DNA of 64,000 bases from an uncultured Flavobacteriaceae bacterium (lineage in GTDB: Bacteria > Bacteroidota > Bacteroidia > Flavobacteriales > Flavobacteriaceae), in contig CANLVG010000011.1 in NCBI GenBank assembly GCA_947494565.1, forward strand, positions 124,001 through 188,000, written 5' to 3'. Below, one piece after another: positions 1-64,000 of this stretch (the stretch's first letter is position 1; each line of letters starts with the position of its first letter). The notes below the pieces were generated by a model. That model worked only from the letters and a program-made list of their open reading frames with translations, was not told the DNA's origin and searched no databases. A program made the position numbers and the translations under genes.

Positions 1-1253
1 GGATTCTGGGCCATGGCCTGACGTAGGTTGTCGCGTGTATTGTCCTTCTCATTGTTCCAGGGCCGAACCGGGCCGAACATATTGTACTTGATATCGGTCT
101 TGAATTTAAGCTCTTCCTGCAAGTAATAATTGATAGCCGGTGTAAAACTGTGTAACCACGAAGTTATCTCCGCATTGTAATCGGGAGAAGTACCAGATAA
201 TTCCTTATCTATTCCCAAATACCGACTGTCTAAACGACCGATGGTGTACCCTCCCTTATCTTTCAACAGGTTTTTCCAAAAGTACCGGGTGGGAACTACT
301 AAATTCAAATCGAGGATTTCTTTTTTAGATAGTCCAGAGTAGTAGGCCATTTTCTCGGCAACTGTTTCCCTTTCCGCATCGGAGATGAATCCACCTTTAG
401 CCAGGGCCGGCACAACCGTGTTGACCGCATATTCTTCGGATTCCGGTAATATTTCCAGTAGGTCTTTGTTCTGAAGGGCAGGTGGTAAGGCCTTATGATG
501 CCAAGCCGCCGCCGTAAAATAAGGCAACTTAATGCCATCGGATACGGGCCCACCAGTTCGGATAATCTTATAATCCGCAGGCGAAACCATGATTACACCA
601 TTCAAATACATCCACTGCTGATTTTGTAAGGCCAAGGAGAGCCCCATGACGCGAGTGCCCCCATAGCTTTCACCCACAATATACTTTGGTGAACGCCAGC
701 GGTTGTTACGCGTGACGAAGGTATTGAGCCATTCGGCCAGATACTTGATATCGGCATTGATACCGAAGAACTTGTCGCGGTCGACCTCTTTGCCCGTTTC
801 AGGAATGGTACGACTATACCCCGTGTTCGCAGGATTCACATAAACAATATCGGTGACATCTAAAATCGAATAGGGGTTTTGCTTAACGCCATAGGGCTGT
901 ACCGGGTAACCTTCATCATCTATTTTTAATACACGCGGCCCGGTATAGGCCAAGTGCATCCAAACGGAACCTGAACCGGGTCCGCCATTAAAGGAAATCA
1001 ATAAGGGTCTTGAAGCCCTGTCCTTAACATTGTTTCGGGTATAATACGTGTAATGCAATGAGGCAATGGGTTTGCCCATTTCATCCCATACGGGTTGGGT
1101 GCCGACTGTAGCCGTATAGTTAATGGCCGTGCCGTTGATGGTTACATTGTGCTGAGTGGTTACCGTTGTATCAATCGGTAGTTTTCTTTCTTGGGCAAGG
1201 GCGCAGTGCATCAGACCGATGCACAGCAACCCTAATACTGTTGATTTTCTCAT
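1..1253 (-). CDS. S10 family serine carboxypeptidase-like protein (3' end outside window)
   Basis: The frame is open from the ATG at 1253 to the window edge, about 417 codons, so the C terminus is missing. The N terminus is a Sec signal peptide (MRKSTVLGLLCIGLMHCALA, then Q), which places the protein in the periplasm or outside the cell. Two S10 hallmarks are visible: NGGPGSGS near residues 88-96 (oxyanion region) and GESYGG near residue 195, which carries the nucleophilic serine. The catalytic Asp and His should lie in the unseen part. S10 enzymes remove C-terminal residues from peptides. It is divergent from the oxidoreductase gene at 1433, with 179 bases between them. Family call is firm; substrate unknown. 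Confidence 0.85.
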   Translation of the reverse strand, partial: MRKSTVLGLLCIGLMHCALAQERKLPIDTTVTTQHNVTINGTAINYTATVGTQPVWDEMGKPIASLHYTYYTRNNVKDRASRPLLISFNGGPGSGSVWMHLAYTGPRVLKIDDEGYPVQPYGVKQNPYSILDVTDIVYVNPANTGYSRTIPETGKEVDRDKFFGINADIKYLAEWLNTFVTRNNRWRSPKYIVGESYGGTRVMGLSLALQNQQWMYLNGVIMVSPADYKIIRTGGPVSDGIKLPYFTAAAWHHKALPPALQNKDLLEILPESEEYAVNTVVPALAKGGFISDAERETVAEKMAYYSGLSKKEILDLNLVVPTRYFWKNLLKDKGGYTIGRLDSRYLGIDKELSGTSPDYNAEITSWLHSFTPAINYYLQEELKFKTDIKYNMFGPVRPWNNEKDNTRDNLRQAMAQN

Positions 1254-1432
1254 TGTAGTTTTTAAATTAGTCCCACTAAAAGTAGGGAAAAGGAAATTTG
1301 GAAACAACCTTGGAATACGATGGAAATGACATTCTTTCAAGAACTACTATTTATTCGTTCTTACGGGATAGCGGTACCTCATTTCGATCAAAAAATCCGT
1401 AGTTTTAAAAAGGAAATTTAAAAAACGAGATC

Positions 1433-2569
1433 ATGTCGAAAATCAGCAGAAGAACTTTTAATAAAAAATTGACGCAGGGGATGGCCGGGACGGCTTTGTT
1501 GTCAGGAATGCCCTTAGCCTGTGGAATGGGAGCCGAACAATCCGATAAAAAATTGGGGATCGCCCTTGTAGGATTAGGCAGTTATAGTTCAGGTCAATTA
1601 GCTCCTGGTCTGGTCGATGCCGAACATTGTTACTTGGCCGGTATTGTTACGGGAACTCCTTCGAAAGCCTCCCAGTGGATGAAACAATACAATATTCCCA
1701 AGGAGAACGTGTACAATTATGAAAATTTCGATACGATTGCTACCAACGATGCCATAGATATCGTCTATGTTGTTTTACCGAATAGTATGCATGCTGAATT
1801 CTGTATTCGTGCCGCAAAGGCTGGAAAACATGTCATTTGCGAAAAACCCATGGCGGTAAGTGTGGCAGAATGTGATGCCATTATTGAGGCCTGTGAGGAA
1901 GCTGGCGTAAAGTTGAGTGTAGGTTACCGTATGCAATCGGACCCTTATACGAATGAGATCAAGCGTTTGGTCAAAGACAAGGTTTATGGAAGTATACAGT
2001 ATGTCTCGTCGGATGCAGGGTACATATCACGGGGGAATCCGGGTCAATGGCGTTTGAATTACGCGCTTTCCGGGGGTGGTGCCTTGATGAATATGGGGGT
2101 ATATTCCATACAGAGTAATATTTATGGCACAGGAATGAATCCGATATCGGTTTCTGCTCAGGAATTTAGCACGCGACCTGACTATTTTAAGGATACTGAT
2201 GAGAGCATTACGGCGCAGATGGAGTTTCCGAATGGGGTAGTGGGGCATATGTTCACTAGTCACAATGCCAATGCAAATCGCCTTTTCTGCAGTTTTGAAC
2301 GGGGTTGGGCCGAATTAAATCCTTGTCATAATTATGGCCCCTTGAACGGTCGAACATCGGATGGAAAAGAGATCTCATTTCCCCATAAAAGCCAACAAAT
2401 GCTGCAGATGGATGATTTTGCCAAGCATATCAAAACGGGAAGTACCAATTTTGCCCCAGGAGAAATGGGCAAACGTGATATGATTATCGTAGAAGCGATT
2501 TATCGTTCGATCAAGGAAGGCGGAAAAACGATTCCCCTTGATTTAGGAACCATGGGAATCGTTTCGTAA
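1433..2569 (+). CDS. Gfo/Idh/MocA family oxidoreductase with Tat-type signal
   Basis: A 378-residue NAD(P)-dependent oxidoreductase. Residues 4-13 (ISRRTFNKKL) match the twin-arginine S-R-R-x-F-x-K motif, followed by a hydrophobic stretch and a Cys near residue 30, so it is probably exported folded and possibly lipidated. The Rossmann loop VGLGSYSSG lies at 46-54 and the family motif EKP at 137-139; the C-terminal half is the usual alpha/beta substrate domain. Exported members in Bacteroidota are often linked to sugar metabolism, and glucose-fructose oxidoreductase is the best-known relative. No sugar gene is adjacent, so the substrate cannot be assigned. A bidirectional terminator follows. 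Confidence 0.88.
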   Translation: MSKISRRTFNKKLTQGMAGTALLSGMPLACGMGAEQSDKKLGIALVGLGSYSSGQLAPGLVDAEHCYLAGIVTGTPSKASQWMKQYNIPKENVYNYENFDTIATNDAIDIVYVVLPNSMHAEFCIRAAKAGKHVICEKPMAVSVAECDAIIEACEEAGVKLSVGYRMQSDPYTNEIKRLVKDKVYGSIQYVSSDAGYISRGNPGQWRLNYALSGGGALMNMGVYSIQSNIYGTGMNPISVSAQEFSTRPDYFKDTDESITAQMEFPNGVVGHMFTSHNANANRLFCSFERGWAELNPCHNYGPLNGRTSDGKEISFPHKSQQMLQMDDFAKHIKTGSTNFAPGEMGKRDMIIVEAIYRSIKEGGKTIPLDLGTMGIVS

Positions 2570-2590
2570 ATACGTCTTTGGGTATAGAAA

Positions 2591-2626
2591 AAACCCTCTT
2601 CCGTCAGTGAACGGGAAAAGGGCTTT
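2591..2626. terminator. Bidirectional terminator between convergent genes
   Basis: CCCTCTTCCGT (2594-2604) pairs with ACGGGAAAAGGG (2611-2622) with one bulge and one mismatch. An A-run lies on the left and CTTTC on the right, so it can serve both the oxidoreductase (+) and the peroxidase (-), which end on either side. Confidence 0.6.
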
Positions 2627-2644
2627 CGAAGCAAAACAGAATGA

Positions 2645-4492
2645 TCAGGGCAAAACGGCCACCTTACTTTCGATTTTTTCTTCGGGTGTTGTATCGGTTA
2701 AGGTTTTTAAAAATAGTACCAAATCCCCTTGCTCCTCCTCAGTGAGCTCAAGTGGATCCGGCGGAAGTGTTTGATATTCCAAATCGATTCCGATTCCTGC
2801 TCCACCACCTCGATTGTAAAAGTCGACGACCTCCTCTAAGGTTTCGTATACTCCATTGTGCATATAAGGGGCTGTCAACGCAATGTTCCGAACGGTTGGG
2901 GTCTTGAAGAAGAACTTCCGTTCTTCCGTTTCGTACATGTAAAATCGTCCTAAGTCAGGATCTACGCTTGCGTTAATCGTATCATTATGCTCAGGTACGC
3001 CCAAAAGTTCTAATTCGGTATCCTTGTATCGAGTAGGCACTGTACCATTGAAGACCGGAGCAAAATGGCAGGTGGCACACTTTGCCTTGCCCATAAATAA
3101 GTTAAATCCGTTGATCTCGTTTTGTGTCAATGAGTTTTCCACTCCATTGATGTTGTTGTCGAATTTTGAATTGAACTTGTTTAAACTCCGAATGTAACTC
3201 GCAATTGCGTTTCGTATGTTATAATCGTTCGCCTTACCGTTGTAAAGACTGTCGAATCTTCGCCTGTAGGCTTTATTTTTATTGACAGCACTCATCAGGG
3301 TATTCAAATCGGTATGAAACTCGGTATCGCTATTGACAACGGAAACGATTTGACCTTCCAGGCTTCCTGCTCGATTGTCATAAAAATAGGCCTGTTGAAG
3401 CGAGGCATAGGTCAAGGTGGGGCTATTTCGGGATTGTCCTTTTGATTTGGCCAACCCATCTGTAAAGGCCTTGGATTCAATGTGACATGTCGCGCAGCTT
3501 ATCGCTTTGCTTTTGGAAAGATTGGCATCATTGAACAGGTCTTTGCCTAGTTCGATCCGGTCTTTGGAAATGTCCCTATTTCTATAGTCACTGAAATAAT
3601 GGATGTTGAAGGTGTTTTCTGAGAATAGGGAAGTTGCATTGTTCTCGATGGCCATGGTAAACGGAAAATCGATATTCCAGTCCGATACCAAATCATTGCA
3701 CAACTGCATTTGTGGATGGGTATGCTCTTTGATAAAGGCATATCGATCGAAGCTCTCAAAGTCTGCCTGCTGCAGACTGCTGATGGTGCTGTCGATTTCC
3801 TCCATCCATTTTTGGTAGAGTGCTTCGTCTTCAAACTCGGTATGAACCGATTCAAGAAGTTCTTTGATACTTTGATAGACGAACACCCCTTCTAATTGGG
3901 ACTGTTCGAGAACGGGGGAATCGAATCCCGTAATACCTGTTTGTGACACCCGCATAATGGCATCGCGAAGCATCCAAACGATATGATAGTGTTTTGCATG
4001 CGAAAAATCGCTGTTTTGTTCTAATAATGCCAACCGGCTTCGAATCAAATCCGCCACTTTGTGTATAGCGTCAAAATCTGGATGTTCAACAAATATTGAC
4101 TCTTCGAGCACTTGAAAACTCTTGGGTGCTGCAATTTTTATACTGGTGGCATCCTCTTCTTCTACTTTTAAGATGTTCGGTGCATTCAGAAATTTATAGT
4201 TCTCGGCGTCATAAAAAGCCATGATAGGCTCCAATCGTTTGAAGTAGCTCCGTGATAGCTGGTAGTACCGCTCCAAATCATCATGTTCTGTGGTCAACAA
4301 AAGACTGTCCAAATAGATTTTACACTCGTACAGATCGGCATGGTACTTCAAGGATATACGTTCTCCCAAGGAAGAGGTTTGAAGTGCGACTATTTCCCTA
4401 TCTGCTTGTTTGCAAGACATACACAATACAAAGAGGCCTATAAGCATATAGACCCCTCTGTTACTTTGTAAATTATAACTAATATTTATCAT
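2645..4492 (-). CDS. Di-haem cytochrome c peroxidase family lipoprotein with long N-terminal region
   Basis: A 615-residue exported protein. The C-terminal half carries two CxxCH haem sites, CATCH near residues 332-336 and CATCH near 472-476, plus a YMHNG segment near the C terminus that fits the axial methionine region of the MauG/CcpA family. The N terminus has a lipobox (VLCMSC), so it is probably a lipoprotein; a shorter start at Met16 is possible. Residues 30-280 precede the peroxidase fold and I cannot assign them; they may be an added alpha-helical domain. The start lies 6 bases after the stop of the upstream lipoprotein gene (4499-5974), so the two are co-transcribed. The role is presumably periplasmic reduction of peroxide or oxidation of a partner protein. 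Confidence 0.85.
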   Translation of the reverse strand: MINISYNLQSNRGVYMLIGLFVLCMSCKQADREIVALQTSSLGERISLKYHADLYECKIYLDSLLLTTEHDDLERYYQLSRSYFKRLEPIMAFYDAENYKFLNAPNILKVEEEDATSIKIAAPKSFQVLEESIFVEHPDFDAIHKVADLIRSRLALLEQNSDFSHAKHYHIVWMLRDAIMRVSQTGITGFDSPVLEQSQLEGVFVYQSIKELLESVHTEFEDEALYQKWMEEIDSTISSLQQADFESFDRYAFIKEHTHPQMQLCNDLVSDWNIDFPFTMAIENNATSLFSENTFNIHYFSDYRNRDISKDRIELGKDLFNDANLSKSKAISCATCHIESKAFTDGLAKSKGQSRNSPTLTYASLQQAYFYDNRAGSLEGQIVSVVNSDTEFHTDLNTLMSAVNKNKAYRRRFDSLYNGKANDYNIRNAIASYIRSLNKFNSKFDNNINGVENSLTQNEINGFNLFMGKAKCATCHFAPVFNGTVPTRYKDTELELLGVPEHNDTINASVDPDLGRFYMYETEERKFFFKTPTVRNIALTAPYMHNGVYETLEEVVDFYNRGGGAGIGIDLEYQTLPPDPLELTEEEQGDLVLFLKTLTDTTPEEKIESKVAVLP

Positions 4493-4498
4493 TGCGAT

Positions 4499-5974
4499 TT
4501 AGTTCGGCAAGCCTTTGACCAAGAACATTTGGCTACCTTCTTTACGGCTATTCGCATCTGAATTGGCGAGAGGGTCCGTAAAGGCAGAGCCGTCAGCGGG
4601 CTCCCATCCGTGATTTTGTGTAATCATGATAAATGAGTCTTCAACGCCAATGGTTTTGGACACGTCGATCATACCGGTAATTTCCCAATTTCGATCAATG
4701 CTTCCTATGCCATTGCTCGCAGCCGCTTCTTGGTCACATTCCAATACCGTTTTAAGTTCACCTGTATTTAGGTTGTACTGATAGAGTTGTGCAAAGTGCG
4801 TTTTGTCCGGTGTATCTGGATATCCATTGGGATCTTCTTGTATATATGCATAGTTTTTGGTCACCACGATATTATCAGGACTATGGAATGCTTTTGCTAT
4901 TCCGTCTAACTTATCTCCGTCCAATACGCAGGTGATCGTCGCTTTCGTTGGGTCATCTTCAGAAAGAACTACCTTATATATTCTTCCATACAACGTTCCT
5001 TTGCCTACCAAAGCGTCTCTTTTTCGACCGGTAACGGCCATATAAACTTCTCTTTGGTTTCCTGCTACACCTCTTCTCCAGTCGATATCCTCTAATCTTG
5101 AAAAGCCCATCGATCCTTTTGCCATAGCTTCGGCGTTCAATAAATCGATTTCTCTTTCTTCCATTTCAATGAATTCTGCTTCATAGGTTTCACCTTCTAC
5201 CATATCCATTTCATAAGTAATGCCTTCGGTCATCACTTTAAGCGTATAGAGTTTACCATTGTTTAGGTCTCCTTGATTTCCGACGTACATACCTAATTGT
5301 CCTTGTGGTACTTCATTATCGGAATCGTCGTCTCCGATAAAAGCTACGGTTTTACCAGGAAAGGCATCCTTACCGATAACAACTGCATTTTCTGTAGACC
5401 ACTGCCCAAAAGCCGGTAGCATTGCGGCAACTGAAGCACTAGAGGCACTTTTATAAGGATCTGTCGCGAAAACGCCCTTCGAAGAACCGCCCCATTCACC
5501 TCCGGAAAGATAGATAGGTCCGAATCCGTGCTCTTCAGGAGTAATAAGTGAACCTGAACACTGTGCCGTATTGGCCGTAGCTTTGGCATTTAAAATATGA
5601 TCTCCTTTTACGGGCATGAAACTTTCATCGAATTTGATTCGTGCCACTGAATAATCCGCTTCAATATTATTGATAAGAGTAAAGGTGCCATCGGCCTCTT
5701 TAATCAATCCGGCACCATCGGCCATTGATCCGTAGACGAAATCAGGTGATTCAGGTAATTCGTCGCCAGAGCTCAATAAGGAGTATACTTGAACATTGCT
5801 AAATTCGGGAGCCATCTTAAAGAAAGCCGGTGTTTCTGAATGGTTCTTTAGAACCACTCTTTTTGCTTCCTCCTCGCCTCCTTCATCTTCACCACCTAGG
5901 AAATCATCCAATTGATCGCACGAGGTAAAAGAAACAAGGCCTGCAAGCAGGAGTACTTTTGTAATCTTCTTCAT
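4499..5974 (-). CDS. PhoX/DUF839-like lipoprotein
   Basis: A 491-residue protein with a signal peptide ending at a lipobox (FTSC, Cys19), followed by an acidic low-complexity linker (DDFLGGEDEGGEEE). The body looks like a beta-propeller: repeated EMxxG and GKLYTLKV-type strands, WRRGVAGNQREVYMAVTGR, and HSPDNIVVTKNYAYIQED, which resembles the SPDN segment of DUF839/PhoX proteins. I infer that family, but the phosphatase metal site cannot be confirmed by eye. It is first in an operon with the di-haem peroxidase, which suggests a shared periplasmic role. Confidence 0.6.
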   Translation of the reverse strand: MKKITKVLLLAGLVSFTSCDQLDDFLGGEDEGGEEEAKRVVLKNHSETPAFFKMAPEFSNVQVYSLLSSGDELPESPDFVYGSMADGAGLIKEADGTFTLINNIEADYSVARIKFDESFMPVKGDHILNAKATANTAQCSGSLITPEEHGFGPIYLSGGEWGGSSKGVFATDPYKSASSASVAAMLPAFGQWSTENAVVIGKDAFPGKTVAFIGDDDSDNEVPQGQLGMYVGNQGDLNNGKLYTLKVMTEGITYEMDMVEGETYEAEFIEMEEREIDLLNAEAMAKGSMGFSRLEDIDWRRGVAGNQREVYMAVTGRKRDALVGKGTLYGRIYKVVLSEDDPTKATITCVLDGDKLDGIAKAFHSPDNIVVTKNYAYIQEDPNGYPDTPDKTHFAQLYQYNLNTGELKTVLECDQEAAASNGIGSIDRNWEITGMIDVSKTIGVEDSFIMITQNHGWEPADGSAFTDPLANSDANSRKEGSQMFLVKGLPN

Positions 5975-6470
5975 TTTAAAAAGTGTTTTTAGGTTATACT
6001 ATTATGATGGTAAAATTAGAGGCCGATGTTTATGCTAGTCTTAACTGAATATTTTGTTTTGTGAGGAAAGAGGACCGGAAATATTATGATATTGTTATTA
6101 TCTAGAACAATTCCTAATAGTCTTTAAAGATTTGTAAATCATAAGGTTATCTAATTTTTTTTAGCTGCGTCAAGCGATTTTTGAAAAATGAACTTAATAG
6201 CGCAATAGCGTTTTATTTACCTTTCTTTAACTATTCTTGTTTTAGGGATTTTGCTTATAAACAAAGCGTTCTGTATCGCTTTTTAGGCCGTTTCAAGATT
6301 TTTATCCTTTCGATAAGTCAACTTTTTCAAAGACGTCAAACCCCAGATAAATTAACATACCATTGGTTTATTTAAAGTTCAGGTTACCCAGAATTAAGAA
6401 TGGGTTGAAGCTTTTGGTCTCGTAAAAACCTAATTTTCGCCTACGATTACGAGAACATAAAACCCACAAA
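5975..6470. other. Intergenic region between divergent lipoprotein genes
   Basis: This 496-base AT-rich stretch separates the minus-strand PhoX-like operon from the plus-strand FAS1 gene and should carry both promoters. The only frame of note (6181-6375, 64 codons) is rich in F, Y, L and R with no recognisable domain, and I regard it as chance. TAATTTTCG at 6431-6439, 32 bases before the FAS1 start, is an imperfect match to the Bacteroidota -7 element. I see no RNA structure or repeat. Confidence 0.5.
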
Positions 6471-8066
6471 ATGAAAAAAAACAAATTTGTTGTATTCTTT
6501 AAAAAAGTCACTCTTGCCCTGTTCGCAGGGCTTGTTATTTTTTCCTGTGAGAAGATAGAGAACACTACTTATGAAGAAGTGATAAGCGAGGTAGCGGCTG
6601 ACGATGAATCACAACAAGAAGAGGAAGAATCGAACAAAACGACTGGATCGCTCGCTCAACTCATTTCGGAAACCGAAGAATTATCACTATTGAAATCGGC
6701 CGTTGCCAAGGCTGACCTTGAAACAGTACTGGAAGGTGATGGTTCATTCACCTTTTTTGCGCCCACCAATGCCGCTGTGGAAGGACTTTTTAATTTATTA
6801 GGATCGAACTATGATAGCTTTGACGATTTCGACACTTTTGTCGAGTTAGAGATTCTTAGTCGAATCTTGACCTATCATATGGTAGAAGGGCAAATTTTGT
6901 CAACTAGTATTGCTGCCGGTGAAATACCTACGTTATACGAAGGCAATTCATTGGAAATAATCATCTCTGGCGATTCTTTTATCATAGGAGATGCTTCGGA
7001 GGTTGATGCAAAACCAATCGCAGTAGATGATATGGCCACAAATGGTGTCTTGCATATCATTGACAAAATTCTGGTGCCCCAAGATGTCATTCAATTTTTG
7101 GGTAATCCCGATCCAACGAATACAGATGAAAAAACCATCAAAGAACTTATACTAGAAACGGAGGATTTCACCTTTTTAAAAGAAGCGCTGACATTGACCG
7201 GTTTGTTGGATACCTTAGGGGAAGATGGACCATTTACGGTATTTGCACCGCGTAATGATGCCCTCTTAGGTCTTTTAGGGTTATTAGGTGATGAATTCAC
7301 AGGGCTTGAAGACTTCGCTGGACCCGATGAAATCGCCCTGCTTAGGGACATTTTGCTGTATCACGTTTTAGGGGAAAACTTAGGTTCGAATAACTTTTTT
7401 GAGGGTCAGTTGAATACCTTGTCCGGCAATAATACGTTGGACTTGGTCGGGGAGGAGGATGATTTTGTATTGGTCGATGCCCTTCAATTGGAGGCCAAAT
7501 TTACCACTACCGATATTCCTGCAAAAAATGGTACTATACATACTATTGATAGAATTTTGATTCCAGAATCGATTGTAAGCCTGGTTGAAAATACGGTCTA
7601 TCTGGCTTTTGAGCGAGCGATGTTGAATACAGGGGACTTGAACACAGCCTTGGAGTTTTTCAAGAGAATACAGGATCGAATGAATTTAGAGGCCTTGGCT
7701 GAAAAGGAGTTTACCTTCTTTTTTCCTTCCGATCAAGCCTTTATCGATTTGTTCAACCAAATCGGTATGGATCGAATAGAGGAGTTCAATAGCCAAGAGG
7801 GCCTCGAACTATTAAAGGTCATCCTGTCGTATCATTGCGTCGAAAATGTGGCGCTTAAGGCGATGGATTTTACCAATGGGCAATCCTTGGATACATTTCA
7901 GGGAGAAACACTTCAGATAAAGGTGGATCAAGGGGTCTATGTGTTGGATAAAACTGGGGCTCCTTCAAAGGTAATTCTATCTGATCAAGATATCCTGAAC
8001 GGCTATATTCACGTGGTAGACAAAATATTGCTACCGGAGGAAATCATAATGGAGCTTTCCTTATGA
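6471..8066 (+). CDS. Lipoprotein with three fasciclin (FAS1) domains
   Basis: A 531-residue envelope lipoprotein. The signal peptide ends at lipobox IFSC (Cys26) and is followed by an acidic linker (DDESQQEEEESN). Three FAS1 domains follow at about 57-203, 219-367 and 374-527. Each has the early motif (FTFFAPTNAA, FTVFAPRNDA, FTFFFPSDQA) and the closing H2-type motif (LHIIDKILVP, IHTIDRILIP, IHVVDKILLP). FAS1 domains mediate adhesion in many organisms; the ligand here is unknown. The third domain is the most divergent. It is monocistronic, with a strong terminator downstream. Confidence 0.9.
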   Translation: MKKNKFVVFFKKVTLALFAGLVIFSCEKIENTTYEEVISEVAADDESQQEEEESNKTTGSLAQLISETEELSLLKSAVAKADLETVLEGDGSFTFFAPTNAAVEGLFNLLGSNYDSFDDFDTFVELEILSRILTYHMVEGQILSTSIAAGEIPTLYEGNSLEIIISGDSFIIGDASEVDAKPIAVDDMATNGVLHIIDKILVPQDVIQFLGNPDPTNTDEKTIKELILETEDFTFLKEALTLTGLLDTLGEDGPFTVFAPRNDALLGLLGLLGDEFTGLEDFAGPDEIALLRDILLYHVLGENLGSNNFFEGQLNTLSGNNTLDLVGEEDDFVLVDALQLEAKFTTTDIPAKNGTIHTIDRILIPESIVSLVENTVYLAFERAMLNTGDLNTALEFFKRIQDRMNLEALAEKEFTFFFPSDQAFIDLFNQIGMDRIEEFNSQEGLELLKVILSYHCVENVALKAMDFTNGQSLDTFQGETLQIKVDQGVYVLDKTGAPSKVILSDQDILNGYIHVVDKILLPEEIIMELSL

Positions 8067-8125
8067 CAATTTAGTGACCGAAATGCACAATTAAGACTAA
8101 GACGTTATCCGGAAGAAAACAGTGA

Positions 8126-8162
8126 AACGCTAGGGTGTGAATGTGCACCTTAGCGTTTTTTA
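8126..8162 (+). terminator. Rho-independent terminator after the FAS1 gene
   Basis: AACGCTAGGGTG (8126-8137) pairs with CACCTTAGCGTT (8146-8157) with a single G-U wobble and an 8-base loop, followed by a T-run. It also sits just past the stop of the minus-strand gene at 8167 and may work in both directions. Confidence 0.8.
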
Positions 8163-8166
8163 CGCT

Positions 8167-8931
8167 TTAAAATTTTTCGAAAACCCCCAATCCAAATAGA
8201 GCGAAGTCGTATTTAACAGGATCGATGGAATCGAGTTTCCGGAGACTTTTGTCAAGCTCGGCCAATGCTTTTGCATCGTTTTGTTTGCGTTTTAGTAATT
8301 TGAGTTTCCTGGCCACATTTCCGGAATGTACATCAAGAGGACAGGATAGCACGGCAGGCGGAATCGATTTCCAAATACCGAAATCCACTCCGGTAGAATT
8401 ACTGCGTACCATCCAGCGCAGGAACATATTGATGCGCTTGGCCGCAGAGCCCTTCAAAGGGTCGCTGACATGCTTCGTGGTGCGCTTTTCATGGGGGAGT
8501 TCAAAGAATACGGTTTTAAAATGGGCAATGGCCGGCTGAACGGAATCTGTGGTGATTGCGGAGGAAAATACGGCTTCAAGCCCATGATGTTCCAAGTAAA
8601 TATTGCGCAAACTTTTGATGAAGTAGCACAAATCGGTTGTATTGAACGTACGATGGACGAACCCCGAAAAGCGTTCTAGATCAGACTCCTCATAATTTAG
8701 AATGAAGTCATGAGGGGCATGGTCCATTAATTGCATCATGCGGTTTGCGTTGTTGATGATACTTTTTCGATTGCCCCAAGCTATGGTCGCTGTTAAAAAC
8801 GCACTGATTTCAATGTCTTGGGAGCTTGTAAATCGATGTGGAATTTGTATCGGATCGCTTTCTAGAAACTTCGGGTGATTGTATTGTGCGACCTTGGCAT
8901 CAAGAAATTCCTTTAACTCGGACTTGTTCAT
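8167..8931 (-). CDS. TIGR02757/DUF2400 family protein
   Basis: A 254-residue soluble protein with no signal peptide. It matches the TIGR02757 pattern conserved in Bacteroidota: an early FLTATIAWGNRKSI segment, HRTFNTTDLCYFI near the middle, and a C-terminal block with MFLRWMVRS, DFGIWKSIP and LDVHSGNVARKL. The conserved D-V-H and R residues suggest an enzyme, and the helical layout with LDVH resembles HhH-GPD-like DNA glycosylase folds, but no function is established that I know of. The start lies 3 bases after the lolD-like gene's stop, so they form one operon. Confidence 0.82.
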   Translation of the reverse strand: MNKSELKEFLDAKVAQYNHPKFLESDPIQIPHRFTSSQDIEISAFLTATIAWGNRKSIINNANRMMQLMDHAPHDFILNYEESDLERFSGFVHRTFNTTDLCYFIKSLRNIYLEHHGLEAVFSSAITTDSVQPAIAHFKTVFFELPHEKRTTKHVSDPLKGSAAKRINMFLRWMVRSNSTGVDFGIWKSIPPAVLSCPLDVHSGNVARKLKLLKRKQNDAKALAELDKSLRKLDSIDPVKYDFALFGLGVFEKF

Positions 8932-8934
8932 ACC

Positions 8935-9615
8935 TTAGACCACTTCTTTTTTAGAGGTGGTAATTAAGCCATCGACCATGACCAACTTTCTATCGGCCAT
9001 GTTGGCAAGATGTTCATTGTGGGTTACGATGACAAAGGTCTGCCCAAATTTATCTCGGAGTTCGAAGAACAATTTGTGCAGTCTATCGGCACTTTCAGAA
9101 TCAAGATTGCCACTGGGTTCATCCGCAAAAATTATCGATGGATTATTGATCAATGCCCTGGCTACCGCTACACGCTGCTGTTCTCCTCCAGAAAGTTCAG
9201 TTGGCTTGTGGGTCTGTCGCTTTTCCAATCCGAGAAACCGGAGTAATTCTTTTGCCCTTTTTTCAGCTTCGGCCTTCGGGGTATTTTTGATAAAAGCCGG
9301 AATACATACATTTTCCAATGCCGTAAATTCTGGAAGCAGTTGATGGAACTGAAAAATAAATCCGATATGTTCATTACGAAATCGAGCTAGTTCTTTTGCC
9401 GATAAATGGGTGACGTCCACATCATTGATAATCAAGCTACTTTCCTTTTTATTGCTCTGAACGTCAAGCGTACCGAGTATCTGCAACAGGGTAGTCTTAC
9501 CCGCTCCGGAGGCACCGACGATGGAGACCACTTCACCTTTTTTGATATGTAGGTCCACACCTTTTAGTACCTGGAGTTCCCCATAAAACTTCTGGATATT
9601 TGAGGCCTTAATCAT
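8935..9615 (-). CDS. LolD-type ABC transporter ATP-binding protein
   Basis: A 226-residue ABC ATPase with all core motifs: Walker [10 protein letters not shown] (34-42), Q-loop near 90, signature LSGGEQQR (141-148), Walker B IIFADEP (161-167) and the switch His in VTHNEH. Length and the motif spacing SGNLDSES fit the LolD/MacB/FtsE class, which drives lipoprotein release or efflux with a separate FtsX-like permease. No permease gene is adjacent, a common arrangement in flavobacteria. It is first in a two-gene operon with the DUF2400 gene. LolD is the likely name; a MacB-type role cannot be excluded. Confidence 0.8.
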
Positions 9616-9813
9616 TTCAGTTTCTTTAGGGGTTGAAAGTAATCAATAGGGGGGAGATGTCAAAATATTCAAACTTCGTAAATATCCCATATACATTGAT
9701 AGTTTTGGCTATTTTTGAAGACCAAGGGTGCTACAGGTTCCTCTAGCGCCTCGCTTATGCTAATAATATCATAAATAAAGCGTGAAAGCCTACGGGTTTT
9801 TAAAATTGTTTAA

Positions 9814-9821
9814 TATTTTTG
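9814..9821 (+). promoter_or_regulatory. Candidate -7 promoter element of folE
   Basis: TATTTTTG matches the Bacteroidota TAnnTTTG consensus exactly and ends 25 bases before the folE ATG. No clear TTG is visible at the -33 position, so this is a partial match. Confidence 0.4.
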
Positions 9822-9846
9822 AGAAAAGAATAAACACAATCAATAC

Positions 9847-10446
9847 ATGTCTCCATACCGAAACTTAGAAGAATATAACCTAGAGATTACAGATGAAGTA
9901 AAAGAACGTTACTCATCGATAATTGACGAAATCGGGGAGGACATTTCCCGTGAGGGATTAGTGAAGACCCCTGAACGTGCTGCAAAGGCCATGTTGTTTT
10001 TGACACAGGGTTATCAACAAGATGCCAAGGAAATTTTGGAAGGAGCTATGTTCAAGGAGGATTATGATGATATGGTCATCATCAAGAATATAGAACTGTA
10101 TTCATTGTGTGAGCATCATATGTTGCCCTTTTTTGGTAAGGCACATATTGCATATATCCCAAACGGACATATTGTAGGTTTGAGTAAAATACCGAGAATT
10201 GTCGATGTTTTTGCTAGACGTTTGCAAGTGCAAGAGCGTTTGACCCATGACATTTTAGAGTGTATCAACTCAACCTTGAAACCCAAAGGTGTCGCTGTAG
10301 TTATTGAAGCCTCGCACATGTGTATGATGATGCGTGGTGTACAGAAGCAAAATTCCGTCACCACGACTTCCGGTTTTCGTGGGCAATTTGAAAAAATAGA
10401 AACACGAAACGAGTTTCTCAAACTAATTGGCTCAGACCTTTCGTAG
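9847..10446 (+). CDS. folE: GTP cyclohydrolase I
   Basis: A 199-residue cytosolic enzyme that converts GTP to dihydroneopterin triphosphate, the first step of folate synthesis. The zinc ligands are present: Cys88 and His91 in [15 protein letters not shown] and Cys159 in [31 protein letters not shown] (111-133) is the conserved substrate-binding block. Length is normal for the short bacterial form. It is monocistronic or loosely linked to the GIN-domain gene, which begins 86 bases downstream. Confidence 0.97.
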
Positions 10447-10531
10447 GTCACTTAGAAAAGTTTTTCGTTTCGCATGTAACCTTTGGTCCTTTTTGGTGTC
10501 CCTAAGACATATGAACCAAAGATTATTCACA

Positions 10532-11035
10532 ATGCGACAACTAGTATGCACTCTTTTTCTTTTTACAACATTTCTCTCCTTCGGTCAAAAATCACAAGCG
10601 CTAGACGCTTTCGAAGCCGTAAGTAGCAACATCGGGGCTTCTATTCATATCGTGAAGTCTCAAAAGCATAAAATAATGATTACGGGTGATACCAAGGTTT
10701 TGCCTTATGTTGATTTTGAAGTAGATCGGTCGGCCTTGGAAATCAGGGCTGGAAAATCCGGTTTGGATTACTCCGATATTAGTATAACCGTTTATGCTCC
10801 TAAAATTCAAACCATTGCCATGTCAAATGGAGGAGTTACAACCATGGACGATGCTTTCTCGCGTATTCCTACACTAGTGGTCTCGGTAGAAGATGAGTCG
10901 ATAGTTGATTTGTCGAATATCGATTTTCAGACCCTGATCACAACTTCCGACCATGCGAAACAGGTATTGTATAAGTCGGCCCAGACTATGGTAAGTTCAT
11001 TTAATAGTGGTAAAAGTGTGACCATAAAAAATTGA
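10532..11035 (+). CDS. Secreted GIN-domain (DUF2807-like) protein
   Basis: I chose the ATG at 10532 because it starts a clean signal peptide (MRQLVCTLFLFTTFLSFG); an ATG at 10511 would add seven residues, and longer starts overlap folE. The mature part, about 150 residues, is rich in short beta strands (ISITVYAPKIQTIAMSNGG, VSVEDESIVDLSNI) typical of the GIN or head-domain adhesin-like beta-helix proteins of Bacteroidota. It is shorter than most, about half of the usual 220-250 residues. Probably periplasmic or surface exposed. Function unknown. Confidence 0.65.
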   Translation: MRQLVCTLFLFTTFLSFGQKSQALDAFEAVSSNIGASIHIVKSQKHKIMITGDTKVLPYVDFEVDRSALEIRAGKSGLDYSDISITVYAPKIQTIAMSNGGVTTMDDAFSRIPTLVVSVEDESIVDLSNIDFQTLITTSDHAKQVLYKSAQTMVSSFNSGKSVTIKN

Positions 11036-11103
11036 CATTCAAACAGGACTGTTATTTTTGGCATTAGAATTGATTCGCTTTGAGTGAATACTTAATTTTA
11101 ATT

Positions 11104-11403
11104 ATGTCAAAAACTAAAGACGCCAAATACAAAAATCTTTTTTTAGGATTACTATTCGATGCCATCGGAATGTTGTCTTTCGCCATTCCGTTTATCGGTG
11201 ATTTTTCAGATGTGATTTGGGCCCCGCTTTCAGCTTGGCTTATGATACGCATGTACAAAGGTAGGGCAGGGCAAGCGGCGGGTGCCGTATCCTTTATCGA
11301 GGAGATTATCCCTGGTCTAGATGTTATTCCCACCTTTACGATCATGTGGTTGTACACCCATGTAATTAAGAAAGAAGATACAAAAAAGACCATAGACGTA
11401 TAA
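11104..11403 (+). CDS. Small membrane protein of unknown function
   Basis: A 99-residue protein starting at ATG 11104 (an in-frame upstream ATG at 11080 adds eight residues). Two hydrophobic segments are visible: FLGLLFDAIGMLSFAIPFIG (about 13-33) and VIPTFTIMWLYTHVI near the C terminus, with a middle segment (DVIWAPLSAWLMIRMY) that may also enter the membrane. The C terminus is charged (KKEDTKKT). I do not recognise the family beyond resemblance to small conserved flavobacterial membrane proteins. The next small gene begins 33 bases downstream. Confidence 0.65.
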   Translation: MSKTKDAKYKNLFLGLLFDAIGMLSFAIPFIGDFSDVIWAPLSAWLMIRMYKGRAGQAAGAVSFIEEIIPGLDVIPTFTIMWLYTHVIKKEDTKKTIDV

Positions 11404-11436
11404 TCCCTATGGTCTTCATTTTGAAAGTAGTATAGC

Positions 11437-11553
11437 ATGGACGATAAACTAAGGGCCCAGCGTATTCGCCGTCTCTATCGTATTATCATCATCATAAGCG
11501 CCGTTGTTGTTATCGGTGCTATTATAGCCATTTACCTTTTTGCAGCGCCCTAA
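11437..11553 (+). CDS. 38-residue single-pass membrane protein (putative)
   Basis: A short frame, ATG to TAA, just downstream of the 99-residue membrane protein on the same strand. The product has a basic N terminus (DDKLRAQRIRRLYR) followed by one long hydrophobic segment (IIIIISAVVVIGAIIAIYLF) and ends AAP. The positive-inside charge pattern and uninterrupted transmembrane segment are more protein-like than chance. It ends 11 bases from the stop of the converging lipoprotein gene. No family recognised. Confidence 0.5.
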   Translation: MDDKLRAQRIRRLYRIIIIISAVVVIGAIIAIYLFAAP

Positions 11554-11564
11554 CCCGGTATAGT

Positions 11565-12143
11565 TTATTCAACCACGATAGGGAAACTCTCCGCGATATC
11601 GGTTTCCCCACCTGCATCGCCCAACGTACCATCATTCGGTTTTTTGGGTTCGTGACGCAAGGTGATTTCAAGGGTTCCGTTTCCAGCGTCTCCAGTAGTC
11701 AGCTCAAAATCGATACCTACAGGGTTTCCATCCCCATCTTGATCACTGTAGGCTACGCTGGTCAAGGCCCCGGTAATGCTAAAAAAGAATTGGTGTTCAT
11801 CATCCTCTTCAGCAACTTCAACAGTAACATCTTCAGCTGGCGTTTCGGTTTCATTGAGCAATACAATAGTTCCTGAATAGATGGTGTTGGCCACGAGATT
11901 TCCCGAAACGGTCACGTCAGGAGCATTTGGTCCGTCGCCATCCAAATCTTGAGATTGTAAGCTAACACTGGCAACACCACTTGCCGTAAGGGTAACGTTC
12001 ATTGTAGTAATCACTTCTTCTTCATCAACGGGAACCGGATTCTCATCATCATCTGAACAGGAAAAACCCAAAAAGGCGATGCATAGTGCGATTGCCATTA
12101 ACTTGACATTGGATTTGTAAAATGGATTCAACTTCTTTTTCAT
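11565..12143 (-). CDS. Small lipoprotein of a TonB-receptor operon
   Basis: A 192-residue lipoprotein: signal peptide ending at GFSC (Cys29), then an acidic linker (SDDDENPVPVDEEE). The rest is beta-rich with acidic repeats (DLDGDGPNAPD, DQDGDGNPVGID) that look like calcium-binding DxDxDG loops. Small lipoproteins of this kind, some annotated as type 1 periplasmic-binding-fold proteins, often follow metal TonB receptors in flavobacteria. It starts 16 bases after the receptor's stop and is the last gene of that operon. Likely outer-membrane anchored; role inferred only from context. Confidence 0.7.
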   Translation of the reverse strand: MKKKLNPFYKSNVKLMAIALCIAFLGFSCSDDDENPVPVDEEEVITTMNVTLTASGVASVSLQSQDLDGDGPNAPDVTVSGNLVANTIYSGTIVLLNETETPAEDVTVEVAEEDDEHQFFFSITGALTSVAYSDQDGDGNPVGIDFELTTGDAGNGTLEITLRHEPKKPNDGTLGDAGGETDIAESFPIVVE

Positions 12144-12159
12144 TGTACTTAATTTAGGA

Positions 12160-14556
12160 TTAATAATTATAGATTAAACGTAGACTTATATTTCTTCCTA
12201 GGTCATCTACGAAATAGCGTAGACGATTAAGGTAATCGCGATATTGAGTGTTCAACAGATTAGTGGCGCGTAGCCCTACGGTCAGGTCATGCTTGTTTTT
12301 TAGCGAAAAGGCCGTGGCAATATCCAGAGCCAATAAATGATAGGCCGGTGGAGGGGTATTGATATCAAGAACCACCTCTTGCGCCGCTTGAGGAGAGAAA
12401 ACCATAATGTTCGGAGGAAAGCGTTGCTGCTCGAAAACATACTGACTTTCCAAAGAAATGGTAAGACCGTGTAAGGCCTCATTCGAATACGAAAGGCTAT
12501 TGCTCATATTGGCCGCCGGTATATTGATAAGAGGCAAGTCAGAAGAGGTATCCGTACCGCGCACCCATGAAAATCGATGATCGGAACGAATTTTTTGGGT
12601 CCAATTGTTGTACACTGACAAATCGACTCCCACTAGTTGTACATTGGTTTGGCGATACGCCCATACAGGAAACGCTCCTCGAATGGTGAATTCAACCCCG
12701 TTCGGTTCCAAAAGAATGAAATCTTTTATGGCGTTAAAGTAGGGCGCTATGGTGAATCCCCAGTTGAGGGCGTTACGTTCATAAGATGCCGAAACCTTAG
12801 AAGAGCCCTCGCTCTTAATCCGCAAGTCTCCCAATTCGATTCGAGCCGCGGAATGGTGGAGTCCATCGCTGAACAATTCCGATGGATTGGGAGCCCTTTG
12901 GGCAAAGGCATAATTGAACCGTAACAACTCTTGCGTATTGAATTCATATCGAAAGCCCGCCATGGCCGAAACATTGTGATAGTCAAAAACGGGATTGACC
13001 AACAATTGTGTTCCCAAATCGTCAATGACAAGGTCACTGAAGTCTTGGTCGTAATTGCGTTCTTCCCAACGCGTGGTACGATAGAATTTTTTGGCGTCCA
13101 AACGGGTAAAATCATAACGAACGCCCATATCCACATTCCAACGGGTGCCCAGCTTGTATTCGCCAATAGCAAATCCCCCAACATCATATTTGTCGTAATC
13201 AGGAATCAGTCTTCGTACACCTGTAGCTGGATCGGCAAAGTTCGACTGATACCTACCCAGAACTCCTAGTTTGATTTCTAGATCATTCTGCGAGTCTATT
13301 TGCAAGGTTGAAGATAGGGTATGGGTCGTCAATTGTAAGTCAAGTGATGGTTTCTCAGCATCATCACCCACCCGGATATCGAATTCAAACCGTCGATTGC
13401 TTTGAAAATCATATTGGAGATCTAGTTTTCCGGTTCCCTTGAACCTTCTGTAGTAATTTAACTTGGCCAGATGATGGGTTACCTCTTGATTCGGTCTGAT
13501 AATATTGTATGAAAAATCATTGATGATATTTGGTTGTTGACTATTGATTGCGGTAATCAGATCATCGACATTACCGATATGTGAAGCTCTTAGGATACCG
13601 ATGTCGGAATCGAAAAAGGAATAGTAGGCTTCCCATCCCTGAAGAAAATCACGTTTTCCTAAGTTCACCGAAATACTGTTTTCCTGAATCCCCGTATTTG
13701 AGAGTAGATAATCAGGCGTTTCCAAATCACCCAAACGTTTCAATGAACCTTGTAGTTTCATGTATAGCCCTGAATCAAAGGACTTGGTCAGGGTAGAGGT
13801 GATATTGCCCCCGCGTCCATTTGAAAAAAGATTCATTTGGGTCTTACCGAAAAGAGAATCCGAGCGGGCTATGGGTAGTGGGTCGAGAACGATAACACCT
13901 CCAATCGCATCACCTCCATATTCCAAAGCGGCCGCGCCCTTGATGACACTTATTTTCTGATTGGCATTGATATCTACATTGGGCGCATGTTCTTCGCCCC
14001 ATTCCATATCCTGCATACGAACGTTGTTGTTCAAAATAAGAACTCGGCTTCCATTGAGTCCCTGAATCACAGGTTTAACAATATTGGCGCCCGTGTTGAG
14101 CGAAGAAACCCCTGTTATGGTCTTCAGGGCATCGCCCAAACTATTACCGCTATACTGCTCCAATTGTTTCAGCCCTAAGGTTTCTTCTTGACTGGAATTG
14201 GTGGTCTTCTGAGTCCCTCCAACCACTTTTACTTCGTCCAATTCTTCTAAATGGTGCTCTAGACTTATTTTTTGGTAGGTGTCTCCATCTATAGTAATCG
14301 TAACAAATTGTGATTTACAATCGGGGTGTGATATCTCCAACTCGATAACCCCATCACATAAGGTTGTAAAATTGAACTTTCCGTCTTGATCGGAAGTCGT
14401 TTGTAAGTCTTTGCCCGTCACACTGATGGTGGCATTTTCCAATGCGGTATTGTCATGAAAGTCCACGACCTGTCCCAACAGAATCGCGTCGCACTCTTGA
14501 CTTATTGAAAAGTTGCCGTATAAACTAGTCAGTACTAGTATTAAAAACAGTCTCAT
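12160..14556 (-). CDS. TonB-dependent receptor, probably for a metal
   Basis: A 798-residue outer-membrane receptor. After the signal peptide comes a carboxypeptidase-regulatory-like beta-sandwich (about 22-110, beginning AILLGQVVDFHDNTALENA), then the plug (about 125-230, with GLNGSRVLILNNNVRMQDMEWG), then the beta barrel, ending in an aromatic strand (ISLRLIYNY). MEWGEEHAPNVDI in the plug resembles the WGEEH/WGDDH signature I associate with ZnuD-like zinc or copper receptors. This and the flanking Cys/His-rich gene suggest metal import, but the substrate is inference. The operon is 14934 gene, receptor, lipoprotein. Confidence 0.85.
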   Translation of the reverse strand: MRLFLILVLTSLYGNFSISQECDAILLGQVVDFHDNTALENATISVTGKDLQTTSDQDGKFNFTTLCDGVIELEISHPDCKSQFVTITIDGDTYQKISLEHHLEELDEVKVVGGTQKTTNSSQEETLGLKQLEQYSGNSLGDALKTITGVSSLNTGANIVKPVIQGLNGSRVLILNNNVRMQDMEWGEEHAPNVDINANQKISVIKGAAALEYGGDAIGGVIVLDPLPIARSDSLFGKTQMNLFSNGRGGNITSTLTKSFDSGLYMKLQGSLKRLGDLETPDYLLSNTGIQENSISVNLGKRDFLQGWEAYYSFFDSDIGILRASHIGNVDDLITAINSQQPNIINDFSYNIIRPNQEVTHHLAKLNYYRRFKGTGKLDLQYDFQSNRRFEFDIRVGDDAEKPSLDLQLTTHTLSSTLQIDSQNDLEIKLGVLGRYQSNFADPATGVRRLIPDYDKYDVGGFAIGEYKLGTRWNVDMGVRYDFTRLDAKKFYRTTRWEERNYDQDFSDLVIDDLGTQLLVNPVFDYHNVSAMAGFRYEFNTQELLRFNYAFAQRAPNPSELFSDGLHHSAARIELGDLRIKSEGSSKVSASYERNALNWGFTIAPYFNAIKDFILLEPNGVEFTIRGAFPVWAYRQTNVQLVGVDLSVYNNWTQKIRSDHRFSWVRGTDTSSDLPLINIPAANMSNSLSYSNEALHGLTISLESQYVFEQQRFPPNIMVFSPQAAQEVVLDINTPPPAYHLLALDIATAFSLKNKHDLTVGLRATNLLNTQYRDYLNRLRYFVDDLGRNISLRLIYNY

Positions 14557-14625
14557 TACTGGGTATTATTACACTGGGTTTGTTACATTGACAATTCGAG
14601 GCCAATGAGGGCGCGGTTTGGGAAA

Positions 14626-14934
14626 CTACGAACCAAGTGCAGGCGGAGGCCTACTAAAGAGGCGAAGATGTGCCAACGATGTCGTAATAGACAGTGGCAC
14701 ATATGCTATTTTTGGTGGAGTACTAAACAGTTGTGGGTTGGCGTCGATGGTAACGCTCGCAGTTGACAAATGCTCGATATCCTGATTTTCAATAGCCGAA
14801 TCACAAATCTTACAATTTTCAATTTGATCTGTCGAAGTATCCTCATGAGTGTATACATGAACCGCCGAAACCTTGAAAAACATCAAGATCAGCAGAAGAA
14901 GTGATATCAGGTATGGAGCCTTTTTCTTGTACAC
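14626..14934 (-). CDS. Small exported Cys/His-containing protein upstream of the TonB receptor
   Basis: A 102-residue protein with a GTG start (an in-frame TAA lies just upstream, so no longer start exists). It has an N-terminal membrane or signal segment (APYLISLLLLILMFFKVSA), then HVYTHEDTS and ENCKICDSAIENQDIEH, a His plus C-x-x-C arrangement that could bind a metal. The C-terminal third is proline-rich (FSRPPPALGS). Similar short proteins precede metal TonB receptors in Bacteroidota. It lies 69 bases upstream of the receptor on the same strand. Probably a periplasmic metal-handling accessory. Confidence 0.65.
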   Translation of the reverse strand: MYKKKAPYLISLLLLILMFFKVSAVHVYTHEDTSTDQIENCKICDSAIENQDIEHLSTASVTIDANPQLFSTPPKIAYVPLSITTSLAHLRLFSRPPPALGS

Positions 14935-14979
14935 GGGACGAAATTAAGAAAAGAATCAGAATATGGTGTTAAAGAAAAC

Positions 14980-15483
14980 TTAACTGTTTTTACCAAAAAG
15001 AAACCCCAGGCCGAACCGACGGAGCATTTTCTTTTCGAATTGCCAAAAGAAACTGAACTGTCCGAAAAGCCATCCGAAGGCTACTAAAAGTATTTGATAA
15101 AAAATAAGACTGATGACCACGAACAAAATGTAGTAGAGTACCGGATTGAGATTTTCCTTTGTAATTCCTAATAACTTGATGATAGGTCGACCGACCAAAA
15201 CACTAGAGCTACCGGTTATCGCAAAGACGATAAAGATGCGTATGAGTTCCCAGCGTTGTTCGACGACCCATTTGTTTTCCAATTTTTTGAAGATCACTAG
15301 GCACAATCTCGTAAGCAGATAGGTGAGAAACAGGGAGACCGAAGCGACGAGAATCAACGAAGTGTCGCCGAGAACTAGTTTTGCCAACTTGTACGAGCTG
15401 TACAAGAGGCCGATAATTCCTAAAAAAGGAAATAGGAAGTGCCAAGTTTTGGTGATTTGCCAATACGCCTTGAATTTTTGCAT
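14980..15483 (-). CDS. DUF6787-type membrane protein
   Basis: A 167-residue membrane protein starting at ATG 15483; an in-frame TTG at 15504 would add seven residues. Four hydrophobic segments are visible: FLFPFLGIIGLLYSSYKL, TSLILVASVSLFLTYLL, IRIFIVFAITGSSSVLVG and VLYYILFVVISLIFYQILL. The block WELIRIFIVFAITGSSSVLVGRP fits DUF6787, a family I know only from Bacteroidota. The C terminus is basic (FEKKMLRRFG). It follows the DUF6146 gene in the same operon, a pairing that appears conserved. Function unknown. Confidence 0.7.
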   Translation of the reverse strand: MQKFKAYWQITKTWHFLFPFLGIIGLLYSSYKLAKLVLGDTSLILVASVSLFLTYLLTRLCLVIFKKLENKWVVEQRWELIRIFIVFAITGSSSVLVGRPIIKLLGITKENLNPVLYYILFVVISLIFYQILLVAFGWLFGQFSFFWQFEKKMLRRFGLGFLFGKNS

Positions 15484-15519
15484 GGATTTCGTTTCAGACT
15501 GCAAATATACCTTGTCATA

Positions 15520-15972
15520 TCAAATTCTTGGAAAGAAAGGCCCCAATCTTTGGCGATATTTTCGTTGAAAATAAATGAAGTAGTTGTACAATTTGTAATT
15601 GACCTCATAACCATAATCTATACCTTGTCGGTAATCGATCTGCATTTCATATAGATTGGGGTCGAAGAAATCGGATTGCAAAACCCTGCGATTCCACTCC
15701 ATTACCATGAGCTGATTACGATTCTCCATAAAGGATTGGGAGTAATACCCCTCAGGTCGGGCTACGCTCTGTAACCAGATATTAAAGCCGGGTTCAATGA
15801 TGATAATTTCATACTCGACTTCGGCATTGACGATTTCAATCGTATCGCCTTCCACTTGTTTAAAGGCCTCTTTTTCCGCATCTGTTATGGTCACGGCTTT
15901 TTTCGAATTACCACAACTGAAGGCAAAAATAACCACTACTATGAGTATAAGTATGGGATATATCTTTTTCAT
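15520..15972 (-). CDS. DUF6146-type lipoprotein
   Basis: A 150-residue lipoprotein starting at ATG 15972 (a TTG at 15987 is upstream but gives a poorer signal peptide). The signal ends at lipobox FSC near residue 21. The mature part has IIEPGFNIWLQSVARPEGYYS and ENRNQLMVMEWNRRV followed by a tyrosine-rich region (IDYRQGIDYGYEVNYKLYNYFIYFQ), the pattern of DUF6146 proteins. It lies upstream of and close to the DUF6787 membrane protein gene. No known function. Confidence 0.72.
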   Translation of the reverse strand: MKKIYPILILIVVVIFAFSCGNSKKAVTITDAEKEAFKQVEGDTIEIVNAEVEYEIIIIEPGFNIWLQSVARPEGYYSQSFMENRNQLMVMEWNRRVLQSDFFDPNLYEMQIDYRQGIDYGYEVNYKLYNYFIYFQRKYRQRLGPFFPRI

Positions 15973-15990
15973 TCTTTTAAGATACAAAAA

Positions 15991-16019
15991 AACCGTCCAT
16001 AAGGAGTGGACGGTTTTTT
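15991..16019 (-). terminator. Rho-independent terminator of the DUF937 gene
   Basis: AACCGTCCA (15991-15999) pairs perfectly with TGGACGGTT (16007-16015) around a 7-base loop, with A-runs and T-runs on the two sides. On the minus strand it follows the DUF937 stop at 16038 and precedes the DUF6146 start, so it separates the two units. Confidence 0.85.
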
Positions 16020-16037
16020 CAAAATGAATTATGGGTA

Positions 16038-16670
16038 TTATTTTCCGAAAAGGCCTCCTAGAAGTCCACCTAGTCCTCCTTTTTTACCACCGAGAGCCAT
16101 AGAGGCCACATCATCAAGAATACTGCCGTCACCATCGGAGTCAAGAAAAGTCTCGATCAGTGATTGCTGCTTCTGAGCCGTTTGTCCGCCTCCCATAAGA
16201 CCTCCTAAAAGATCTCCGATTCCGTTGGAGTCGTTTACATTGTTCTGTCGCGACTGTTTGCCCAAATAACCCATCAAAATAGGAGCGGCTACTTTCAAAA
16301 TGGTACCGATAGTTCCGGCATCCATTCCTGATTTTGAACTTAAAGCGTTTTCTACTTGCGGTTGTCTATTTCCCAAAACGTGGCCTAGAATTCCGGCACC
16401 GTCGTCCATTACCGAAGAATCGACTCCACCTCCGAAAAGGCCACCTAAATTATCCAATATACTTCCATCATGTTTGTTAGAGAGTGCATTCATCAAGCCT
16501 TGTGCACCTTCTGGTGTAGCGGCATTCTTTTTCATGGCACCCATTAATACGGGTAGCGCCATACTGAGCACACTTCCGGTTTGATCGGTCGATTGCCCTG
16601 TTTGGCCGGCAACGCCTTGAATGAGTTGTTTGCCCATAGGGCTGTTCATTAAGTCTAGTAATCCTGACAT
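16038..16670 (-). CDS. DUF937 domain protein
   Basis: A 210-residue protein with no signal peptide, very rich in Gly, Met, Leu and Asp. Repeated G-L-L-G-G-L and GSILD motifs (DGSILDNLGGLFGGG near 68-82, DGDGSILDDVASMALGG near 178-194) and an N-terminal LLDLMNSPMGKQLIQG block fit DUF937, which covers the YidB-like family. The C terminus is GLGGLLGGLFGK. Possibly a cytoplasmic or aggregating stress protein; function not established. It is a separate transcription unit ended by the hairpin at 15991, with 72 bases to serA. Confidence 0.8.
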   Translation of the reverse strand: MSGLLDLMNSPMGKQLIQGVAGQTGQSTDQTGSVLSMALPVLMGAMKKNAATPEGAQGLMNALSNKHDGSILDNLGGLFGGGVDSSVMDDGAGILGHVLGNRQPQVENALSSKSGMDAGTIGTILKVAAPILMGYLGKQSRQNNVNDSNGIGDLLGGLMGGGQTAQKQQSLIETFLDSDGDGSILDDVASMALGGKKGGLGGLLGGLFGK

Positions 16671-16742
16671 TTTAATTAGTGTTTAAAGTGAAAGCGTAAT
16701 GTACAAAAAAGAGTCAACACATCTTAAAGGTACCCACCAAAA

Positions 16743-17693
16743 TTATTTTAGCAACGCCATTATCTGTGTAGCAAGTTCCATGCCAATTCGATCTTGCGCT
16801 TCTCCGGTCGCCGCACCGATATGGGGAGTCAAGGAAATATTGGGATTCATCAGAATTTTGACTTCAGGATTAGGTTCCGATTCAAAGACATCAAGCCCGG
16901 CAAAAGAAAGTTTTTTATTTTCCAAGGCGTCTACCAAAGCCACCTCATCGATTACTCCGCCACGAGCAGCGTTGACTATTGCTGCGCCCTCTTTCATCAA
17001 GGCGATTTCCGATTTGCCGACGACATACTCTTTTTGAGCAGGCACGTGTACCGTTACGAAATCAGCTTCGCCCAGCAAGGCTTGTTTGTCCGTACTTTTG
17101 AACTCAAAAGAGACCGATTGCCCATCAAAGAAGGGTACTTCAACTGTAGCACTATCGATATAAGGATCGGAATAGATCACTTTCATTCCTACGCCCAGGG
17201 CTATTTTCGCTGTTGCCTGACCGATTCTACCGAAACCGATGACCCCTAAGGTCTTTCCGCGAAGTTCAATACCTTTAGCATAGGATTTTTTAAGTTCCTT
17301 GAATTTGGTATCGCCATCTAAAGGCATATTTCGGTTGGCATCATATAGAAACCGTACACCGCCAAACAGATGGGCGAACACCAATTCGGCCACCGAGGCC
17401 GAAGAGGCTGCGGGTGTATTGATTACGTGCAGTCCCTTTTCTTTTGCATAGGCCACATCGATATTGTCCATACCGACACCACCTCTTCCAATAAGTTTTA
17501 GAGTAGGGCAATTATCGATAATGTCGGTTCTCACCTTTGTGGCACTGCGTACCAAGAGACCTACAATGTTATTTTCATTAATGAAATTCACTAACTGTTC
17601 TTGGGCAACGGTAGTGGTGAGTACTTGAAAGCCTGCTTCCTGTAATGCGGTAATACCGGATTGTGAAATACCGTCGTTTGCTAAAATCTTCAT
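16743..17693 (-). CDS. serA: D-3-phosphoglycerate dehydrogenase (D-2-hydroxyacid dehydrogenase family)
   Basis: A 316-residue NAD-dependent dehydrogenase for the first step of serine synthesis. It shows the Rossmann motif VIGFGRIGQATAK (about 151-163), the catalytic Arg region VNAARGGVIDE, the Glu region ESEPNPEV and the catalytic His in PHIGAATGEA near the C terminus. It is the short form with no ACT regulatory domain, so it probably lacks serine feedback through that domain. The assignment as SerA rather than another 2-hydroxyacid dehydrogenase rests on its place directly downstream of serC on the same strand. Confidence 0.85.
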   Translation of the reverse strand: MKILANDGISQSGITALQEAGFQVLTTTVAQEQLVNFINENNIVGLLVRSATKVRTDIIDNCPTLKLIGRGGVGMDNIDVAYAKEKGLHVINTPAASSASVAELVFAHLFGGVRFLYDANRNMPLDGDTKFKELKKSYAKGIELRGKTLGVIGFGRIGQATAKIALGVGMKVIYSDPYIDSATVEVPFFDGQSVSFEFKSTDKQALLGEADFVTVHVPAQKEYVVGKSEIALMKEGAAIVNAARGGVIDEVALVDALENKKLSFAGLDVFESEPNPEVKILMNPNISLTPHIGAATGEAQDRIGMELATQIMALLK

Positions 17694-17859
17694 AGGAAGA
17701 AAATTAAATGATTCGTGTTTGATTATATGTTGTCAGAATTCAAGTGTTGCGAAGCGGTTAGAACTAGTTCATAGGCTAGCTCATCATCTCCTCCGTCGCG
17801 TAACGAAAATTTCAAATCATGTTACGCTACAACTCCTGAAATTGTAGTTCGGACCGATT

Positions 17860-18924
17860 TTATCCTTTCCGTTCCATTTCGCTCATAACATCGACCAAAA
17901 CGCCAACACTTTCCAAGGATAGCGCATTATACATCGAAGCCCGATAGCCACCAACAGAACGATGACCGTTCAGCCCATTGATTCCCGCTTCTTTCAATAA
18001 TCCATCGAATGTGTCTTTCAACTTGTTATCGGTGAGATTGAAGGTTGCATTCATAATGGATCGATCTTCTTTTTTGGCGTAGCCATCGAATACCGGACTC
18101 AAATCGATTTCAGAATATAACAGTCGGGCTTTCTTTTCATTGATTTCTTCAATGGCAGGAATGCCGCCCAGATCTTTAAGCCATTGTAGCGTCAACATGG
18201 AAACGTATACCGCAAAGACCGAGGGAGTATTGAACATGCTGCCCTTTCCTATGTGCACCTGATAGTCGAGCATAGATGGAATTTGTCTAGACACCTTTCC
18301 GAGAATATCTTTTTTAACGATGACCAAAGTGGTTCCTGCCGGCCCCATATTTTTTTGCGCCCCGGCATAAATCAGATCGAATTGAGTGAAATCGAGTTGT
18401 CTTGAAAAGATATCGGAACTCATATCACATACCAAAGGCACATTAGCCGTTGGGAACTTCTTGATCTGCGTACCGAAAATCGTATTGTTCGAAGTCAGAT
18501 GAAGGTAATCTAAACCAGAAGGAATCGCGTATCCCTTTGGGATGTACTTAAAGTTCTCATCTTGTGAGGAACCTACTTCAATGACTTCACCGAAAAGTTT
18601 CGCCTCTTTGATGGACTTATCGCTCCAAGTACCCGTATTCAGATAACCCGCCTTGGTTTCCAGCAAGTTGTACGCGATCATCAAAAACTCTATACTTGCG
18701 CCTCCTTGTAAAAAAAGGGCTTCATAACCTTGATTCTCCAAACCCAGTAATTCAAGTGCAAGGGTTCTGGCTGTTTCCATGACCTCAACGAAATCCTTGC
18801 TGCGGTGTGAGATCTCTATGAGGGAGAGTCCCGAACCGTTAAAGTCCATGACGGCTTCAGAGGCCTGTAGAAAAACTTCCTGTGGCAGGATACATGGTCC
18901 GGCACTAAAATTGTGTTTTTTCAT
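17860..18924 (-). CDS. serC: Phosphoserine aminotransferase
   Basis: A 354-residue PLP enzyme that makes phosphoserine from 3-phosphohydroxypyruvate and glutamate; it may also act in PLP synthesis. HNFSAGPCILPQEVF at the N terminus is the classical SerC opening, FLQGGASIEF lies at 71-80, and the PLP lysine is Lys191 in AGAQKNMGPAG. The C terminus contains GHRSVGGYRASMYNA. It is upstream of serA, 166 bases apart. That gap holds a 6-bp inverted repeat (CGTAAC...GTTACG) and a CTACAA...TTGTAG repeat with no T-run, so read-through is likely. Confidence 0.95.
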   Translation of the reverse strand: MKKHNFSAGPCILPQEVFLQASEAVMDFNGSGLSLIEISHRSKDFVEVMETARTLALELLGLENQGYEALFLQGGASIEFLMIAYNLLETKAGYLNTGTWSDKSIKEAKLFGEVIEVGSSQDENFKYIPKGYAIPSGLDYLHLTSNNTIFGTQIKKFPTANVPLVCDMSSDIFSRQLDFTQFDLIYAGAQKNMGPAGTTLVIVKKDILGKVSRQIPSMLDYQVHIGKGSMFNTPSVFAVYVSMLTLQWLKDLGGIPAIEEINEKKARLLYSEIDLSPVFDGYAKKEDRSIMNATFNLTDNKLKDTFDGLLKEAGINGLNGHRSVGGYRASMYNALSLESVGVLVDVMSEMERKG

Positions 18925-19014
18925 AATTCTTTTGAAATACGTAAAGTCGGGTGTTTTTATTTTAAGCTTCTAAAGGTCTCAAAATTTTAGAGAATTTACC
19001 CTACACAAAACCAA

Positions 19015-20076
19015 CTAAATCTGTGATGTTTTCAACAGGAACTCAACAGTGTCGACACCATCGGCATAATCGCTTAAGTTGGGTGATTGGGTGGCCCCAA
19101 ATGCAACTTCTGAGGATAAGATCCCCTCGGAAACCACACATTGTAGCTTGTCTGAATCGTTGAACAGGCGTTGTTTAATACTTTCAATTGCGCTATAGGT
19201 CTCGTAGAAAAGCGAGGCGATGGGCGAGGCATAGTTTTCATCTTCCTTAAGGATCAGAAAACCATTATCGAGAATTTTGAATTCGCTCATGAGATAGACT
19301 GCCTTGTTGTAGTCGTAATTGTTGGCATATTTGGCACTGTCAATAACATTTCGGTACGTATAGATCGCTTCGAAAAGACGTTTGAAGTCGTACCCCTCTG
19401 GCACGAATATTTTCGATACGCTTCGGCAGCCTAAACCGTAATATCTGAAAATATCCTCTCCTAAGGCAGTCAGTTGAGCTTGGGATTCCTTTCCCGTCAA
19501 AACGGCCACCGAATTGCGGTTCCGTCTAATGATATTGGGGTATTTTCCGAAGTAGTGTTCAAAATAGCGAGAGGTATTGGTGCTACCGGTAGCGATGACG
19601 GCATCGAAGTTTTCCAATTTCGTATCGGTAAACTGTATTTTCTGCTCAAACAGTGGTTCTTGGTGGATCAAGTATCGCGTTAAAAACGGTAATAGCTGTG
19701 CATCATTACTGGACAGTTTGGCCAAGATAGCATTTCCGGTCATTAGCGCGGCTAGAAAATCATGAAAACCAACAAGCGGAATATTACCGGCCATGATTAT
19801 GGCAACCCGCATCGGTCGCAGGTCTGAAATTTGGTATCCGGACAACCACGCTTCAAGTGTATCTTGGGTAAGCTGTTCAGACCAACCGTGCAGTGCGAAA
19901 AGAAGGTTTTCTTCTGTGAACCATCCGTTGTGATGTTTGGCTTGGGAAACTAGTTGATCCAGCTCCGTCGACCATGCAGAAGTCAATTCACGACCGCTTT
20001 GTTTGGTTTCCACATAGTCGCCAAGAAAACGACCAAGTTTAACAAAAGCTTCTAAGATTGAATTATACTGCGTCAT
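19015..20076 (-). CDS. LuxC-like acyl-CoA reductase
   Basis: A 353-residue protein of the LuxC/acyl-CoA reductase family (Pfam LuxC, aldehyde dehydrogenase-like fold). Visible family marks are MAGNIPLVGFHDFLAALMTGN (about 95-115), IATGSTNTSRYFEHYF and a catalytic-type Cys in RYYGLGCRSVSKIFVPEG. These enzymes reduce acyl-CoA or acyl groups to aldehydes. No luxD, luxE or luxAB genes are nearby. It is the first gene of a unit with serC and serA and is divergent from a ferredoxin gene, an arrangement that recurs in Bacteroidota. Physiological substrate unknown. Confidence 0.8.
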   Translation of the reverse strand: MTQYNSILEAFVKLGRFLGDYVETKQSGRELTSAWSTELDQLVSQAKHHNGWFTEENLLFALHGWSEQLTQDTLEAWLSGYQISDLRPMRVAIIMAGNIPLVGFHDFLAALMTGNAILAKLSSNDAQLLPFLTRYLIHQEPLFEQKIQFTDTKLENFDAVIATGSTNTSRYFEHYFGKYPNIIRRNRNSVAVLTGKESQAQLTALGEDIFRYYGLGCRSVSKIFVPEGYDFKRLFEAIYTYRNVIDSAKYANNYDYNKAVYLMSEFKILDNGFLILKEDENYASPIASLFYETYSAIESIKQRLFNDSDKLQCVVSEGILSSEVAFGATQSPNLSDYADGVDTVEFLLKTSQI

Positions 20077-20114
20077 TATATTTGTGAAAAATTAGCTTAG
20101 GAAGTACCTTTACA

Positions 20115-20122
20115 CAAAATTA
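20115..20122 (-). promoter_or_regulatory. Candidate -7 element of the acyl-CoA reductase-serC-serA unit
   Basis: On the minus strand this reads TAATTTTG, an exact TAnnTTTG match, ending 38 bases upstream of the start at 20076. No clear -33 TTG is visible. Confidence 0.35.
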
Positions 20123-20259
20123 GGGATACTTTTAGTAGAACTAGACCGTTGATGATTAAAATCAACACGAAAATTGCAAAATGAATTAGGAATAGAACTT
20201 GATGTTTTCCAATATGTCTTTAGGATGAGGATGGCATTGGGTTTCGTAGAAGAAAAACC

Positions 20260-20613
20260 ATGGCGATAATTATAACAGACGAATGTATCAATTGTGGTGC
20301 ATGTGAGCCTGAATGTCCGAATACAGCGATTTATGAGGGTGCCGATGAATGGCGATACAGCGATGGAACCTCGTTAAATGGTGATGTAGTACTTCCGGAT
20401 GGCAAAGCAGTCAATGCGGATGAAGTGCAAGAGCCGATAAGCGATGAAATCTATTATATTTCTCCTGATAAATGTACCGAATGCATGGGCTTTCATGAGG
20501 AGCCACAGTGTGCGGCGGTATGTCCCGTAGATTGCTGCGTACCCGACGAAGACCGAGTAGAATCGGAGGAGGTACTGTTGCAAAAGCAGGCCTTTATGCA
20601 CCCGGAAGACTAA
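20260..20613 (+). CDS. 4Fe-4S dicluster ferredoxin
   Basis: A 117-residue cytosolic ferredoxin with two cluster sites. The first is [13 protein letters not shown] near residues 10-22; the second is an extended [18 protein letters not shown] near 72-89, with an eight-residue insertion between the second and third Cys, as in the Fdx family of Bacteroidota and the YfhL type. A 45-residue insertion separates the sites. Divergent from the acyl-CoA reductase gene, it is a candidate electron donor for a pathway in that cluster, though this is inference. A weak AAAACG/CGTTTT hairpin with a T-run (20612-20630) may end it. Confidence 0.92.
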
Positions 20614-20618
20614 AACGC

Positions 20619-21368
20619 TTATCGTTTTTTCTGCGCATGCACGACAAAAGTGTCAAAGGCGTAGGAGGGTCGGTCTTCCATACGGATTACATCGTATCCC
20701 GTTTGGGTCAGTAATGCCTCCATTTCATTTTGGGTAAAAGCTTTGAAAATAACTTGGTCTTGACCAAGTTTGACTTGATGAATCCCCTCAAGTTTGTAAT
20801 AGTCTGCAGTCCAGTTGACCAAATTCTCAGCCTGATTTTCGATATGCCAATATGAATTTCTTCTAAACTTGAGTTCACCTACCTTAGCGTTATGGACCAC
20901 TCTAGGGTTTTTCTCGATGTAGGGTATGAAGCGATCGGCATCGATGCAGTCAAATATCAGATGTGCTTTGGGCCGTAAAGCCTGAGCGATAGCATCGAAG
21001 GTGTCGGTCAAATCGGTATGCGATACGAGATAGCTTGACGATCTGCCTGTAATCAAGGCTAAGTCAAAACGCTTTTCGGTCGAAAAGTTGCGCATATCGG
21101 CTTGCATAAATGGTACCTCAGGATTCTTTTCTCGGGCGAGTTGTAGCATGTGCTCGCTTAGGTCAATGCCGAGATAATGCTTAAAATGTGTAGCAAGGTA
21201 ACGGGCCAAATTACCCGTACCGCAACCAATCTCAAGAATACTATCTACACCGATTTTTTCGGCCTTAGTTGTATAAAATTGAAATTCCTCATCGTATGCG
21301 ATAAATCCCTGATACATGGTATCAAAGACTTTAGCCAATTCCGCTCCATATAGATTGCTTATGCTCAT
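20619..21368 (-). CDS. Class I SAM-dependent methyltransferase
   Basis: A 249-residue methyltransferase with the Rossmann-type SAM site: motif I SILEIGCGTGNLARYL (about 43-58), motif II YLGIDLSEHML with the acidic residue that binds the ribose, and MQADMRNF (motif III). The family includes small-molecule methyltransferases of the Methyltransf_25 type; the acceptor cannot be told. It lies 12 bases downstream of the agmatinase-type gene on the same strand, so the two are probably co-transcribed, and its stop faces that of the ferredoxin gene 5 bases away. Confidence 0.85.
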   Translation of the reverse strand: MSISNLYGAELAKVFDTMYQGFIAYDEEFQFYTTKAEKIGVDSILEIGCGTGNLARYLATHFKHYLGIDLSEHMLQLAREKNPEVPFMQADMRNFSTEKRFDLALITGRSSSYLVSHTDLTDTFDAIAQALRPKAHLIFDCIDADRFIPYIEKNPRVVHNAKVGELKFRRNSYWHIENQAENLVNWTADYYKLEGIHQVKLGQDQVIFKAFTQNEMEALLTQTGYDVIRMEDRPSYAFDTFVVHAQKKR

Positions 21369-21380
21369 GCCCCGTTGAAT

Positions 21381-22169
21381 TTAAAGTCCTTTCATCATTT
21401 TTGCTACGATTTCCTTCAATAATTTTGCGCTGACCATGGCGGTCATATGGTTGATGTCTCGTGACGGATTATACTCTACAATGTCTGCTGCTATTAGCGG
21501 TGCCTTTATCTGCTGAATAATATGTAAAAGTTGTCGGGTAGTCAATCCGCCCGGTTCGTGATGTGATACACCTGGCGCAAAGGCAGGGTCAAGTGCGTCT
21601 ACATCCAGAGACAAATAGAGGGGATTTTCGAAGGTGGGGAGTCGGGTCAGATCCAAATCTCTCATGGGTATGATTTCCACTCCGAATTTAGCCGCCTGTA
21701 CCTTTTGATGGTCCGAAAGTGTTCGTATCCCGACTTGTACCAGCCTTGAAGCCAATTGCTCTTCCATGATGCGCGCAAAGGGGCAGGCATGTGAATACCG
21801 GTCTCCTTCAAAATTATCATACAGGTCGGCGTGGGCATCGATGTGCAGCATGTCTATTGGACCATGCATTGCATGAATCGCCCTTAAAATAGGATACGTG
21901 ATGGAATGGTCTCCCCCCAAGGTGAGCAAGGGTTGATCACTTTTAAGGTTTTTGGAGGTAATTCGTTCGATATCCCAATACTCCTTGATTTCATAATCTC
22001 CCGTATCATCGAAAAGCGCAGGGGAGATTTTGGTTCCGTCTTCTGAAAAATAATTGGCGGATTCACTATGATATGCCTCCCGGATGAGCGGCGGGGCCAG
22101 GGCCGGTCCTTTCAAATACGATGACTTTTCATCGAATAGTATTCCCTGAAGGGTAATTTTCTTTCCCAT
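21381..22169 (-). CDS. Agmatinase/arginase family hydrolase
   Basis: A 262-residue ureohydrolase. The manganese-binding motifs are intact: GGDHSITYP, DAHADLYDNFEGDRYSHAC and SLDVDALDPAFAPGVSHHEPGG. These enzymes hydrolyse guanidino compounds to release urea; agmatine is the usual substrate for proteins of this length in Bacteroidota, but formiminoglutamate or guanidinobutyrate cannot be excluded. It is first in a unit with the methyltransferase. The upstream region to ychF (125 bases) is divergent. Confidence 0.82.
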   Translation of the reverse strand: MGKKITLQGILFDEKSSYLKGPALAPPLIREAYHSESANYFSEDGTKISPALFDDTGDYEIKEYWDIERITSKNLKSDQPLLTLGGDHSITYPILRAIHAMHGPIDMLHIDAHADLYDNFEGDRYSHACPFARIMEEQLASRLVQVGIRTLSDHQKVQAAKFGVEIIPMRDLDLTRLPTFENPLYLSLDVDALDPAFAPGVSHHEPGGLTTRQLLHIIQQIKAPLIAADIVEYNPSRDINHMTAMVSAKLLKEIVAKMMKGL

Positions 22170-22259
22170 AGCTGATTTAATATTGAATACAGGCTAAAGA
22201 TAATCGTTCCACTGAAATTATGTTTCGTCATTTTATAGGGTAGATCAAGAGGTAAAAGT

Positions 22260-22267
22260 TATCTTTG
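22260..22267 (+). promoter_or_regulatory. Candidate -7 promoter element of ychF
   Basis: TATCTTTG is an exact TAnnTTTG match, ending 26 bases before the ychF start codon. No convincing -33 TTG. Confidence 0.4.
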
Positions 22268-22293
22268 CGCCCGAATTCTTAATCCAGTGATTT

Positions 22294-23388
22294 ATGAAAG
22301 CAGGTATCGTAGGACTACCCAACGTTGGTAAATCGACACTTTTCAATTGTTTGTCCAATGCAAAAGCGCAAAGCGCCAATTTTCCGTTTTGTACGATAGA
22401 ACCGAATATAGGTGTTGTTAATGTGCCCGATACACGTTTAGAGAAGTTGGAAGACTTGGTGAATCCTGAAAAGGTGATTCCGGCCACTGTTGAAATCGTT
22501 GACATTGCGGGATTGGTCAAAGGAGCCAGTAAAGGCGAGGGATTGGGAAATCAGTTTTTGGGGAATATCCGTGAAACCGATGCCATTCTTCATGTATTGC
22601 GTTGTTTCGACAATGACAATATCGTTCATGTCGACGGTTCGGTAGATCCGATCCGTGATAAGGAGACCATCGATATGGAGCTACAGTTGAAGGATTTGGA
22701 GACGGTCGAAAAAAAATTGGATAAGGTAAAACGCGCGGCTAAGACCGGAAATAAAGAAGCCCAAAAAGAAGAGGCCGTACTTCTGGCAATCAAAAATGGA
22801 TTGGAAGCCGGCACCTCGGTTCGGGCCATAGACCTTTCGAAAGATGACCGGAAAGAATATGTGAACCTGTTGCAGTTCATCACTGACAAACCAGTGATGT
22901 ATGTATGTAATGTAGATGAGGATGCTGCGGCTGCGGGAAATGACTACGTAAATCAGGTAAAAGCCGCTGTCTCTGATGAAAATGCGGAGGTGATCGTGCT
23001 TGCTGTTGGCACTGAGGCCGATATTACAGAACTTGAGACCTATGAGGAACGTCAAATGTTTCTAGAGGATCTGGGACTTTCCGAACCCGGTTCAGCCAAA
23101 CTGATCCGCGGGGCATACAAACTATTGAATTTGGAGACCTATTTTACCGCAGGTGTGAAGGAAGTGCGTGCTTGGACCATTCCGGTAGGAGCAACAGCTC
23201 CGCAGGCGGCGGGTGTCATCCATACCGATTTTGAAAAAGGGTTTATTCGGGCAGAGGTCATTTCCTATGATGACTATGTGGCCTATGGTAGTGAAACCAA
23301 GGTCAAAGAAGCAGGCAAAATGCGTGTAGAAGGTAAAGAGTACATTGTAAAGGATGGCGATGTGATGCATTTCCGTTTTAATGTCTAG
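22294..23388 (+). CDS. ychF: Redox-regulated ATPase YchF (Obg-family P-loop protein)
   Basis: A 364-residue ribosome-associated P-loop ATPase. G1 is [12 protein letters not shown] (6-17), G3 is [20 protein letters not shown] and the G4 position is changed to NVDE, as expected for YchF, which prefers ATP. The C-terminal TGS-like domain runs from about 280 with [43 protein letters not shown]. Length matches the family (about 363). Single-gene unit. Confidence 0.97.
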
Positions 23389-23465
23389 TACTTTTTATCA
23401 GTTGAACTTCGTATTCCAGAAGTAAATAGATCTGCTGCTAGTACTGCAAGTCCTAATTTAGCCGA

Positions 23466-24365
23466 ATGCCAAAAAACACTTCGGTAACCGGTATTGGTGT
23501 TGTTTTCGCCATCTTGGGTGTCGTGCTCTTTTCCGCGAAGGCCGTGATGGTCAAAATGGCCTATACGTATCAGGTTGACCATTTGACCCTGCTTTTGTTT
23601 CGCATGGGGTTTGCCTTTCCTTTTTACTTGATCATCGCTCTTGTAAGCAAACCACAACCAAATCAGCGGGTCACGACCAAAGACTATGTATGGTTGGTGC
23701 TTTTCGGTTTTTTGGGCTATTATTTGGCAAGTCTTTTCGACTTTATGGGCTTACAGTATCTCAAGGCGGGCCTAGAGCGGATTATCCTTTTCATCTATCC
23801 GACCATAGTCGTACTGTTGTCGTGGCTCTTCTTTAAAAAGAAGCTCACAAGACAGCAATTTTCGGCCATATTGATTACCTATGTAGGAGTGTTGATTACC
23901 TTTTGGGATGAAATCGGAATTTCAGGGGATGCGGTCTATTGGGGCGGATTCCTGATCTTTCTTAGCGCCTTTACCTATGCTGCCTATCTGGTCGGAAGCG
24001 GTTGGTTGATACCCAAATTCGGGGTGTTGCGTTTTACCTCGTATGCCATGTTGGTTTCTACGCTCTGTATTGCAGTTCATTATGCAATGGTGGCCGATTT
24101 CGACTTGTTCGATTACCCGGCAGAGGTTTATTATTTAGGATTGGCCATGGCCGTTTTCTCGACGCTACTACCTTCATTTTTGGTGTCTGCTGCAATCAAG
24201 CGTTTGGGGGCTTCCACTTTTTCCATTTTTGGAAGTCTGGGTCCTGTCTCTACGATTATCCTAGCCTTTCTCTTTTTGGACGAACGGGTAACGACCTTGC
24301 AGATTTTTGGAATGCTCGTGGTGATTGCAGGGGTGACCTTGGTTTCGCGGAAAAATAGCCATTGA
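23466..24365 (+). CDS. DMT-superfamily (EamA) transporter
   Basis: A 299-residue inner-membrane protein with about ten hydrophobic segments in two EamA repeats. The first repeat runs from GIGVVFAILGVVLFSAKAVMVKM to about residue 145, and the second starts at YWGGFLIFLSAFTYAAYLVGSG. The C-terminal motif LGPVSTIILAFLFLDERVTTLQIFGMLVVIAGV is typical of these metabolite exporters. Substrate unknown. The 77-base gap after ychF repeats CTAGTACT twice. Confidence 0.88.
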   Translation: MPKNTSVTGIGVVFAILGVVLFSAKAVMVKMAYTYQVDHLTLLLFRMGFAFPFYLIIALVSKPQPNQRVTTKDYVWLVLFGFLGYYLASLFDFMGLQYLKAGLERIILFIYPTIVVLLSWLFFKKKLTRQQFSAILITYVGVLITFWDEIGISGDAVYWGGFLIFLSAFTYAAYLVGSGWLIPKFGVLRFTSYAMLVSTLCIAVHYAMVADFDLFDYPAEVYYLGLAMAVFSTLLPSFLVSAAIKRLGASTFSIFGSLGPVSTIILAFLFLDERVTTLQIFGMLVVIAGVTLVSRKNSH

Positions 24366-24455
24366 ACCACTCCGTTTGTAGTTGGTCGATTCTGATTGTT
24401 GGGAATGTAGTAATTTACTTTCTTTGAACAATCTCATTAGTATATCATTGGATTT

Positions 24456-26015
24456 ATGAAATATTTTGTTTCCTCAGTTTTCTTTTTTCTTTTGCTTATT
24501 GGATGTTCAGATTCCGAAACAACCCCGGAAATCCCTGAAGAGGAGGTTTCGCTTCCTACGATTACTACAGTTGTAGTTACGGATGTTACCGATGTTTCTG
24601 CCCTTTCCGGTGGGAATGTCACGGATGATGGAGGCGCCGCAATTACCGATCGAGGAGTGGTTTGGGGAACTTCTACCGGACCTACTATTTCCGATAATAA
24701 AATTGCTAATGGCACTGGCAAAGGTGAATTTAATAGTTCGCTGGAAGATTTAGAAGCGAATTTAACTTACTATGTGCGAGCGTATGCCATAAATAGTGCG
24801 GGCACGGCCTATGGGAATGAGCTAAGTTTTAATACCCTTGAACCAGAACCTGTTGCAAAGGTTTTTGAGGGGGATGTTATTTTGACTTCCCAACAAGAAG
24901 TTGATGATTTCGGTGCTGAAAGTTATACAAGGGTTTCGGGCAAAGTCATTGTTAAGGATAGCAATACGCCATCGACAATTTTCGATTTAACTCCCTTATG
25001 GTCAATTAATTCTATAACAGGTAGTTTATATATTGAACAAAATAACATTCTGAATAAATTAGAGGGTTTTGATAGGCTGAAAACAATTGGGGGGGATTTG
25101 ATAATCAGTTCTAATAATGATCTGGAAGCTATTAACGCATATAAGGAACTTGAGTTAATAGATGGTCGTCTTCTTATTAACAAGGTAGGCGGAGCTATCG
25201 ACGGGTTCACCAAATTAAAGTCAATAGGCTCCGGATTTACAATGCAGTTTGTTAATGGAATTGAAGATTTGAATTTTTTCGAATCATTAGTGAGTATTGA
25301 TGGATTTATAGAAATCATTTTTAATCAACAATTAAGGTCTTTAAGTGGTTTTGATAAATTAAATACCCTGAGTAAATTAAAGCTTTGGGGAAATGGTTCA
25401 CTTTTATCGTTAGCCGGTTTGAATGGTATTACAACAATCAACGAAGGCCTTATAATTCAGAGTAATGGAGCTCTAGAAAGCCTTACGGGTTTAGAAACGC
25501 TAGAAAATGTTCAGGGTAGTGTAGAGATTTACTATAACGGACTTCTTAAAAGTCTAAATGGGCTTAAAAACTTAAAAAGTATAGGTTCAGGACTTGAAAT
25601 AATCAATAATGATTTGCTTGAAAGTTTAGAAGGTTTGGGGAACTTAGAAACTACCGGTGCAAATGATGATTGTCTAGCTTGCCAAGGATCGATTATCATA
25701 GAATCCAATCCCCGGTTATTGAACATAGACGCCTTGGAAAATCTTACCACAGCTTGGTATGCTTACATCGAAATAAAATTTAATGCGAAGTTGCAAAATC
25801 TAGATGGATTGAGAAACCTGACTAATATTTACAAGTTCCAGAGTGATACTGGTGGTTTTGGAGCTACAATAGAGAGCAATAGCGTTTTAAATGACGTTTG
25901 CGGGATAAAGAATGTTTATGAAAGCAATCCTTTTAGATTTTATGTGCAAGGGAATCTTAACGGAACGGAAAATCCTGAGGGTAGTGCGCGGGATCTTTTG
26001 AGCATGTGTGACTAA
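24456..26015 (+). CDS. Surface lipoprotein with FN3-like and leucine-rich repeat regions
   Basis: A 519-residue lipoprotein: signal peptide ending at lipobox LIGC (Cys17), then an acidic-proline linker. Residues about 33-130 form the Bacteroidota beta-sandwich with GGAAITDRGVVWGTS, TGKGEFNSSLEDL and TYYVRAYAINSAGTAYGNE. From about 140 onward there are roughly a dozen repeats of the form IxGxLxIxxNxxLxSLxGLxxLxxI, like receptor L-domain or BspA-type leucine-rich repeats, and a short Cys pair (CLAC near 404-407). The repeat region is visibly more AT-rich than the flanking genes. Probably surface exposed and adhesive. Single-gene unit with its own terminator. Confidence 0.8.
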   Translation: MKYFVSSVFFFLLLIGCSDSETTPEIPEEEVSLPTITTVVVTDVTDVSALSGGNVTDDGGAAITDRGVVWGTSTGPTISDNKIANGTGKGEFNSSLEDLEANLTYYVRAYAINSAGTAYGNELSFNTLEPEPVAKVFEGDVILTSQQEVDDFGAESYTRVSGKVIVKDSNTPSTIFDLTPLWSINSITGSLYIEQNNILNKLEGFDRLKTIGGDLIISSNNDLEAINAYKELELIDGRLLINKVGGAIDGFTKLKSIGSGFTMQFVNGIEDLNFFESLVSIDGFIEIIFNQQLRSLSGFDKLNTLSKLKLWGNGSLLSLAGLNGITTINEGLIIQSNGALESLTGLETLENVQGSVEIYYNGLLKSLNGLKNLKSIGSGLEIINNDLLESLEGLGNLETTGANDDCLACQGSIIIESNPRLLNIDALENLTTAWYAYIEIKFNAKLQNLDGLRNLTNIYKFQSDTGGFGATIESNSVLNDVCGIKNVYESNPFRFYVQGNLNGTENPEGSARDLLSMCD

Positions 26016-26030
26016 GCAATTTCTATCAAC

Positions 26031-26083
26031 AAAACCCCTATTCCCATTGTTAATTACTTTACTCGTTAGGGGTTTTATTTTTT
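26031..26083 (+). terminator. Terminator after the LRR lipoprotein gene
   Basis: AAAACCCCTA (26031-26040) pairs perfectly with TAGGGGTTTT (26067-26076) around a 26-base loop and is followed by an AT then T-rich run. The long loop is unusual but the stem is perfect. Confidence 0.7.
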
Positions 26084-26129
26084 TTAAAGTCGTGTTATCT
26101 TAGCCAACCAAGCTTAACATTCCCATAAC

Positions 26130-27989
26130 ATGGCGCAAAACTCCCAGTATACCGAAGATAACATTCGTTCGCTCGATTGGAAAGAGCATATTCGAATGCG
26201 CCCTGGTATGTACATCGGTAAGTTGGGCGATGGCTCTTCTGCCGATGACGGTATCTATATTTTATTAAAAGAAGTTATCGATAACTGTATCGATGAATTC
26301 GTCATGGGTGCCGGTAAGACCATTGAGATCCGTATCAAGGACAAGCAGGTCAAAGTACGCGATTATGGGCGTGGCATTCCGTTGGGAAAGGTCGTCGATG
26401 TGGTCTCTAAAATGAATACGGGCGGCAAGTATGATTCGCGCGCTTTTAAGAAGTCCGTTGGTCTTAATGGAGTCGGTACAAAGGCGGTCAATGCCTTGTC
26501 CAGTTTTTTTGAAGTGCAATCCTCCCGTGAAAATAAAATAAAGACAGCGGAATTCAGTAAAGGGAATTTGGTCAAGGAAGAAGGCCCTGTGGACACCTCG
26601 AAGCGCAAGGGTACCAAGGTCAGCTTTATTCCTGATGATGCCATTTTCAAGAAGTACAAGTACCGCAATGAGTATGTGGAACGCATGCTCAAAAATTATG
26701 TCTATCTCAATCCGGGATTGACCATTGATTTCAACGGAGAGAAATTCCATTCGGAAAATGGTCTCAAGGATCTCTTGGAAGACAATAACAATACAGGGGA
26801 TTTCCTCTATCCCGTTATCCATTTAAAAGGAGACGATATTGAGGTAGCGATTACCCATAGCAAGACCCAGTATAGCGAGGAATACCATTCGTTTGTCAAC
26901 GGGCAGAATACCACACAAGGAGGCACACACCAAACGGCCTTTCGAGAAGCTTTGGTGAAGACCATTCGCGAGTTCTATAAAAAGAACTACGATGCTTCCG
27001 ATATTCGCAAATCGATAATTTCCGCAATATCGATCAAAGTCATGGAGCCCGTCTTTGAAAGCCAGACAAAGACCAAGCTCGGATCCACCGACATGGGAGG
27101 TGACTTACCCACGGTACGTACCTATATTAACGATTTTGTCGGCCGACGGTTGGACAATTACTTGCATAAGAATCAGGATGTAGCAGAGGCCTTACAAAAG
27201 AAAATCATGCAAGCGGAGCGAGAACGTAAAGAACTCTCCGGTATTCGAAAATTGGCCAAGGATAGGGCAAAGAAGGCCAACCTTCATAACAAAAAATTGC
27301 GGGACTGTCGCGTGCATTTGGGTGACGTCAAAAACGACAGAAACCTAGAGACCACCCTGTTCATCACGGAGGGTGATTCCGCTTCCGGTTCCATTACGAA
27401 ATCGCGTGATGTCAATACACAGGCGGTATTCAGTTTAAAAGGTAAGCCCTTGAATTCCTATGGATTGTCTAAAAAAATAGTCTATGAGAATGAGGAGTTC
27501 AACCTGCTACAGGCGGCACTGAATATCGAAGAATCGATGGAAGATCTCCGCTACAAGAACATTGTCATCGCAACGGATGCAGATGTTGACGGAATGCACA
27601 TTCGCTTGCTACTGATTACCTTTTTCTTGCAGTTCTTTCCAGAGTTGATCAAAGAGAATCATTTGTATATTCTTCAGACACCGCTGTTTCGCGTGCGCAA
27701 TAAAAAGGAAACGATTTACTGTTACAGTGATGAAGAACGTAGGGCCGCAATTGAAAAATTGACCGGTAAGCCCGAAATTACCCGATTTAAAGGTTTGGGT
27801 GAAATATCCCCTGATGAGTTCAAGCATTTTATAGGAGATGATATCCGATTAGAGCCGGTAATGTTAGACAAGGCGATGTCGATAGAAGAATTGCTTAGTT
27901 TTTATATGGGAAAGAATACCCCGGACCGTCAAAAATTTATTATCGAAAATTTGAAGGTTGAAATAGACCTGGTCGAAGAAAACCAATAA
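26130..27989 (+). CDS. parE: DNA topoisomerase IV subunit B
   Basis: A 619-residue type IIA topoisomerase ATPase subunit. The GHKL ATPase domain shows [10 protein letters not shown] and [15 protein letters not shown]; the transducer segment follows; the TOPRIM domain has [13 protein letters not shown] (near 412) and [21 protein letters not shown] in place of the GyrB-type EGDSAGGS, together with the short length and the adjacent parC, supports topoisomerase IV rather than gyrase. Partner of the gene at 28042, with 52 bases between them, so they are one operon. Decatenates replicated chromosomes. Confidence 0.93.
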
Positions 27990-28041
27990 TTAACCCGGTC
28001 GCCAATCGGCGAACCCAACTAAACTAGAGGATTTTAGCTGT

Positions 28042-30858
28042 ATGGCTGAGAACGAAGAAGATTTAAATTCACCGGCAGATGAAGAGGGGCTACCCAAGGG
28101 AGAGGAAGAAAACACCAACGTACCCTCTGAAGAAGAAGGTGAGGATTTAAACGAAAAATCCGCTACTGAAGCGGAAGCCGATACAACGGATTCCGAAGAT
28201 ATGGCGAACGAAGAAGATGCCCAAGACGATGCCCTGACCAAGGTAACCGGTATGTACAAAGACTGGTTCTTGGATTATGCCTCTTATGTGATCTTGGAAC
28301 GTGCGGTACCCGCTATCGAAGACGGATTCAAACCGGTACAACGCCGAATCATGCATGCGCTTAAAGAGCTCGATGACGGTCGCTATAACAAGGTGGCGAA
28401 TGTCGTGGGGCACACCATGCAGTACCATCCCCATGGTGATGCGAGTATTGCCGATGCCATGGTGCAAATGGGGCAGAAAGACCTGTTGATCGACACCCAG
28501 GGAAACTGGGGTAATATTTTAACCGGAGACCGTGCTGCGGCCTCCAGATACATTGAAGCGAGACTCTCCAAGTTTGCTTTGGATGTCGTATTCAGTCCTA
28601 AGATTACCGAATGGCAACAGTCCTATGACGGACGCAAAAAAGAACCGGTCAATCTTCCGGTGATGTTTCCGCTGCTTCTGGCACAAGGGGCTGAAGGTAT
28701 AGCAGTAGGCCTTTCCACGAAAGTGCTTCCGCACAACTTCAATGAATTGATCGATGCCTCTATCAAACATTTGGAAGGCAAACGATTTAAACTTTTTCCC
28801 GATTTCCCGACAGCGGGTATCATCGATGTCACCAATTACAATGATGGCATGCGTGGGGGTAAGGTACGGGTACGGGCCAAGATTTCCCAGATGGACAAGA
28901 ATACGTTGGTGATCAATGAAATTCCTTATGGTACTAATACCTCTTCATTAATCGATTCCATCCTAAAGGCAAATGATAAGGGAAAGATCAAGGTGAAGAA
29001 AATCGAGGACAACACCGCTGCGGATGTTGAAATCTTGATTCATTTGCCCAGTGGTATATCGCCCGATAAGACCATAGATGCGCTTTATGCGTTTACCTCC
29101 TGTGAATCGTCTATTTCTCCATTGGGTTGTATTATCGAGGATAATAAACCACTTTTCATTGGGGTCACCGAAATGCTAAAACGCTCGACGGATGCTACGG
29201 TAGAGTTATTGCGTCAAGAACTGGAGATACAACTCGGGGAACTGGAACAACAGTGGCATGCCGCCTCTTTGGAACGTATTTTTATCGAGAACCGAATCTA
29301 TCGCGATATCGAGGAGCAAGAAACCTGGGAAGGGGTCATCAAAGCGATCGATGAAGGACTTAAACCGCATACCAAGCATCTAAAACGGCCTGTGACGGAG
29401 GATGATATTGTTCGTTTGACCGAAATTCGTATCAAGCGTATCTCCAAGTTCGATTTGGACAAGGCCCAACAGCATCTTGATAATCTAGAGGAAAAAATTG
29501 CCGAAGTCAAACACCACCTTGCGAATATCATTACCTATGCAGTCGACTATTTCAAACGCTTGAAAGCTACCTATGGTAAGGGAAGGGAGCGGAAATCGGA
29601 AATTCGAATATTCGATGATATTGAAGCCACAAAGGTGGTCATTCGCAATACCAAGCTGTATGTGAATCGCGAAGAGGGCTTTGTGGGCACTTCCATGCGA
29701 CGTGACGAATATGTTACGGATTGTGCGGATATCGATAACATCATCGTCTTCACGAAAAATGGCAAAATGATGGTCACTAAGGTTGATTCTAAGACCTTTG
29801 TAGATAAGAACATCATTCATGTGGCGGTCTTTAAAAAGAAAGACAAGCGTACTACCTATAATTTAATTTACAAAGACGGAAGGGGAGGACCCAGTTACAT
29901 CAAACGCTTTAACGTTACTAGTATTACCCGAGATCGGCTATACGATGTCGGTACAGGAAAAGCGGGCACCGATATACTTTATTTTTCGGCCAACCCGAAC
30001 GGAGAGGCAGAGGTCATTACGGTATTGCTTCGTCAGGCTGGTAGCATTAAAAAGCTAAAGTGGGACCTGGATTTTTCAGATGTTCTCATCAAAGGTCGGG
30101 GCTCGAAAGGAAATTTGGTCACCAAATATTCCGTAAAGCGGATCGAATTGAAGGAGAAAGGACTTTCTACGCTCAAACCTCGAAAATTATGGTTTGATGA
30201 TACGGTACAACGCTTAAATATGGATGAACGAGGTGAGTATCTTGGTGAATTTACCAGTGAAGACCGCTTGCTTGTCATCAATCAGCAGGGAAACATTAAG
30301 ACCGTCATCCCCGAACTGACATTGCGATTTAATGATGACATGATCGTCTTGGAAAAATGGGAACCCCAAAAACCGATATCCGCAATTTATTGGGAAGGGG
30401 ATAAGGAACTATTTTATGTAAAGCGCTTTTTAATCGATAATCCCGAACGGGTTGAATCGATCCTTACCGATCATCCGAAATCATACCTTGAGAAGGTCTT
30501 TACGGATTATCGTCCTAAGGCGGAAATTGTATTCGCCAAAAAACGGGGTAAGGACCGACAGGATAACTTGGAAGTCGATCTCGAACAGTTTATCGCCATC
30601 AAGGGTATATCGGCGATGGGAAATCAATTGACCAAAGACAAAGTTTTGGAAATCAATGCGATGGCCCCATTGCCTTACGAGGTGCCCAAGCCGAGAGAAG
30701 CTTCTGAAATAGAGGTGGTAGACGAAGAGAATGTAGTGACTCAAGAACTATCGGTAGCACCCAAAGAACCGCCGGCGAGCGATAAAACATCCACAAAGCC
30801 CACTGACCAAGAGGATGTTGATGATGATGACGAAGAAGGGCAAATAACCTTGTTTTAG
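28042..30858 (+). CDS. parC: DNA topoisomerase IV subunit A
   Basis: A 938-residue breakage-reunion subunit. It begins with a very acidic, probably disordered extension of about 65 residues. The catalytic core starts near MYKDWFLDYASYVILERA (71-88), with the helix-turn-helix region VGHTMQYHPHGDASI and the active-site Tyr170 in AAASRYIEAR. The C-terminal domain has beta-pinwheel-like strands without a clear GyrA box, as expected for ParC. It ends in an acidic tract and the last five residues QITLF, which resemble a sliding-clamp binding motif. Forms the heterotetramer with ParE. Confidence 0.92.
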   Translation: MAENEEDLNSPADEEGLPKGEEENTNVPSEEEGEDLNEKSATEAEADTTDSEDMANEEDAQDDALTKVTGMYKDWFLDYASYVILERAVPAIEDGFKPVQRRIMHALKELDDGRYNKVANVVGHTMQYHPHGDASIADAMVQMGQKDLLIDTQGNWGNILTGDRAAASRYIEARLSKFALDVVFSPKITEWQQSYDGRKKEPVNLPVMFPLLLAQGAEGIAVGLSTKVLPHNFNELIDASIKHLEGKRFKLFPDFPTAGIIDVTNYNDGMRGGKVRVRAKISQMDKNTLVINEIPYGTNTSSLIDSILKANDKGKIKVKKIEDNTAADVEILIHLPSGISPDKTIDALYAFTSCESSISPLGCIIEDNKPLFIGVTEMLKRSTDATVELLRQELEIQLGELEQQWHAASLERIFIENRIYRDIEEQETWEGVIKAIDEGLKPHTKHLKRPVTEDDIVRLTEIRIKRISKFDLDKAQQHLDNLEEKIAEVKHHLANIITYAVDYFKRLKATYGKGRERKSEIRIFDDIEATKVVIRNTKLYVNREEGFVGTSMRRDEYVTDCADIDNIIVFTKNGKMMVTKVDSKTFVDKNIIHVAVFKKKDKRTTYNLIYKDGRGGPSYIKRFNVTSITRDRLYDVGTGKAGTDILYFSANPNGEAEVITVLLRQAGSIKKLKWDLDFSDVLIKGRGSKGNLVTKYSVKRIELKEKGLSTLKPRKLWFDDTVQRLNMDERGEYLGEFTSEDRLLVINQQGNIKTVIPELTLRFNDDMIVLEKWEPQKPISAIYWEGDKELFYVKRFLIDNPERVESILTDHPKSYLEKVFTDYRPKAEIVFAKKRGKDRQDNLEVDLEQFIAIKGISAMGNQLTKDKVLEINAMAPLPYEVPKPREASEIEVVDEENVVTQELSVAPKEPPASDKTSTKPTDQEDVDDDDEEGQITLF

Positions 30859-30884
30859 ATGAAATGGTTTAAAGTTCGTTTTTC

Positions 30885-31316
30885 ATGAAGAAATTTATCG
30901 AAGAATTCAAGAATTTTGCGATTAAGGGCAATATGGTCGATATGGCTATAGGTATCATTATTGGTGCTTCGTTTAATGCTGTTGTGAACTCTCTGGTAAA
31001 GAAAGTAATTATGCCCCCCCTGTCGTTACTGACGGAAGGTGTTAGTCTGGGGAGTAAATCCTATGTATTGCGAGAAGCCTCGGAAGGGGTAACCGAAGTT
31101 GCTATCGGTTACGGAGATCTATTGAATGTCCTTATTGATTTTATAATTGTGGCCATGACCATATTTTTGGTTATCAAGGGTATGAACCGTTTTAGAGATA
31201 AGGCGGAGGACCCTGAAGATGCCGAGGTGGAAACACCAAGGAATATTCAATTGCTATCTAATCTTGAAAAACTTATGAAAGAGCAGAATGAACTGTTACG
31301 GAAGAACAAGGAGTGA
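30885..31316 (+). CDS. mscL: Large-conductance mechanosensitive channel
   Basis: A 143-residue homopentameric inner-membrane channel that opens under osmotic downshock. The N-terminal amphipathic helix and pore-lining TM1 are seen in FIEEFKNFAIKGNMVDMAIG and IIIGASFNAVVNSLVKKVIMPP, TM2 in VLIDFIIVAMTIFLVIKGMNR, and a C-terminal charged bundle helix (NLEKLMKEQNELLRKN). Length is normal. It starts 26 bases after parC on the same strand. Confidence 0.96.
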   Translation: MKKFIEEFKNFAIKGNMVDMAIGIIIGASFNAVVNSLVKKVIMPPLSLLTEGVSLGSKSYVLREASEGVTEVAIGYGDLLNVLIDFIIVAMTIFLVIKGMNRFRDKAEDPEDAEVETPRNIQLLSNLEKLMKEQNELLRKNKE

Positions 31317-31396
31317 TTTTGTTTAAGCAATAGGCCATTCTTATACCGGCATATCCCAAATCATTTAACAACTTGTGCATTCGATCTTAATATCCC

Positions 31397-31404
31397 TATA
31401 TTTA
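31397..31404 (+). promoter_or_regulatory. Candidate promoter of the sterol desaturase-family gene
   Basis: TATATTTA (one mismatch to TAnnTTTG) lies 20 bases before the ATG at 31424, with a TTG at 31373-31375, 21 bases upstream. Spacing is within the Bacteroidota range. Confidence 0.4.
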
Positions 31405-31423
31405 GCAAAATTTAAATTTTTAA

Positions 31424-32380
31424 ATGGATTTAACTAACCCCCTGGTTTACGGAGTTCCCGCTTTTATCGCCTTTATTTTATTGGAAATCACCTATAGCCA
31501 TACGCATGGAGACAAAGATTTGTACGTATGGAAAGATTTAATGGCGAGTGGTGCCATGGGTATCGGTTCTGCCATATTAGGGCCATTGATCAAGGTAACC
31601 GTGCTGATCGTCGTTTTTAATTTCACCTATGAATTGTTCAATCCTGAAGTTGATGGGGTGCGAATGAATATCATGGGCTATAAATCTTTTGGCTATGAGT
31701 GGTATATCTTTCTACTCTGCCAACTCGCGGATGATTTTACCTATTATTGGTTTCATAGGGCCAATCACGAAATACGGCTGCTATGGGCTGCGCATATCGT
31801 ACATCATTCCTCAGACCATTTTAATTTAGGTACCGCCATTCGAAACGGCTGGTTTACGTTGCTTTATAAGCCTTTCTTCTATATGTGGATGCCGGCGATC
31901 GGGTTTCCGGTAGAGGTGGTGATTTTTGCGTTGGCTATCGAGTCGTTCTGGCAATTTCAATTACATTCGAAATATGTTCCGAAAATGGGGTGGATCGAAA
32001 AGATATTCAATACGCATACCATGCATCAGGTACATCACTCGCAAAATGTGGAGTACCTTGACAAAAACCACGGTGGGTTCTTGAATATTTTTGACAAGAT
32101 ATTCGGCACATGGAAGGAACTGGATGATGATGTTGAAGTCAAGTTCGGGGTAATTCACGCGCCTGATTCCTATAACCCTTTGGTCATCCTCACCCATGAA
32201 TTCAAGGACATTTGGAACGATATGAAAAAGTCGCCCAATTTATGGCATAAGTTCATGTATGTTTTCGGCCCTCCGGGTTGGAGCCATGACGGTAGCACCA
32301 TGACGGTAAAGCAGCAGCAACGCTTGTTTAAAGAACAACAGTCTCAAAATCCACAAATGGTCTTTGAACGGCCTAATTGA
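31424..32380 (+). CDS. Sterol desaturase/fatty acid hydroxylase family protein
   Basis: A 318-residue membrane di-iron oxygenase. The histidine clusters of the family are present: HRANHE near 112-117, HIVHHSSDHF near 124-133, and HTMHQVHHSQN near 198-208. Several hydrophobic helices precede and separate them (VYGVPAFIAFILLEITY, WYIFLLCQLADDFTYYWF, VVIFALAIESFWQF). These enzymes hydroxylate or desaturate lipids or carotenoids; bacteria rarely make sterols, so a fatty-acid or carotenoid substrate is more likely. Single gene, convergent with the ACT-domain gene. Confidence 0.87.
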   Translation: MDLTNPLVYGVPAFIAFILLEITYSHTHGDKDLYVWKDLMASGAMGIGSAILGPLIKVTVLIVVFNFTYELFNPEVDGVRMNIMGYKSFGYEWYIFLLCQLADDFTYYWFHRANHEIRLLWAAHIVHHSSDHFNLGTAIRNGWFTLLYKPFFYMWMPAIGFPVEVVIFALAIESFWQFQLHSKYVPKMGWIEKIFNTHTMHQVHHSQNVEYLDKNHGGFLNIFDKIFGTWKELDDDVEVKFGVIHAPDSYNPLVILTHEFKDIWNDMKKSPNLWHKFMYVFGPPGWSHDGSTMTVKQQQRLFKEQQSQNPQMVFERPN

Positions 32381-32495
32381 GAAGAGCGTAAGGAAAATCA
32401 TAGCCTTTGGGCATATTTCATACATCTTTTAGAACGCTATGTGGCCTCAAAGGGCATGTAGGTTTACTCCTAACACCGAACCCCAACTTTTACAA

Positions 32496-32894
32496 TCACC
32501 CTGTTTTGGATAATTGTTTCAACAGATTGACGGCCTTTTCTGCATCGGAGTGTTCGACAAAAAGATGATCGTGGTAAAATCCTGCGATCACATTACAACT
32601 GATGTGGTTTTGGGCGAGAACTTCTGAAATGGCGGCGGTCAATCCGACCGCGTTAAGAGCGGAATGTACTTCTAGGGTAATCCAGGCAGCAACAAAGTCA
32701 TATTCAAGATGAAGTGCATCGGCTTTCGATTGTTCCAGTACAAGGGTCACCCCTTCGACTTCCTTAAATTCACAAATGGTATCGTGGCGATCAATGTCAT
32801 TAACATCGGCTACTGTGGTAAATACATAACTCCCATGCTGCAGGGTAGGCGTCATGTTTCGAATCAGTTCGGTAAGATTGGTTTCCCCTGACAT
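32496..32894 (-). CDS. ACT domain-containing protein
   Basis: A 132-residue soluble protein that looks like the tandem ACT fold of the ACT_7/DUF2241 family. Segments YVFTTVADVNDI, CEFKEVEGVTLVLEQ, WITLEVHSALNAVGLTAAISEVLAQNHISCNVIAGFYHDHLFV and the final helix EKAVNLLKQL fit this family. Such stand-alone ACT proteins are thought to sense amino acids. Lies convergent with the desaturase gene and 64 bases upstream of terC on the same strand. Confidence 0.8.
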   Translation of the reverse strand: MSGETNLTELIRNMTPTLQHGSYVFTTVADVNDIDRHDTICEFKEVEGVTLVLEQSKADALHLEYDFVAAWITLEVHSALNAVGLTAAISEVLAQNHISCNVIAGFYHDHLFVEHSDAEKAVNLLKQLSKTG

Positions 32895-32958
32895 GCCCTT
32901 AATATTTTAACGTAATCTGGTTCTCGATATAACCTCTAGAGGCAAACAACATCCAAAC

Positions 32959-33777
32959 TCACTCTTCCGAAGGAATTTCCCTGATTTCCGATTTCGTATT
33001 CTTTTTCATGCGCAAGTCTAAAAATTCGACCAATAATGAGAAGGCGATAGCGAAATAGAGATAGCCTTTAGGTATGATGCCCACTTCATTACCGAAAACG
33101 ACCAAATGGGCGATATGGGCGCCTTCCGCTATCAACATAAAACCAATGAGAATCAAAAAGGAAAGTCCTAATATCTGAATGGATGGGTGCTTATTCACAA
33201 AGTTGCCAACGGGATTGGCAAACAACATCATGATCACTACGGATATAACCACGGCAATGATCATCAGCACAAGGGCATCATTCGGATTGGGTGAGATGCC
33301 ATTGGTCATTCCGATTGCGGTCAAAATGGAGTCGAATGAAAATACGATATTGATAAGGGTTATTTGTATGATAGCTTTCCTCATTGAGGTGGATCGACCT
33401 CTTTTCACTTCAATTTCATCATGGCCCTTGTGTTCTACTTTTTCATGAATCTCACGTGTACTTTTATAGAGGAGAAAGAGGCCTCCCGCAAATAAGATCA
33501 GCGCTTGACCGCTCACCCCTCCGGAAATCCATCCTTTATCAAAAACCCAAAAGGGTTTTGAGGCGGCAGTTAACCAGGTAATACCGAATAGCAATACAAT
33601 TCGCATGACCATGGCCAGCACAAGCCCGATATTCGTCGCCCTCTTTCGCTGTCCTTCCTCCAATTTGCCGGCTGCGATTGAAATGAAAATGATATTATCA
33701 ATTCCAAGAACAATTTCTAAAAAGGTCAAGGTTAAAAGTGCGATCCAGGCATCAGGACTTGCGAATATTTCGAACAT
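32959..33777 (-). CDS. TerC family membrane protein
   Basis: A 272-residue inner-membrane protein with about seven hydrophobic helices. The TerC signature is clear at the N terminus: ALLTLTFLEIVLGIDNIIFIS, with the conserved acidic residues in the membrane, and in the middle LINIVFSFDSILTAIGMT. The family is linked to tellurite resistance and, in better-studied members, to manganese export. A short basic loop (KRGRSTSMRKA) separates the two halves. The start is 11 bases after the small lipoprotein gene's stop. Confidence 0.92.
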   Translation of the reverse strand: MFEIFASPDAWIALLTLTFLEIVLGIDNIIFISIAAGKLEEGQRKRATNIGLVLAMVMRIVLLFGITWLTAASKPFWVFDKGWISGGVSGQALILFAGGLFLLYKSTREIHEKVEHKGHDEIEVKRGRSTSMRKAIIQITLINIVFSFDSILTAIGMTNGISPNPNDALVLMIIAVVISVVIMMLFANPVGNFVNKHPSIQILGLSFLILIGFMLIAEGAHIAHLVVFGNEVGIIPKGYLYFAIAFSLLVEFLDLRMKKNTKSEIREIPSEE

Positions 33778-33788
33778 GGTTGAAGTGT

Positions 33789-34163
33789 TTAGTTGGTTTT
33801 TGTGACAGTGCCCCTTTGTTTCTTGGCCTCCCCCACAATACTGTATTCAAATGTATAAGAATTATCGGTGGTAGACAATATTTTCATATGTATGGGTTTC
33901 TCTTCGGCCTTGCTTTTTGGATTTAATTTTTTTACGATATACTCGCAATCATTGATCCACCGCACCGAGGAAGAATCTGCTTTACCAGCAAAATAGTCCA
34001 CTTCCAAGTTGTCGTTTCTGGTAAAGGTGGTTTTGAGTTCTTTGCCATCGACTATGGAAGTGAAGGAAAAGGCACCGTTTTTAAAATCGGAACAATTGCG
34101 TTCAGGCTCATAACAGCCTAAGAGGACAACAAAGAGGAGAATCAGGTATAGGGTTTTCAACAT
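33789..34163 (-). CDS. Small lipoprotein of unknown function
   Basis: A 124-residue lipoprotein: signal peptide MLKTLYLILLFVVLLGC (Cys17), then a compact beta-rich domain with Cys near 24 and a second in DCEYIVKKLNP. The pattern CSDFKNGAFSFTS, SSVRWINDCEYIV and SYTFEYSIVG suggests a small beta sandwich that might be disulfide bonded. It forms a unit with terC, which suggests an envelope role. Relatives in flavobacteria may carry misleading topoisomerase names; nothing in the sequence supports that. Confidence 0.7.
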   Translation of the reverse strand: MLKTLYLILLFVVLLGCYEPERNCSDFKNGAFSFTSIVDGKELKTTFTRNDNLEVDYFAGKADSSSVRWINDCEYIVKKLNPKSKAEEKPIHMKILSTTDNSYTFEYSIVGEAKKQRGTVTKTN

Positions 34164-34270
34164 GAGTACAAAATAATGAAATAGGAAGGAGTTGTCGATA
34201 GCCCAACCCCTCTTTTTTTAACGATTTCGATTTTTTTGTGGCTCTTGCTGCCGCTATGCCTCGATTGAAC

Positions 34271-34278
34271 TATTTTTG
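34271..34278 (+). promoter_or_regulatory. Candidate promoter of the M14 peptidase gene
   Basis: TATTTTTG is an exact -7 match, with a TTG at 34245-34247, 23 bases upstream. It overlaps the more upstream start options (34276 and 34279), which supports the ATG at 34300 as the real start. Confidence 0.45.
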
Positions 34279-34299
34279 ATGAAACTCCTTAGGGCGATT

Positions 34300-35394
34300 A
34301 TGATCACGAAACCAGCGTATACAAAGTTTAAAGAAATCAGGGTTCAAGGCCGCTACGTTACGAATGCGCACATCATTCCACTTTTAGAGGAAAAAAAGGA
34401 GGGATTTGAGGTTGAAACTATAGGATATTCTGTTCGTAAACGACCGATTCATTCCATTACTTTGGGAAGTGGACCTTTAAAGATCTTAATGTGGTCTCAA
34501 ATGCACGGCAATGAGTCCACTACCACAAAAAGCGTGTTGGACCTCCTTAATTTTTTAAGTGCGAACGAGAAGTATTCGCAGCATATCCGTAAACAATGTA
34601 CCCTTAGGATCATTCCTATTTTGAATCCCGATGGGGCAGCGGCTTATACGCGGGTGAATGCAAATCAAGTGGATCTCAATCGTGATGCCAAAACTAGAAG
34701 TCAGCCCGAAAGTACTATACTCCGAGGCGAGTACGACAGCTTCGCACCTGATTTTTGTTTCAACTTGCACGACCAACGGACCATTTATAATGTAGGGTCG
34801 ACTCCTAAACCTGCAACCCTTTCTTTTTTAGCCCCTGCCCACAATGTAGAACGAAGTATTTCGGAGACCAGACGAACGGCGATGCAGCTTATTGTGGCGA
34901 TGAACGAAACCTTGGAGACCTTGATACCTGGCCAAATCGGACGGTATGATGATACCTTTAATGACAATTGCGTGGGGGATACGTTTCAACTATTGAATAC
35001 ACCGACTATTCTCTTTGAGGCCGGGCACTTTCATGAAGACTATCGACGAGAACAGACGCGGGAGTATCTCTTTCATGCCTTGGTACATGTATTAAAAACC
35101 ATTGCTGAAAATAAGATTGAAAGCTATAATGGCAATGCCTATTTTGAGATTCCTGAAAATCAAAAGGACTTTTTTGATATCCTAGTCCACAACGTTCCTG
35201 AAGAGAATTCCAACAAACGAAAAGATATCGGGATTCTGTTTACAGAGGTCCTGGCGAACGGAAAAATCGATTTCGAACCAAGGGTTGTACAAGCTGGAAA
35301 TCTCGAAGGATGTTTTGGGCACCAGACGTATGATTTCTTGAACACAGCTGATCTTAAGGAACTAGAAAAACAAAATTTCCGCGAACTTCTGTAA
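34300..35394 (+). CDS. M14 family zinc carboxypeptidase-like protein
   Basis: A 364-residue metallopeptidase without a signal peptide, so probably cytosolic. Zinc ligands are His69 and Glu72 in SQMHGNEST and His157 in NLHDQR, with the conserved DLNRD near 125-129 for substrate binding. The catalytic Glu probably lies in LFEAGH. I use the ATG at 34300; starts at 34279 (ATG) and 34276 (TTG) would lie within a -7 promoter element. Substrate unknown; it may trim peptidoglycan or cytosolic peptides. Confidence 0.85.
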   Translation: MITKPAYTKFKEIRVQGRYVTNAHIIPLLEEKKEGFEVETIGYSVRKRPIHSITLGSGPLKILMWSQMHGNESTTTKSVLDLLNFLSANEKYSQHIRKQCTLRIIPILNPDGAAAYTRVNANQVDLNRDAKTRSQPESTILRGEYDSFAPDFCFNLHDQRTIYNVGSTPKPATLSFLAPAHNVERSISETRRTAMQLIVAMNETLETLIPGQIGRYDDTFNDNCVGDTFQLLNTPTILFEAGHFHEDYRREQTREYLFHALVHVLKTIAENKIESYNGNAYFEIPENQKDFFDILVHNVPEENSNKRKDIGILFTEVLANGKIDFEPRVVQAGNLEGCFGHQTYDFLNTADLKELEKQNFRELL

Positions 35395-35487
35395 GACTAT
35401 CTTTGAACATATTTAGATAAAATCAAAAAAACATTACGTTTTTGTTATAAAAAATGGTTAAATGATGCATTTTATCTCTTAAAGTCT

Positions 35488-35495
35488 TATTTTTG
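35488..35495 (+). promoter_or_regulatory. Candidate -7 promoter element of the Lrp-family gene
   Basis: TATTTTTG is an exact TAnnTTTG match, ending 19 bases before the ATG. No clear -33 element. Confidence 0.4.
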
Positions 35496-35514
35496 CCCAA
35501 AAATCTGATAACCT

Positions 35515-35994
35515 ATGTCAAAAGTAAAATTAGACGAAATTGACCACCAAATTCTGGACATGCTCATTGACAATACCAGAACTCCCTTTACGGATATTGC
35601 CAAAAAATTGCTGATTTCAGCGGGGACTGTTCACGTACGTGTCAAGAAAATGGAAGAATCAGGAATCATCAAAGGTTCTTCCTTAACTCTTGATTATGTG
35701 AAGTTGGGATATGCTTTTATCGCATACGTCGGCATCTTTTTAGAGAAAACACACCAGACAAAATTTGTGTTGGAACGTTTAGAACAAATTCCATATGTCA
35801 CTATTGCGCATATCACGACCGGAAAATTCAATATTTTTTGCAAAATCAGAGCTAGGGATACGAATCATGCGAAGAACATCATCTTTAAAATCGATGATAT
35901 CGAAGGCATCAGCAGAACCGAAACCATGATTTCCCTAGAAGAGAGTTTCAATGATAAGAAACGTTTGATGCATAAAATATTCAATGAATTGTAA
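35515..35994 (+). CDS. Lrp/AsnC family transcriptional regulator
   Basis: A 159-residue regulator with an N-terminal winged helix-turn-helix (about 5-62, with LDEIDHQILDMLIDNTRTP and ISAGTVHVRVKKMEESGIIKG) and a C-terminal RAM/ACT-like domain (about 68-150) for effector binding and oligomerisation. Length is normal for the family. Targets unknown; candidates in the neighbourhood include amino-acid genes such as proline dehydrogenase and alanine dehydrogenase, but that is inference. A strong terminator follows. Confidence 0.92.
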   Translation: MSKVKLDEIDHQILDMLIDNTRTPFTDIAKKLLISAGTVHVRVKKMEESGIIKGSSLTLDYVKLGYAFIAYVGIFLEKTHQTKFVLERLEQIPYVTIAHITTGKFNIFCKIRARDTNHAKNIIFKIDDIEGISRTETMISLEESFNDKKRLMHKIFNEL

Positions 35995-36015
35995 TTAAAC
36001 CTATTTTTTGAAATA

Positions 36016-36046
36016 AATCCCATTCAGTTTTTGATTGGGATTTTTT
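36016..36046 (+). terminator. Rho-independent terminator after the Lrp-family gene
   Basis: AATCCCATTCA (36016-36026) pairs with TGATTGGGATT (36032-36042) with one mismatch and a 5-base loop, followed by a T-run. It ends 13 bases before the DinB start codon at 36059. Confidence 0.85.
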
Positions 36047-36058
36047 ATTCGACAGCAA

Positions 36059-36577
36059 ATGAAAAAAAACGAATTGACATCACCGGAGTTTGAGGAGTTT
36101 TATGGAATCTACCTGAACACTTTGCCAGATGATACGGTCTTAATGGACCAATTGAAAAAGGGACATGATAATTTTCCGAAGTTTATTAGGAGTATTCCGG
36201 AAGATAAATTGCAGTATGCCTATGCGGAAGGTAAATGGACAGTCGCTCAAGCCTTATTACATATCGTTGATTCAGAGCGTATTTTTCAATATCGTGCCTT
36301 CCGGTTTTCTCGGGAAGATGCTACGCCATTGATGGGCTTTGATCAAGATGATTATGTACTGGAAAATGATTCAAGGGGAGCTACTCATGACCGTATAGTG
36401 AAGGCGTATCAAGTTGTTCGCGAGTCGACAATACAGGTGTTCGAGAACCTTGATGATCGAATGTTGAGACATATGGGTACGGCAAGTAATCTACAATGGA
36501 GCGTTGCCGGATTGGGTTTCGTAATCTGCGGCCATCAAAGACACCACAGAAATATCATACGGGAACGATACCTGTAA
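36059..36577 (+). CDS. DinB family protein
   Basis: A 172-residue four-helix-bundle protein. I chose the ATG at 36059 because a longer frame (from 36035) starts inside the terminator hairpin. The metal-binding histidines of the DinB/YfiT superfamily are likely in QALLHIVDSERIF and GHQRHHRNIIRERYL, with WTVAQALLHI as the family's first helix. These proteins include thiol transferases such as bacillithiol S-transferases. The stop abuts the stop of the convergent gene at 36578. Another DinB protein lies at the right end of the window. Confidence 0.82.
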   Translation: MKKNELTSPEFEEFYGIYLNTLPDDTVLMDQLKKGHDNFPKFIRSIPEDKLQYAYAEGKWTVAQALLHIVDSERIFQYRAFRFSREDATPLMGFDQDDYVLENDSRGATHDRIVKAYQVVRESTIQVFENLDDRMLRHMGTASNLQWSVAGLGFVICGHQRHHRNIIRERYL

Positions 36578-36913
36578 TCAATCCAGGTCCATATCGTCAT
36601 CTCCCTCGTTATCGGTATTGAATTCCGATTCGTAGTCGGTGGTATCCGCTTCTTCAAGCACGGCTTCTTGTTTTGTTTCGAGCTCCTTTTCGATATTATC
36701 CTCAAAATTGGAAATGAAGCTGGCGAGGCTCTTGCTTATCTTCACAAGATAAAGGGTATCCGAAGTTTGGATTTCCACAGCTTCTACGATTTCACCATGG
36801 CCATTTCTAAAAGAAATGATATCGTCGTCACCATACCCATCAGGATAGGTTTCGATCAATAAGGCTGCCAATTCATGGTCTAACTTTTTGTAATCAACAA
36901 GTTTACGTAACAT
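36578..36913 (-). CDS. Conserved hypothetical protein with acidic tail
   Basis: A 111-residue cytosolic protein. The first 75 residues form a compact domain (LVDYKKLDHELAALLIETYP, DGYGDDDIISFRNGHGEIVEAVEI, TLYLVKISKSL). The rest is strongly acidic and probably disordered (EEADTTDYESEF and a D-rich end). It lies just downstream of aroB on the same strand, 102 bases apart, and similar proteins occur across flavobacteria, but no function is known to me. Confidence 0.7.
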   Translation of the reverse strand: MLRKLVDYKKLDHELAALLIETYPDGYGDDDIISFRNGHGEIVEAVEIQTSDTLYLVKISKSLASFISNFEDNIEKELETKQEAVLEEADTTDYESEFNTDNEGDDDMDLD

Positions 36914-37015
36914 AGTAGTAGGTTTGATCTGGTTTTTTATTTAGATACCTAAACTATGTTTTTTTTTCTTTCGAATTTCTAAAGAGTTGTCAATGACTTG
37001 ATTTAGTATATGAAT

Positions 37016-38083
37016 CTATTGTTCTTTGTAGTATGCGAATGCTTCCCGATACAAATTTATTGGAATTTGAACATCGATTACCGGTTCACCGATACGCTTG
37101 AGCAGTACAAAATTAATATTGCCATGTGAGTTTTTCTTATCGAATTTCAAGAGGGAAAGAATATTATATATATCCTCATCCGTAAATTCGACTTTCGCGT
37201 ACCTACTGAGGAAGGTAGTTTTGATATCCCTGAGTTCATTTTCTGAAAGTCCCGATAACTGATGTGCAAGATAGCCCTCTAAGATCATTCCAATGGCGAT
37301 GGCCTCTCCGTGCAGTAGGGTCTCATGATCGGGGCTTTCTAAAAAATAAGACTCGATAGCATGCCCTAACGTATGACCGTAGTTCAGTATTTTTCGTAGC
37401 CCTTGTTCCGTAGGATCCTCGATAACCACACTGTTTTTGATCTGTACCGAGGTGTGTATCATCGTATCAAGTCCATCAAAGGTTGAAACCGCCTTTAGGG
37501 TTTCCCAGTACGGGTTGCTCTGAATAAGGCCATGTTTGAGCATTTCGGCATATCCGCTCTGTAACTGACGTTCTTCCAATGTCTTTAGAAATTCACTGAT
37601 GACCAAAACCATTTTGGGTTGGTTGATTACCCCGATCTGGTTTTTTAACGACCCAAGGTCGACACCGGTTTTTCCACCTACCGAGGCATCTACCATGGCC
37701 AGTAGCGTTGTGGGTACGTTTATAAAATCCACTCCGCGTTTGAAAGTCGATGCGACAAACCCGCCAAGGTCCGTGACCACGCCACCACCTAAATTAATGA
37801 CCAAACTCTTGCGATCCGCATCAAGTTCAGAGAGCGCCCTCCATAAATTCATGCAGGTATCGATATTCTTATTGACCTCTCCAGAAGGGATTTCCAGCAC
37901 CTCAAAATGATAATCTCCCTCAATAGCGGCCATAAACGAGGGTAAGCAACACTCATAGGTATTCTCATCGACGATGATAAAAAGGGAAGAGTACGCACTC
38001 TGCGCTAAATGTTCGTTCAAACTTTGATACGCGAGCTGATTGAAATGGACTGCATAGGCAGTGGTTCTTATGGATTCCATCAT
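37016..38083 (-). CDS. aroB: 3-dehydroquinate synthase
   Basis: A 355-residue NAD- and zinc-dependent enzyme of the shikimate pathway that converts DAHP to 3-dehydroquinate. The NAD/phosphate loop is seen in LGGGVVTDLGGFVASTFKRG, followed by NVPTTLLAMVDASVGGKTGVD; the zinc region includes EMLKHGLI and the histidines of NYGHTLGHAIES. Length is standard. A second ATG at 38080 is possible. It is divergent from proline dehydrogenase. Confidence 0.97.
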   Translation of the reverse strand: MMESIRTTAYAVHFNQLAYQSLNEHLAQSAYSSLFIIVDENTYECCLPSFMAAIEGDYHFEVLEIPSGEVNKNIDTCMNLWRALSELDADRKSLVINLGGGVVTDLGGFVASTFKRGVDFINVPTTLLAMVDASVGGKTGVDLGSLKNQIGVINQPKMVLVISEFLKTLEERQLQSGYAEMLKHGLIQSNPYWETLKAVSTFDGLDTMIHTSVQIKNSVVIEDPTEQGLRKILNYGHTLGHAIESYFLESPDHETLLHGEAIAIGMILEGYLAHQLSGLSENELRDIKTTFLSRYAKVEFTDEDIYNILSLLKFDKKNSHGNINFVLLKRIGEPVIDVQIPINLYREAFAYYKEQ

Positions 38084-38181
38084 GGGTTAGATGCTTTGTG
38101 TTGCCGTCACAACAAGAGGTGAGGACATTAAGCCTGCAAAATAAAGGTTATTTTTTATCAAAAGAATAGAATTCAGGTCTT

Positions 38182-38189
38182 TATCTTTG
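38182..38189 (+). promoter_or_regulatory. Candidate -7 promoter element of the proline dehydrogenase gene
   Basis: TATCTTTG is an exact TAnnTTTG match, ending 23 bases before the ATG. No clear -33 TTG. Confidence 0.4.
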
Positions 38190-38212
38190 ACATCGTTAAT
38201 TTTCTGAATACT

Positions 38213-39379
38213 ATGGATCGAATTTTTGAAGATACAGCGACGGCCTTTGCCTTAAAAACCGACTCTGAATTAGAACGTGCCTATTTTTTGTTCAAGATGA
38301 TTGCCAACGAACCCCTGGTACGCATCGGCACGGCCATGACCAATTTTGCCATTAAGGCGAATTTGCCGGTAGAAGGGTTGATACGGGCGACGGTCTTTGA
38401 TCATTTTTGTGGTGGTGTGAATGAAGAAGACTGCTTACCTGTGGTAGATCGTATGTTCGAGAAAGGGGTATGTTCCGTTTTGGATTATTCGGTAGAAGGC
38501 AAGAACGAAGAAGACCCGTTTGATAACGCCCTAGAGATGATCCTTAGGCTATTGGATTTTGTTAAAGAAAAGGATTCCATCCCTTTTGCCGTTTTCAAAC
38601 CGACGGGTTTCGGGCGTTTTGCGCTTTACGAAAAAGTAAGTCAGGGAAAACCACTTACCGAAAAGGAATCGAAAGAATGGCAGCGGGTCATCAATAGATT
38701 TGATAAGGTCTGTAAAAAGGCCTATGACCTTGATGTTTCCCTTTTGATCGATGGAGAAGAAAGCTGGATGCAAGATGCAGCGGATCAAGTGGTGGAAGAC
38801 CTCATGCGGACATACAACACCAAAAAGGCCATTGTTTTCAATACGTTGCAGATGTACCGTTGGGATCGTTTGGACTACCTCAAGGGATTACATGAAAGAG
38901 GAAAAGCAGACGGGTTCAAGATCGGAATGAAAGTGGTTCGTGGTGCCTACATGGAAAAAGAGAACGACCGAGCGGAAGAGCATGGGTATACTTCCCCGAT
39001 TTGTGCTTCGAAGCAGGCCACAGATGAAAATTTTGATGCCGCCATCAAATACATGCTAGAAAACTTGGAAGGTATTTCACTTTTTGCGGGCACACACAAT
39101 GAAGAGAGTAGTTATCAACTGATGGAGCTGATGTCCGATTTGAACATCTCCAATGCCGACCCCAGAATTTGGTTCGGACAGTTGTACGGCATGAGCGATC
39201 ACATTTCCTTTAATTTGGCGGATAAGGGATACAATGTCGCCAAGTACTTGCCTTTCGGTCCTGTGAAAGACGTTATGCCCTACTTGATCCGTAGAGCGGA
39301 GGAGAATACTTCCGTTGCCGGGCAGACCACCCGTGAACTATCGTTATTGAAAAAAGAACGGAAACGCAGAAAAATCTAG
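38213..39379 (+). CDS. Proline dehydrogenase
   Basis: A 388-residue FAD-dependent enzyme that oxidises proline to pyrroline-5-carboxylate, donating electrons to the membrane. The beta/alpha barrel is visible through IPFAVFKPTGFGRFALYEK, SLLIDGEESWMQ, GFKIGMKVVRGAYMEKEN and FAGTHNEES, and ends with the conserved LPFGPVKDVMPYLIRRAEENTS. It is a monofunctional PutA-type protein with no P5C dehydrogenase domain. The product may need a partner encoded elsewhere. A heptamer repeat follows directly downstream. Confidence 0.93.
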   Translation: MDRIFEDTATAFALKTDSELERAYFLFKMIANEPLVRIGTAMTNFAIKANLPVEGLIRATVFDHFCGGVNEEDCLPVVDRMFEKGVCSVLDYSVEGKNEEDPFDNALEMILRLLDFVKEKDSIPFAVFKPTGFGRFALYEKVSQGKPLTEKESKEWQRVINRFDKVCKKAYDLDVSLLIDGEESWMQDAADQVVEDLMRTYNTKKAIVFNTLQMYRWDRLDYLKGLHERGKADGFKIGMKVVRGAYMEKENDRAEEHGYTSPICASKQATDENFDAAIKYMLENLEGISLFAGTHNEESSYQLMELMSDLNISNADPRIWFGQLYGMSDHISFNLADKGYNVAKYLPFGPVKDVMPYLIRRAEENTSVAGQTTRELSLLKKERKRRKI

Positions 39380-39385
39380 TTATTA

Positions 39386-39427
39386 GTAAGCAGTAAGCAG
39401 TAAGCAGTAAGCAGTAAGCAGTAAGCA
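39386..39427. repeat. Tandem heptamer repeat, six copies of GTAAGCA
   Basis: Six perfect units of GTAAGCA start at 39386, 39393, 39400, 39407, 39414 and 39421. They lie 7 bases after the proline dehydrogenase stop and are followed by AATTAGCAGTGACC. A degenerate CGTAAAG repeat lies at about 39468-39485. Non-coding simple-sequence DNA; copy number may vary between strains. Confidence 0.95.
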
Positions 39428-39440
39428 ATTAGCAGTGACC

Positions 39441-39532
39441 AATTCTGAATTATTTTCAAATATCAGACGTAAAGCGTAAAGCGTGAGATTTGGAATTTGA
39501 AATTTTTTGAGGGCAATGAACAATTCAGAATT
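39441..39532. repeat. Inverted repeat AATTCTGAATT / AATTCAGAATT
   Basis: AATTCTGAATT (39441-39451) and its exact complement AATTCAGAATT (39522-39532) flank a 70-base AT-rich spacer. Each arm is almost self-complementary. The right arm overlaps the last codons of the minus-strand gene at 39525. Confidence 0.6.
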
Positions 39533-39932
39533 CAGCTACTACTTCAAAATCCATAATGACCACTTTGTTTGCGCAATTGGCAACGTTGATTCGGGTCAGA
39601 CCTTCATCCGTTTCGTGATTGATCCGATATTTTTTACAAGGTGCGGCCTCCGTATCGCTTTTGGAAAAATCAACATCCCCAGCGGTGAAAAAAATATGCA
39701 ATGCAGTGGTATCCAATTCCTTGTTTTGTAGCATTGTCCCTATTTCATCAGAATAAGTAATGGGTTTGGATCGCATATCCTTCAGCGTGCGGCAGTTGGG
39801 CAGATAACAAAAAGAGACGCCCGTCTCCTCGGTCTTTTTCTTAAAAAAGAAGGCGAGAAAAACTATACCAATGGAAAGACCGAATAAATAAAAACCAAGA
39901 CGTTTAAAAAAACTGGCATCGAATAAGGACAT
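39525..39932 (-). CDS. Membrane-anchored hypothetical protein (DUF4258-like, uncertain)
   Basis: A 135-residue protein with one N-terminal membrane anchor (LGFYLFGLSIGIVFLAFFF followed by KKK). The remainder is periplasmic or cytosolic and contains four cysteines (CYLPNC, APCKKY, ANCANK) with a C-terminal strand block (VVIMDFEVVAEF). Flavobacterial genes of this size beside alanine dehydrogenase are often called DUF4258; I cannot confirm this. It starts 21 bases after the alanine dehydrogenase stop, so it is probably co-transcribed. Confidence 0.68.
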   Translation of the reverse strand: MSLFDASFFKRLGFYLFGLSIGIVFLAFFFKKKTEETGVSFCYLPNCRTLKDMRSKPITYSDEIGTMLQNKELDTTALHIFFTAGDVDFSKSDTEAAPCKKYRINHETDEGLTRINVANCANKVVIMDFEVVAEF

Positions 39933-39953
39933 AGGAATCGCTTTGGGGCTTTC

Positions 39954-41144
39954 TTAAAATATGAGGAAATTGATATCGCTATACTGCAAATCGAACCATT
40001 CACCAACCGACTTACTGGTCAAGATACCATGATACATATAAAGTCCGTTACGCAAGCCTTTGTCAAAACGTAGCGAATTTTCAAGTCCACCTTCTTCACC
40101 CAATTTCAAAAGGTACGGGGTGAAGATATTGCTGATCGATATCGATGCTGTCTTAGGGTATCGCGAGGGAATATTGGGTACTCCATAATGGACCACACCG
40201 TACTTTTCAAAAGTGGGTTTCTCATGCGAAGTGATTTCACTGGTCTCAAAGCAGCCGCCCATATCGATACTTACGTCGATGATGACCGCGCCTTTTTTCA
40301 TATGTTCGACCATCGTATTGGTCACTACAACGGGCGAGCGTTCTTTGCCACGCGTCGCACCGATAGCCACATCACAACGTCTTAGGGCTTTCATCAAATT
40401 CTTGGGTTGTACAGTAGAAGTGTATACGGTTTGGTGCAAACTGGTCTGAATGTGACGTAATTTGGTAATGGAATTATCAAAAAGTTTGATGTTGGCGCCC
40501 AATCCTATTGCGGAACGGGCCGCAAATTCACCTACGGTACCGGCGCCTATGATAACGACTTCAATGGGCGGTACACCACTAATATTACCAAACATCAATC
40601 CGTTACCATCATTGGTCGCGGCCAATAGTTCTGAAGCGATAAGTACTGAAGAAATTCCGGCAATTTCACTGAGCGAGCGGACAACCGGATACTTGCCATC
40701 ATCGTCTTTTATATACTCGAAAGCGACTGCAGTGATCCGTTTGCGGGCCAGTTCTTCAAAATACTTTTTGCTTTGTACTTTTAATTGGAGTGCGGAAATG
40801 ATGGTACTCTGCGGGTTCATCATTTCGATTTCCGCGAAAGTCGGTGGCTCCACCTTTAAGATCAAGGGGCAGCCATATACTTTTTTAGGGTCTTTGGCAA
40901 TTTCTGCTCCTGCATCCGCATATTCGATATCGGAATAGAACGCGCCTTCCCCGGCACCGGATTCTATCATGACGCGATGCCCATTGGCTGTAATAGCAGT
41001 GACTGCATCAGGGGTAAGGCAGATACGTTTTTCTTGAAATTGATTCTCTTTGGGTACCCCGATAAAAAGTTCTCCCTTTTGTTTGAGAACTTCCAAGGTT
41101 TCTTCCTGAGGAAGTAATTGTTGCTTACTAAAAGGTTGGTCCAT
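39954..41144 (-). CDS. ald: Alanine dehydrogenase
   Basis: A 396-residue NAD-dependent enzyme of the AlaDH/PNT family that interconverts alanine and pyruvate plus ammonia. The N-terminal substrate domain has FIGVPKENQFQEKRICLTPDAV and MIESGAGEGAFYSD; the Rossmann motif is VVIIGAGTVGEFAARSAIGLGA; the C terminus includes VVHYGVPNIPSRYPKTAS. It is longer than the Bacillus enzyme by about 20 residues at the N terminus. A role as NAD(P) transhydrogenase alpha subunit is less likely because no beta subunit gene is present. Confidence 0.9.
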   Translation of the reverse strand: MDQPFSKQQLLPQEETLEVLKQKGELFIGVPKENQFQEKRICLTPDAVTAITANGHRVMIESGAGEGAFYSDIEYADAGAEIAKDPKKVYGCPLILKVEPPTFAEIEMMNPQSTIISALQLKVQSKKYFEELARKRITAVAFEYIKDDDGKYPVVRSLSEIAGISSVLIASELLAATNDGNGLMFGNISGVPPIEVVIIGAGTVGEFAARSAIGLGANIKLFDNSITKLRHIQTSLHQTVYTSTVQPKNLMKALRRCDVAIGATRGKERSPVVVTNTMVEHMKKGAVIIDVSIDMGGCFETSEITSHEKPTFEKYGVVHYGVPNIPSRYPKTASISISNIFTPYLLKLGEEGGLENSLRFDKGLRNGLYMYHGILTSKSVGEWFDLQYSDINFLIF

Positions 41145-41230
41145 GAACGGAAATTATTCAAGATGGAAACCCATCAAATCAAATTTACGATTTTAAAATG
41201 AAAAAGGTTTGGAAATGGACGAACAGGCAG

Positions 41231-41908
41231 TTAGAATTTAAGATGCATCCAGTCTCTTAGATTGTTCTGAAATTGGCGAAAGATAAGTTCGATATTACCA
41301 GTAGAAAGTTTTGCATCGATCCATTCGGAAAGAGAGCGGTACTCTACGGTATCGGGAGTTGGGGTGTCGAGGTCTTTCTTTTTTTGGACTTGTAGTTTTG
41401 ATCTTTTGGCTTTTAATTCGTTAAGCTCGACCTCCATAGCATCCAGGTCGATACCGTTGACATATTTGTCATATAATTTAATCCTTATAAAATAAACGAA
41501 AGGGATAACAGCCATACAAATCGGTAGAAGCCACCAAATATTTTCGGTGTCTATTACCGTATCTTCAGAAAATAAAAGTTCAAATATTTGGAAAGCGTAG
41601 GTCGCAATTGGGATCATAATAATATGATACCACCAATTTTTGGAAGTGAAAAACCAAAAAAGGCACAGAATTAACGGTATTGTTTTTTGAGTATAGAACC
41701 AGAGGTTTGTTGAGATACTATCAAATCCATTACTTCCTATCTCGAAAAATAAAAATGAAATGGTTTGGTGGGCATCTTGACTATTTGGGCCTGGAAAGTA
41801 ATCGTAAAGTTTGTGTAATATAGGGGTAAGTGCTACAATGAACATTATAAATGTTTCAATGTAAATTGCCTTTTTTACGTTCCCCTTCCTCTTCGATTCT
41901 CTCGACAT
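41231..41908 (-). CDS. Membrane protein of unknown function with C-terminal coiled coil
   Basis: A 225-residue protein with a basic N terminus and four hydrophobic segments: IYIETFIMFIVALTPIL, YTQKTIPLILCLFWFFT, WWYHIIMIPIATYAFQI and IWWLLPICMAVIPFVYFI. A probable cytoplasmic coiled coil follows (DLDAMEVELNELKAKRSKLQ). No family recognised. Its base composition is more AT-rich than the genes around it, and it interrupts the alanine dehydrogenase to tsaE stretch, so it looks like an accessory gene. The hairpin at 41936 separates it from the small lipoprotein gene upstream. Confidence 0.75.
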   Translation of the reverse strand: MSRESKRKGNVKKAIYIETFIMFIVALTPILHKLYDYFPGPNSQDAHQTISFLFFEIGSNGFDSISTNLWFYTQKTIPLILCLFWFFTSKNWWYHIIMIPIATYAFQIFELLFSEDTVIDTENIWWLLPICMAVIPFVYFIRIKLYDKYVNGIDLDAMEVELNELKAKRSKLQVQKKKDLDTPTPDTVEYRSLSEWIDAKLSTGNIELIFRQFQNNLRDWMHLKF

Positions 41909-41935
41909 AAATCAAAACTTTAATCTATCAACAGA

Positions 41936-41960
41936 AAAAGGGCAATATTATTGCCCTTTT
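41936..41960 (-). terminator. Perfect palindromic terminator
   Basis: AAAAGGGCAATA (41936-41947) and TATTGCCCTTTT (41949-41960) form a perfect 12-bp arm pair around one base, with A/T tails on both sides. It follows the 49-residue lipoprotein gene on the minus strand. Confidence 0.85.
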
Positions 41961-41985
41961 CAAATAATAAACTAAAGTATTTAAT

Positions 41986-42135
41986 CTATTTTTTGTGAGG
42001 TTTTATTGATTTTTTGTCAATACCCACCTCGTACAAATCATCTTCTTGAGCGGTAGTATTGGGTTCACAAGAAACGGCTACCAGTAATACGACGGCCATA
42101 AGACCGAAAATTAGTTTTTTTGCTTTCATTTTCAT
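41986..42135 (-). CDS. 49-residue lipoprotein
   Basis: A short frame with a complete lipoprotein signal: basic start (MKMKAKK), hydrophobic core (LIFGLMAVVLLVAV) and lipobox AVSC with Cys at residue 23. The mature part is only 27 residues, acidic then basic (EDDLYEVGIDKKSIKPHKK). An alternative ATG is at residue 3. A perfect terminator lies 25 bases downstream, and 265 bases of AT-rich DNA lie upstream, enough for a private promoter. Strong gene-like signals despite its size; function unknown. Confidence 0.7.
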   Translation of the reverse strand: MKMKAKKLIFGLMAVVLLVAVSCEPNTTAQEDDLYEVGIDKKSIKPHKK

Positions 42136-42400
42136 TAAGTATTTAGTTAGAAATCGGACAGTATTCTAGGGTGCAAAGTAAGAAATAAAGTTTATTTTCC
42201 GTAGCTTTTCGATTTTAAATTGTGCATTTTGACGAAAAATTCAATGATTTCATCGATTTTATTGCAGTTCATCGAAATTTACACAATAAAAATGCGCATT
42301 TGACGATACGTGTAAATTCACAAACTAGGGTATTCTGACTGAATGGGTGGTCTTAAGACGCGAAGTTGTTCTTCACCAGCTTTTACGGTACCTCAAAATG

Positions 42401-42817
42401 CTATTGGTTGAGTTTCAATTCGCGGGTAAGTGCATCTACAATCTTGATGTGGACATGGGTCGCGTCTTCCGGAAGAAACGAAGGAATTTTTTCTGGCCAC
42501 TCGATAAAAATCCATACATCTTGATTTAAATAGTCCTCAAAACCCAGATCCAACGCTTCCGTTTCGTCATTTATACGATAGAAATCAAAGTGGTAACCTA
42601 GGAGCTCCCCAGATTCAAAATGATACTCGTTTACAATACCGAAGGTAGGACTACTTCCCGAATCAGATCCGCCCAAAGCCTTAACCAAAGCCTTGGTCAG
42701 GGTAGTTTTACCAGCACCCATTTCTCCATGGAGACAAAGGGTTTTTGATTTGACGGAGGATAGCAACTCCCTAGCGACATCAGCTATGGAATTTTCAGTG
42801 TACGTAGTGCTCTTCAT
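42401..42817 (-). CDS. tsaE: tRNA threonylcarbamoyladenosine biosynthesis ATPase TsaE
   Basis: A 138-residue P-loop ATPase that works with TsaB and TsaD to make t6A in tRNA. Walker A GEMGAGKTT lies at 31-39; the switch region SPTFGIVNEYHF and the HFDFYRINDETEALDLGFEDYL block are highly typical, as is FIEWPEKIPSFLP near the C terminus. Length is normal. 290 bases separate it from the next minus-strand gene upstream. Confidence 0.95.
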   Translation of the reverse strand: MKSTTYTENSIADVARELLSSVKSKTLCLHGEMGAGKTTLTKALVKALGGSDSGSSPTFGIVNEYHFESGELLGYHFDFYRINDETEALDLGFEDYLNQDVWIFIEWPEKIPSFLPEDATHVHIKIVDALTRELKLNQ

Positions 42818-43000
42818 GAAGTGGAAACAAATAAAATTAGTTAGCGATGCCGCTAAATATTTTCAAATATAGTTTTTGATTGTTTTACGGCCTAATCTAA
42901 ATAGCCCCTGTGTTTTGTTGTCTTTGAAGAACGCTACGGTGTCACAATGAAACTACAATGAAAATTCTAAGTATACTATAGTCAATAGGGTGATAGAACC

Positions 43001-43044
43001 CCATATTAGGACGCCGCTACAAATTGGTCTTGTATCTAATATGG
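43001..43044. repeat. Inverted repeat CCATATTAG / CTAATATGG
   Basis: Two perfect 9-base arms (43001-43009 and 43036-43044) are separated by 26 bases in the 290-base gap between tsaE and the secreted protein gene. A second small hairpin GTTTGA/TCAAAC lies at 43048-43064. No T-run follows on either strand, so neither is a typical terminator. I see no gene in this gap. Confidence 0.45.
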
Positions 43045-43107
43045 AGCGTTTGATTTGATCAAACTCAGAAAAGCAGGCCGAGGGTCAACAATCGGTGGTT
43101 GCCTATT

Positions 43108-43800
43108 TCAACTAGCCCGATTCTCGAAGAAAAAGGTGAGTATCTTGACCAGATCCTCGGTATTTTTATAATCGAGTTTCTCTTTCTTTATATAGGTATC
43201 CACCGCATTTTTATGTGTTCCAAAAAAGGCCATAAACGCTTTCTTTTTTCTGGGCAGTTCCAAAAGGTTGGGGGAGTTCGATTTAAAATCCGTGATGTAG
43301 TAGGTGTCGGGCAAATCAATAAATCGGGCTTTGGCACTTTCCTGAAAGGCTTCCTTCGCTTTTTTCGGGATGAATTTTTTGCGTTCCTTTAGGTAGAGCG
43401 TATGATCTGAAACGGACTTCATTTTTTCAAAGACCATTAATTTCGACCTTCCTTCCGCATCTGGATGCATTTTCACGATCATTTCCGCTTTAGGCCCATT
43501 TGTAAATTGTAGGTGCAGATTTTCCCTTAAGCGCAATTGCATCACTTTACCCTCTTCTTTCACCTCAACAACTTCATCCGCGGTATTCAAGCGTATGAAC
43601 CTTGTTTTCGTTTCGTTTTCAATGGTTGCTGGTCTAAATTGCTCCTCGGCATAGGGTGAGCCATCAACATCGGCATAGCCGGTATTTTTCAGGTTGACCA
43701 AATATACGATCATATCCATGGGTTCATTAATGACCTGAACCGCTTGTGCGCCTGCTCCCAACAGGTGCAATGCGAAAATCGAAAAAAGCAAATACCTCAT
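43108..43800 (-). CDS. Secreted hypothetical protein downstream of porX
   Basis: A 230-residue protein from ATG 43800 (the TTG at 43806 would add two residues). The signal peptide is MRYLLFSIFALHLLGAGA. The mature part is basic and lysine-rich (KERKKFIPKKAKEAFQESAK) with alternating beta-type segments (YYITDFKSNSPNLLELP). Proteins of this type lie next to porX in flavobacteria. Its start is 30 bases after the porX stop, so it is probably co-transcribed. No function known. Confidence 0.72.
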   Translation of the reverse strand: MRYLLFSIFALHLLGAGAQAVQVINEPMDMIVYLVNLKNTGYADVDGSPYAEEQFRPATIENETKTRFIRLNTADEVVEVKEEGKVMQLRLRENLHLQFTNGPKAEMIVKMHPDAEGRSKLMVFEKMKSVSDHTLYLKERKKFIPKKAKEAFQESAKARFIDLPDTYYITDFKSNSPNLLELPRKKKAFMAFFGTHKNAVDTYIKKEKLDYKNTEDLVKILTFFFENRAS

Positions 43801-43830
43801 AATCAAGAATTTTAATGCCTCTTAAAGATA

Positions 43831-45375
43831 CTATCTAGGTTCTAAAACCACAAAAGGTATGATCATTTCTTCTAAGGAAACCCCGCCGTGCTGGTAGGTG
43901 TTTCGGTAATAGCTTACGTAATGATTGTAATTATTCGGATAGGCAAAGAACAGGTCGTTCTTGGCAAATACGAATGAACTGCTCATGTTGATACTGGGCA
44001 AATGAATACTTCGGGGGTCTTGCGCTGCCAAAACATCCTTTTCTTCATAGGAGAGACTTCGGCCTGTTTTATAGCGAAGATTCAGGCTGGTATCCTTATC
44101 GCCGATGAGTTTTGAGGGCTGCTTTACATTAATAGTACCGTGGTCTGTGGTAATGATTAATTTCATTCCCATACCCTGTGCCTGTTGAATGATTTCCAAA
44201 AGAGGAGAGTTCTTGAACCAACTTTGGGTCAACGACCGGTAGGCCTTGTCATTGGAGGCCAATTCTTTGATTACTTCCATTTCCGTTTTGGAATGTGAAA
44301 GCATATCCACAAAATTATAGACGATCACGGTCAGGTCATTGTCCTTTTGGGAGCGAAAGTTCTGCGAAAGGTGTTTGCCTTGCTTGAGACTACTGATCTT
44401 ATGGTAGTCCCATTTGAGTTGTAATCCCAGTCTTTTGATCTGTTCCCCTAAAAACTTATCCTCAAACAGATTTTTGCCGCCTTCATCGGTATCGTTTTTC
44501 CACCAATCAGGGTATTTCTTCTCCATGGCCAATGGGGTGAGTCCAGAAAAAATAGCATTTCTGGCATATTGGGTAGCCGTCGGCAAAATACTCAAGTATG
44601 ATTTTTCATCTGTTTTTTTATAGAACGAACCAACCGTATCTTCAAAAGCGAACCATTGATCGTACCTCAGATTATCTACCACCACTAATAAGGTAGGCTG
44701 TTGCTGTAGTTCGGGTTGTACCCATTCCTTGAACAGGGTATGTGACATAACGGGGCCGTCTATATCGGTAAACCAATCTTCGTAATTCTTTTCGACGAAT
44801 TTTCCGAATTGGTTATTCGCCTCGACCTTTTGTGACTCTAGAATTTCGAACATCCCTGAATCTTCGATATCCTCAAGACGCATTTCCCAATAGATGAGCT
44901 TTTTATACAGTTCGATCCATTCTTCATAGGAGTTCACCATAGACAGATCCATTGCGATCTTTCTGAACTCCTGCTGGTAATTGGCCGTCGTCTTTTCGGA
45001 GACCAAACGGGAATGATCTAGATTTTTCTTTAAGGAAAGTAGAATTTGATTAGGGTTTACGGGTTTGATCAGGTAATCGGCAATTTTAGAACCAATAGCC
45101 TCTTCCATGATAAACTCCTCTTCACTTTTGGTAATCATGACCACCGGTAAGCTCGAATTCATCACCTTGATCTCGTTTAAGGTTTCCAGACCCGATATTC
45201 CAGGCATATTTTCATCCAAGAATACGATGTCTACCCGGCTTTCGGAAAGCTCTTCCAATGCTTCCTGGCCACTCTGGCAGGTGATGACATCATAATTTTT
45301 ATTTTGAAGAAAGATAATATGAGGTTTCAAAAGGTCAATTTCATCATCGACCCATAGTATTGTTATTTTATTCAT
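43831..45375 (-). CDS. porX: PorX: response regulator with PglZ domain, type IX secretion control
   Basis: A 514-residue two-domain regulator. Residues 1-120 are a receiver with the acidic pair VDDE (9-12), phospho-acceptor Asp54 in VFLDENMPG and the conserved Lys near 108 in LIKPVN. The rest, from about 200, is an alkaline-phosphatase-like PglZ domain with LLVVVDNLRYDQW, LPTATQYARNAIFSG, ITTDHGTINV and YQHGGVSLEEMIIP. PorX with its kinase PorY controls the type IX secretion system. No T9SS structural gene is in this window. Divergent from the HD-domain gene. Confidence 0.92.
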   Translation of the reverse strand: MNKITILWVDDEIDLLKPHIIFLQNKNYDVITCQSGQEALEELSESRVDIVFLDENMPGISGLETLNEIKVMNSSLPVVMITKSEEEFIMEEAIGSKIADYLIKPVNPNQILLSLKKNLDHSRLVSEKTTANYQQEFRKIAMDLSMVNSYEEWIELYKKLIYWEMRLEDIEDSGMFEILESQKVEANNQFGKFVEKNYEDWFTDIDGPVMSHTLFKEWVQPELQQQPTLLVVVDNLRYDQWFAFEDTVGSFYKKTDEKSYLSILPTATQYARNAIFSGLTPLAMEKKYPDWWKNDTDEGGKNLFEDKFLGEQIKRLGLQLKWDYHKISSLKQGKHLSQNFRSQKDNDLTVIVYNFVDMLSHSKTEMEVIKELASNDKAYRSLTQSWFKNSPLLEIIQQAQGMGMKLIITTDHGTINVKQPSKLIGDKDTSLNLRYKTGRSLSYEEKDVLAAQDPRSIHLPSINMSSSFVFAKNDLFFAYPNNYNHYVSYYRNTYQHGGVSLEEMIIPFVVLEPR

Positions 45376-45494
45376 AGTACAGGAAAGGTTAACTAGCTAT
45401 AGGGGTTTTGACGGTATTTGATAGGCCGTATTCAAGAGCTAGTAATAAACTTCAAATTTATATATTGAGGTGTATCTATTAGACTTACTTTTAA

Positions 45495-45502
45495 TAACTT
45501 TG
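45495..45502 (+). promoter_or_regulatory. Candidate -7 promoter element of the HD-domain and lipid A genes
   Basis: TAACTTTG is an exact TAnnTTTG match, ending 31 bases before the TTG start codon of the HD protein. A TTG at 45465-45467 is 27 bases upstream, too far for the usual spacing. Confidence 0.35.
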
Positions 45503-45533
45503 ATGCGCTAAACACAGCAAAGTCTATTCCATT

Positions 45534-46763
45534 TTGACAAAATCGAACAAGCTCAAAATATTCAATGATCCAATTTACGGATTTATTACAATTCCAAACA
45601 CCCTAATATTCGACCTGATCGCCCATCCTTATTTTCAGCGGCTACGTCGAATTTCTCAAATGGGGCTGTCGTATTTGGTCTATCCCGGTGCACATCATAC
45701 ACGTTTCCATCACGCTTTAGGAAGCATGCATTTGATGTCACAGGCCATTCAAGTGCTTCGCTTTAAGGGAGTTGATATCACAAAAGAGGAAGAGGAAGGT
45801 CTATTATGCGCCATCTTATTACATGATATCGGTCATGGACCGTTTTCACATGCGATGGAAGAAAGTATCGTCGAAGGTGTGCATCACGAATACATTTCGA
45901 TCCTTTTTATGGAAGATCTCAATGACAGGTTTAACGGAAGTTTAACGGTGGCCTTGAAGATTTTTAAAGGGGCTTACCCAAAAAAGTTTCTAAATCAATT
46001 GATTTCAAGTCAATTGGATATGGATCGCCTCGACTATCTGAAACGGGATAGTTTCTATACCGGTGTTGCCGAGGGAAATATTAACGCCGAACGCCTGATC
46101 AGTATGATGAACGTGGTCAACGGAGAGCTGGTTATGGAAGAGAAGGCTATTTATTCCGTTGAGAAGTTTTTGATGGCCCGACGGTTCATGTATTGGCAAG
46201 TATACCTGCATAAGACGGGCATCGTCGCAGAGCAGTTGTTGATCCGTATTTTAAAACGCGCAAAGAAGCTGTTGGAAGAAGGTGTGCCGTTGGAATGCAG
46301 CCCTGTGTTTTTGTTTTTTATGCAGCATAAGATTACCAAGGACAGTTTTAATTCGAGCGTTTTGGAAAAGTTCGCACAGTTAGATGATACCGATGTCTTA
46401 TCAGCTATTAAACAATGGCAGGATCATCAAGATAGGGTATTGTCACGCCTCTGTCGTATGGTTATCAATAGAACACTTCTAAAGATCAAATTGAAGAAGA
46501 AGCCCATAACCGAGGAAGTTGTTTTAAAGCATAAAGCCAAGTTTAAATCCGTTTATGATCTTTCCGATGAAGAATGTGAATACTTTGTTTTTACCGGAAA
46601 GATTCAAAATCGTGCCTATGACGCCATCAGTCAGAACATCAATATCCTGAAAAAAAACGGAAAGATCATCGATGTAGCCAAGGCTTCCGATCACTTAAAT
46701 CTGAAGGCACTTTCCAAGACCGTGACCAAATATTATATCTGTTACCCCAAAGAATCTGTTTAA
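45534..46763 (+). CDS. HD-domain phosphohydrolase
   Basis: A 409-residue protein that begins with a TTG codon; there is no ATG near, and the conserved [15 protein letters not shown] opening is at the N terminus, so the TTG start is convincing. The HD motifs are [12 protein letters not shown] (55-66) with the metal-binding His, [12 protein letters not shown] (96-106) and [11 protein letters not shown] near 164. The family includes dNTP triphosphohydrolases related to SAMHD1; the length and C-terminal extension fit that group. First gene of the lipid A run, ending 23 bases before lpxD. Confidence 0.85.
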
Positions 46764-46786
46764 CTATTTTTCTTACTTTTGTGTTC

Positions 46787-47821
46787 ATGATTTTCACAGC
46801 AGGTCAGATTGCCGGTCTTTTAGAGGGTGAAGTAGATGGAAACCCCGAGATTGCCGTCCACAAAGTAGCCAAAATAGAAGAAGGCGAAACGGGATCTTTG
46901 ACCTTCTTGGCCAATCCGAAATACACTCCTTACATATATACCACCCGCGCATCGATTACCATTGTCAACAAAGATTTTGTTCCTGAGCAAGAATTGGTCA
47001 CTACCTTGATCAAGGTAGATGACGCTTACGAATCGTTTTCCAAACTACTGGAATACTACGATAAGGTCAAAAGCGCAAAGGTCGGTGTTGAACATCCCAG
47101 TTATTTATCTGAAAGTGCCACACATGGAGACAACCTATATATGGGCGCGTTCTCTTATGTCGGCGAAAATGTTGTGATGGGCAATGGGGTGAAAATATAC
47201 CCGAATGCCTATGTGGGAGAGAATGTAAAATTAGGCGATAATGTGACCTTGTTTTCTGGTGCCAAAGTGTATTCGGACACTATTGTGGGCAATAACTGTG
47301 TCATACACAGTGGGGCTATAGTAGGTTCGGATGGTTTTGGTTTTGCACCGGATAAAAACGGCATCTTCAATAAGATACCGCAAACCGGAAATGTCATTCT
47401 TGAAGACGATGTTGATGTCGGCGCAGGTACCACTATTGATAGGGCCACCTTAGGTTCTACGATCTTGAGGAAAGGCGTGAAATTGGACAATCAAATTCAG
47501 ATTGCACATAATGTGGAGATAGGCGAACATACCGTGATTGCTGCACAGACAGGTATTGCGGGATCGGCGAAAATCGGAAAGCGCTGTTTGATTGGCGGAC
47601 AAGTGGGTATCGTTGGGCATATTGTCATTGGTGACGATGTAAGGATACAGGCACAATCCGGCATCGGAAGGAACATTAAGGATGGGGAAATTCTTCAAGG
47701 ATCTCCCGCATTGGCCTATGGCGATTATAATAAGTCTTATGTGCACTTTAAAAACTTGCCGAAAATTGTAAATCGAATTAACGAACTGGACAAAAAGTAC
47801 ACTCTTGATAATAACGAATAA
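46787..47821 (+). CDS. lpxD: UDP-3-O-acylglucosamine N-acyltransferase
   Basis: A 344-residue trimeric enzyme of lipid A synthesis that adds the second 3-hydroxyacyl chain. The N-terminal uridine-binding domain ([30 protein letters not shown]) precedes a left-handed beta-helix of hexapeptide repeats (about 105-310). The catalytic His lies in [11 protein letters not shown] use ATG 46787; a GTG at 46781 adds two residues. A TACTTTTG box (46774-46781) lies 6 bases before the start and could be a promoter for a near-leaderless transcript. The end overlaps lpxC. Confidence 0.93.
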
Positions 47822-49211
47822 CAAACAAAGAACAATTGCGAAGGAGGTTATCCTAAAAGGAGTAGGGCTCCATACCGGAGAGGATGTGACGATGAAATTC
47901 GTTCCCGCACCCGAAAACCACGGATATGCCTTCAAACGTATCGACCTCGAGGGGCAACCCGTCATCGAGGCGGATGCCAATTACGTGGTGAACACGCAAC
48001 GAGGAACCAATCTCGAGAAAAATGGGGTCAAGATACAGACTTCCGAACACGTGCTGGCTGCCTTGGTCGGTATGGAAATCGATAATGTGCTTATCGAGCT
48101 CGATGCTCCTGAACCGCCGATTATGGACGGCTCTTCCAAATACTTTGTGGAGGCGCTTGAAATTGTTGGGGTAGAAGAACAAGAAGCCGAACGTGAAGAA
48201 TATGTGGTGAAGGATGTGATTTCCTATAAGGATGAAACTACCGGTAGTGATATCACCATCATACCGGCAGATACCTACCAAGTGACCACCATGGTCGACT
48301 TTGGCACAAAGGTATTGGGCACCCAAAATGCCACTTTGGAAAAATTGTCCGATTTTAAAACGGAAATTGCCGATGCCCGTACCTTCAGCTTTCTGCATGA
48401 ATTGGAAGCCTTGCTCGAAAATGGTCTGATCAAAGGGGGAGACTTGAACAATGCCATTGTATATGTCGACAAGGAGATTTCCGAAGAGACAATGAAGAAG
48501 CTTGAAAAAGCCTTCAACAAAAAGAAGTTATCGGTAAAACCGAACGGCATTCTCGACAACCTTACCCTACACCAACCTAATGAGGCCGCACGCCATAAAT
48601 TGTTGGACGTCATAGGTGATTTGGCTTTGGCCGGAACACGTATCAGAGGTAAGGTCATTGCGAACAAGCCGGGCCACTTTGTCAATACACAGTTTGCAAA
48701 GAAGTTGTCCAAAATTATTAAAACGGAGAGAAGGAACAATATCCCGGTCGTCGATTTCAATAAGCCGCCATTGATGGATGTGACAAAAATCATGGACATG
48801 TTGCCTCATCGCCCTCCTTTTCTGCTCGTAGATCAAATATTAGAGCTTTCCGATACACATGTTATCGGCCTTAAAAATGTAACCATGAACGAGCCCTTTT
48901 TCGTGGGGCACTTTCCCGGGGCACCCGTAATGCCAGGTGTTTTGCAGTTGGAGGCGATGGCACAAACGGGAGGTATTCTCGTATTGACCACCGTGCCGGA
49001 CCCTGAGAACTACCTTACCTATCTTTTGAAGATCGATAATGTGCGGTATAAGCAGCAAGTCGTTCCGGGGGATACACTAATTTTCAAATTGGACTTGATG
49101 CAACCGATTCGACGCGGACTCTGTCAAATGCACGCGAAAGCCTATACGAACGGAAAACTTGCCTCCGAGGCTGAAATTATGGCGCAGATAATCAAAGTAA
49201 AAGGGAACTAA
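47805..49211 (+). CDS. lpxC-fabZ: Fused UDP-3-O-acyl-N-acetylglucosamine deacetylase / 3-hydroxyacyl-ACP dehydratase
   Basis: A 468-residue bifunctional protein with a TTG start that overlaps the last 17 bases of lpxD, suggesting translational coupling. Residues 1-305 are LpxC, the zinc deacetylase that commits to lipid [23 protein letters not shown] and [15 protein letters not shown] carry zinc ligands and catalytic residues. Residues about 320-468 are Fab[15 protein letters not shown], the catalytic His in [20 protein letters not shown]. This fusion is typical of Bacteroidota and puts two competing uses of 3-hydroxyacyl-ACP on one chain. Confidence 0.95.
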
Positions 49212-49212
49212 A

Positions 49213-49998
49213 ATGAATCAACCTCTTGCCTATATTCACCCCGGCGCCAAAATCGCAAAGAACGTCGTGGTAGAACCCTTTACGACCATACATAATAACG
49301 TGACCATTGGTGACGGTACCTGGATAGGGTCAAACGTAACCATAATGGAAGGTGCGCGAATCGGTAAAAATTGCAATATCTTTCCCGGTGCTGTTATTTC
49401 GGCTCCTCCCCAAGATTTAAAATATCAAGGAGAAGAGACTACCGTGCGCATAGGCAACGGTACTACAATTCGAGAATGTGCTACCATACATAAAGGCACC
49501 TCCGACCGAAATAAGACCGTAATCGGTAAAAACTGTCTGATAATGGCCTATTGCCATGTCGCACACGATTGTCTAGTAGGTGATAACTGTATTTTCTCAA
49601 ACAATTCTACCTTGGCCGGTCATGTGACCATCGGAGACAATGTAATCTTGGCAGGTTTGGTTGCAGTACATCAATTTGTTTCGGTAGGACAACACGCCTT
49701 CGTCACCGGAGGTTCCTTGGTCAGAAAGGATGTTCCGCCCTTTGTAAAAGCGGCTCGAGAACCGCTGTCCTACGTTGGAATCAATTCGGTAGGATTGCGC
49801 CGTCGTGGTTTCGAATCCGATAAAATACGGGAAATCCAAAACATCTACCGCATACTATATCAAAAGAACTATAACAATACTCAAGCCGTGCAGATTATCG
49901 AGGCTGAAATGGAGGCCACTCCCGAACGGGATGAAATCTTGCAGTTTATTAGAGATTCGCAACGGGGAATCATGAAAGGATATTTCAGTACCAATTAA
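49213..49998 (+). CDS. lpxA: UDP-N-acetylglucosamine acyltransferase
   Basis: A 261-residue homotrimeric left-handed beta-helix enzyme, first step of lipid A synthesis. Hexapeptide repeats run from residue 7 to about 180; the catalytic His lies in MAYCHVAHDCLVGDN, and the C-terminal helical region begins near LRRRGFESDKIREIQNIYR. One base separates its ATG from the lpxC-fabZ stop. Together with lpxD and lpxC-fabZ it completes the acylation core, lpxB and later genes being elsewhere. Confidence 0.95.
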   Translation: MNQPLAYIHPGAKIAKNVVVEPFTTIHNNVTIGDGTWIGSNVTIMEGARIGKNCNIFPGAVISAPPQDLKYQGEETTVRIGNGTTIRECATIHKGTSDRNKTVIGKNCLIMAYCHVAHDCLVGDNCIFSNNSTLAGHVTIGDNVILAGLVAVHQFVSVGQHAFVTGGSLVRKDVPPFVKAAREPLSYVGINSVGLRRRGFESDKIREIQNIYRILYQKNYNNTQAVQIIEAEMEATPERDEILQFIRDSQRGIMKGYFSTN

Positions 49999-50007
49999 AA
50001 ACCATAT

Positions 50008-50574
50008 ATGGCATCAACATCTGATATTAGAAAAGGATTGTGCATCAAGTACAATAACGATATTTTTAAAATCATCGAGTTTTTACACGTAAAACCCGGC
50101 AAGGGGCCGGCTTTCGTGCGAACCAAGTTAAAAAGTGTGACCACGGGAAAGGTGATCGACAATACCTTCTCCGCAGGACATAAGATAGAAGATGTGAGAG
50201 TCGAAACGCGATCGTATCAATACCTTTATGCCGAAGGGGAGACGTATCACTTTATGAACACTGACGACTATAATCAAATATCATTGCAAGAAAGTAGTCT
50301 TGATGCTCCTGGTTTGTTGAAAGAAGGGGAAATCGTTAAGATCATGTTCAATACCGAAGACAGTATGCCACTTTCTGTAGACATGCCTGCAAGTGTTATC
50401 TTGGAAGTTACGTATACCGAACCAGGTGTAAAAGGGAATACGGCCACTAATGCCACAAAACCTGCGAAGGTAGAGACCGGTGCCGAGGTCAATGTTCCGC
50501 TTTTTATCAACGAAGGGGATAAGATTAAAGTCGATACCGAAAAAGGGGCCTATATGGAAAGGGTGAAGGAATAA
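50008..50574 (+). CDS. efp: Elongation factor P
   Basis: A 188-residue three-domain translation factor that relieves stalling at polyproline. The KOW-like N domain has the tip loop VKPGKGPAFVRTK with Lys32 at the position that is modified in many bacteria. The C-terminal signature is GAEVNVPLFINEGDKIKVDT. It follows lpxA by 9 bases, so it is in the lipid A transcription unit, an arrangement seen in other Bacteroidota. No modification enzyme gene is visible here. Confidence 0.96.
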   Translation: MASTSDIRKGLCIKYNNDIFKIIEFLHVKPGKGPAFVRTKLKSVTTGKVIDNTFSAGHKIEDVRVETRSYQYLYAEGETYHFMNTDDYNQISLQESSLDAPGLLKEGEIVKIMFNTEDSMPLSVDMPASVILEVTYTEPGVKGNTATNATKPAKVETGAEVNVPLFINEGDKIKVDTEKGAYMERVKE

Positions 50575-50645
50575 GGCTTGATTACAAGTCGATTCTTTCC
50601 AAACCTTTTGTAATTTCCCGTTCACAAGTACTTAAATAAGAACAG

Positions 50646-51578
50646 TTGAGATTTCCAACACCCCATACACTTCAGCAAATCACTACACTAATCGATTGTG
50701 AATCGGTCGGACCTTCGGATTTTCCAGTATTGGGAATGAACGAGATCCATGTAGTTCGCGAAGGTGAGATCGTGTTCGTAGATCATCCTAAGTATTATGA
50801 CAAGGCGCTAGAAAGTAGGGCTTCAGTGATTCTGATCAATAAACGCGTGGATTGCCCTGAAGGAAAAGCGCTATTGATTTCTGATGACCCCTTTAGGGAC
50901 TTCAATAAGCTAACCGATTTTTTTAAACCCTTTGAGCAATCTACCAGCTTAATTTCAACTTCAGCAAAAATAGGTCAAAATACTGTAATTCAGCCAAATA
51001 CGTTTATTGGAAACAATGTAGTGATTGGTAATAACTGTATTGTACATTCGAATGTTTCCATCTATGACAATTGCATCATAGGCGACCATGTCATCATTCA
51101 TGCCGGTACCACCTTAGGATCGGATGCCTTTTACTTTAAAAATAGACCAGAGGGTTTCGATAAGTTAAAATCCGGAGGAAATGTAGTCATCAAGAATCAT
51201 GTAGAAATCGGATCTGGGTGTACTATTGATAAAGGCGTTACCGGAAGTACGACCATCGAAGAAGGAACAAAATTGGATAACCAGGTACAGGTGGGCCATG
51301 ATACGGTCATCGGTAAGAAATGTTTGATCGCCGCCCAGTGCGGTATAGCGGGTTGCGTTATTGTCGAAGATGAGGTTACGTTGTGGGGTCAGGTCGGTGT
51401 GACCAGTGCTATAACAATAGGTAAGAAAGCAATCGTATTGGCGCAGACCGGTATTTCGAAATCCATTGAAGGTGGAAAGACCTACTTTGGAAGTCCAGTG
51501 GAAGAAGCAAGAAGAAAACTGAAGCAATTGGCCGATGTGAAGAAGATTCCCTTGATCCTAAAAAAATTAGAAGAATAA
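50646..51578 (+). CDS. Second LpxD-like hexapeptide acyltransferase
   Basis: A 310-residue protein starting with TTG (no nearby ATG; the start MRFPTPHTLQQI fits relatives). It shares the LpxD layout: N-terminal domain with LGMNEIHVVREGEIVFVDHPKYYDKAL, then hexapeptide repeats (about 100-285). The His at the catalytic position is kept in VQVGHDTVIG, and GTTLGSDAFYFK matches the LpxD GSDGFGF loop. It is shorter than the LpxD at 46787 and lacks its C-terminal helix. Could act on another UDP-sugar or with another acyl chain. Confidence 0.85.
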   Translation: MRFPTPHTLQQITTLIDCESVGPSDFPVLGMNEIHVVREGEIVFVDHPKYYDKALESRASVILINKRVDCPEGKALLISDDPFRDFNKLTDFFKPFEQSTSLISTSAKIGQNTVIQPNTFIGNNVVIGNNCIVHSNVSIYDNCIIGDHVIIHAGTTLGSDAFYFKNRPEGFDKLKSGGNVVIKNHVEIGSGCTIDKGVTGSTTIEEGTKLDNQVQVGHDTVIGKKCLIAAQCGIAGCVIVEDEVTLWGQVGVTSAITIGKKAIVLAQTGISKSIEGGKTYFGSPVEEARRKLKQLADVKKIPLILKKLEE

Positions 51579-51616
51579 TATGCGCTAGAATGCTTTAGAT
51601 TTCACGGGCAAACCTA

Positions 51617-51624
51617 TATTTTTG
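51617..51624 (+). promoter_or_regulatory. Candidate -7 promoter element of sucD
   Basis: TATTTTTG is an exact match, ending 27 bases before the ATG. A weak TTTAG lies about 20 bases upstream in place of TTTG. Confidence 0.45.
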
Positions 51625-51651
51625 TGCAGCTTTAAATAAATATAAAAGAAC

Positions 51652-52524
51652 ATGAGTGTCTTAGTAAACAAGGATTCCAAAATAATAGTACAGGGTTTTA
51701 CCGGTAGTGAAGGTACCTTCCATGCCGAACAAATGATTGAATACGGTACCAATGTAGTCGGTGGTGTGACTCCTGGAAAAGGTGGTCAAGAGCATTTAGG
51801 GAGACCCGTTTTCAATACGGTCGAAGAGGCGGTTGCCGAAGTAGGTGCCGATACCACTATTATTTTTGTACCCCCTGCCTTCGCAGCAGATGCCATTATG
51901 GAAGCGGCCGATGCTGGAATCAAGGTGATTATTACGATTACCGAGGGTATTCCCGTTGCCGATATGGTAAAGGCCTCTAATTATATAAAGCACAGGAACT
52001 GTAGACTTGTCGGTCCTAACTGTCCTGGGGTGATTACCCCTGAAGAGGCAAAAGTAGGGATCATGCCAGGTTTCGTTTTCAAGAAAGGGAACGTAGGAAT
52101 CGTTTCCAAATCAGGTACGCTTACCTATGAGGCGGCTGATCAAGTGGTACGCCAAGGTTTGGGTATTACTACGGCCATCGGTATTGGTGGAGATCCCATT
52201 ATAGGCACCACGACCAAAGAAGCGGTCGAATTATTGATTAATGACGAAGACACTGACTGTGTGGTAATGATTGGTGAAATAGGAGGTCAGTTGGAAGCAG
52301 ACGCGGCAAAATGGTATAAGGAAAGTGGAAGCAAAAAACCGGTAGTTGGTTTTATCGCTGGGGAAACCGCTCCTGCCGGAAGAACCATGGGCCATGCAGG
52401 TGCTATTGTAGGCGGTAGTGATGATACAGCGCAGGCAAAGAAAAGAATTATGCGAGAGCATGGTATTTACGTAGTGGATTCTCCGGCGGAAATCGGAAAA
52501 AAGGTGAAAGAAGTCTTAGGATAG
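51652..52524 (+). CDS. sucD: Succinate-CoA ligase subunit alpha
   Basis: A 290-residue TCA-cycle subunit that binds CoA and carries the phosphohistidine. CoA-binding block [22 protein letters not shown] near the N terminus, [10 protein letters not shown] near 120, and the active-site His in [19 protein letters not shown] near 245. The beta subunit gene (sucC) is not in the window, so the two subunits are split on the chromosome, as in other flavobacteria. A terminator follows. Confidence 0.96.
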
Positions 52525-52551
52525 AAACTGCCGTACCAAAGCATTTACAAC

Positions 52552-52594
52552 ATCCTGTTTAGACTGAGCTATAATCGGTTAGACAGGATTTTTT
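52552..52594 (+). terminator. Terminator after sucD
   Basis: ATCCTGTTTAG (52552-52562) pairs with TTAGACAGGAT (52579-52589) with wobble pairs, around a 16-base loop, followed by a run of T. Confidence 0.7.
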
Positions 52595-52650
52595 AATCGT
52601 CTCATAAAACAGGTTCACAGGTTGATTATAAACGATTTACAGCTATATCA

Positions 52651-53397
52651 ATGAAACTATTAGAAGGGAAAAACGTAATTATCACAGGAGCTAGTAGAGG
52701 TATTGGAAAGGGAATTGCCGAAACGTTCGCCGAACATGGAGCGAATGTTGCCTTTACCTATAGTTCGAGTGAGGGCCCCGCCCTACAATTAGAAGAAGAG
52801 CTTAAGGCCAAGGGAGTTAATGCCAAGGCCTACAAAAGTAATGCAGCGAGTTTTACCGAATCAGCGGACTTGGTGTCCAAAGTATTGGAAGACTTTGGGG
52901 GTATTGATGTGTTGATCAATAATGCAGGGATCACGAAAGATAACCTGCTGATGCGAATGGCCGAAGAGGATTTCGATACCGTAATCGAAATCAATTTGAA
53001 ATCGGTGTTCAATATGACCAAAGCGGTACAACGTACGTTGCTGAAACAGCGTAAAGGTTCCATAATCAATATGAGCAGTGTCGTTGGGGTCAAAGGTAAC
53101 GCTGGTCAGACCAACTATGCGGCCTCAAAGGCCGGAATGATCGGTTTTACTAAATCGGTCGCCCTGGAGTTGGGGTCGCGTAACATTCGTTGTAACGCCA
53201 TAGCCCCAGGTTTCATTGAGACTGAGATGACCGCAAAGCTTGACGAAAAAGTAGTTCAAGGCTGGCGGGAAGGAATTCCGTTGAAACGTGGCGGAACCAC
53301 CGAGGATATTGCCAATGCCTGCTTGTTTTTAGCTTCAGACCTATCGGCTTATGTTACAGGTCAGGTGCTGAATGTTGATGGCGGAATGTTGACGTAA
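52651..53397 (+). CDS. fabG: 3-oxoacyl-[acyl-carrier-protein] reductase
   Basis: A 248-residue short-chain dehydrogenase of fatty acid synthesis. NAD(P) site TGASRGIGKGIAE (13-25), NNAG near 89, catalytic Ser in NMSSVVGVKGN and YAASK with Tyr and Lys. The VTGQVLNVDGGM C terminus is typical of FabG. It sits close to the lipid A and fatty-acid genes but after a terminator, so it has its own promoter. Confidence 0.92.
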   Translation: MKLLEGKNVIITGASRGIGKGIAETFAEHGANVAFTYSSSEGPALQLEEELKAKGVNAKAYKSNAASFTESADLVSKVLEDFGGIDVLINNAGITKDNLLMRMAEEDFDTVIEINLKSVFNMTKAVQRTLLKQRKGSIINMSSVVGVKGNAGQTNYAASKAGMIGFTKSVALELGSRNIRCNAIAPGFIETEMTAKLDEKVVQGWREGIPLKRGGTTEDIANACLFLASDLSAYVTGQVLNVDGGMLT

Positions 53398-53420
53398 CGT
53401 TTTACTTTAAAGGATATCGG

Positions 53421-53735
53421 ATGATTTATGTAACCACAGCGACAATTGCCGGAAAAGAGATCAGCGAGTCTCTCGGTACGGTTAGAGGCAGTACGGTACG
53501 TGCGAGAAACATAGGTCGTGATATCTTTGCAGGTCTCAAAAATATCGTTGGTGGTGAAATCTCCGAGTATACGAAGCTATTGGCACAGGCCCGTGAACAG
53601 GCCATAAAACGGATGTTGGACGATGCCGAGCGTATCGGTGCCCATGCCGTGGTAAACGTGAGGTTCAATACCTCACAGGTAATGCAGGGTGCGGCGGAAA
53701 TGCTGGCCTACGGAACGGCGGTCAAATTGAAATAG
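53421..53735 (+). CDS. YbjQ family protein
   Basis: A 104-residue protein of the YbjQ/DUF74 (heavy-metal-binding domain) family. The pattern IAGKEISESLGTVRGSTVRARNIGRD, followed by GGEISEYTKLLAQAREQAIKRM and GAHAVVNVRFNTSQV, matches well. YbjQ proteins form pentameric rings; the function is unclear. It starts 23 bases after fabG and 33 bases before a 33-residue membrane peptide gene. Confidence 0.88.
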   Translation: MIYVTTATIAGKEISESLGTVRGSTVRARNIGRDIFAGLKNIVGGEISEYTKLLAQAREQAIKRMLDDAERIGAHAVVNVRFNTSQVMQGAAEMLAYGTAVKLK

Positions 53736-53768
53736 CCCCAGCTGATGAAGTAGGTACCTTTACTTCCG

Positions 53769-53870
53769 ATGCTCTTGATATACGGAGGCCTTTTTGGGGT
53801 GCTGATTTACCTTGTGATACGTAGGATCGAGGAGAAAGGGAAAGAGGATTTTGAGAAGCGAGATAACTAA
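53769..53870 (+). CDS. 33-residue single-pass membrane peptide (putative)
   Basis: An ATG-TAA frame whose stop touches the ATG of the next gene (53871). The product has one hydrophobic segment (LLIYGGLFGVLIYLVI), then a charged tail (RRIEEKGKEDFEKRDN). An in-frame stop lies upstream, so no longer form exists. The direct abutment to the VWA gene and the membrane-then-charged pattern favour a real gene. No family recognised. Confidence 0.55.
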   Translation: MLLIYGGLFGVLIYLVIRRIEEKGKEDFEKRDN

Positions 53871-55901
53871 ATGCAAACGACTACACTGTTATTCATTTTT
53901 GGGGCGGCACTTGTAGCCCTCTTATTGGCGCTTTTCCAGTATCATTTTAAAACCAAGAGAAAAGGTACTTTGGCAAAGACCTTGGCCTTCTTACGCTTTT
54001 TAAGCCTTTTCGGGCTACTCGTCTTGTTGATCAATCCCAAGTTTTCAAAAAACGAATACAGGCTAGAAAAAACCAATCTTGTCGTGCTTACCGATAACTC
54101 CACTTCCGTTGCGACGTCACAGCAACGGATAGGTGATCTAATCGATCAATTGAATCGAAACGAGGCTGTTGCCGATAGATTCGACCTGAGCAACTATCAA
54201 TTTGGGACTGAACTTGCGGAACAACAAGATAGCCTTTCTTTTACTGACCAAAATACAAATATCGCCAGGGCCCTCAGCTCGACCAAAGAGATCTATAATA
54301 ATACCAGCACGGTTGCGGTATTGCTTACCGATGGCAATCAAACCCTAGGAAATGACTATGGGTTTTTGGGCAGTTCGCTGAAGTTTCCAGTACTTCCCAT
54401 TGTTATCGGTGATACCACACGCTATGAAGATTTGCGAATTGATCAGGTAAATGTCAATAGATATGCATTTCTCAAGAACAAATTTCCCGTCGAGCTCTTT
54501 GTGACCTATGAGGGCCGTTCCGGTACCACCGCCCAATTGACTATTTCAGTAGACGGCACTACCCAATATAGGGAAACCCTATCGTTTACGGACGGAGATG
54601 GCACGCAAACAGTGAATGCCTTACTTGATGCTCAAACGGTAGGAGTGAAGGCCATTTCAGTGCAGTTGCAACCACTTGATAACGAGCGTAATACCGTGAA
54701 TAATCAAAAGCGGATGGCCGTTGAGGTCATTGATGAAAAAACCAATGTCGCCATCATTTCAAGTATCGTCCACCCTGACATCGGAGCACTGATTAAAGCC
54801 ATCGAAAGTAATGAACAACGTTCAGTGTCCGTTAATAAGCCTACAACTTCGACCAACGTATTGGATGAGGTCGATATTTTCATACTCTATCAACCTGATG
54901 CCTCTTTCAAGGCGGTCTTTGACTATATCCGACAAAAAAGGGGCAGTAGTTTTATCATCGGTGGCAATAAGACGGATTGGCGATTTTTTAATTCGGTGCA
55001 GCCACAGGTACGTGTCGAAGATGGATATCCAAATCAAGAGATTTCCCCAATTTTGAATCCCTCATTTTCAAAGTTCGATATTTCCAAGGTTTCGACGGTA
55101 GACTTTCCACCGTTAGAGAGTGATGCAGGAGCAATCGTGGCAAGTGGTGATGCCGACATATTGATTTCAATGATGATTCGCGGTAGGGATATCAATACTC
55201 CTTTGCTAATCGCAAAGGAAGAACCCGAAGGAAAGAAACTTTTCCTGTTTGGGGAGAACCTTTGGAAATGGCGCGTACAGAGCTTTAGAAACGACCGGAA
55301 TTTCGAGAACTTCGACCTCCTCATCGGTAAGTTGATGCTGTACCTTTCGGATAATGAGTCTAAAAAGCGGTTGAACCTCGAGTACAAGCGTATTTATGAC
55401 GGTAGCGGTGATTCCAAGATCACCGCAACTTATTTTGACGGAGCCTTTGTTTTTGATGCCAATGCAACTATGGTATTGAGGGTCAAGGAAAGGGAAAACG
55501 GATTTACAAAGGAAATACCCATGTTGCTTCAGAATGGTTTTTATGAAGCTGACCTCCTAGGAATTCCCGCTGGAACATATGACTTTACCGTTAGCGTCGA
55601 AGAAGAAAACCGGTCTTCATCCGGCAGTTTCACCATCCTCGATTTTGATGTGGAGCAGCAATTTTTGTCATCTGACTATCAAAAGCTGCAACAACTGGCG
55701 AATTCTACCGGAGGAGTACTTTACTTTCCATCCGAAATGGATTCTTTGATAGCGCAATTAACCACCACGAATGAGTTCGCGCCCACCCAAAAGAGCTCTA
55801 AAAATGTCGTATCTTTGATAGATTTCAGAATACTGATGGCGCTGATCGTAGCCTTCTTGGCATTGGAATGGTTCATCAGAAAATATAACGGACTAATATA
55901 A
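53871..55901 (+). CDS. Membrane-anchored VWA-like protein
   Basis: A 676-residue protein with two N-terminal membrane helices (LFIFGAALVALLLALFQY and AFLRFLSLFGLLVLLI) and one near the C terminus (FRILMALIVAFLALEWFI). Between them is a von Willebrand A fold with a MIDAS-type DNSTS (D-x-S-x-S) near 74-78 and TDGNQT near 152-157, followed by beta-sandwich segments and a glutamine amidotransferase-like stretch near 290-400. The layout recalls the large Bat/BatA-type membrane proteins of Bacteroidota. It is followed within 12 bases by a prohibitin gene, suggesting a membrane complex. Confidence 0.8.
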   Translation: MQTTTLLFIFGAALVALLLALFQYHFKTKRKGTLAKTLAFLRFLSLFGLLVLLINPKFSKNEYRLEKTNLVVLTDNSTSVATSQQRIGDLIDQLNRNEAVADRFDLSNYQFGTELAEQQDSLSFTDQNTNIARALSSTKEIYNNTSTVAVLLTDGNQTLGNDYGFLGSSLKFPVLPIVIGDTTRYEDLRIDQVNVNRYAFLKNKFPVELFVTYEGRSGTTAQLTISVDGTTQYRETLSFTDGDGTQTVNALLDAQTVGVKAISVQLQPLDNERNTVNNQKRMAVEVIDEKTNVAIISSIVHPDIGALIKAIESNEQRSVSVNKPTTSTNVLDEVDIFILYQPDASFKAVFDYIRQKRGSSFIIGGNKTDWRFFNSVQPQVRVEDGYPNQEISPILNPSFSKFDISKVSTVDFPPLESDAGAIVASGDADILISMMIRGRDINTPLLIAKEEPEGKKLFLFGENLWKWRVQSFRNDRNFENFDLLIGKLMLYLSDNESKKRLNLEYKRIYDGSGDSKITATYFDGAFVFDANATMVLRVKERENGFTKEIPMLLQNGFYEADLLGIPAGTYDFTVSVEEENRSSSGSFTILDFDVEQQFLSSDYQKLQQLANSTGGVLYFPSEMDSLIAQLTTTNEFAPTQKSSKNVVSLIDFRILMALIVAFLALEWFIRKYNGLI

Positions 55902-55912
55902 AATAGAATATT

Positions 55913-56728
55913 ATGGAAAAATTACCGAAAATTGCCTTGCCTGCAGTTTTTATCTTGATCGCATTGGTCATATTGATTTCAAAATCCGCCGTCACCATCG
56001 GTTCCGGTGAGGCCGGGGTGCTATATAAAACATTCGGAGGTGGTGTGGTAACTGATAAGCCTCCTTTAGGGGAAGGGTTTCATATTGTCGCGCCATGGAA
56101 CAAAGTGTATGTTTACGAGGTAAGACAGCAGGAGCTCTTCGAAAAAATGAAAGTTCTTTCTTCCAACGGACTAGAAATACAAATTGATGCCTCGGCTTGG
56201 TATCAACCGGTTGATGTTGAATTGGGAATTTTGCACCAAAATTTAGGTGAAAATTATCTGGATCGGGTAATAAAACCTGCCATTCGGAGTGCTGCCAGAA
56301 GTGTTGTCGGTCGTTATACGCCCGAGCAATTATACTCCAGTAAACGAGATGCCATTCAAGACGAAATATTCGCCGAGACCAAAAAAATATTGGACAAGCA
56401 GAATGTGCAATTGAATGAGGTCTTGGTTCGCGATGTAACGCTCCCAAATACGATCAAAGAGGCCATTGAGCGTAAACTAAGACAAGAGCAAGAATCATTG
56501 GAATACGAGTTTAGATTGGTAACCGCCAAAAAAGAAGCTGAAAAAGTGACTATTGAAGCGCAGGGTAAGGCAGATGCTAATAGAATTTTGAGCGCGTCCT
56601 TAACCGATAAAATCTTACAGGATAAAGGTATCGACGCAACTTTAAAACTTTCTGAATCACCTAATTCTAAGGTAATCGTTGTAGGAGGTGGAGATGCTGG
56701 ATTGCCAATAATATTAGGAAATAATTAA
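55913..56728 (+). CDS. Prohibitin family (SPFH) protein
   Basis: A 271-residue membrane protein: one N-terminal helix (IALPAVFILIALVILIS), then the SPFH domain (about 28-200, with GEAGVLYKTFGGG, EVRQQELFEKM and VGRYTPEQLYSSKRDAIQDEI) and a coiled-coil segment (EFRLVTAKKEAEKVTIEAQGKADANRI). Such proteins form ring scaffolds around membrane proteases and lipid domains. The C terminus ends GGGDAGLPIILGNN. Co-transcribed with the VWA gene. Confidence 0.9.
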   Translation: MEKLPKIALPAVFILIALVILISKSAVTIGSGEAGVLYKTFGGGVVTDKPPLGEGFHIVAPWNKVYVYEVRQQELFEKMKVLSSNGLEIQIDASAWYQPVDVELGILHQNLGENYLDRVIKPAIRSAARSVVGRYTPEQLYSSKRDAIQDEIFAETKKILDKQNVQLNEVLVRDVTLPNTIKEAIERKLRQEQESLEYEFRLVTAKKEAEKVTIEAQGKADANRILSASLTDKILQDKGIDATLKLSESPNSKVIVVGGGDAGLPIILGNN

Positions 56729-56782
56729 TAGAGTCTAAAGAAAATCATATCAAAAGGTTTTTGTGTGATTTCTAACTTTTCT

Positions 56783-56813
56783 TTTGAAAAATCAAAAATA
56801 CAGTTTACTTTTA
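56783..56813 (+). promoter_or_regulatory. Candidate promoter of the his operon
   Basis: TTTG at 56783-56786 and TACTTTTA at 56806-56813 are separated by 19 bases, the usual spacing of the Bacteroidota -33/-7 elements (one mismatch in TAnnTTTG). Transcription would start about 56818, just before the leader peptide ATG at 56821. Confidence 0.55.
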
Positions 56814-56820
56814 CAACGTA

Positions 56821-56874
56821 ATGAAAAATAAGAATACACATCATCACCTTTCCACTGGCTGTCAAGCGAGGTAA
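56821..56874 (+). CDS. hisL: Histidine leader peptide
   Basis: A 17-codon frame (MKNKNTHHHLSTGCQAR, then TAA) that begins at the predicted transcription start of the his operon. Codons 7-9 are three consecutive His codons (CAT CAT CAC, 56839-56847). It ends 29 bases before the terminator hairpin and 99 bases before hisG. No Shine-Dalgarno-like site is needed in this phylum and none is seen. The sequence is a textbook attenuator leader; the role is inferred. Confidence 0.75.
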   Translation: MKNKNTHHHLSTGCQAR

Positions 56875-56902
56875 AGGTGTATTGTAGTATTACAGCATAT
56901 TT

Positions 56903-56934
56903 AAAACCCGTTTGAGCAATCAAACGGGTTTTTT
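56903..56934 (+). terminator. Attenuator terminator upstream of hisG
   Basis: AAAACCCGTTTG (56903-56914) pairs perfectly with CAAACGGGTTTT (56921-56932) around a 6-base loop, and the 3' arm runs into a T tract. It is 39 bases upstream of hisG. Confidence 0.9.
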
Positions 56935-56973
56935 AATTAGACCATGCGATTGCTTGAATACAAAAGAAAAGAA

Positions 56974-57831
56974 ATGACAAAAATCAGAATTGCCATTCAG
57001 AAATCAGGACGACTGAATGAAGACTCTCTCAGAATCCTTAAGGATTGTGGTATTTCAATCGATAATGGAAAGGATCAACTCAAGGCATCCTCCAGAAACT
57101 TCCCTTTGGAAGTGTTTTATTTGCGAAATGGTGACATCCCTCAATATTTGCGCGATGGAGTAGTGGACATTGCGATTATCGGAGAGAACGTATTGATCGA
57201 AAAGGGTGTTGACATCGAGTTCGTTGAAAAGCTAGGCTTTTCAAAATGTAAGGTCTCCTTGGCCGTACCCAAATCGGTAGCCTATACTTCGGTCAATGAT
57301 TTTGAAGGCAAACGTATTGCAACCAGTTACCCGAATACCGTGCGTAATTATTTAGAGACAAAAGGAGTAAAAGCAGAATTGCATATCATCAATGGTTCCG
57401 TAGAAATCGCACCGAATATCGGTTTGGCAGATGCGATATGCGATATCGTCTCGAGCGGGAGTACTCTTTTTAAGAACAATTTGAAAGAGGTGGAGGTGAT
57501 GTTGAAGAGCGAGGCTGTGTTGGCCGTTTCGCCCAAAATTTCAGAGGAAAGAAAGGAGATCCTAAAAAAAATACAGTTTCGTATTCAATCGGTTTTAAGG
57601 GCCAGGCAATCGAAATACGTATTGATGAACGTACCCAATCAAAGACTGGACGACATTCTAAAACTATTACCAGGTATGCGCAGCCCTACGGTATTGCCTT
57701 TGGCAGAAGAAGGTTGGAGCTCCGTGCATACGGTTATCAAGCAAGATACCTTTTGGGAAGTTATTGATGAATTGAAAAAGGTAGGTGCAGAAGGAATTCT
57801 AGTGTGCCCTATTGAGAAAATGGTACTCTGA
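56974..57831 (+). CDS. hisG: ATP phosphoribosyltransferase (long form)
   Basis: A 285-residue enzyme that starts histidine synthesis from ATP and PRPP. I use ATG 56974 because KIRIAIQKSGRL is the conserved opening; ATG 56944 would add ten residues and lies nearer to the attenuator terminator. The PRPP-binding region is ADAICDIVSSGSTL near 160. The C-terminal regulatory domain (about 210-285, ending GAEGILVCPIEKMVL) marks the long form, which is usually feedback-inhibited by histidine. Its stop overlaps the next ATG by one base. Confidence 0.95.
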   Translation: MTKIRIAIQKSGRLNEDSLRILKDCGISIDNGKDQLKASSRNFPLEVFYLRNGDIPQYLRDGVVDIAIIGENVLIEKGVDIEFVEKLGFSKCKVSLAVPKSVAYTSVNDFEGKRIATSYPNTVRNYLETKGVKAELHIINGSVEIAPNIGLADAICDIVSSGSTLFKNNLKEVEVMLKSEAVLAVSPKISEERKEILKKIQFRIQSVLRARQSKYVLMNVPNQRLDDILKLLPGMRSPTVLPLAEEGWSSVHTVIKQDTFWEVIDELKKVGAEGILVCPIEKMVL

Positions 57832-58253
57832 TGGACTTTGAGATTCGCCTTATCGAAAAAGAGGAAATGGAGGTGATTATTCCTCTGCTACAGCAATTGA
57901 ACCCCTCAATTTCATATGAAATACTAAAGAAACGACTTCAACAGATGTTGCTTCAGAACTATCAATGCGTCGGCGCCTACCACGGCGTCAGATTAGTAGG
58001 GATTTCAGGTATTTGGATGCTGACCAAGTATTATGTCGGCAAGCACCTTGAGCCTGATAATGTGTTCGTTTTGCCCGAATATCAAGGCAAAGGCGTAGGA
58101 CAACAACTGTTCGACTGGATTTTTGGCTATGCCAAATCAAAAGGATGTACCGCTTCTGAACTGAACTGTTATACAAGTAACGAGACGGGACAGCGGTTTT
58201 GGGAGAAACAAGGATATGAATTGGTAGCATATCACTATCAAAAAAAACTATAG
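57831..58253 (+). CDS. GNAT family acetyltransferase between hisG and hisD
   Basis: A 140-residue acetyltransferase. Motif A is seen in NVFVLPEYQGKGVGQQLFDWIFGYAKSKG with the acetyl-CoA pyrophosphate loop Q/R-x-x-G-x-G/A. The C-terminal NETGQRFWEKQGYELVAYHY fits motif B. The ATG shares a base with the hisG TGA, and only one base lies before hisD, so it is translated as part of the operon. Substrate unknown; relatives modify amino acids, peptides or proteins. Confidence 0.87.
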   Translation: MDFEIRLIEKEEMEVIIPLLQQLNPSISYEILKKRLQQMLLQNYQCVGAYHGVRLVGISGIWMLTKYYVGKHLEPDNVFVLPEYQGKGVGQQLFDWIFGYAKSKGCTASELNCYTSNETGQRFWEKQGYELVAYHYQKKL

Positions 58254-58254
58254 G

Positions 58255-59562
58255 ATGGATAGGATATACAATCCGGAACGAACCGATTGGACATCGATTT
58301 TAAAACGTCCGACGCGCACTGTAAGCGATATTCAAGATATGGTCAACACCATCTTTGAAGAAGTTGCCAGTGAAGGTGATACGGTTTTGAAAAAGTATAC
58401 GAAGGAGTTCGATAAGGTAGAACTGAATGACTTTTATGTGTCGGAGGCTGAAATCGAACAGGCAACGGCCTTGGTTTCTATCGCCCTTAAAGACGCCATA
58501 GCAACCGCTAAAAATAACATTGAGGCATTCCATAAAGCCCAGGTAACGGAGCGCGTTTCGGTAGAGACCGCTAAAGGTGTACACTGTTGGCAAGAAAAAC
58601 GTCCGATCCAGAAGGTAGGTTTGTACATTCCTGGCGGTACCGCTCCCTTGTTCTCTACCATATTGATGTTGGCCGTTCCGGCTACCATTGCAGGATGTCG
58701 TGAAATCGTACTCTGCACTCCGCCCGATACCGAAGGCAACGTCAATGCGGCTATTCTATATACGGCCGCCCTGTGCGGCGTGACCCGAATTTTTAAAGTT
58801 GGTGGCATACAGGCCATCGCGGGGATGACCTTTGGTACGGAAAGTATTCCGCAAGTGTATAAGATATTCGGCCCTGGGAATCAATATGTGACCGTTGCCA
58901 AACAGATTGCGACAAAATATGGAGTGTCCATTGATATGCCTGCAGGCCCCAGTGAATTACTGGTAGTCGCCGACGATTCCGCGGAAGCCGGTTTCGTAGC
59001 CTCTGATTTATTGAGTCAAGCGGAACACGGGACGGATAGTCAAGTCATTCTGGTGTCTACCTCTGAGGCACTCATAGAACAGGTGCAGGCTGAAGTAGCA
59101 TTGCAGTTGAAGGAATTGCCCCGAAAAGAGATCGCGAAAAAGGCGATTGCCAATAGTAAATTGATTTATGTCGCCAATGATGAAATTGCGATGGATCTCA
59201 TCAACGAATACGGGCCCGAGCATTTTATCGTTTGTGTTGAGGATGTTGATTTTTATATAGAGAACACTCTGAATGCCGGATCTGTATTTATTGGCAATTA
59301 TACCCCGGAAAGTGCTGGCGACTATGCTTCAGGCACCAATCATACCCTTCCTACCAATGGATATGCGAAACAGTACAGTGGGGTGAATTTAGACAGTTTT
59401 ATGAAAAGCATGACCTTCCAACAAATCTCTAAAGAAGGAATCCAGGAAATTGGGAAGGCTATAGAAATCATGGCAGAAGCGGAAGGGTTACAGGCGCATA
59501 AAAATGCCGTTACCTTAAGATTGAACAGCATAAAAAAGGAAATACGATCAGACCGATCATAG
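58255..59562 (+). CDS. hisD: Histidinol dehydrogenase
   Basis: A 435-residue zinc enzyme for the last two steps of histidine synthesis. Visible motifs are KVGLYIPGGTAPLFSTILMLAVPA, FGPGNQYVTVAKQ, DMPAGPSELLVVAD and SQAEHGTDSQ, and near the C terminus HTLPTNGYAKQYSGVNLDSF. Length is normal. It starts one base after the GNAT gene. No truncation. Confidence 0.97.
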   Translation: MDRIYNPERTDWTSILKRPTRTVSDIQDMVNTIFEEVASEGDTVLKKYTKEFDKVELNDFYVSEAEIEQATALVSIALKDAIATAKNNIEAFHKAQVTERVSVETAKGVHCWQEKRPIQKVGLYIPGGTAPLFSTILMLAVPATIAGCREIVLCTPPDTEGNVNAAILYTAALCGVTRIFKVGGIQAIAGMTFGTESIPQVYKIFGPGNQYVTVAKQIATKYGVSIDMPAGPSELLVVADDSAEAGFVASDLLSQAEHGTDSQVILVSTSEALIEQVQAEVALQLKELPRKEIAKKAIANSKLIYVANDEIAMDLINEYGPEHFIVCVEDVDFYIENTLNAGSVFIGNYTPESAGDYASGTNHTLPTNGYAKQYSGVNLDSFMKSMTFQQISKEGIQEIGKAIEIMAEAEGLQAHKNAVTLRLNSIKKEIRSDRS

Positions 59563-59576
59563 TTAAAGAGAAATCG

Positions 59577-60626
59577 ATGAATTTCGAATTAAATAAAATA
59601 ACCCGGGCAAATGTAGAAGCACTACAACCGTATTCTTCCGCACGTGACGAATACAAATCGGATGGTTCTGAAATGGTATTTTTAGATGCCAATGAGAATC
59701 CTTTTGAGAATGGGGTAAACCGATATCCCGATCCTCAACAACGCGATTTGAAATCGGTTTTGGCAGAACCAAAAGGAGTACTGCCCGAAAACATCCTATT
59801 AGGAAACGGAAGTGATGAAGTGTTGGATTTGCTGTTCAGGGCGTTTTGTGAACCCCATGTGGATAATATCGTCACCTTACCACCCACTTACGGGATGTAC
59901 AATGTGCTATCGGGAATCAATACCGTTGAAAACCGAAAGGTGCTCTTGACAGATACGTTTCAACCTGACGTAAAGGAAATTCTCAAGGTCGTGGATGAGT
60001 ATACGAAGCTGATTTTTCTTTGTTCCCCGAACAATCCCACTGGAAATGGTTTTGATGAGGATCGAATTAAGGGTTTACTCGAAGCCTTCAATGGTTTGCT
60101 TGTCATCGACGAGGCCTATATCGATTTTTCCCCTAGAAAAAGTTGGGTGGGCCGATTGTCGGACTTTCCGAATTTGGTGGTCACCCAAACCCTGTCAAAA
60201 GCATATGGTTTGGCCGGCATTCGATTAGGGCTATGCCTTGCGTCCACGGAGATTATATCCGTTCTGAATAAGATCAAGCCGCCCTATAATGTGAACGGAC
60301 TAACACAGGCAAGGGCACTAGAACGTGTACTTGCGCAAGAAGCGGTTACCTCGGAGGTAGCGAACATACTCACCGAAAGAGAGAAGCTGCGCAAAGCGCT
60401 TCTAACAGTTTCTTTTGTGGATATGTTGTACCCTACGGAAGCAAATTTTATCTTAGTCAAAGTTGATGACGCCGACTTAAGGTATGCACAGCTATTACAT
60501 AAGGGAATCGTCATTCGCAACAGAAGTACACAGCCTTTATGTCAAAATACATTGCGTTTTACCGTAGGTACGGCAAGTGAAAATAAAAAATTGATCAGTG
60601 CATTAAAAGAACTATCGGATGCGTAA
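59577..60626 (+). CDS. hisC: Histidinol-phosphate aminotransferase
   Basis: A 349-residue PLP class II aminotransferase. [20 protein letters not shown] (37-56) is the conserved N-terminal block, [10 protein letters not shown] (150-159) binds PLP, and the PLP lysine is Lys208 in [16 protein letters not shown]. It overlaps hisB by 8 bases. It lies 14 bases after hisD. Confidence 0.96.
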
Positions 60627-61758
60627 AAAGAAAGTCCTATTTATCGATCGAGATGGAACCATCATTAAAGAAACGGTCGACGAACAAATCGATTCCTTTG
60701 AGAAAATGATCTTTTACCCCAAAGCGTTTACCTATTTGGGTAAGATCGCCCAGGAATTGGACTATGAATTGGTCATGATCACAAACCAAGATGGTCTCGG
60801 AACCGATGTCTTTCCAGAGGATACTTTTTGGCCTGTGCATAATTTTATCTTGAAATCATTTGAGAATGAGGGAGTGGTATTCGATGCGGTTTTTTTAGAT
60901 CGGACCTTCCCCCATGAAAATGCGAACACAAGAAAACCGGGAACCGGTTTGTTGACCGCTTACTTCTCAGAGGATTATGATTTGACGAATTCATACGTTA
61001 TCGGGGATAGATTGACCGATATGGAGTTGGCTAAGAATCTAGGGTCACAAGGAATTTTTATCAATGACGAGACCCACTTGGGTACAGGGGAAATTACGGT
61101 TGAACGAGGGGCACTTGACGAGGTCATCACATTGGAAAGTAATGATTGGGAAAAAATCTACGAATTTTTGAAACTTCAAGATCGAACGGCGGAAATACAT
61201 CGAAAGACAAATGAAACGGATATCAAGATCAATTTGAATCTTGATGGCACAGGAAAAGGGCAAATCAATACCGGTCTGGCCTTTTTTGACCATATGCTGG
61301 ATCAGTTGGCCCGTCACGGACAAATGGATCTGGATATCAAAGTAGACGGAGATTTAGAGGTAGACGAGCACCATACGATTGAAGATACCGCAATCGCTTT
61401 AGGGGAGGTGTTTCGCCAAGCCCTCGGAACAAAACTGGGCATTGAGCGTTATGGATTCTGCTTGCCTATGGATGATTGTTTGGCGCAGGTTGCTATTGAC
61501 TTCGGTGGGCGAAATTGGTTAGTCTGGGACGCCACTTTTAAACGGGAAAAAGTGGGGGATATGCCTACGGAAATGTTTCATCACTTTTTCAAATCCTTTA
61601 CCGACGGAGCCAAAGCAAACCTTAATATAAAGGCAGAAGGTACTAATGAGCACCATAAGATAGAGGCCATTTTTAAGGCGTTCGCCAAGTCCATCAAAAT
61701 GGCGGTAAAGCGAGATGTGGAAAAGATGGTGTTGCCCAGTACAAAAGGGGTGCTTTAA
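60619..61758 (+). CDS. hisB: Bifunctional histidinol-phosphatase / imidazoleglycerol-phosphate dehydratase
   Basis: A 379-residue fusion for steps seven and nine of histidine synthesis. The N-terminal HAD phosphatase has FIDRDGTI with Asp10 and Asp12 and [13 protein letters not shown]. The C-terminal dehydratase (about 190-379) has [15 protein letters not shown] and two further histidine-rich metal sites ([30 protein letters not shown]). Between the HAD motifs, the region that in E. coli HisB carries zinc-binding Cys residues reads [13 protein letters not shown] (96-108) with no Cys. Overlaps hisC by 8 bases. Confidence 0.95.
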
Positions 61759-61805
61759 ATTAATAGAGCTATCGAACAAAGTCGGTTATTCATAAAACCA
61801 TAACA

Positions 61806-62387
61806 GTGAAGATTGTAATTATAGACTACGGGGCAGGAAATATACAAAGTATCAAATTTGCCTTTCAACGATTGGGGTACGAGGCCGTATTAAGCCATGA
61901 TGCACAGGAAATTCAAGAGGCCGATAAGGTGATTTTTCCTGGAGTAGGAGAGGCGAGTAGTGCCATGAACAAGCTAAAGGCCAGTGGTTTGGATAAGGTG
62001 ATTCCCGTGTTAAAACAGCCGGTCTTGGGCATATGTTTAGGGATGCAATTGATGTGTCATTCCTCAGAGGAAGGAGAGACCCAAGGCTTAGGTATTTTTG
62101 ATACGGAAGTCGTGAAATTTTCCGATCGGGTCAAAGTTCCGCAGATAGGCTGGAATCAGATCAGCAACCTGAAATCCGAACTCTTTGAAGAAGTGGACGA
62201 AAAAGAACACATTTATTTGGTACATAGTTTTTATGCGCCCCTTTGCAAAGAAACCATTGCGGAGTCATTTTACGAGCTACCCTACAGTGCGGCCCTGCAA
62301 AAGGGTAATTTTTACGGAACACAATTTCATCCAGAAAAAAGTAGCATGATAGGGGAACGGATACTAATGAACTTTTTGGAAGTGTAA
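61806..62387 (+). CDS. hisH: Imidazole glycerol phosphate synthase subunit HisH
   Basis: A 193-residue class I glutamine amidotransferase with a GTG start, chosen because KIVIIDYGAGNIQSI is the family opening. The nucleophile is Cys77 in GICLGMQLM and the His/Glu pair is in QFHPEKS near 178. Works with HisF, whose gene should be downstream of the window. Starts 47 bases after hisB, the largest gap within the operon. Confidence 0.96.
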   Translation: MKIVIIDYGAGNIQSIKFAFQRLGYEAVLSHDAQEIQEADKVIFPGVGEASSAMNKLKASGLDKVIPVLKQPVLGICLGMQLMCHSSEEGETQGLGIFDTEVVKFSDRVKVPQIGWNQISNLKSELFEEVDEKEHIYLVHSFYAPLCKETIAESFYELPYSAALQKGNFYGTQFHPEKSSMIGERILMNFLEV

Positions 62388-62388
62388 T

Positions 62389-62814
62389 ATGGACTATCGC
62401 ATATCGACCGACAAATCGGCATTGAACCTGCAATTCATTTATGACTATATGATCAATACCTCGTATTGGGGCAAGGGGCGTACTTTGGAACAAACTGAAC
62501 GGACTATCGAAAATTCATACTGTTTTGGCATGTATACCCTGTCCAATGAGCAAATCGGTTTTGCTCGAGTAGTGACCGATTTTGTTTTTTTCGGTAATAT
62601 TATGGATGTCTTTATTGCTCCGGAGTATCAAGGAAAAGGTTTGGGCAAGGCATTGATAGGGCATATGTTGGAAGACAGGATGTTGAACGAATTGCAGACC
62701 TTGACCCTTAAGACAAAAGATGCACATGCGCTTTATGGACGATATGGATTCAAAAAAATCGGCGACTCGGCCTTGTATATGGCAAGAGACCTTCAAAAAC
62801 TAGACGGATTATGA
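62389..62814 (+). CDS. GNAT family acetyltransferase between hisH and hisA
   Basis: A 141-residue acetyltransferase distinct from the one at 57831. Motif A is [36 protein letters not shown] precedes it, and [17 protein letters not shown] is the typical C-terminal block. It starts one base after hisH and overlaps hisA by four bases (ATGA), so it is within the operon. Substrate unknown. Confidence 0.88.
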
Positions 62815-63536
62815 GAATAGTTCCTGCCATTGATATCATCGAGGGGAAGTGCGTTCGCCTATCAAAAGGAGACTACGACACAAAAAAAGTGTACAATGAG
62901 AACCCTTTAGAGGTCGCCAAGGAATTTGAGGCACATGGCATTCGATATTTACATTTGGTAGACCTTGATGGCGCAAAGTCAAAGCATATCGTGAACCACA
63001 AGGTATTGGAACAGATTGCTTCTAAAACGGGCTTGAAAATTGATTTTGGTGGCGGATTGAAAACCGATGATGACCTGCGTATCGCTTTTGAAAGTGGCGC
63101 TGATCAAATTACGGGAGGAAGTATCGCTGTGAAAAACAAGGAAGTCTTTCTGCAATGGTTGCATACCTACGGAGCGGAAAAGATCATCCTTGGTGCAGAT
63201 GCCATGAACGAAAAAGTAGCGGTTTCCGGTTGGCAGGAAGAATCGAAAGAGGCATTGCTTCCCTTTATTCGATCGTATCAAGAAAAAGGCATTCAATATG
63301 TCATTTGTACCGATATTTCAAAAGACGGTATGTTAGAAGGACCTTCCTTCGAACTATATGAGAAATTATTGAGAAACTCCGAGGGGCTTAATTTGATCGC
63401 CTCGGGCGGCGTATCGCACTTTGATGAACTCCCAAGGCTGCTGGAGATTGGCTGTGAGGGTGTCATTATCGGTAAGGCGATATACGAGAATCGAATACGT
63501 TTGAAACAATTGGAATCCTATATATTATCCCAATAA
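62811..63536 (+). CDS. hisA: ProFAR isomerase
   Basis: A 241-residue beta/alpha barrel that isomerises the ring-opened aminoimidazole intermediate. Catalytic Asp8 lies in [35 protein letters not shown] holds a phosphate loop; [17 protein letters not shown] carries the second catalytic Asp; [13 protein letters not shown] is the C-terminal phosphate loop. Overlaps the GNAT gene by four bases. Confidence 0.95.
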
Positions 63537-63542
63537 AAAATT

Positions 63543-64000
63543 ATGGAAGAGAGAATCAGGGAAGAATTTGTGCAAAATGCACTGTATCGTTTAGATGAAA
63601 GCACCCGAATGAACCGAATTTCGCTCGAGCATATTTCGGAAGAGGAGCTATGGAAACGGCCAAATGCCTCGTTAAATAGTATTGGCAATTTGATTTTACA
63701 TCTTTGTGGTAATATTACGCAATATGTTATTTCTTCCTTGGGGCAGACGGAGGATAATCGAAACCGTGATGCTGAATTCAATGCGGAATCAGGCTACACC
63801 AAGAAAGAACTCCTCGACCGGTTGATCGAAACCGTTGAAAAGGCCAAAAGGGTGATCAACGATGCTTCGATGGAACAATTGGTCAGAAAGCGTGATGTAC
63901 AGGGGTTTTATTTTTCCGGAATAGGCGTTGTACTGCATGCGGTCGAGCATTACTCATATCACACTGGTCAAATCGCTTTTTGGACGAAGCAGCTGAAGGA
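63543..64000 (+). CDS. DinB family protein (3' end outside window)
   Basis: Open from ATG 63543 to the window edge (152 codons). The DinB-like bundle shows NLILHLCGNI and, near the end, GFYFSGIGVVLHAVEHYSYHTGQ with the metal-binding histidine set H, EH and H. It starts 6 bases after hisA, so it is in the his operon. hisF and hisIE, missing from the window, are expected beyond it. Probably a metal-dependent transferase or related protein; a role in histidine synthesis is not implied by the family. Confidence 0.85.
   Translation, partial: MEERIREEFVQNALYRLDESTRMNRISLEHISEEELWKRPNASLNSIGNLILHLCGNITQYVISSLGQTEDNRNRDAEFNAESGYTKKELLDRLIETVEKAKRVINDASMEQLVRKRDVQGFYFSGIGVVLHAVEHYSYHTGQIAFWTKQLK

Follow-up and report, generated by a model that had tools for sequence, protein, structure and literature searches.

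The region upstream of hisG in this DNA, from an uncultured Flavobacteriaceae bacterium, raises the question of whether transcription of the histidine operon is set by a ribosome translating a short leader. In the window, as we call the whole stretch of 64,000 nucleotides that was analysed, hisG is followed by a GNAT gene, hisD, hisC, hisB, hisH, a second GNAT gene and hisA, names that were assigned from Pfam matches and gene order. To judge by the sequence and its relatives, the hisG start listed in Table 1 is likelier than the one at the head of the longest frame. Upstream of hisG lie, in this order, promoter-like elements, a short histidine-rich ORF, two alternative RNA pairings and an intrinsic terminator. 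Judged from the sequence, we consider it about 90% probable that this element is a ribosome-mediated transcription attenuator of the his/trp type.

Table 1. Features of the his leader region, numbered from the first letter of the window
Feature	Position	Strand	Remarks
-33 element, TTTG	56783-56786	+	Bacteroidota sigma-A promoter
-7 element, TACTTTTA (TAnnTTTG type)	56806-56813	+	19-nt spacer from TTTG; 7 nt before leader ATG
Predicted transcription start	56818	+	4-nt spacing known for promoter class
Leader ORF, MKNKNTHHHLSTGCQAR-stop	ATG 56821 to TAA 56872-56874	+	17 codons
Predicted regulatory codons, His-His-His (CAT CAT CAC)	56839-56847	+	Codons 7-9
First hairpin (pause or protector), 5' arm CACCTTT	56845-56851	+	Holds third His codon
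First hairpin, 3' arm AAAGGTG	56873-56879	+	
Antiterminator 5' strand, TCAAGCG	56862-56868	+	Last leader codons
CGTTTGA, common to antiterminator and terminator 5' arm	56909-56915	+	
Extended antiterminator, inner part	56870-56908	+	GGT:ACC and nested hairpin 56875-56902; modest support
Intrinsic terminator	56903-56935	+	13-bp stem 56903-56915:56920-56932; loop GCAA; T-tract to 56935
hisG, first gene of his operon	56974-57831	+	PF01634, PF08029; longest frame from 56944

The leader and its promoter

A single scan for hisG relatives found at least 477, of which the best 80 were used. Among the matches listed, the closest came from Kriegella, Maribacter and uncultured Flavobacteriaceae, with Zobellia, Arenibacter and Allomuricauda further down. 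A sequence-only reading of this locus had proposed three consecutive His codons and a search for similar frames in relatives. The codons are present, consecutive codons in a short leader ORF for the very amino acid that the operon makes, and the search agreed with the proposal: the leader was kept in all 80 of the best 80 relatives, three of which end at an earlier stop, and its His codons form, or lie close to, a run of two to four. In 78 of these relatives a short ORF upstream of hisG contains HHH or no fewer than four His, and the other two had the same leader with YHH (L052) or HQHH (L076). For alignment we used 80 rows, the window and 79 of the best 80 relatives, leaving out L076 because the 3' arm of its terminator is off pattern. 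The His run is three codons long in 60 of these rows, four in 19 and two in one; it begins at codon 7 in 78 rows and is written with 234 CAT and 24 CAC codons.

The spaced -33/-7 pair of the earlier reading was found where it had been placed, and the -7 box is of the Bacteroidota type, with TACTTTTA an imperfect match to TAnnTTTG. Across the 80 aligned promoters the first two bases of the -33 site are invariant T, the third is T in 76 and the fourth is G in only 27. In 79 of the 80 rows the leader ATG follows the end of a TAnnTT[TC][GA] box after 7 or 8 nt, and in the remaining one after 2 nt. We placed the transcription start at 56818 because a 4-nt spacing between box and start has been published for this promoter class. 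Taking the box as a consensus match, it lies so near the start codon that the predicted 5' UTR would be shorter than about 5 nt. The leader had been thought to begin at the transcription start itself; the near-leaderless arrangement stands, but the ATG lies about 3 nt after the predicted start and not on it. That reading also expected no start downstream of 56821, and the predicted one is upstream. As a rough background, which includes spurious ORFs, 2 of the 68 ORFs of at least 120 codons in the 64-kb window have such a box 4-9 nt upstream. The sigma-70 scan of the consensus scanner does not cover this type of promoter.

In the transcript map of F. psychrophilum the box lies at -12 to -5 (PMC9723704), and a box-to-start spacing of 4-5 nt has been reported (PMC6847099). 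Short 5' UTRs are uncommon in the published maps: leaderless mRNAs make up 5.5% in F. psychrophilum (PMC9723704), 5' UTRs of 10 nt or less 13% in F. johnsoniae (PMC6847099) and those below 10 nt about 3.7% in Bacteroides thetaiotaomicron (PMC7366714).

Alternative pairings and their folding order

The 123-nt leader folds with a free energy of -39.2 kcal/mol (z = -7.14) and none of 200 shuffles was as good, so that the folding check proposed earlier gave a structure far beyond chance. The hairpin that was said to include a His codon is present, CACCTTT pairing with AAAGGTG. It may be an RNA polymerase pause signal, or it may only protect the antiterminator strand. We scored it on an alignment of 52 of the 80 aligned rows (A1), hand-picked to thin near-identical ones. 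Here 89.0% of cells are paired, with 17 double-change cells against 7.8 in shuffles (0/500 as high) and a covariation score above all 500 shuffles. Two of the five measures, the number of pairs with a double change and the number of pair types, did not exceed the shuffles (186/500 and 247/500). When the hairpin was slid by +1 it gave 18 double-change cells but only 48.9% pairing, and the inner top of the hairpin had no covariation on testing.

The antiterminator was also found as proposed, with the last leader codons, TCAAGCG, pairing with CGTTTGA. Its strand and the CCCGTTTGAG arm are kept in the window and in all 80 of the best 80 relatives, out of at least 477. In the 52 sequences of A1 the closing helix is paired in 99.2% of cells, with one-sided changes and no double change, and is thus conserved and not covarying within the close clade. 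The compensatory changes that the sequence-only reading had suggested looking for are therefore missing at this distance, although distant lineages do change both strands together, as described below. When the strand-to-arm segment of the window and of the best 80 relatives was folded as single sequences, the antiterminator helix closed in 81/81. The extended antiterminator was scored on the 60 distinct sequences among the window and best 80 relatives (A2), where 88.9% of cells are paired compared with 34.9-50.9% when it is slid; its covariation is modest, 13 of 500 shuffles scoring as high.

We ran RNAalifold on the whole leader and on the segment of the antiterminator. It recovered the terminator and the closing helix but neither the first hairpin nor the inner antiterminator, and on the whole leader it added another, weak helix of four pairs. 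The counts for the first hairpin and the extended antiterminator were made after this, on structures that we set ourselves. The stop-codon region may pair with the bases ahead of the terminator at further positions besides GGT:ACC.

A terminator before hisG had been described as perfect, and the 13-bp stem with its T-tract bears this description out. It is an intrinsic terminator placed between the leader and the first gene, and its stem is paired in 92.8% of cells in the 52 close sequences of A1. The consensus scanner did not list it, which may reflect a rule that counts the T run as part of the stem.

In keeping with a switch, the antiterminator reaches -16.3 kcal/mol once position 56916 has been made, and the terminator reaches -22.6 kcal/mol only with its 3' arm. 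As the full antiterminator (-16.8 kcal/mol) is weaker than the terminator, the switch would depend on the order of folding. In a folding series with an assumed ribosome footprint, RNA that is free only downstream from 56860, the state expected while a ribosome sits on the third His codon, folds best as the antiterminator up to 56924 and as the terminator from 56930. With this footprint the antiterminator, which excludes the terminator, would be free when a ribosome is stalled on the His codons and covered when it is at the stop.

Occurrence across the phylum and in other operons

We found hisG in 325 of 392 genomes of the phylum. A first sample comprised 751 nt around each of 100 hisG genes, taken from the best listed matches and not at random; one locus (L151), taken from the wrong side of its hisG, was excluded to leave 99. 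A second sample added 40 loci. We counted as a His ORF any ORF of 8-45 codons within 600 nt upstream of hisG with at least three His in five codons. The first sample had one at 85 of 99 loci (19/20 in the family, 1/1 in the order, 33/33 in the class and 32/45 in the rest of the phylum), against 117 of 3000 first-order shuffled controls (about 4%), and a few of the positives must be chance at that rate. L175 was scored as a miss because its His-rich frame does not satisfy the rule. The second sample had a His ORF at only 4 of 40 loci. Sorted by the N-terminal motif of HisG, the ORF is found at 87 of 100 QxxGRL-type and 2 of 39 LP-type loci. Since the second sample is mostly of the LP type, we limit the claim of a His leader to the QxxGRL type; 20 of the LP-type loci were chosen from one family (f18), which limits the independence of the lineages. 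The LP-type loci L192-L219, L222-L226 and L230 are without a His leader except for L218, and L166, an LP-type locus of the first sample, has a His ORF; these two ORFs may be chance. When runs of every amino acid were counted over 140 loci (L151 included), His was the sole strong excess (89 against 5.6 expected), followed by Ser (73 against 44.2) and Glu (10 against 4.6).

The very short 5' UTR predicted for the window is not general. At the 85 leader-positive loci of the first sample, measured from the most favourable in-frame start, the nearest box lies within 5 nt at 11, 6-12 nt away at 18 and 13-40 nt away at 35, and no box was found at 21. Even in the same family the distance is mainly 13-40 nt (17 of 19).

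By our hairpin rule, one of -9 kcal/mol or better follows the leader at 57 of these 85 loci, with a weak one at 11 and none at 17. We compared the leader end with the terminator 5' arm at the 57 loci and the window, 58 in all. Over the 36 loci with distinct arms, the mean energy of the own pairs is -12.8 kcal/mol; with permuted arms it is -9.4 (sd 0.42), and none of 5000 permutations was as good. The pairs include CAAGCG:CGTTTG in most of the family sample, CAGGCG:CGTCTG (L085, L102), GCGCCGG:CCGGCGC (L136, L140, L144), GCGTCGG:CCGACGC (L157) and TGTCGG:CCGACA (L145). At eight of the 58 loci, at least 20 of 100 shuffles match or better the pairing (L085, L088, L099, L116, L146, L154, L169 and L176); at L088 and L099 the hairpin rule chose a longer hairpin that begins inside the expected terminator arm.

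L101, from the same family as the window, has a hisG leader with one His codon and keeps both the CAAGCG strand and the terminator, making it a natural candidate for lost histidine sensing.

Two branches have a different layout. In f24 (L137, L138, L139, L143, L173, L174, L178, L179 and L180) the leader is long and His-rich and mostly starts with GTG 3-5 nt after the -7 box (GTG 4 nt after it in L138, L143, L173, L174 and L178). At these nine loci we found no intrinsic terminator, and the stretch after the stop is unstructured; its composition, 7.5% G and 24.7% C, resembles that of Rho loading sites. In f3 (L113, L117, L118, L121, L123, L125, L127, L128 and L135) the leaders are His-rich, with no good intrinsic terminator before hisG.

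There is a small chance that in the window too the leader stalls ribosomes as we propose, with an output that is mainly translational or Rho-dependent. These branches, which keep the leader without an intrinsic terminator, one of them with a G-poor and unstructured stretch after the stop, would fit such an output, and some attenuators mask the ribosome-binding site instead of terminating (PMC9413887). The window, however, has a strong hairpin with a T-tract, the stem is well paired among close relatives and the antiterminator strand is directed at the 5' arm of that very hairpin, all of which argue for intrinsic termination.

Leaders of a similar kind stand before other amino-acid operons of the same genome. 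Upstream of pheA is a Phe-rich leader, MIKQYFFNGYFFYFFKRGEGLL (L232, 2851-2919, + strand), with a box 8 nt before its ATG. The trp operon (L234, reverse strand) has a Trp-rich leader, MIELRNNTWWWSNSRKLS, with a box 7 nt before the ATG, and the ilvB cluster (L233, reverse strand) a Val/Leu-rich leader, MKINKVVVNVLLIVP, with a box 16 nt away. A hairpin follows in all three. All 20 genomes of relatives that were searched had trpE-like matches, none above the family cut-off. A short ORF with at least two Trp in four codons was present at 13 of 13 trp loci (13 genomes, the own genome included), with a box 4-7 nt before it at 10. The pheA gene was found in 14 of the 20 genomes, with a Phe-rich short ORF at 12 of the 14 loci and a strict box 8 nt before the ORF at three. 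Leader starts 4-8 nt after a -7 box are a recurrent feature of his, trp and, less clearly, phe. An aspartokinase gene of the own genome (L236, contig C6, reverse strand) has a short Thr-rich ORF, MVFYKTDIATFFKTHTSHCYTACTTPLG, just upstream and a box 16 nt away; no clear terminator was seen after this ORF, which is a possible Thr leader. No clear leader was seen at two more aspartokinase regions of the own genome or at its second chorismate-binding region. We also considered that the his pairing itself might be a shared module, and rejected this on a search of the own genome, in which the CARGCGAG...CCCGTTTGA pair occurs only at the his locus. As far as the sequences go, it is the architecture that is shared with the other operons and not the his sequence.

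The leaders of these operons also bear on whether the his leader encodes a functional small peptide, perhaps metal-binding, that stands before hisG by chance. The peptide is His-rich and ends in QAR in many of the close relatives among the best 80. We had also considered QAR a signal at the peptide level. In three relatives (L015, L025 and L050) CAG has become TAG, and the peptide is three codons shorter, yet the strand TAGGCGAGG can still pair (L025 and L050 are scored as U-G in the pairing count of the closing helix). We dropped the QAR idea because of these variants, from which the leader end is held as RNA and not as peptide. The number of His codons varies, the leaders are unlike between lineages outside the His run, and the trp and phe leaders of the same genome carry Trp and Phe, leaving a functional peptide very improbable.

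Proposed mechanism and relation to known systems

Two other explanations hardly survive. The hairpin could be the terminator of the upstream Band 7 gene, which ends at 56728 on the same strand as hisG, and the ORF a chance one without regulation; promoter-like elements between that gene and the leader, and the conservation of leader, His run and covarying pairings in relatives, make this scarcely credible. In Firmicutes and Actinobacteria his genes are under T-box regulation (PMC9413887), but a T-box sensing uncharged tRNA-His is equally hard to sustain here, as the T-box covariance model matched neither in the 64-kb window at gathering score nor among the 18 rows of a lenient scan of 56730-57000.

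Other Rfam families fared no better: none matched the window at gathering score. The comparison with the His_leader model (which we take to be RF00514) that had been suggested gave no match there or in the lenient scan, where the model is absent from the 18 rows at E up to 10. The rows for PyrR, anti-hemB, L10_leader, Trp_leader and others fell below their own gathering scores and were set aside, Trp_leader (16.3 bits) and Phe_leader (15.1 bits) well below. The element is thus a his-operon control region described without an Rfam family match in this analysis.

For the attenuator, we infer the start site, translation of the leader, stalling, pausing, termination and the response to histidine as follows. 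RNA polymerase would start at about 56818, and as the mRNA 5' end would then lie about 3 nt before the leader AUG, a ribosome could load immediately, without Shine-Dalgarno pairing. When charged tRNA-His is ample, the ribosome would reach the stop at 56872 and cover 56862-56868; with the antiterminator strand covered, the terminator (56903-56932) would form before hisG, so that the operon would be off when histidine is plentiful. When charged tRNA-His is scarce, the ribosome would stall at 56839-56847, melt the first hairpin and free 56862-56868. This strand would pair with 56909-56915, together with GGT:ACC and the nested hairpin, before the 3' arm of the terminator is made, and transcription would proceed into hisG. 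In a leader that is not translated, the first hairpin would hide the antiterminator strand and the terminator would be the default.

Should the attenuator function in this way, RNA polymerase and the ribosome would have to keep close time in a phylum that, to our knowledge, lacks Shine-Dalgarno sequences, and transcription-translation coupling in Bacteroidota could be tested directly with one reporter. Genetic work in these bacteria would also gain a natural switch that responds to an amino acid. A wider view, which we hold tentatively and think somewhat likelier to be wrong than right, is that Bacteroidota have attenuators for amino-acid operons throughout the phylum (his, trp and phe, probably ilv, perhaps thr) whose leader often starts at or within a few nt of the mRNA 5' end, the near-leaderless start being selected because the first ribosome then follows RNA polymerase directly, and that some branches have a Rho-type or translational output in place of the intrinsic terminator.

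The his attenuator of E. coli and Salmonella has a hairpin over its His codons. It (hisL) likewise has a His-rich leader peptide, an antiterminator and a terminator before hisG (PMC9413887). The flavobacterial element differs in giving no match to the His_leader model, in its Bacteroidota-type promoter, in a leader ATG that would lie some 3 nt from the 5' end and in using the last leader codons as the antiterminator strand. Bacillota His attenuators also combine a His-run leader with a terminator and an antiterminator; they have been described in a few lineages, compared with 87 of 100 sampled QxxGRL-type hisG of one phylum here (PMC9413887, PMC2965389). Amino-acid-rich leader ORFs are found in other phyla and for other amino acids, as with the leaderless trpL of Sinorhizobium meliloti, whose transcript begins with ATG (PMC7298713), and the Cys-rich upstream ORFs of mycobacteria (PMC4633059).

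Closest to our case is the 2021 transcriptome of F. psychrophilum, which reported strong indications that leader peptides attenuate amino-acid operons, and structured elements 5' of hisG and pheA that had no Rfam matches and occurred in other genera of Flavobacteriaceae (PMC9723704). Its hisG element resembles ours in gene, family, lack of an Rfam match and suggested mechanism; the relevant section of that report sets out neither a sequence nor a pairing scheme, nor any occurrence outside Flavobacteriaceae (PMC9723704). A paper on the his genes of the Bacteroidota superphylum mentions attenuation once in the parts relevant here, for S. enterica and E. coli (PMC8305728), and PMC9413887 covers Gram-positive bacteria. 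A 2010 survey by Lopatovskaya and colleagues, known to us through citing papers, may already list Bacteroidota cases. Ribosome-mediated attenuation is therefore a known kind of control, and both attenuation in Flavobacteriaceae and a structured hisG element had been hinted at (PMC9723704). Beyond what we found in print, in open-licence literature, are the phylum-wide link to QxxGRL-type hisG, the covariation, the extended antiterminator, the near-leaderless starts common to trp and partly phe, and the branches in which no intrinsic terminator was found.

Two small GNAT acetyltransferase genes lie within the his operon (57831-58253 and 62389-62814), and 30 of the best 80 relatives, out of at least 477, have a relative of the first downstream of hisG, with a median identity of about 49%. 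An inverted repeat at 56742-56771 (-6.6 kcal/mol), which lies after the Band 7 gene and ahead of the his promoter, may be the end signal of that upstream gene.
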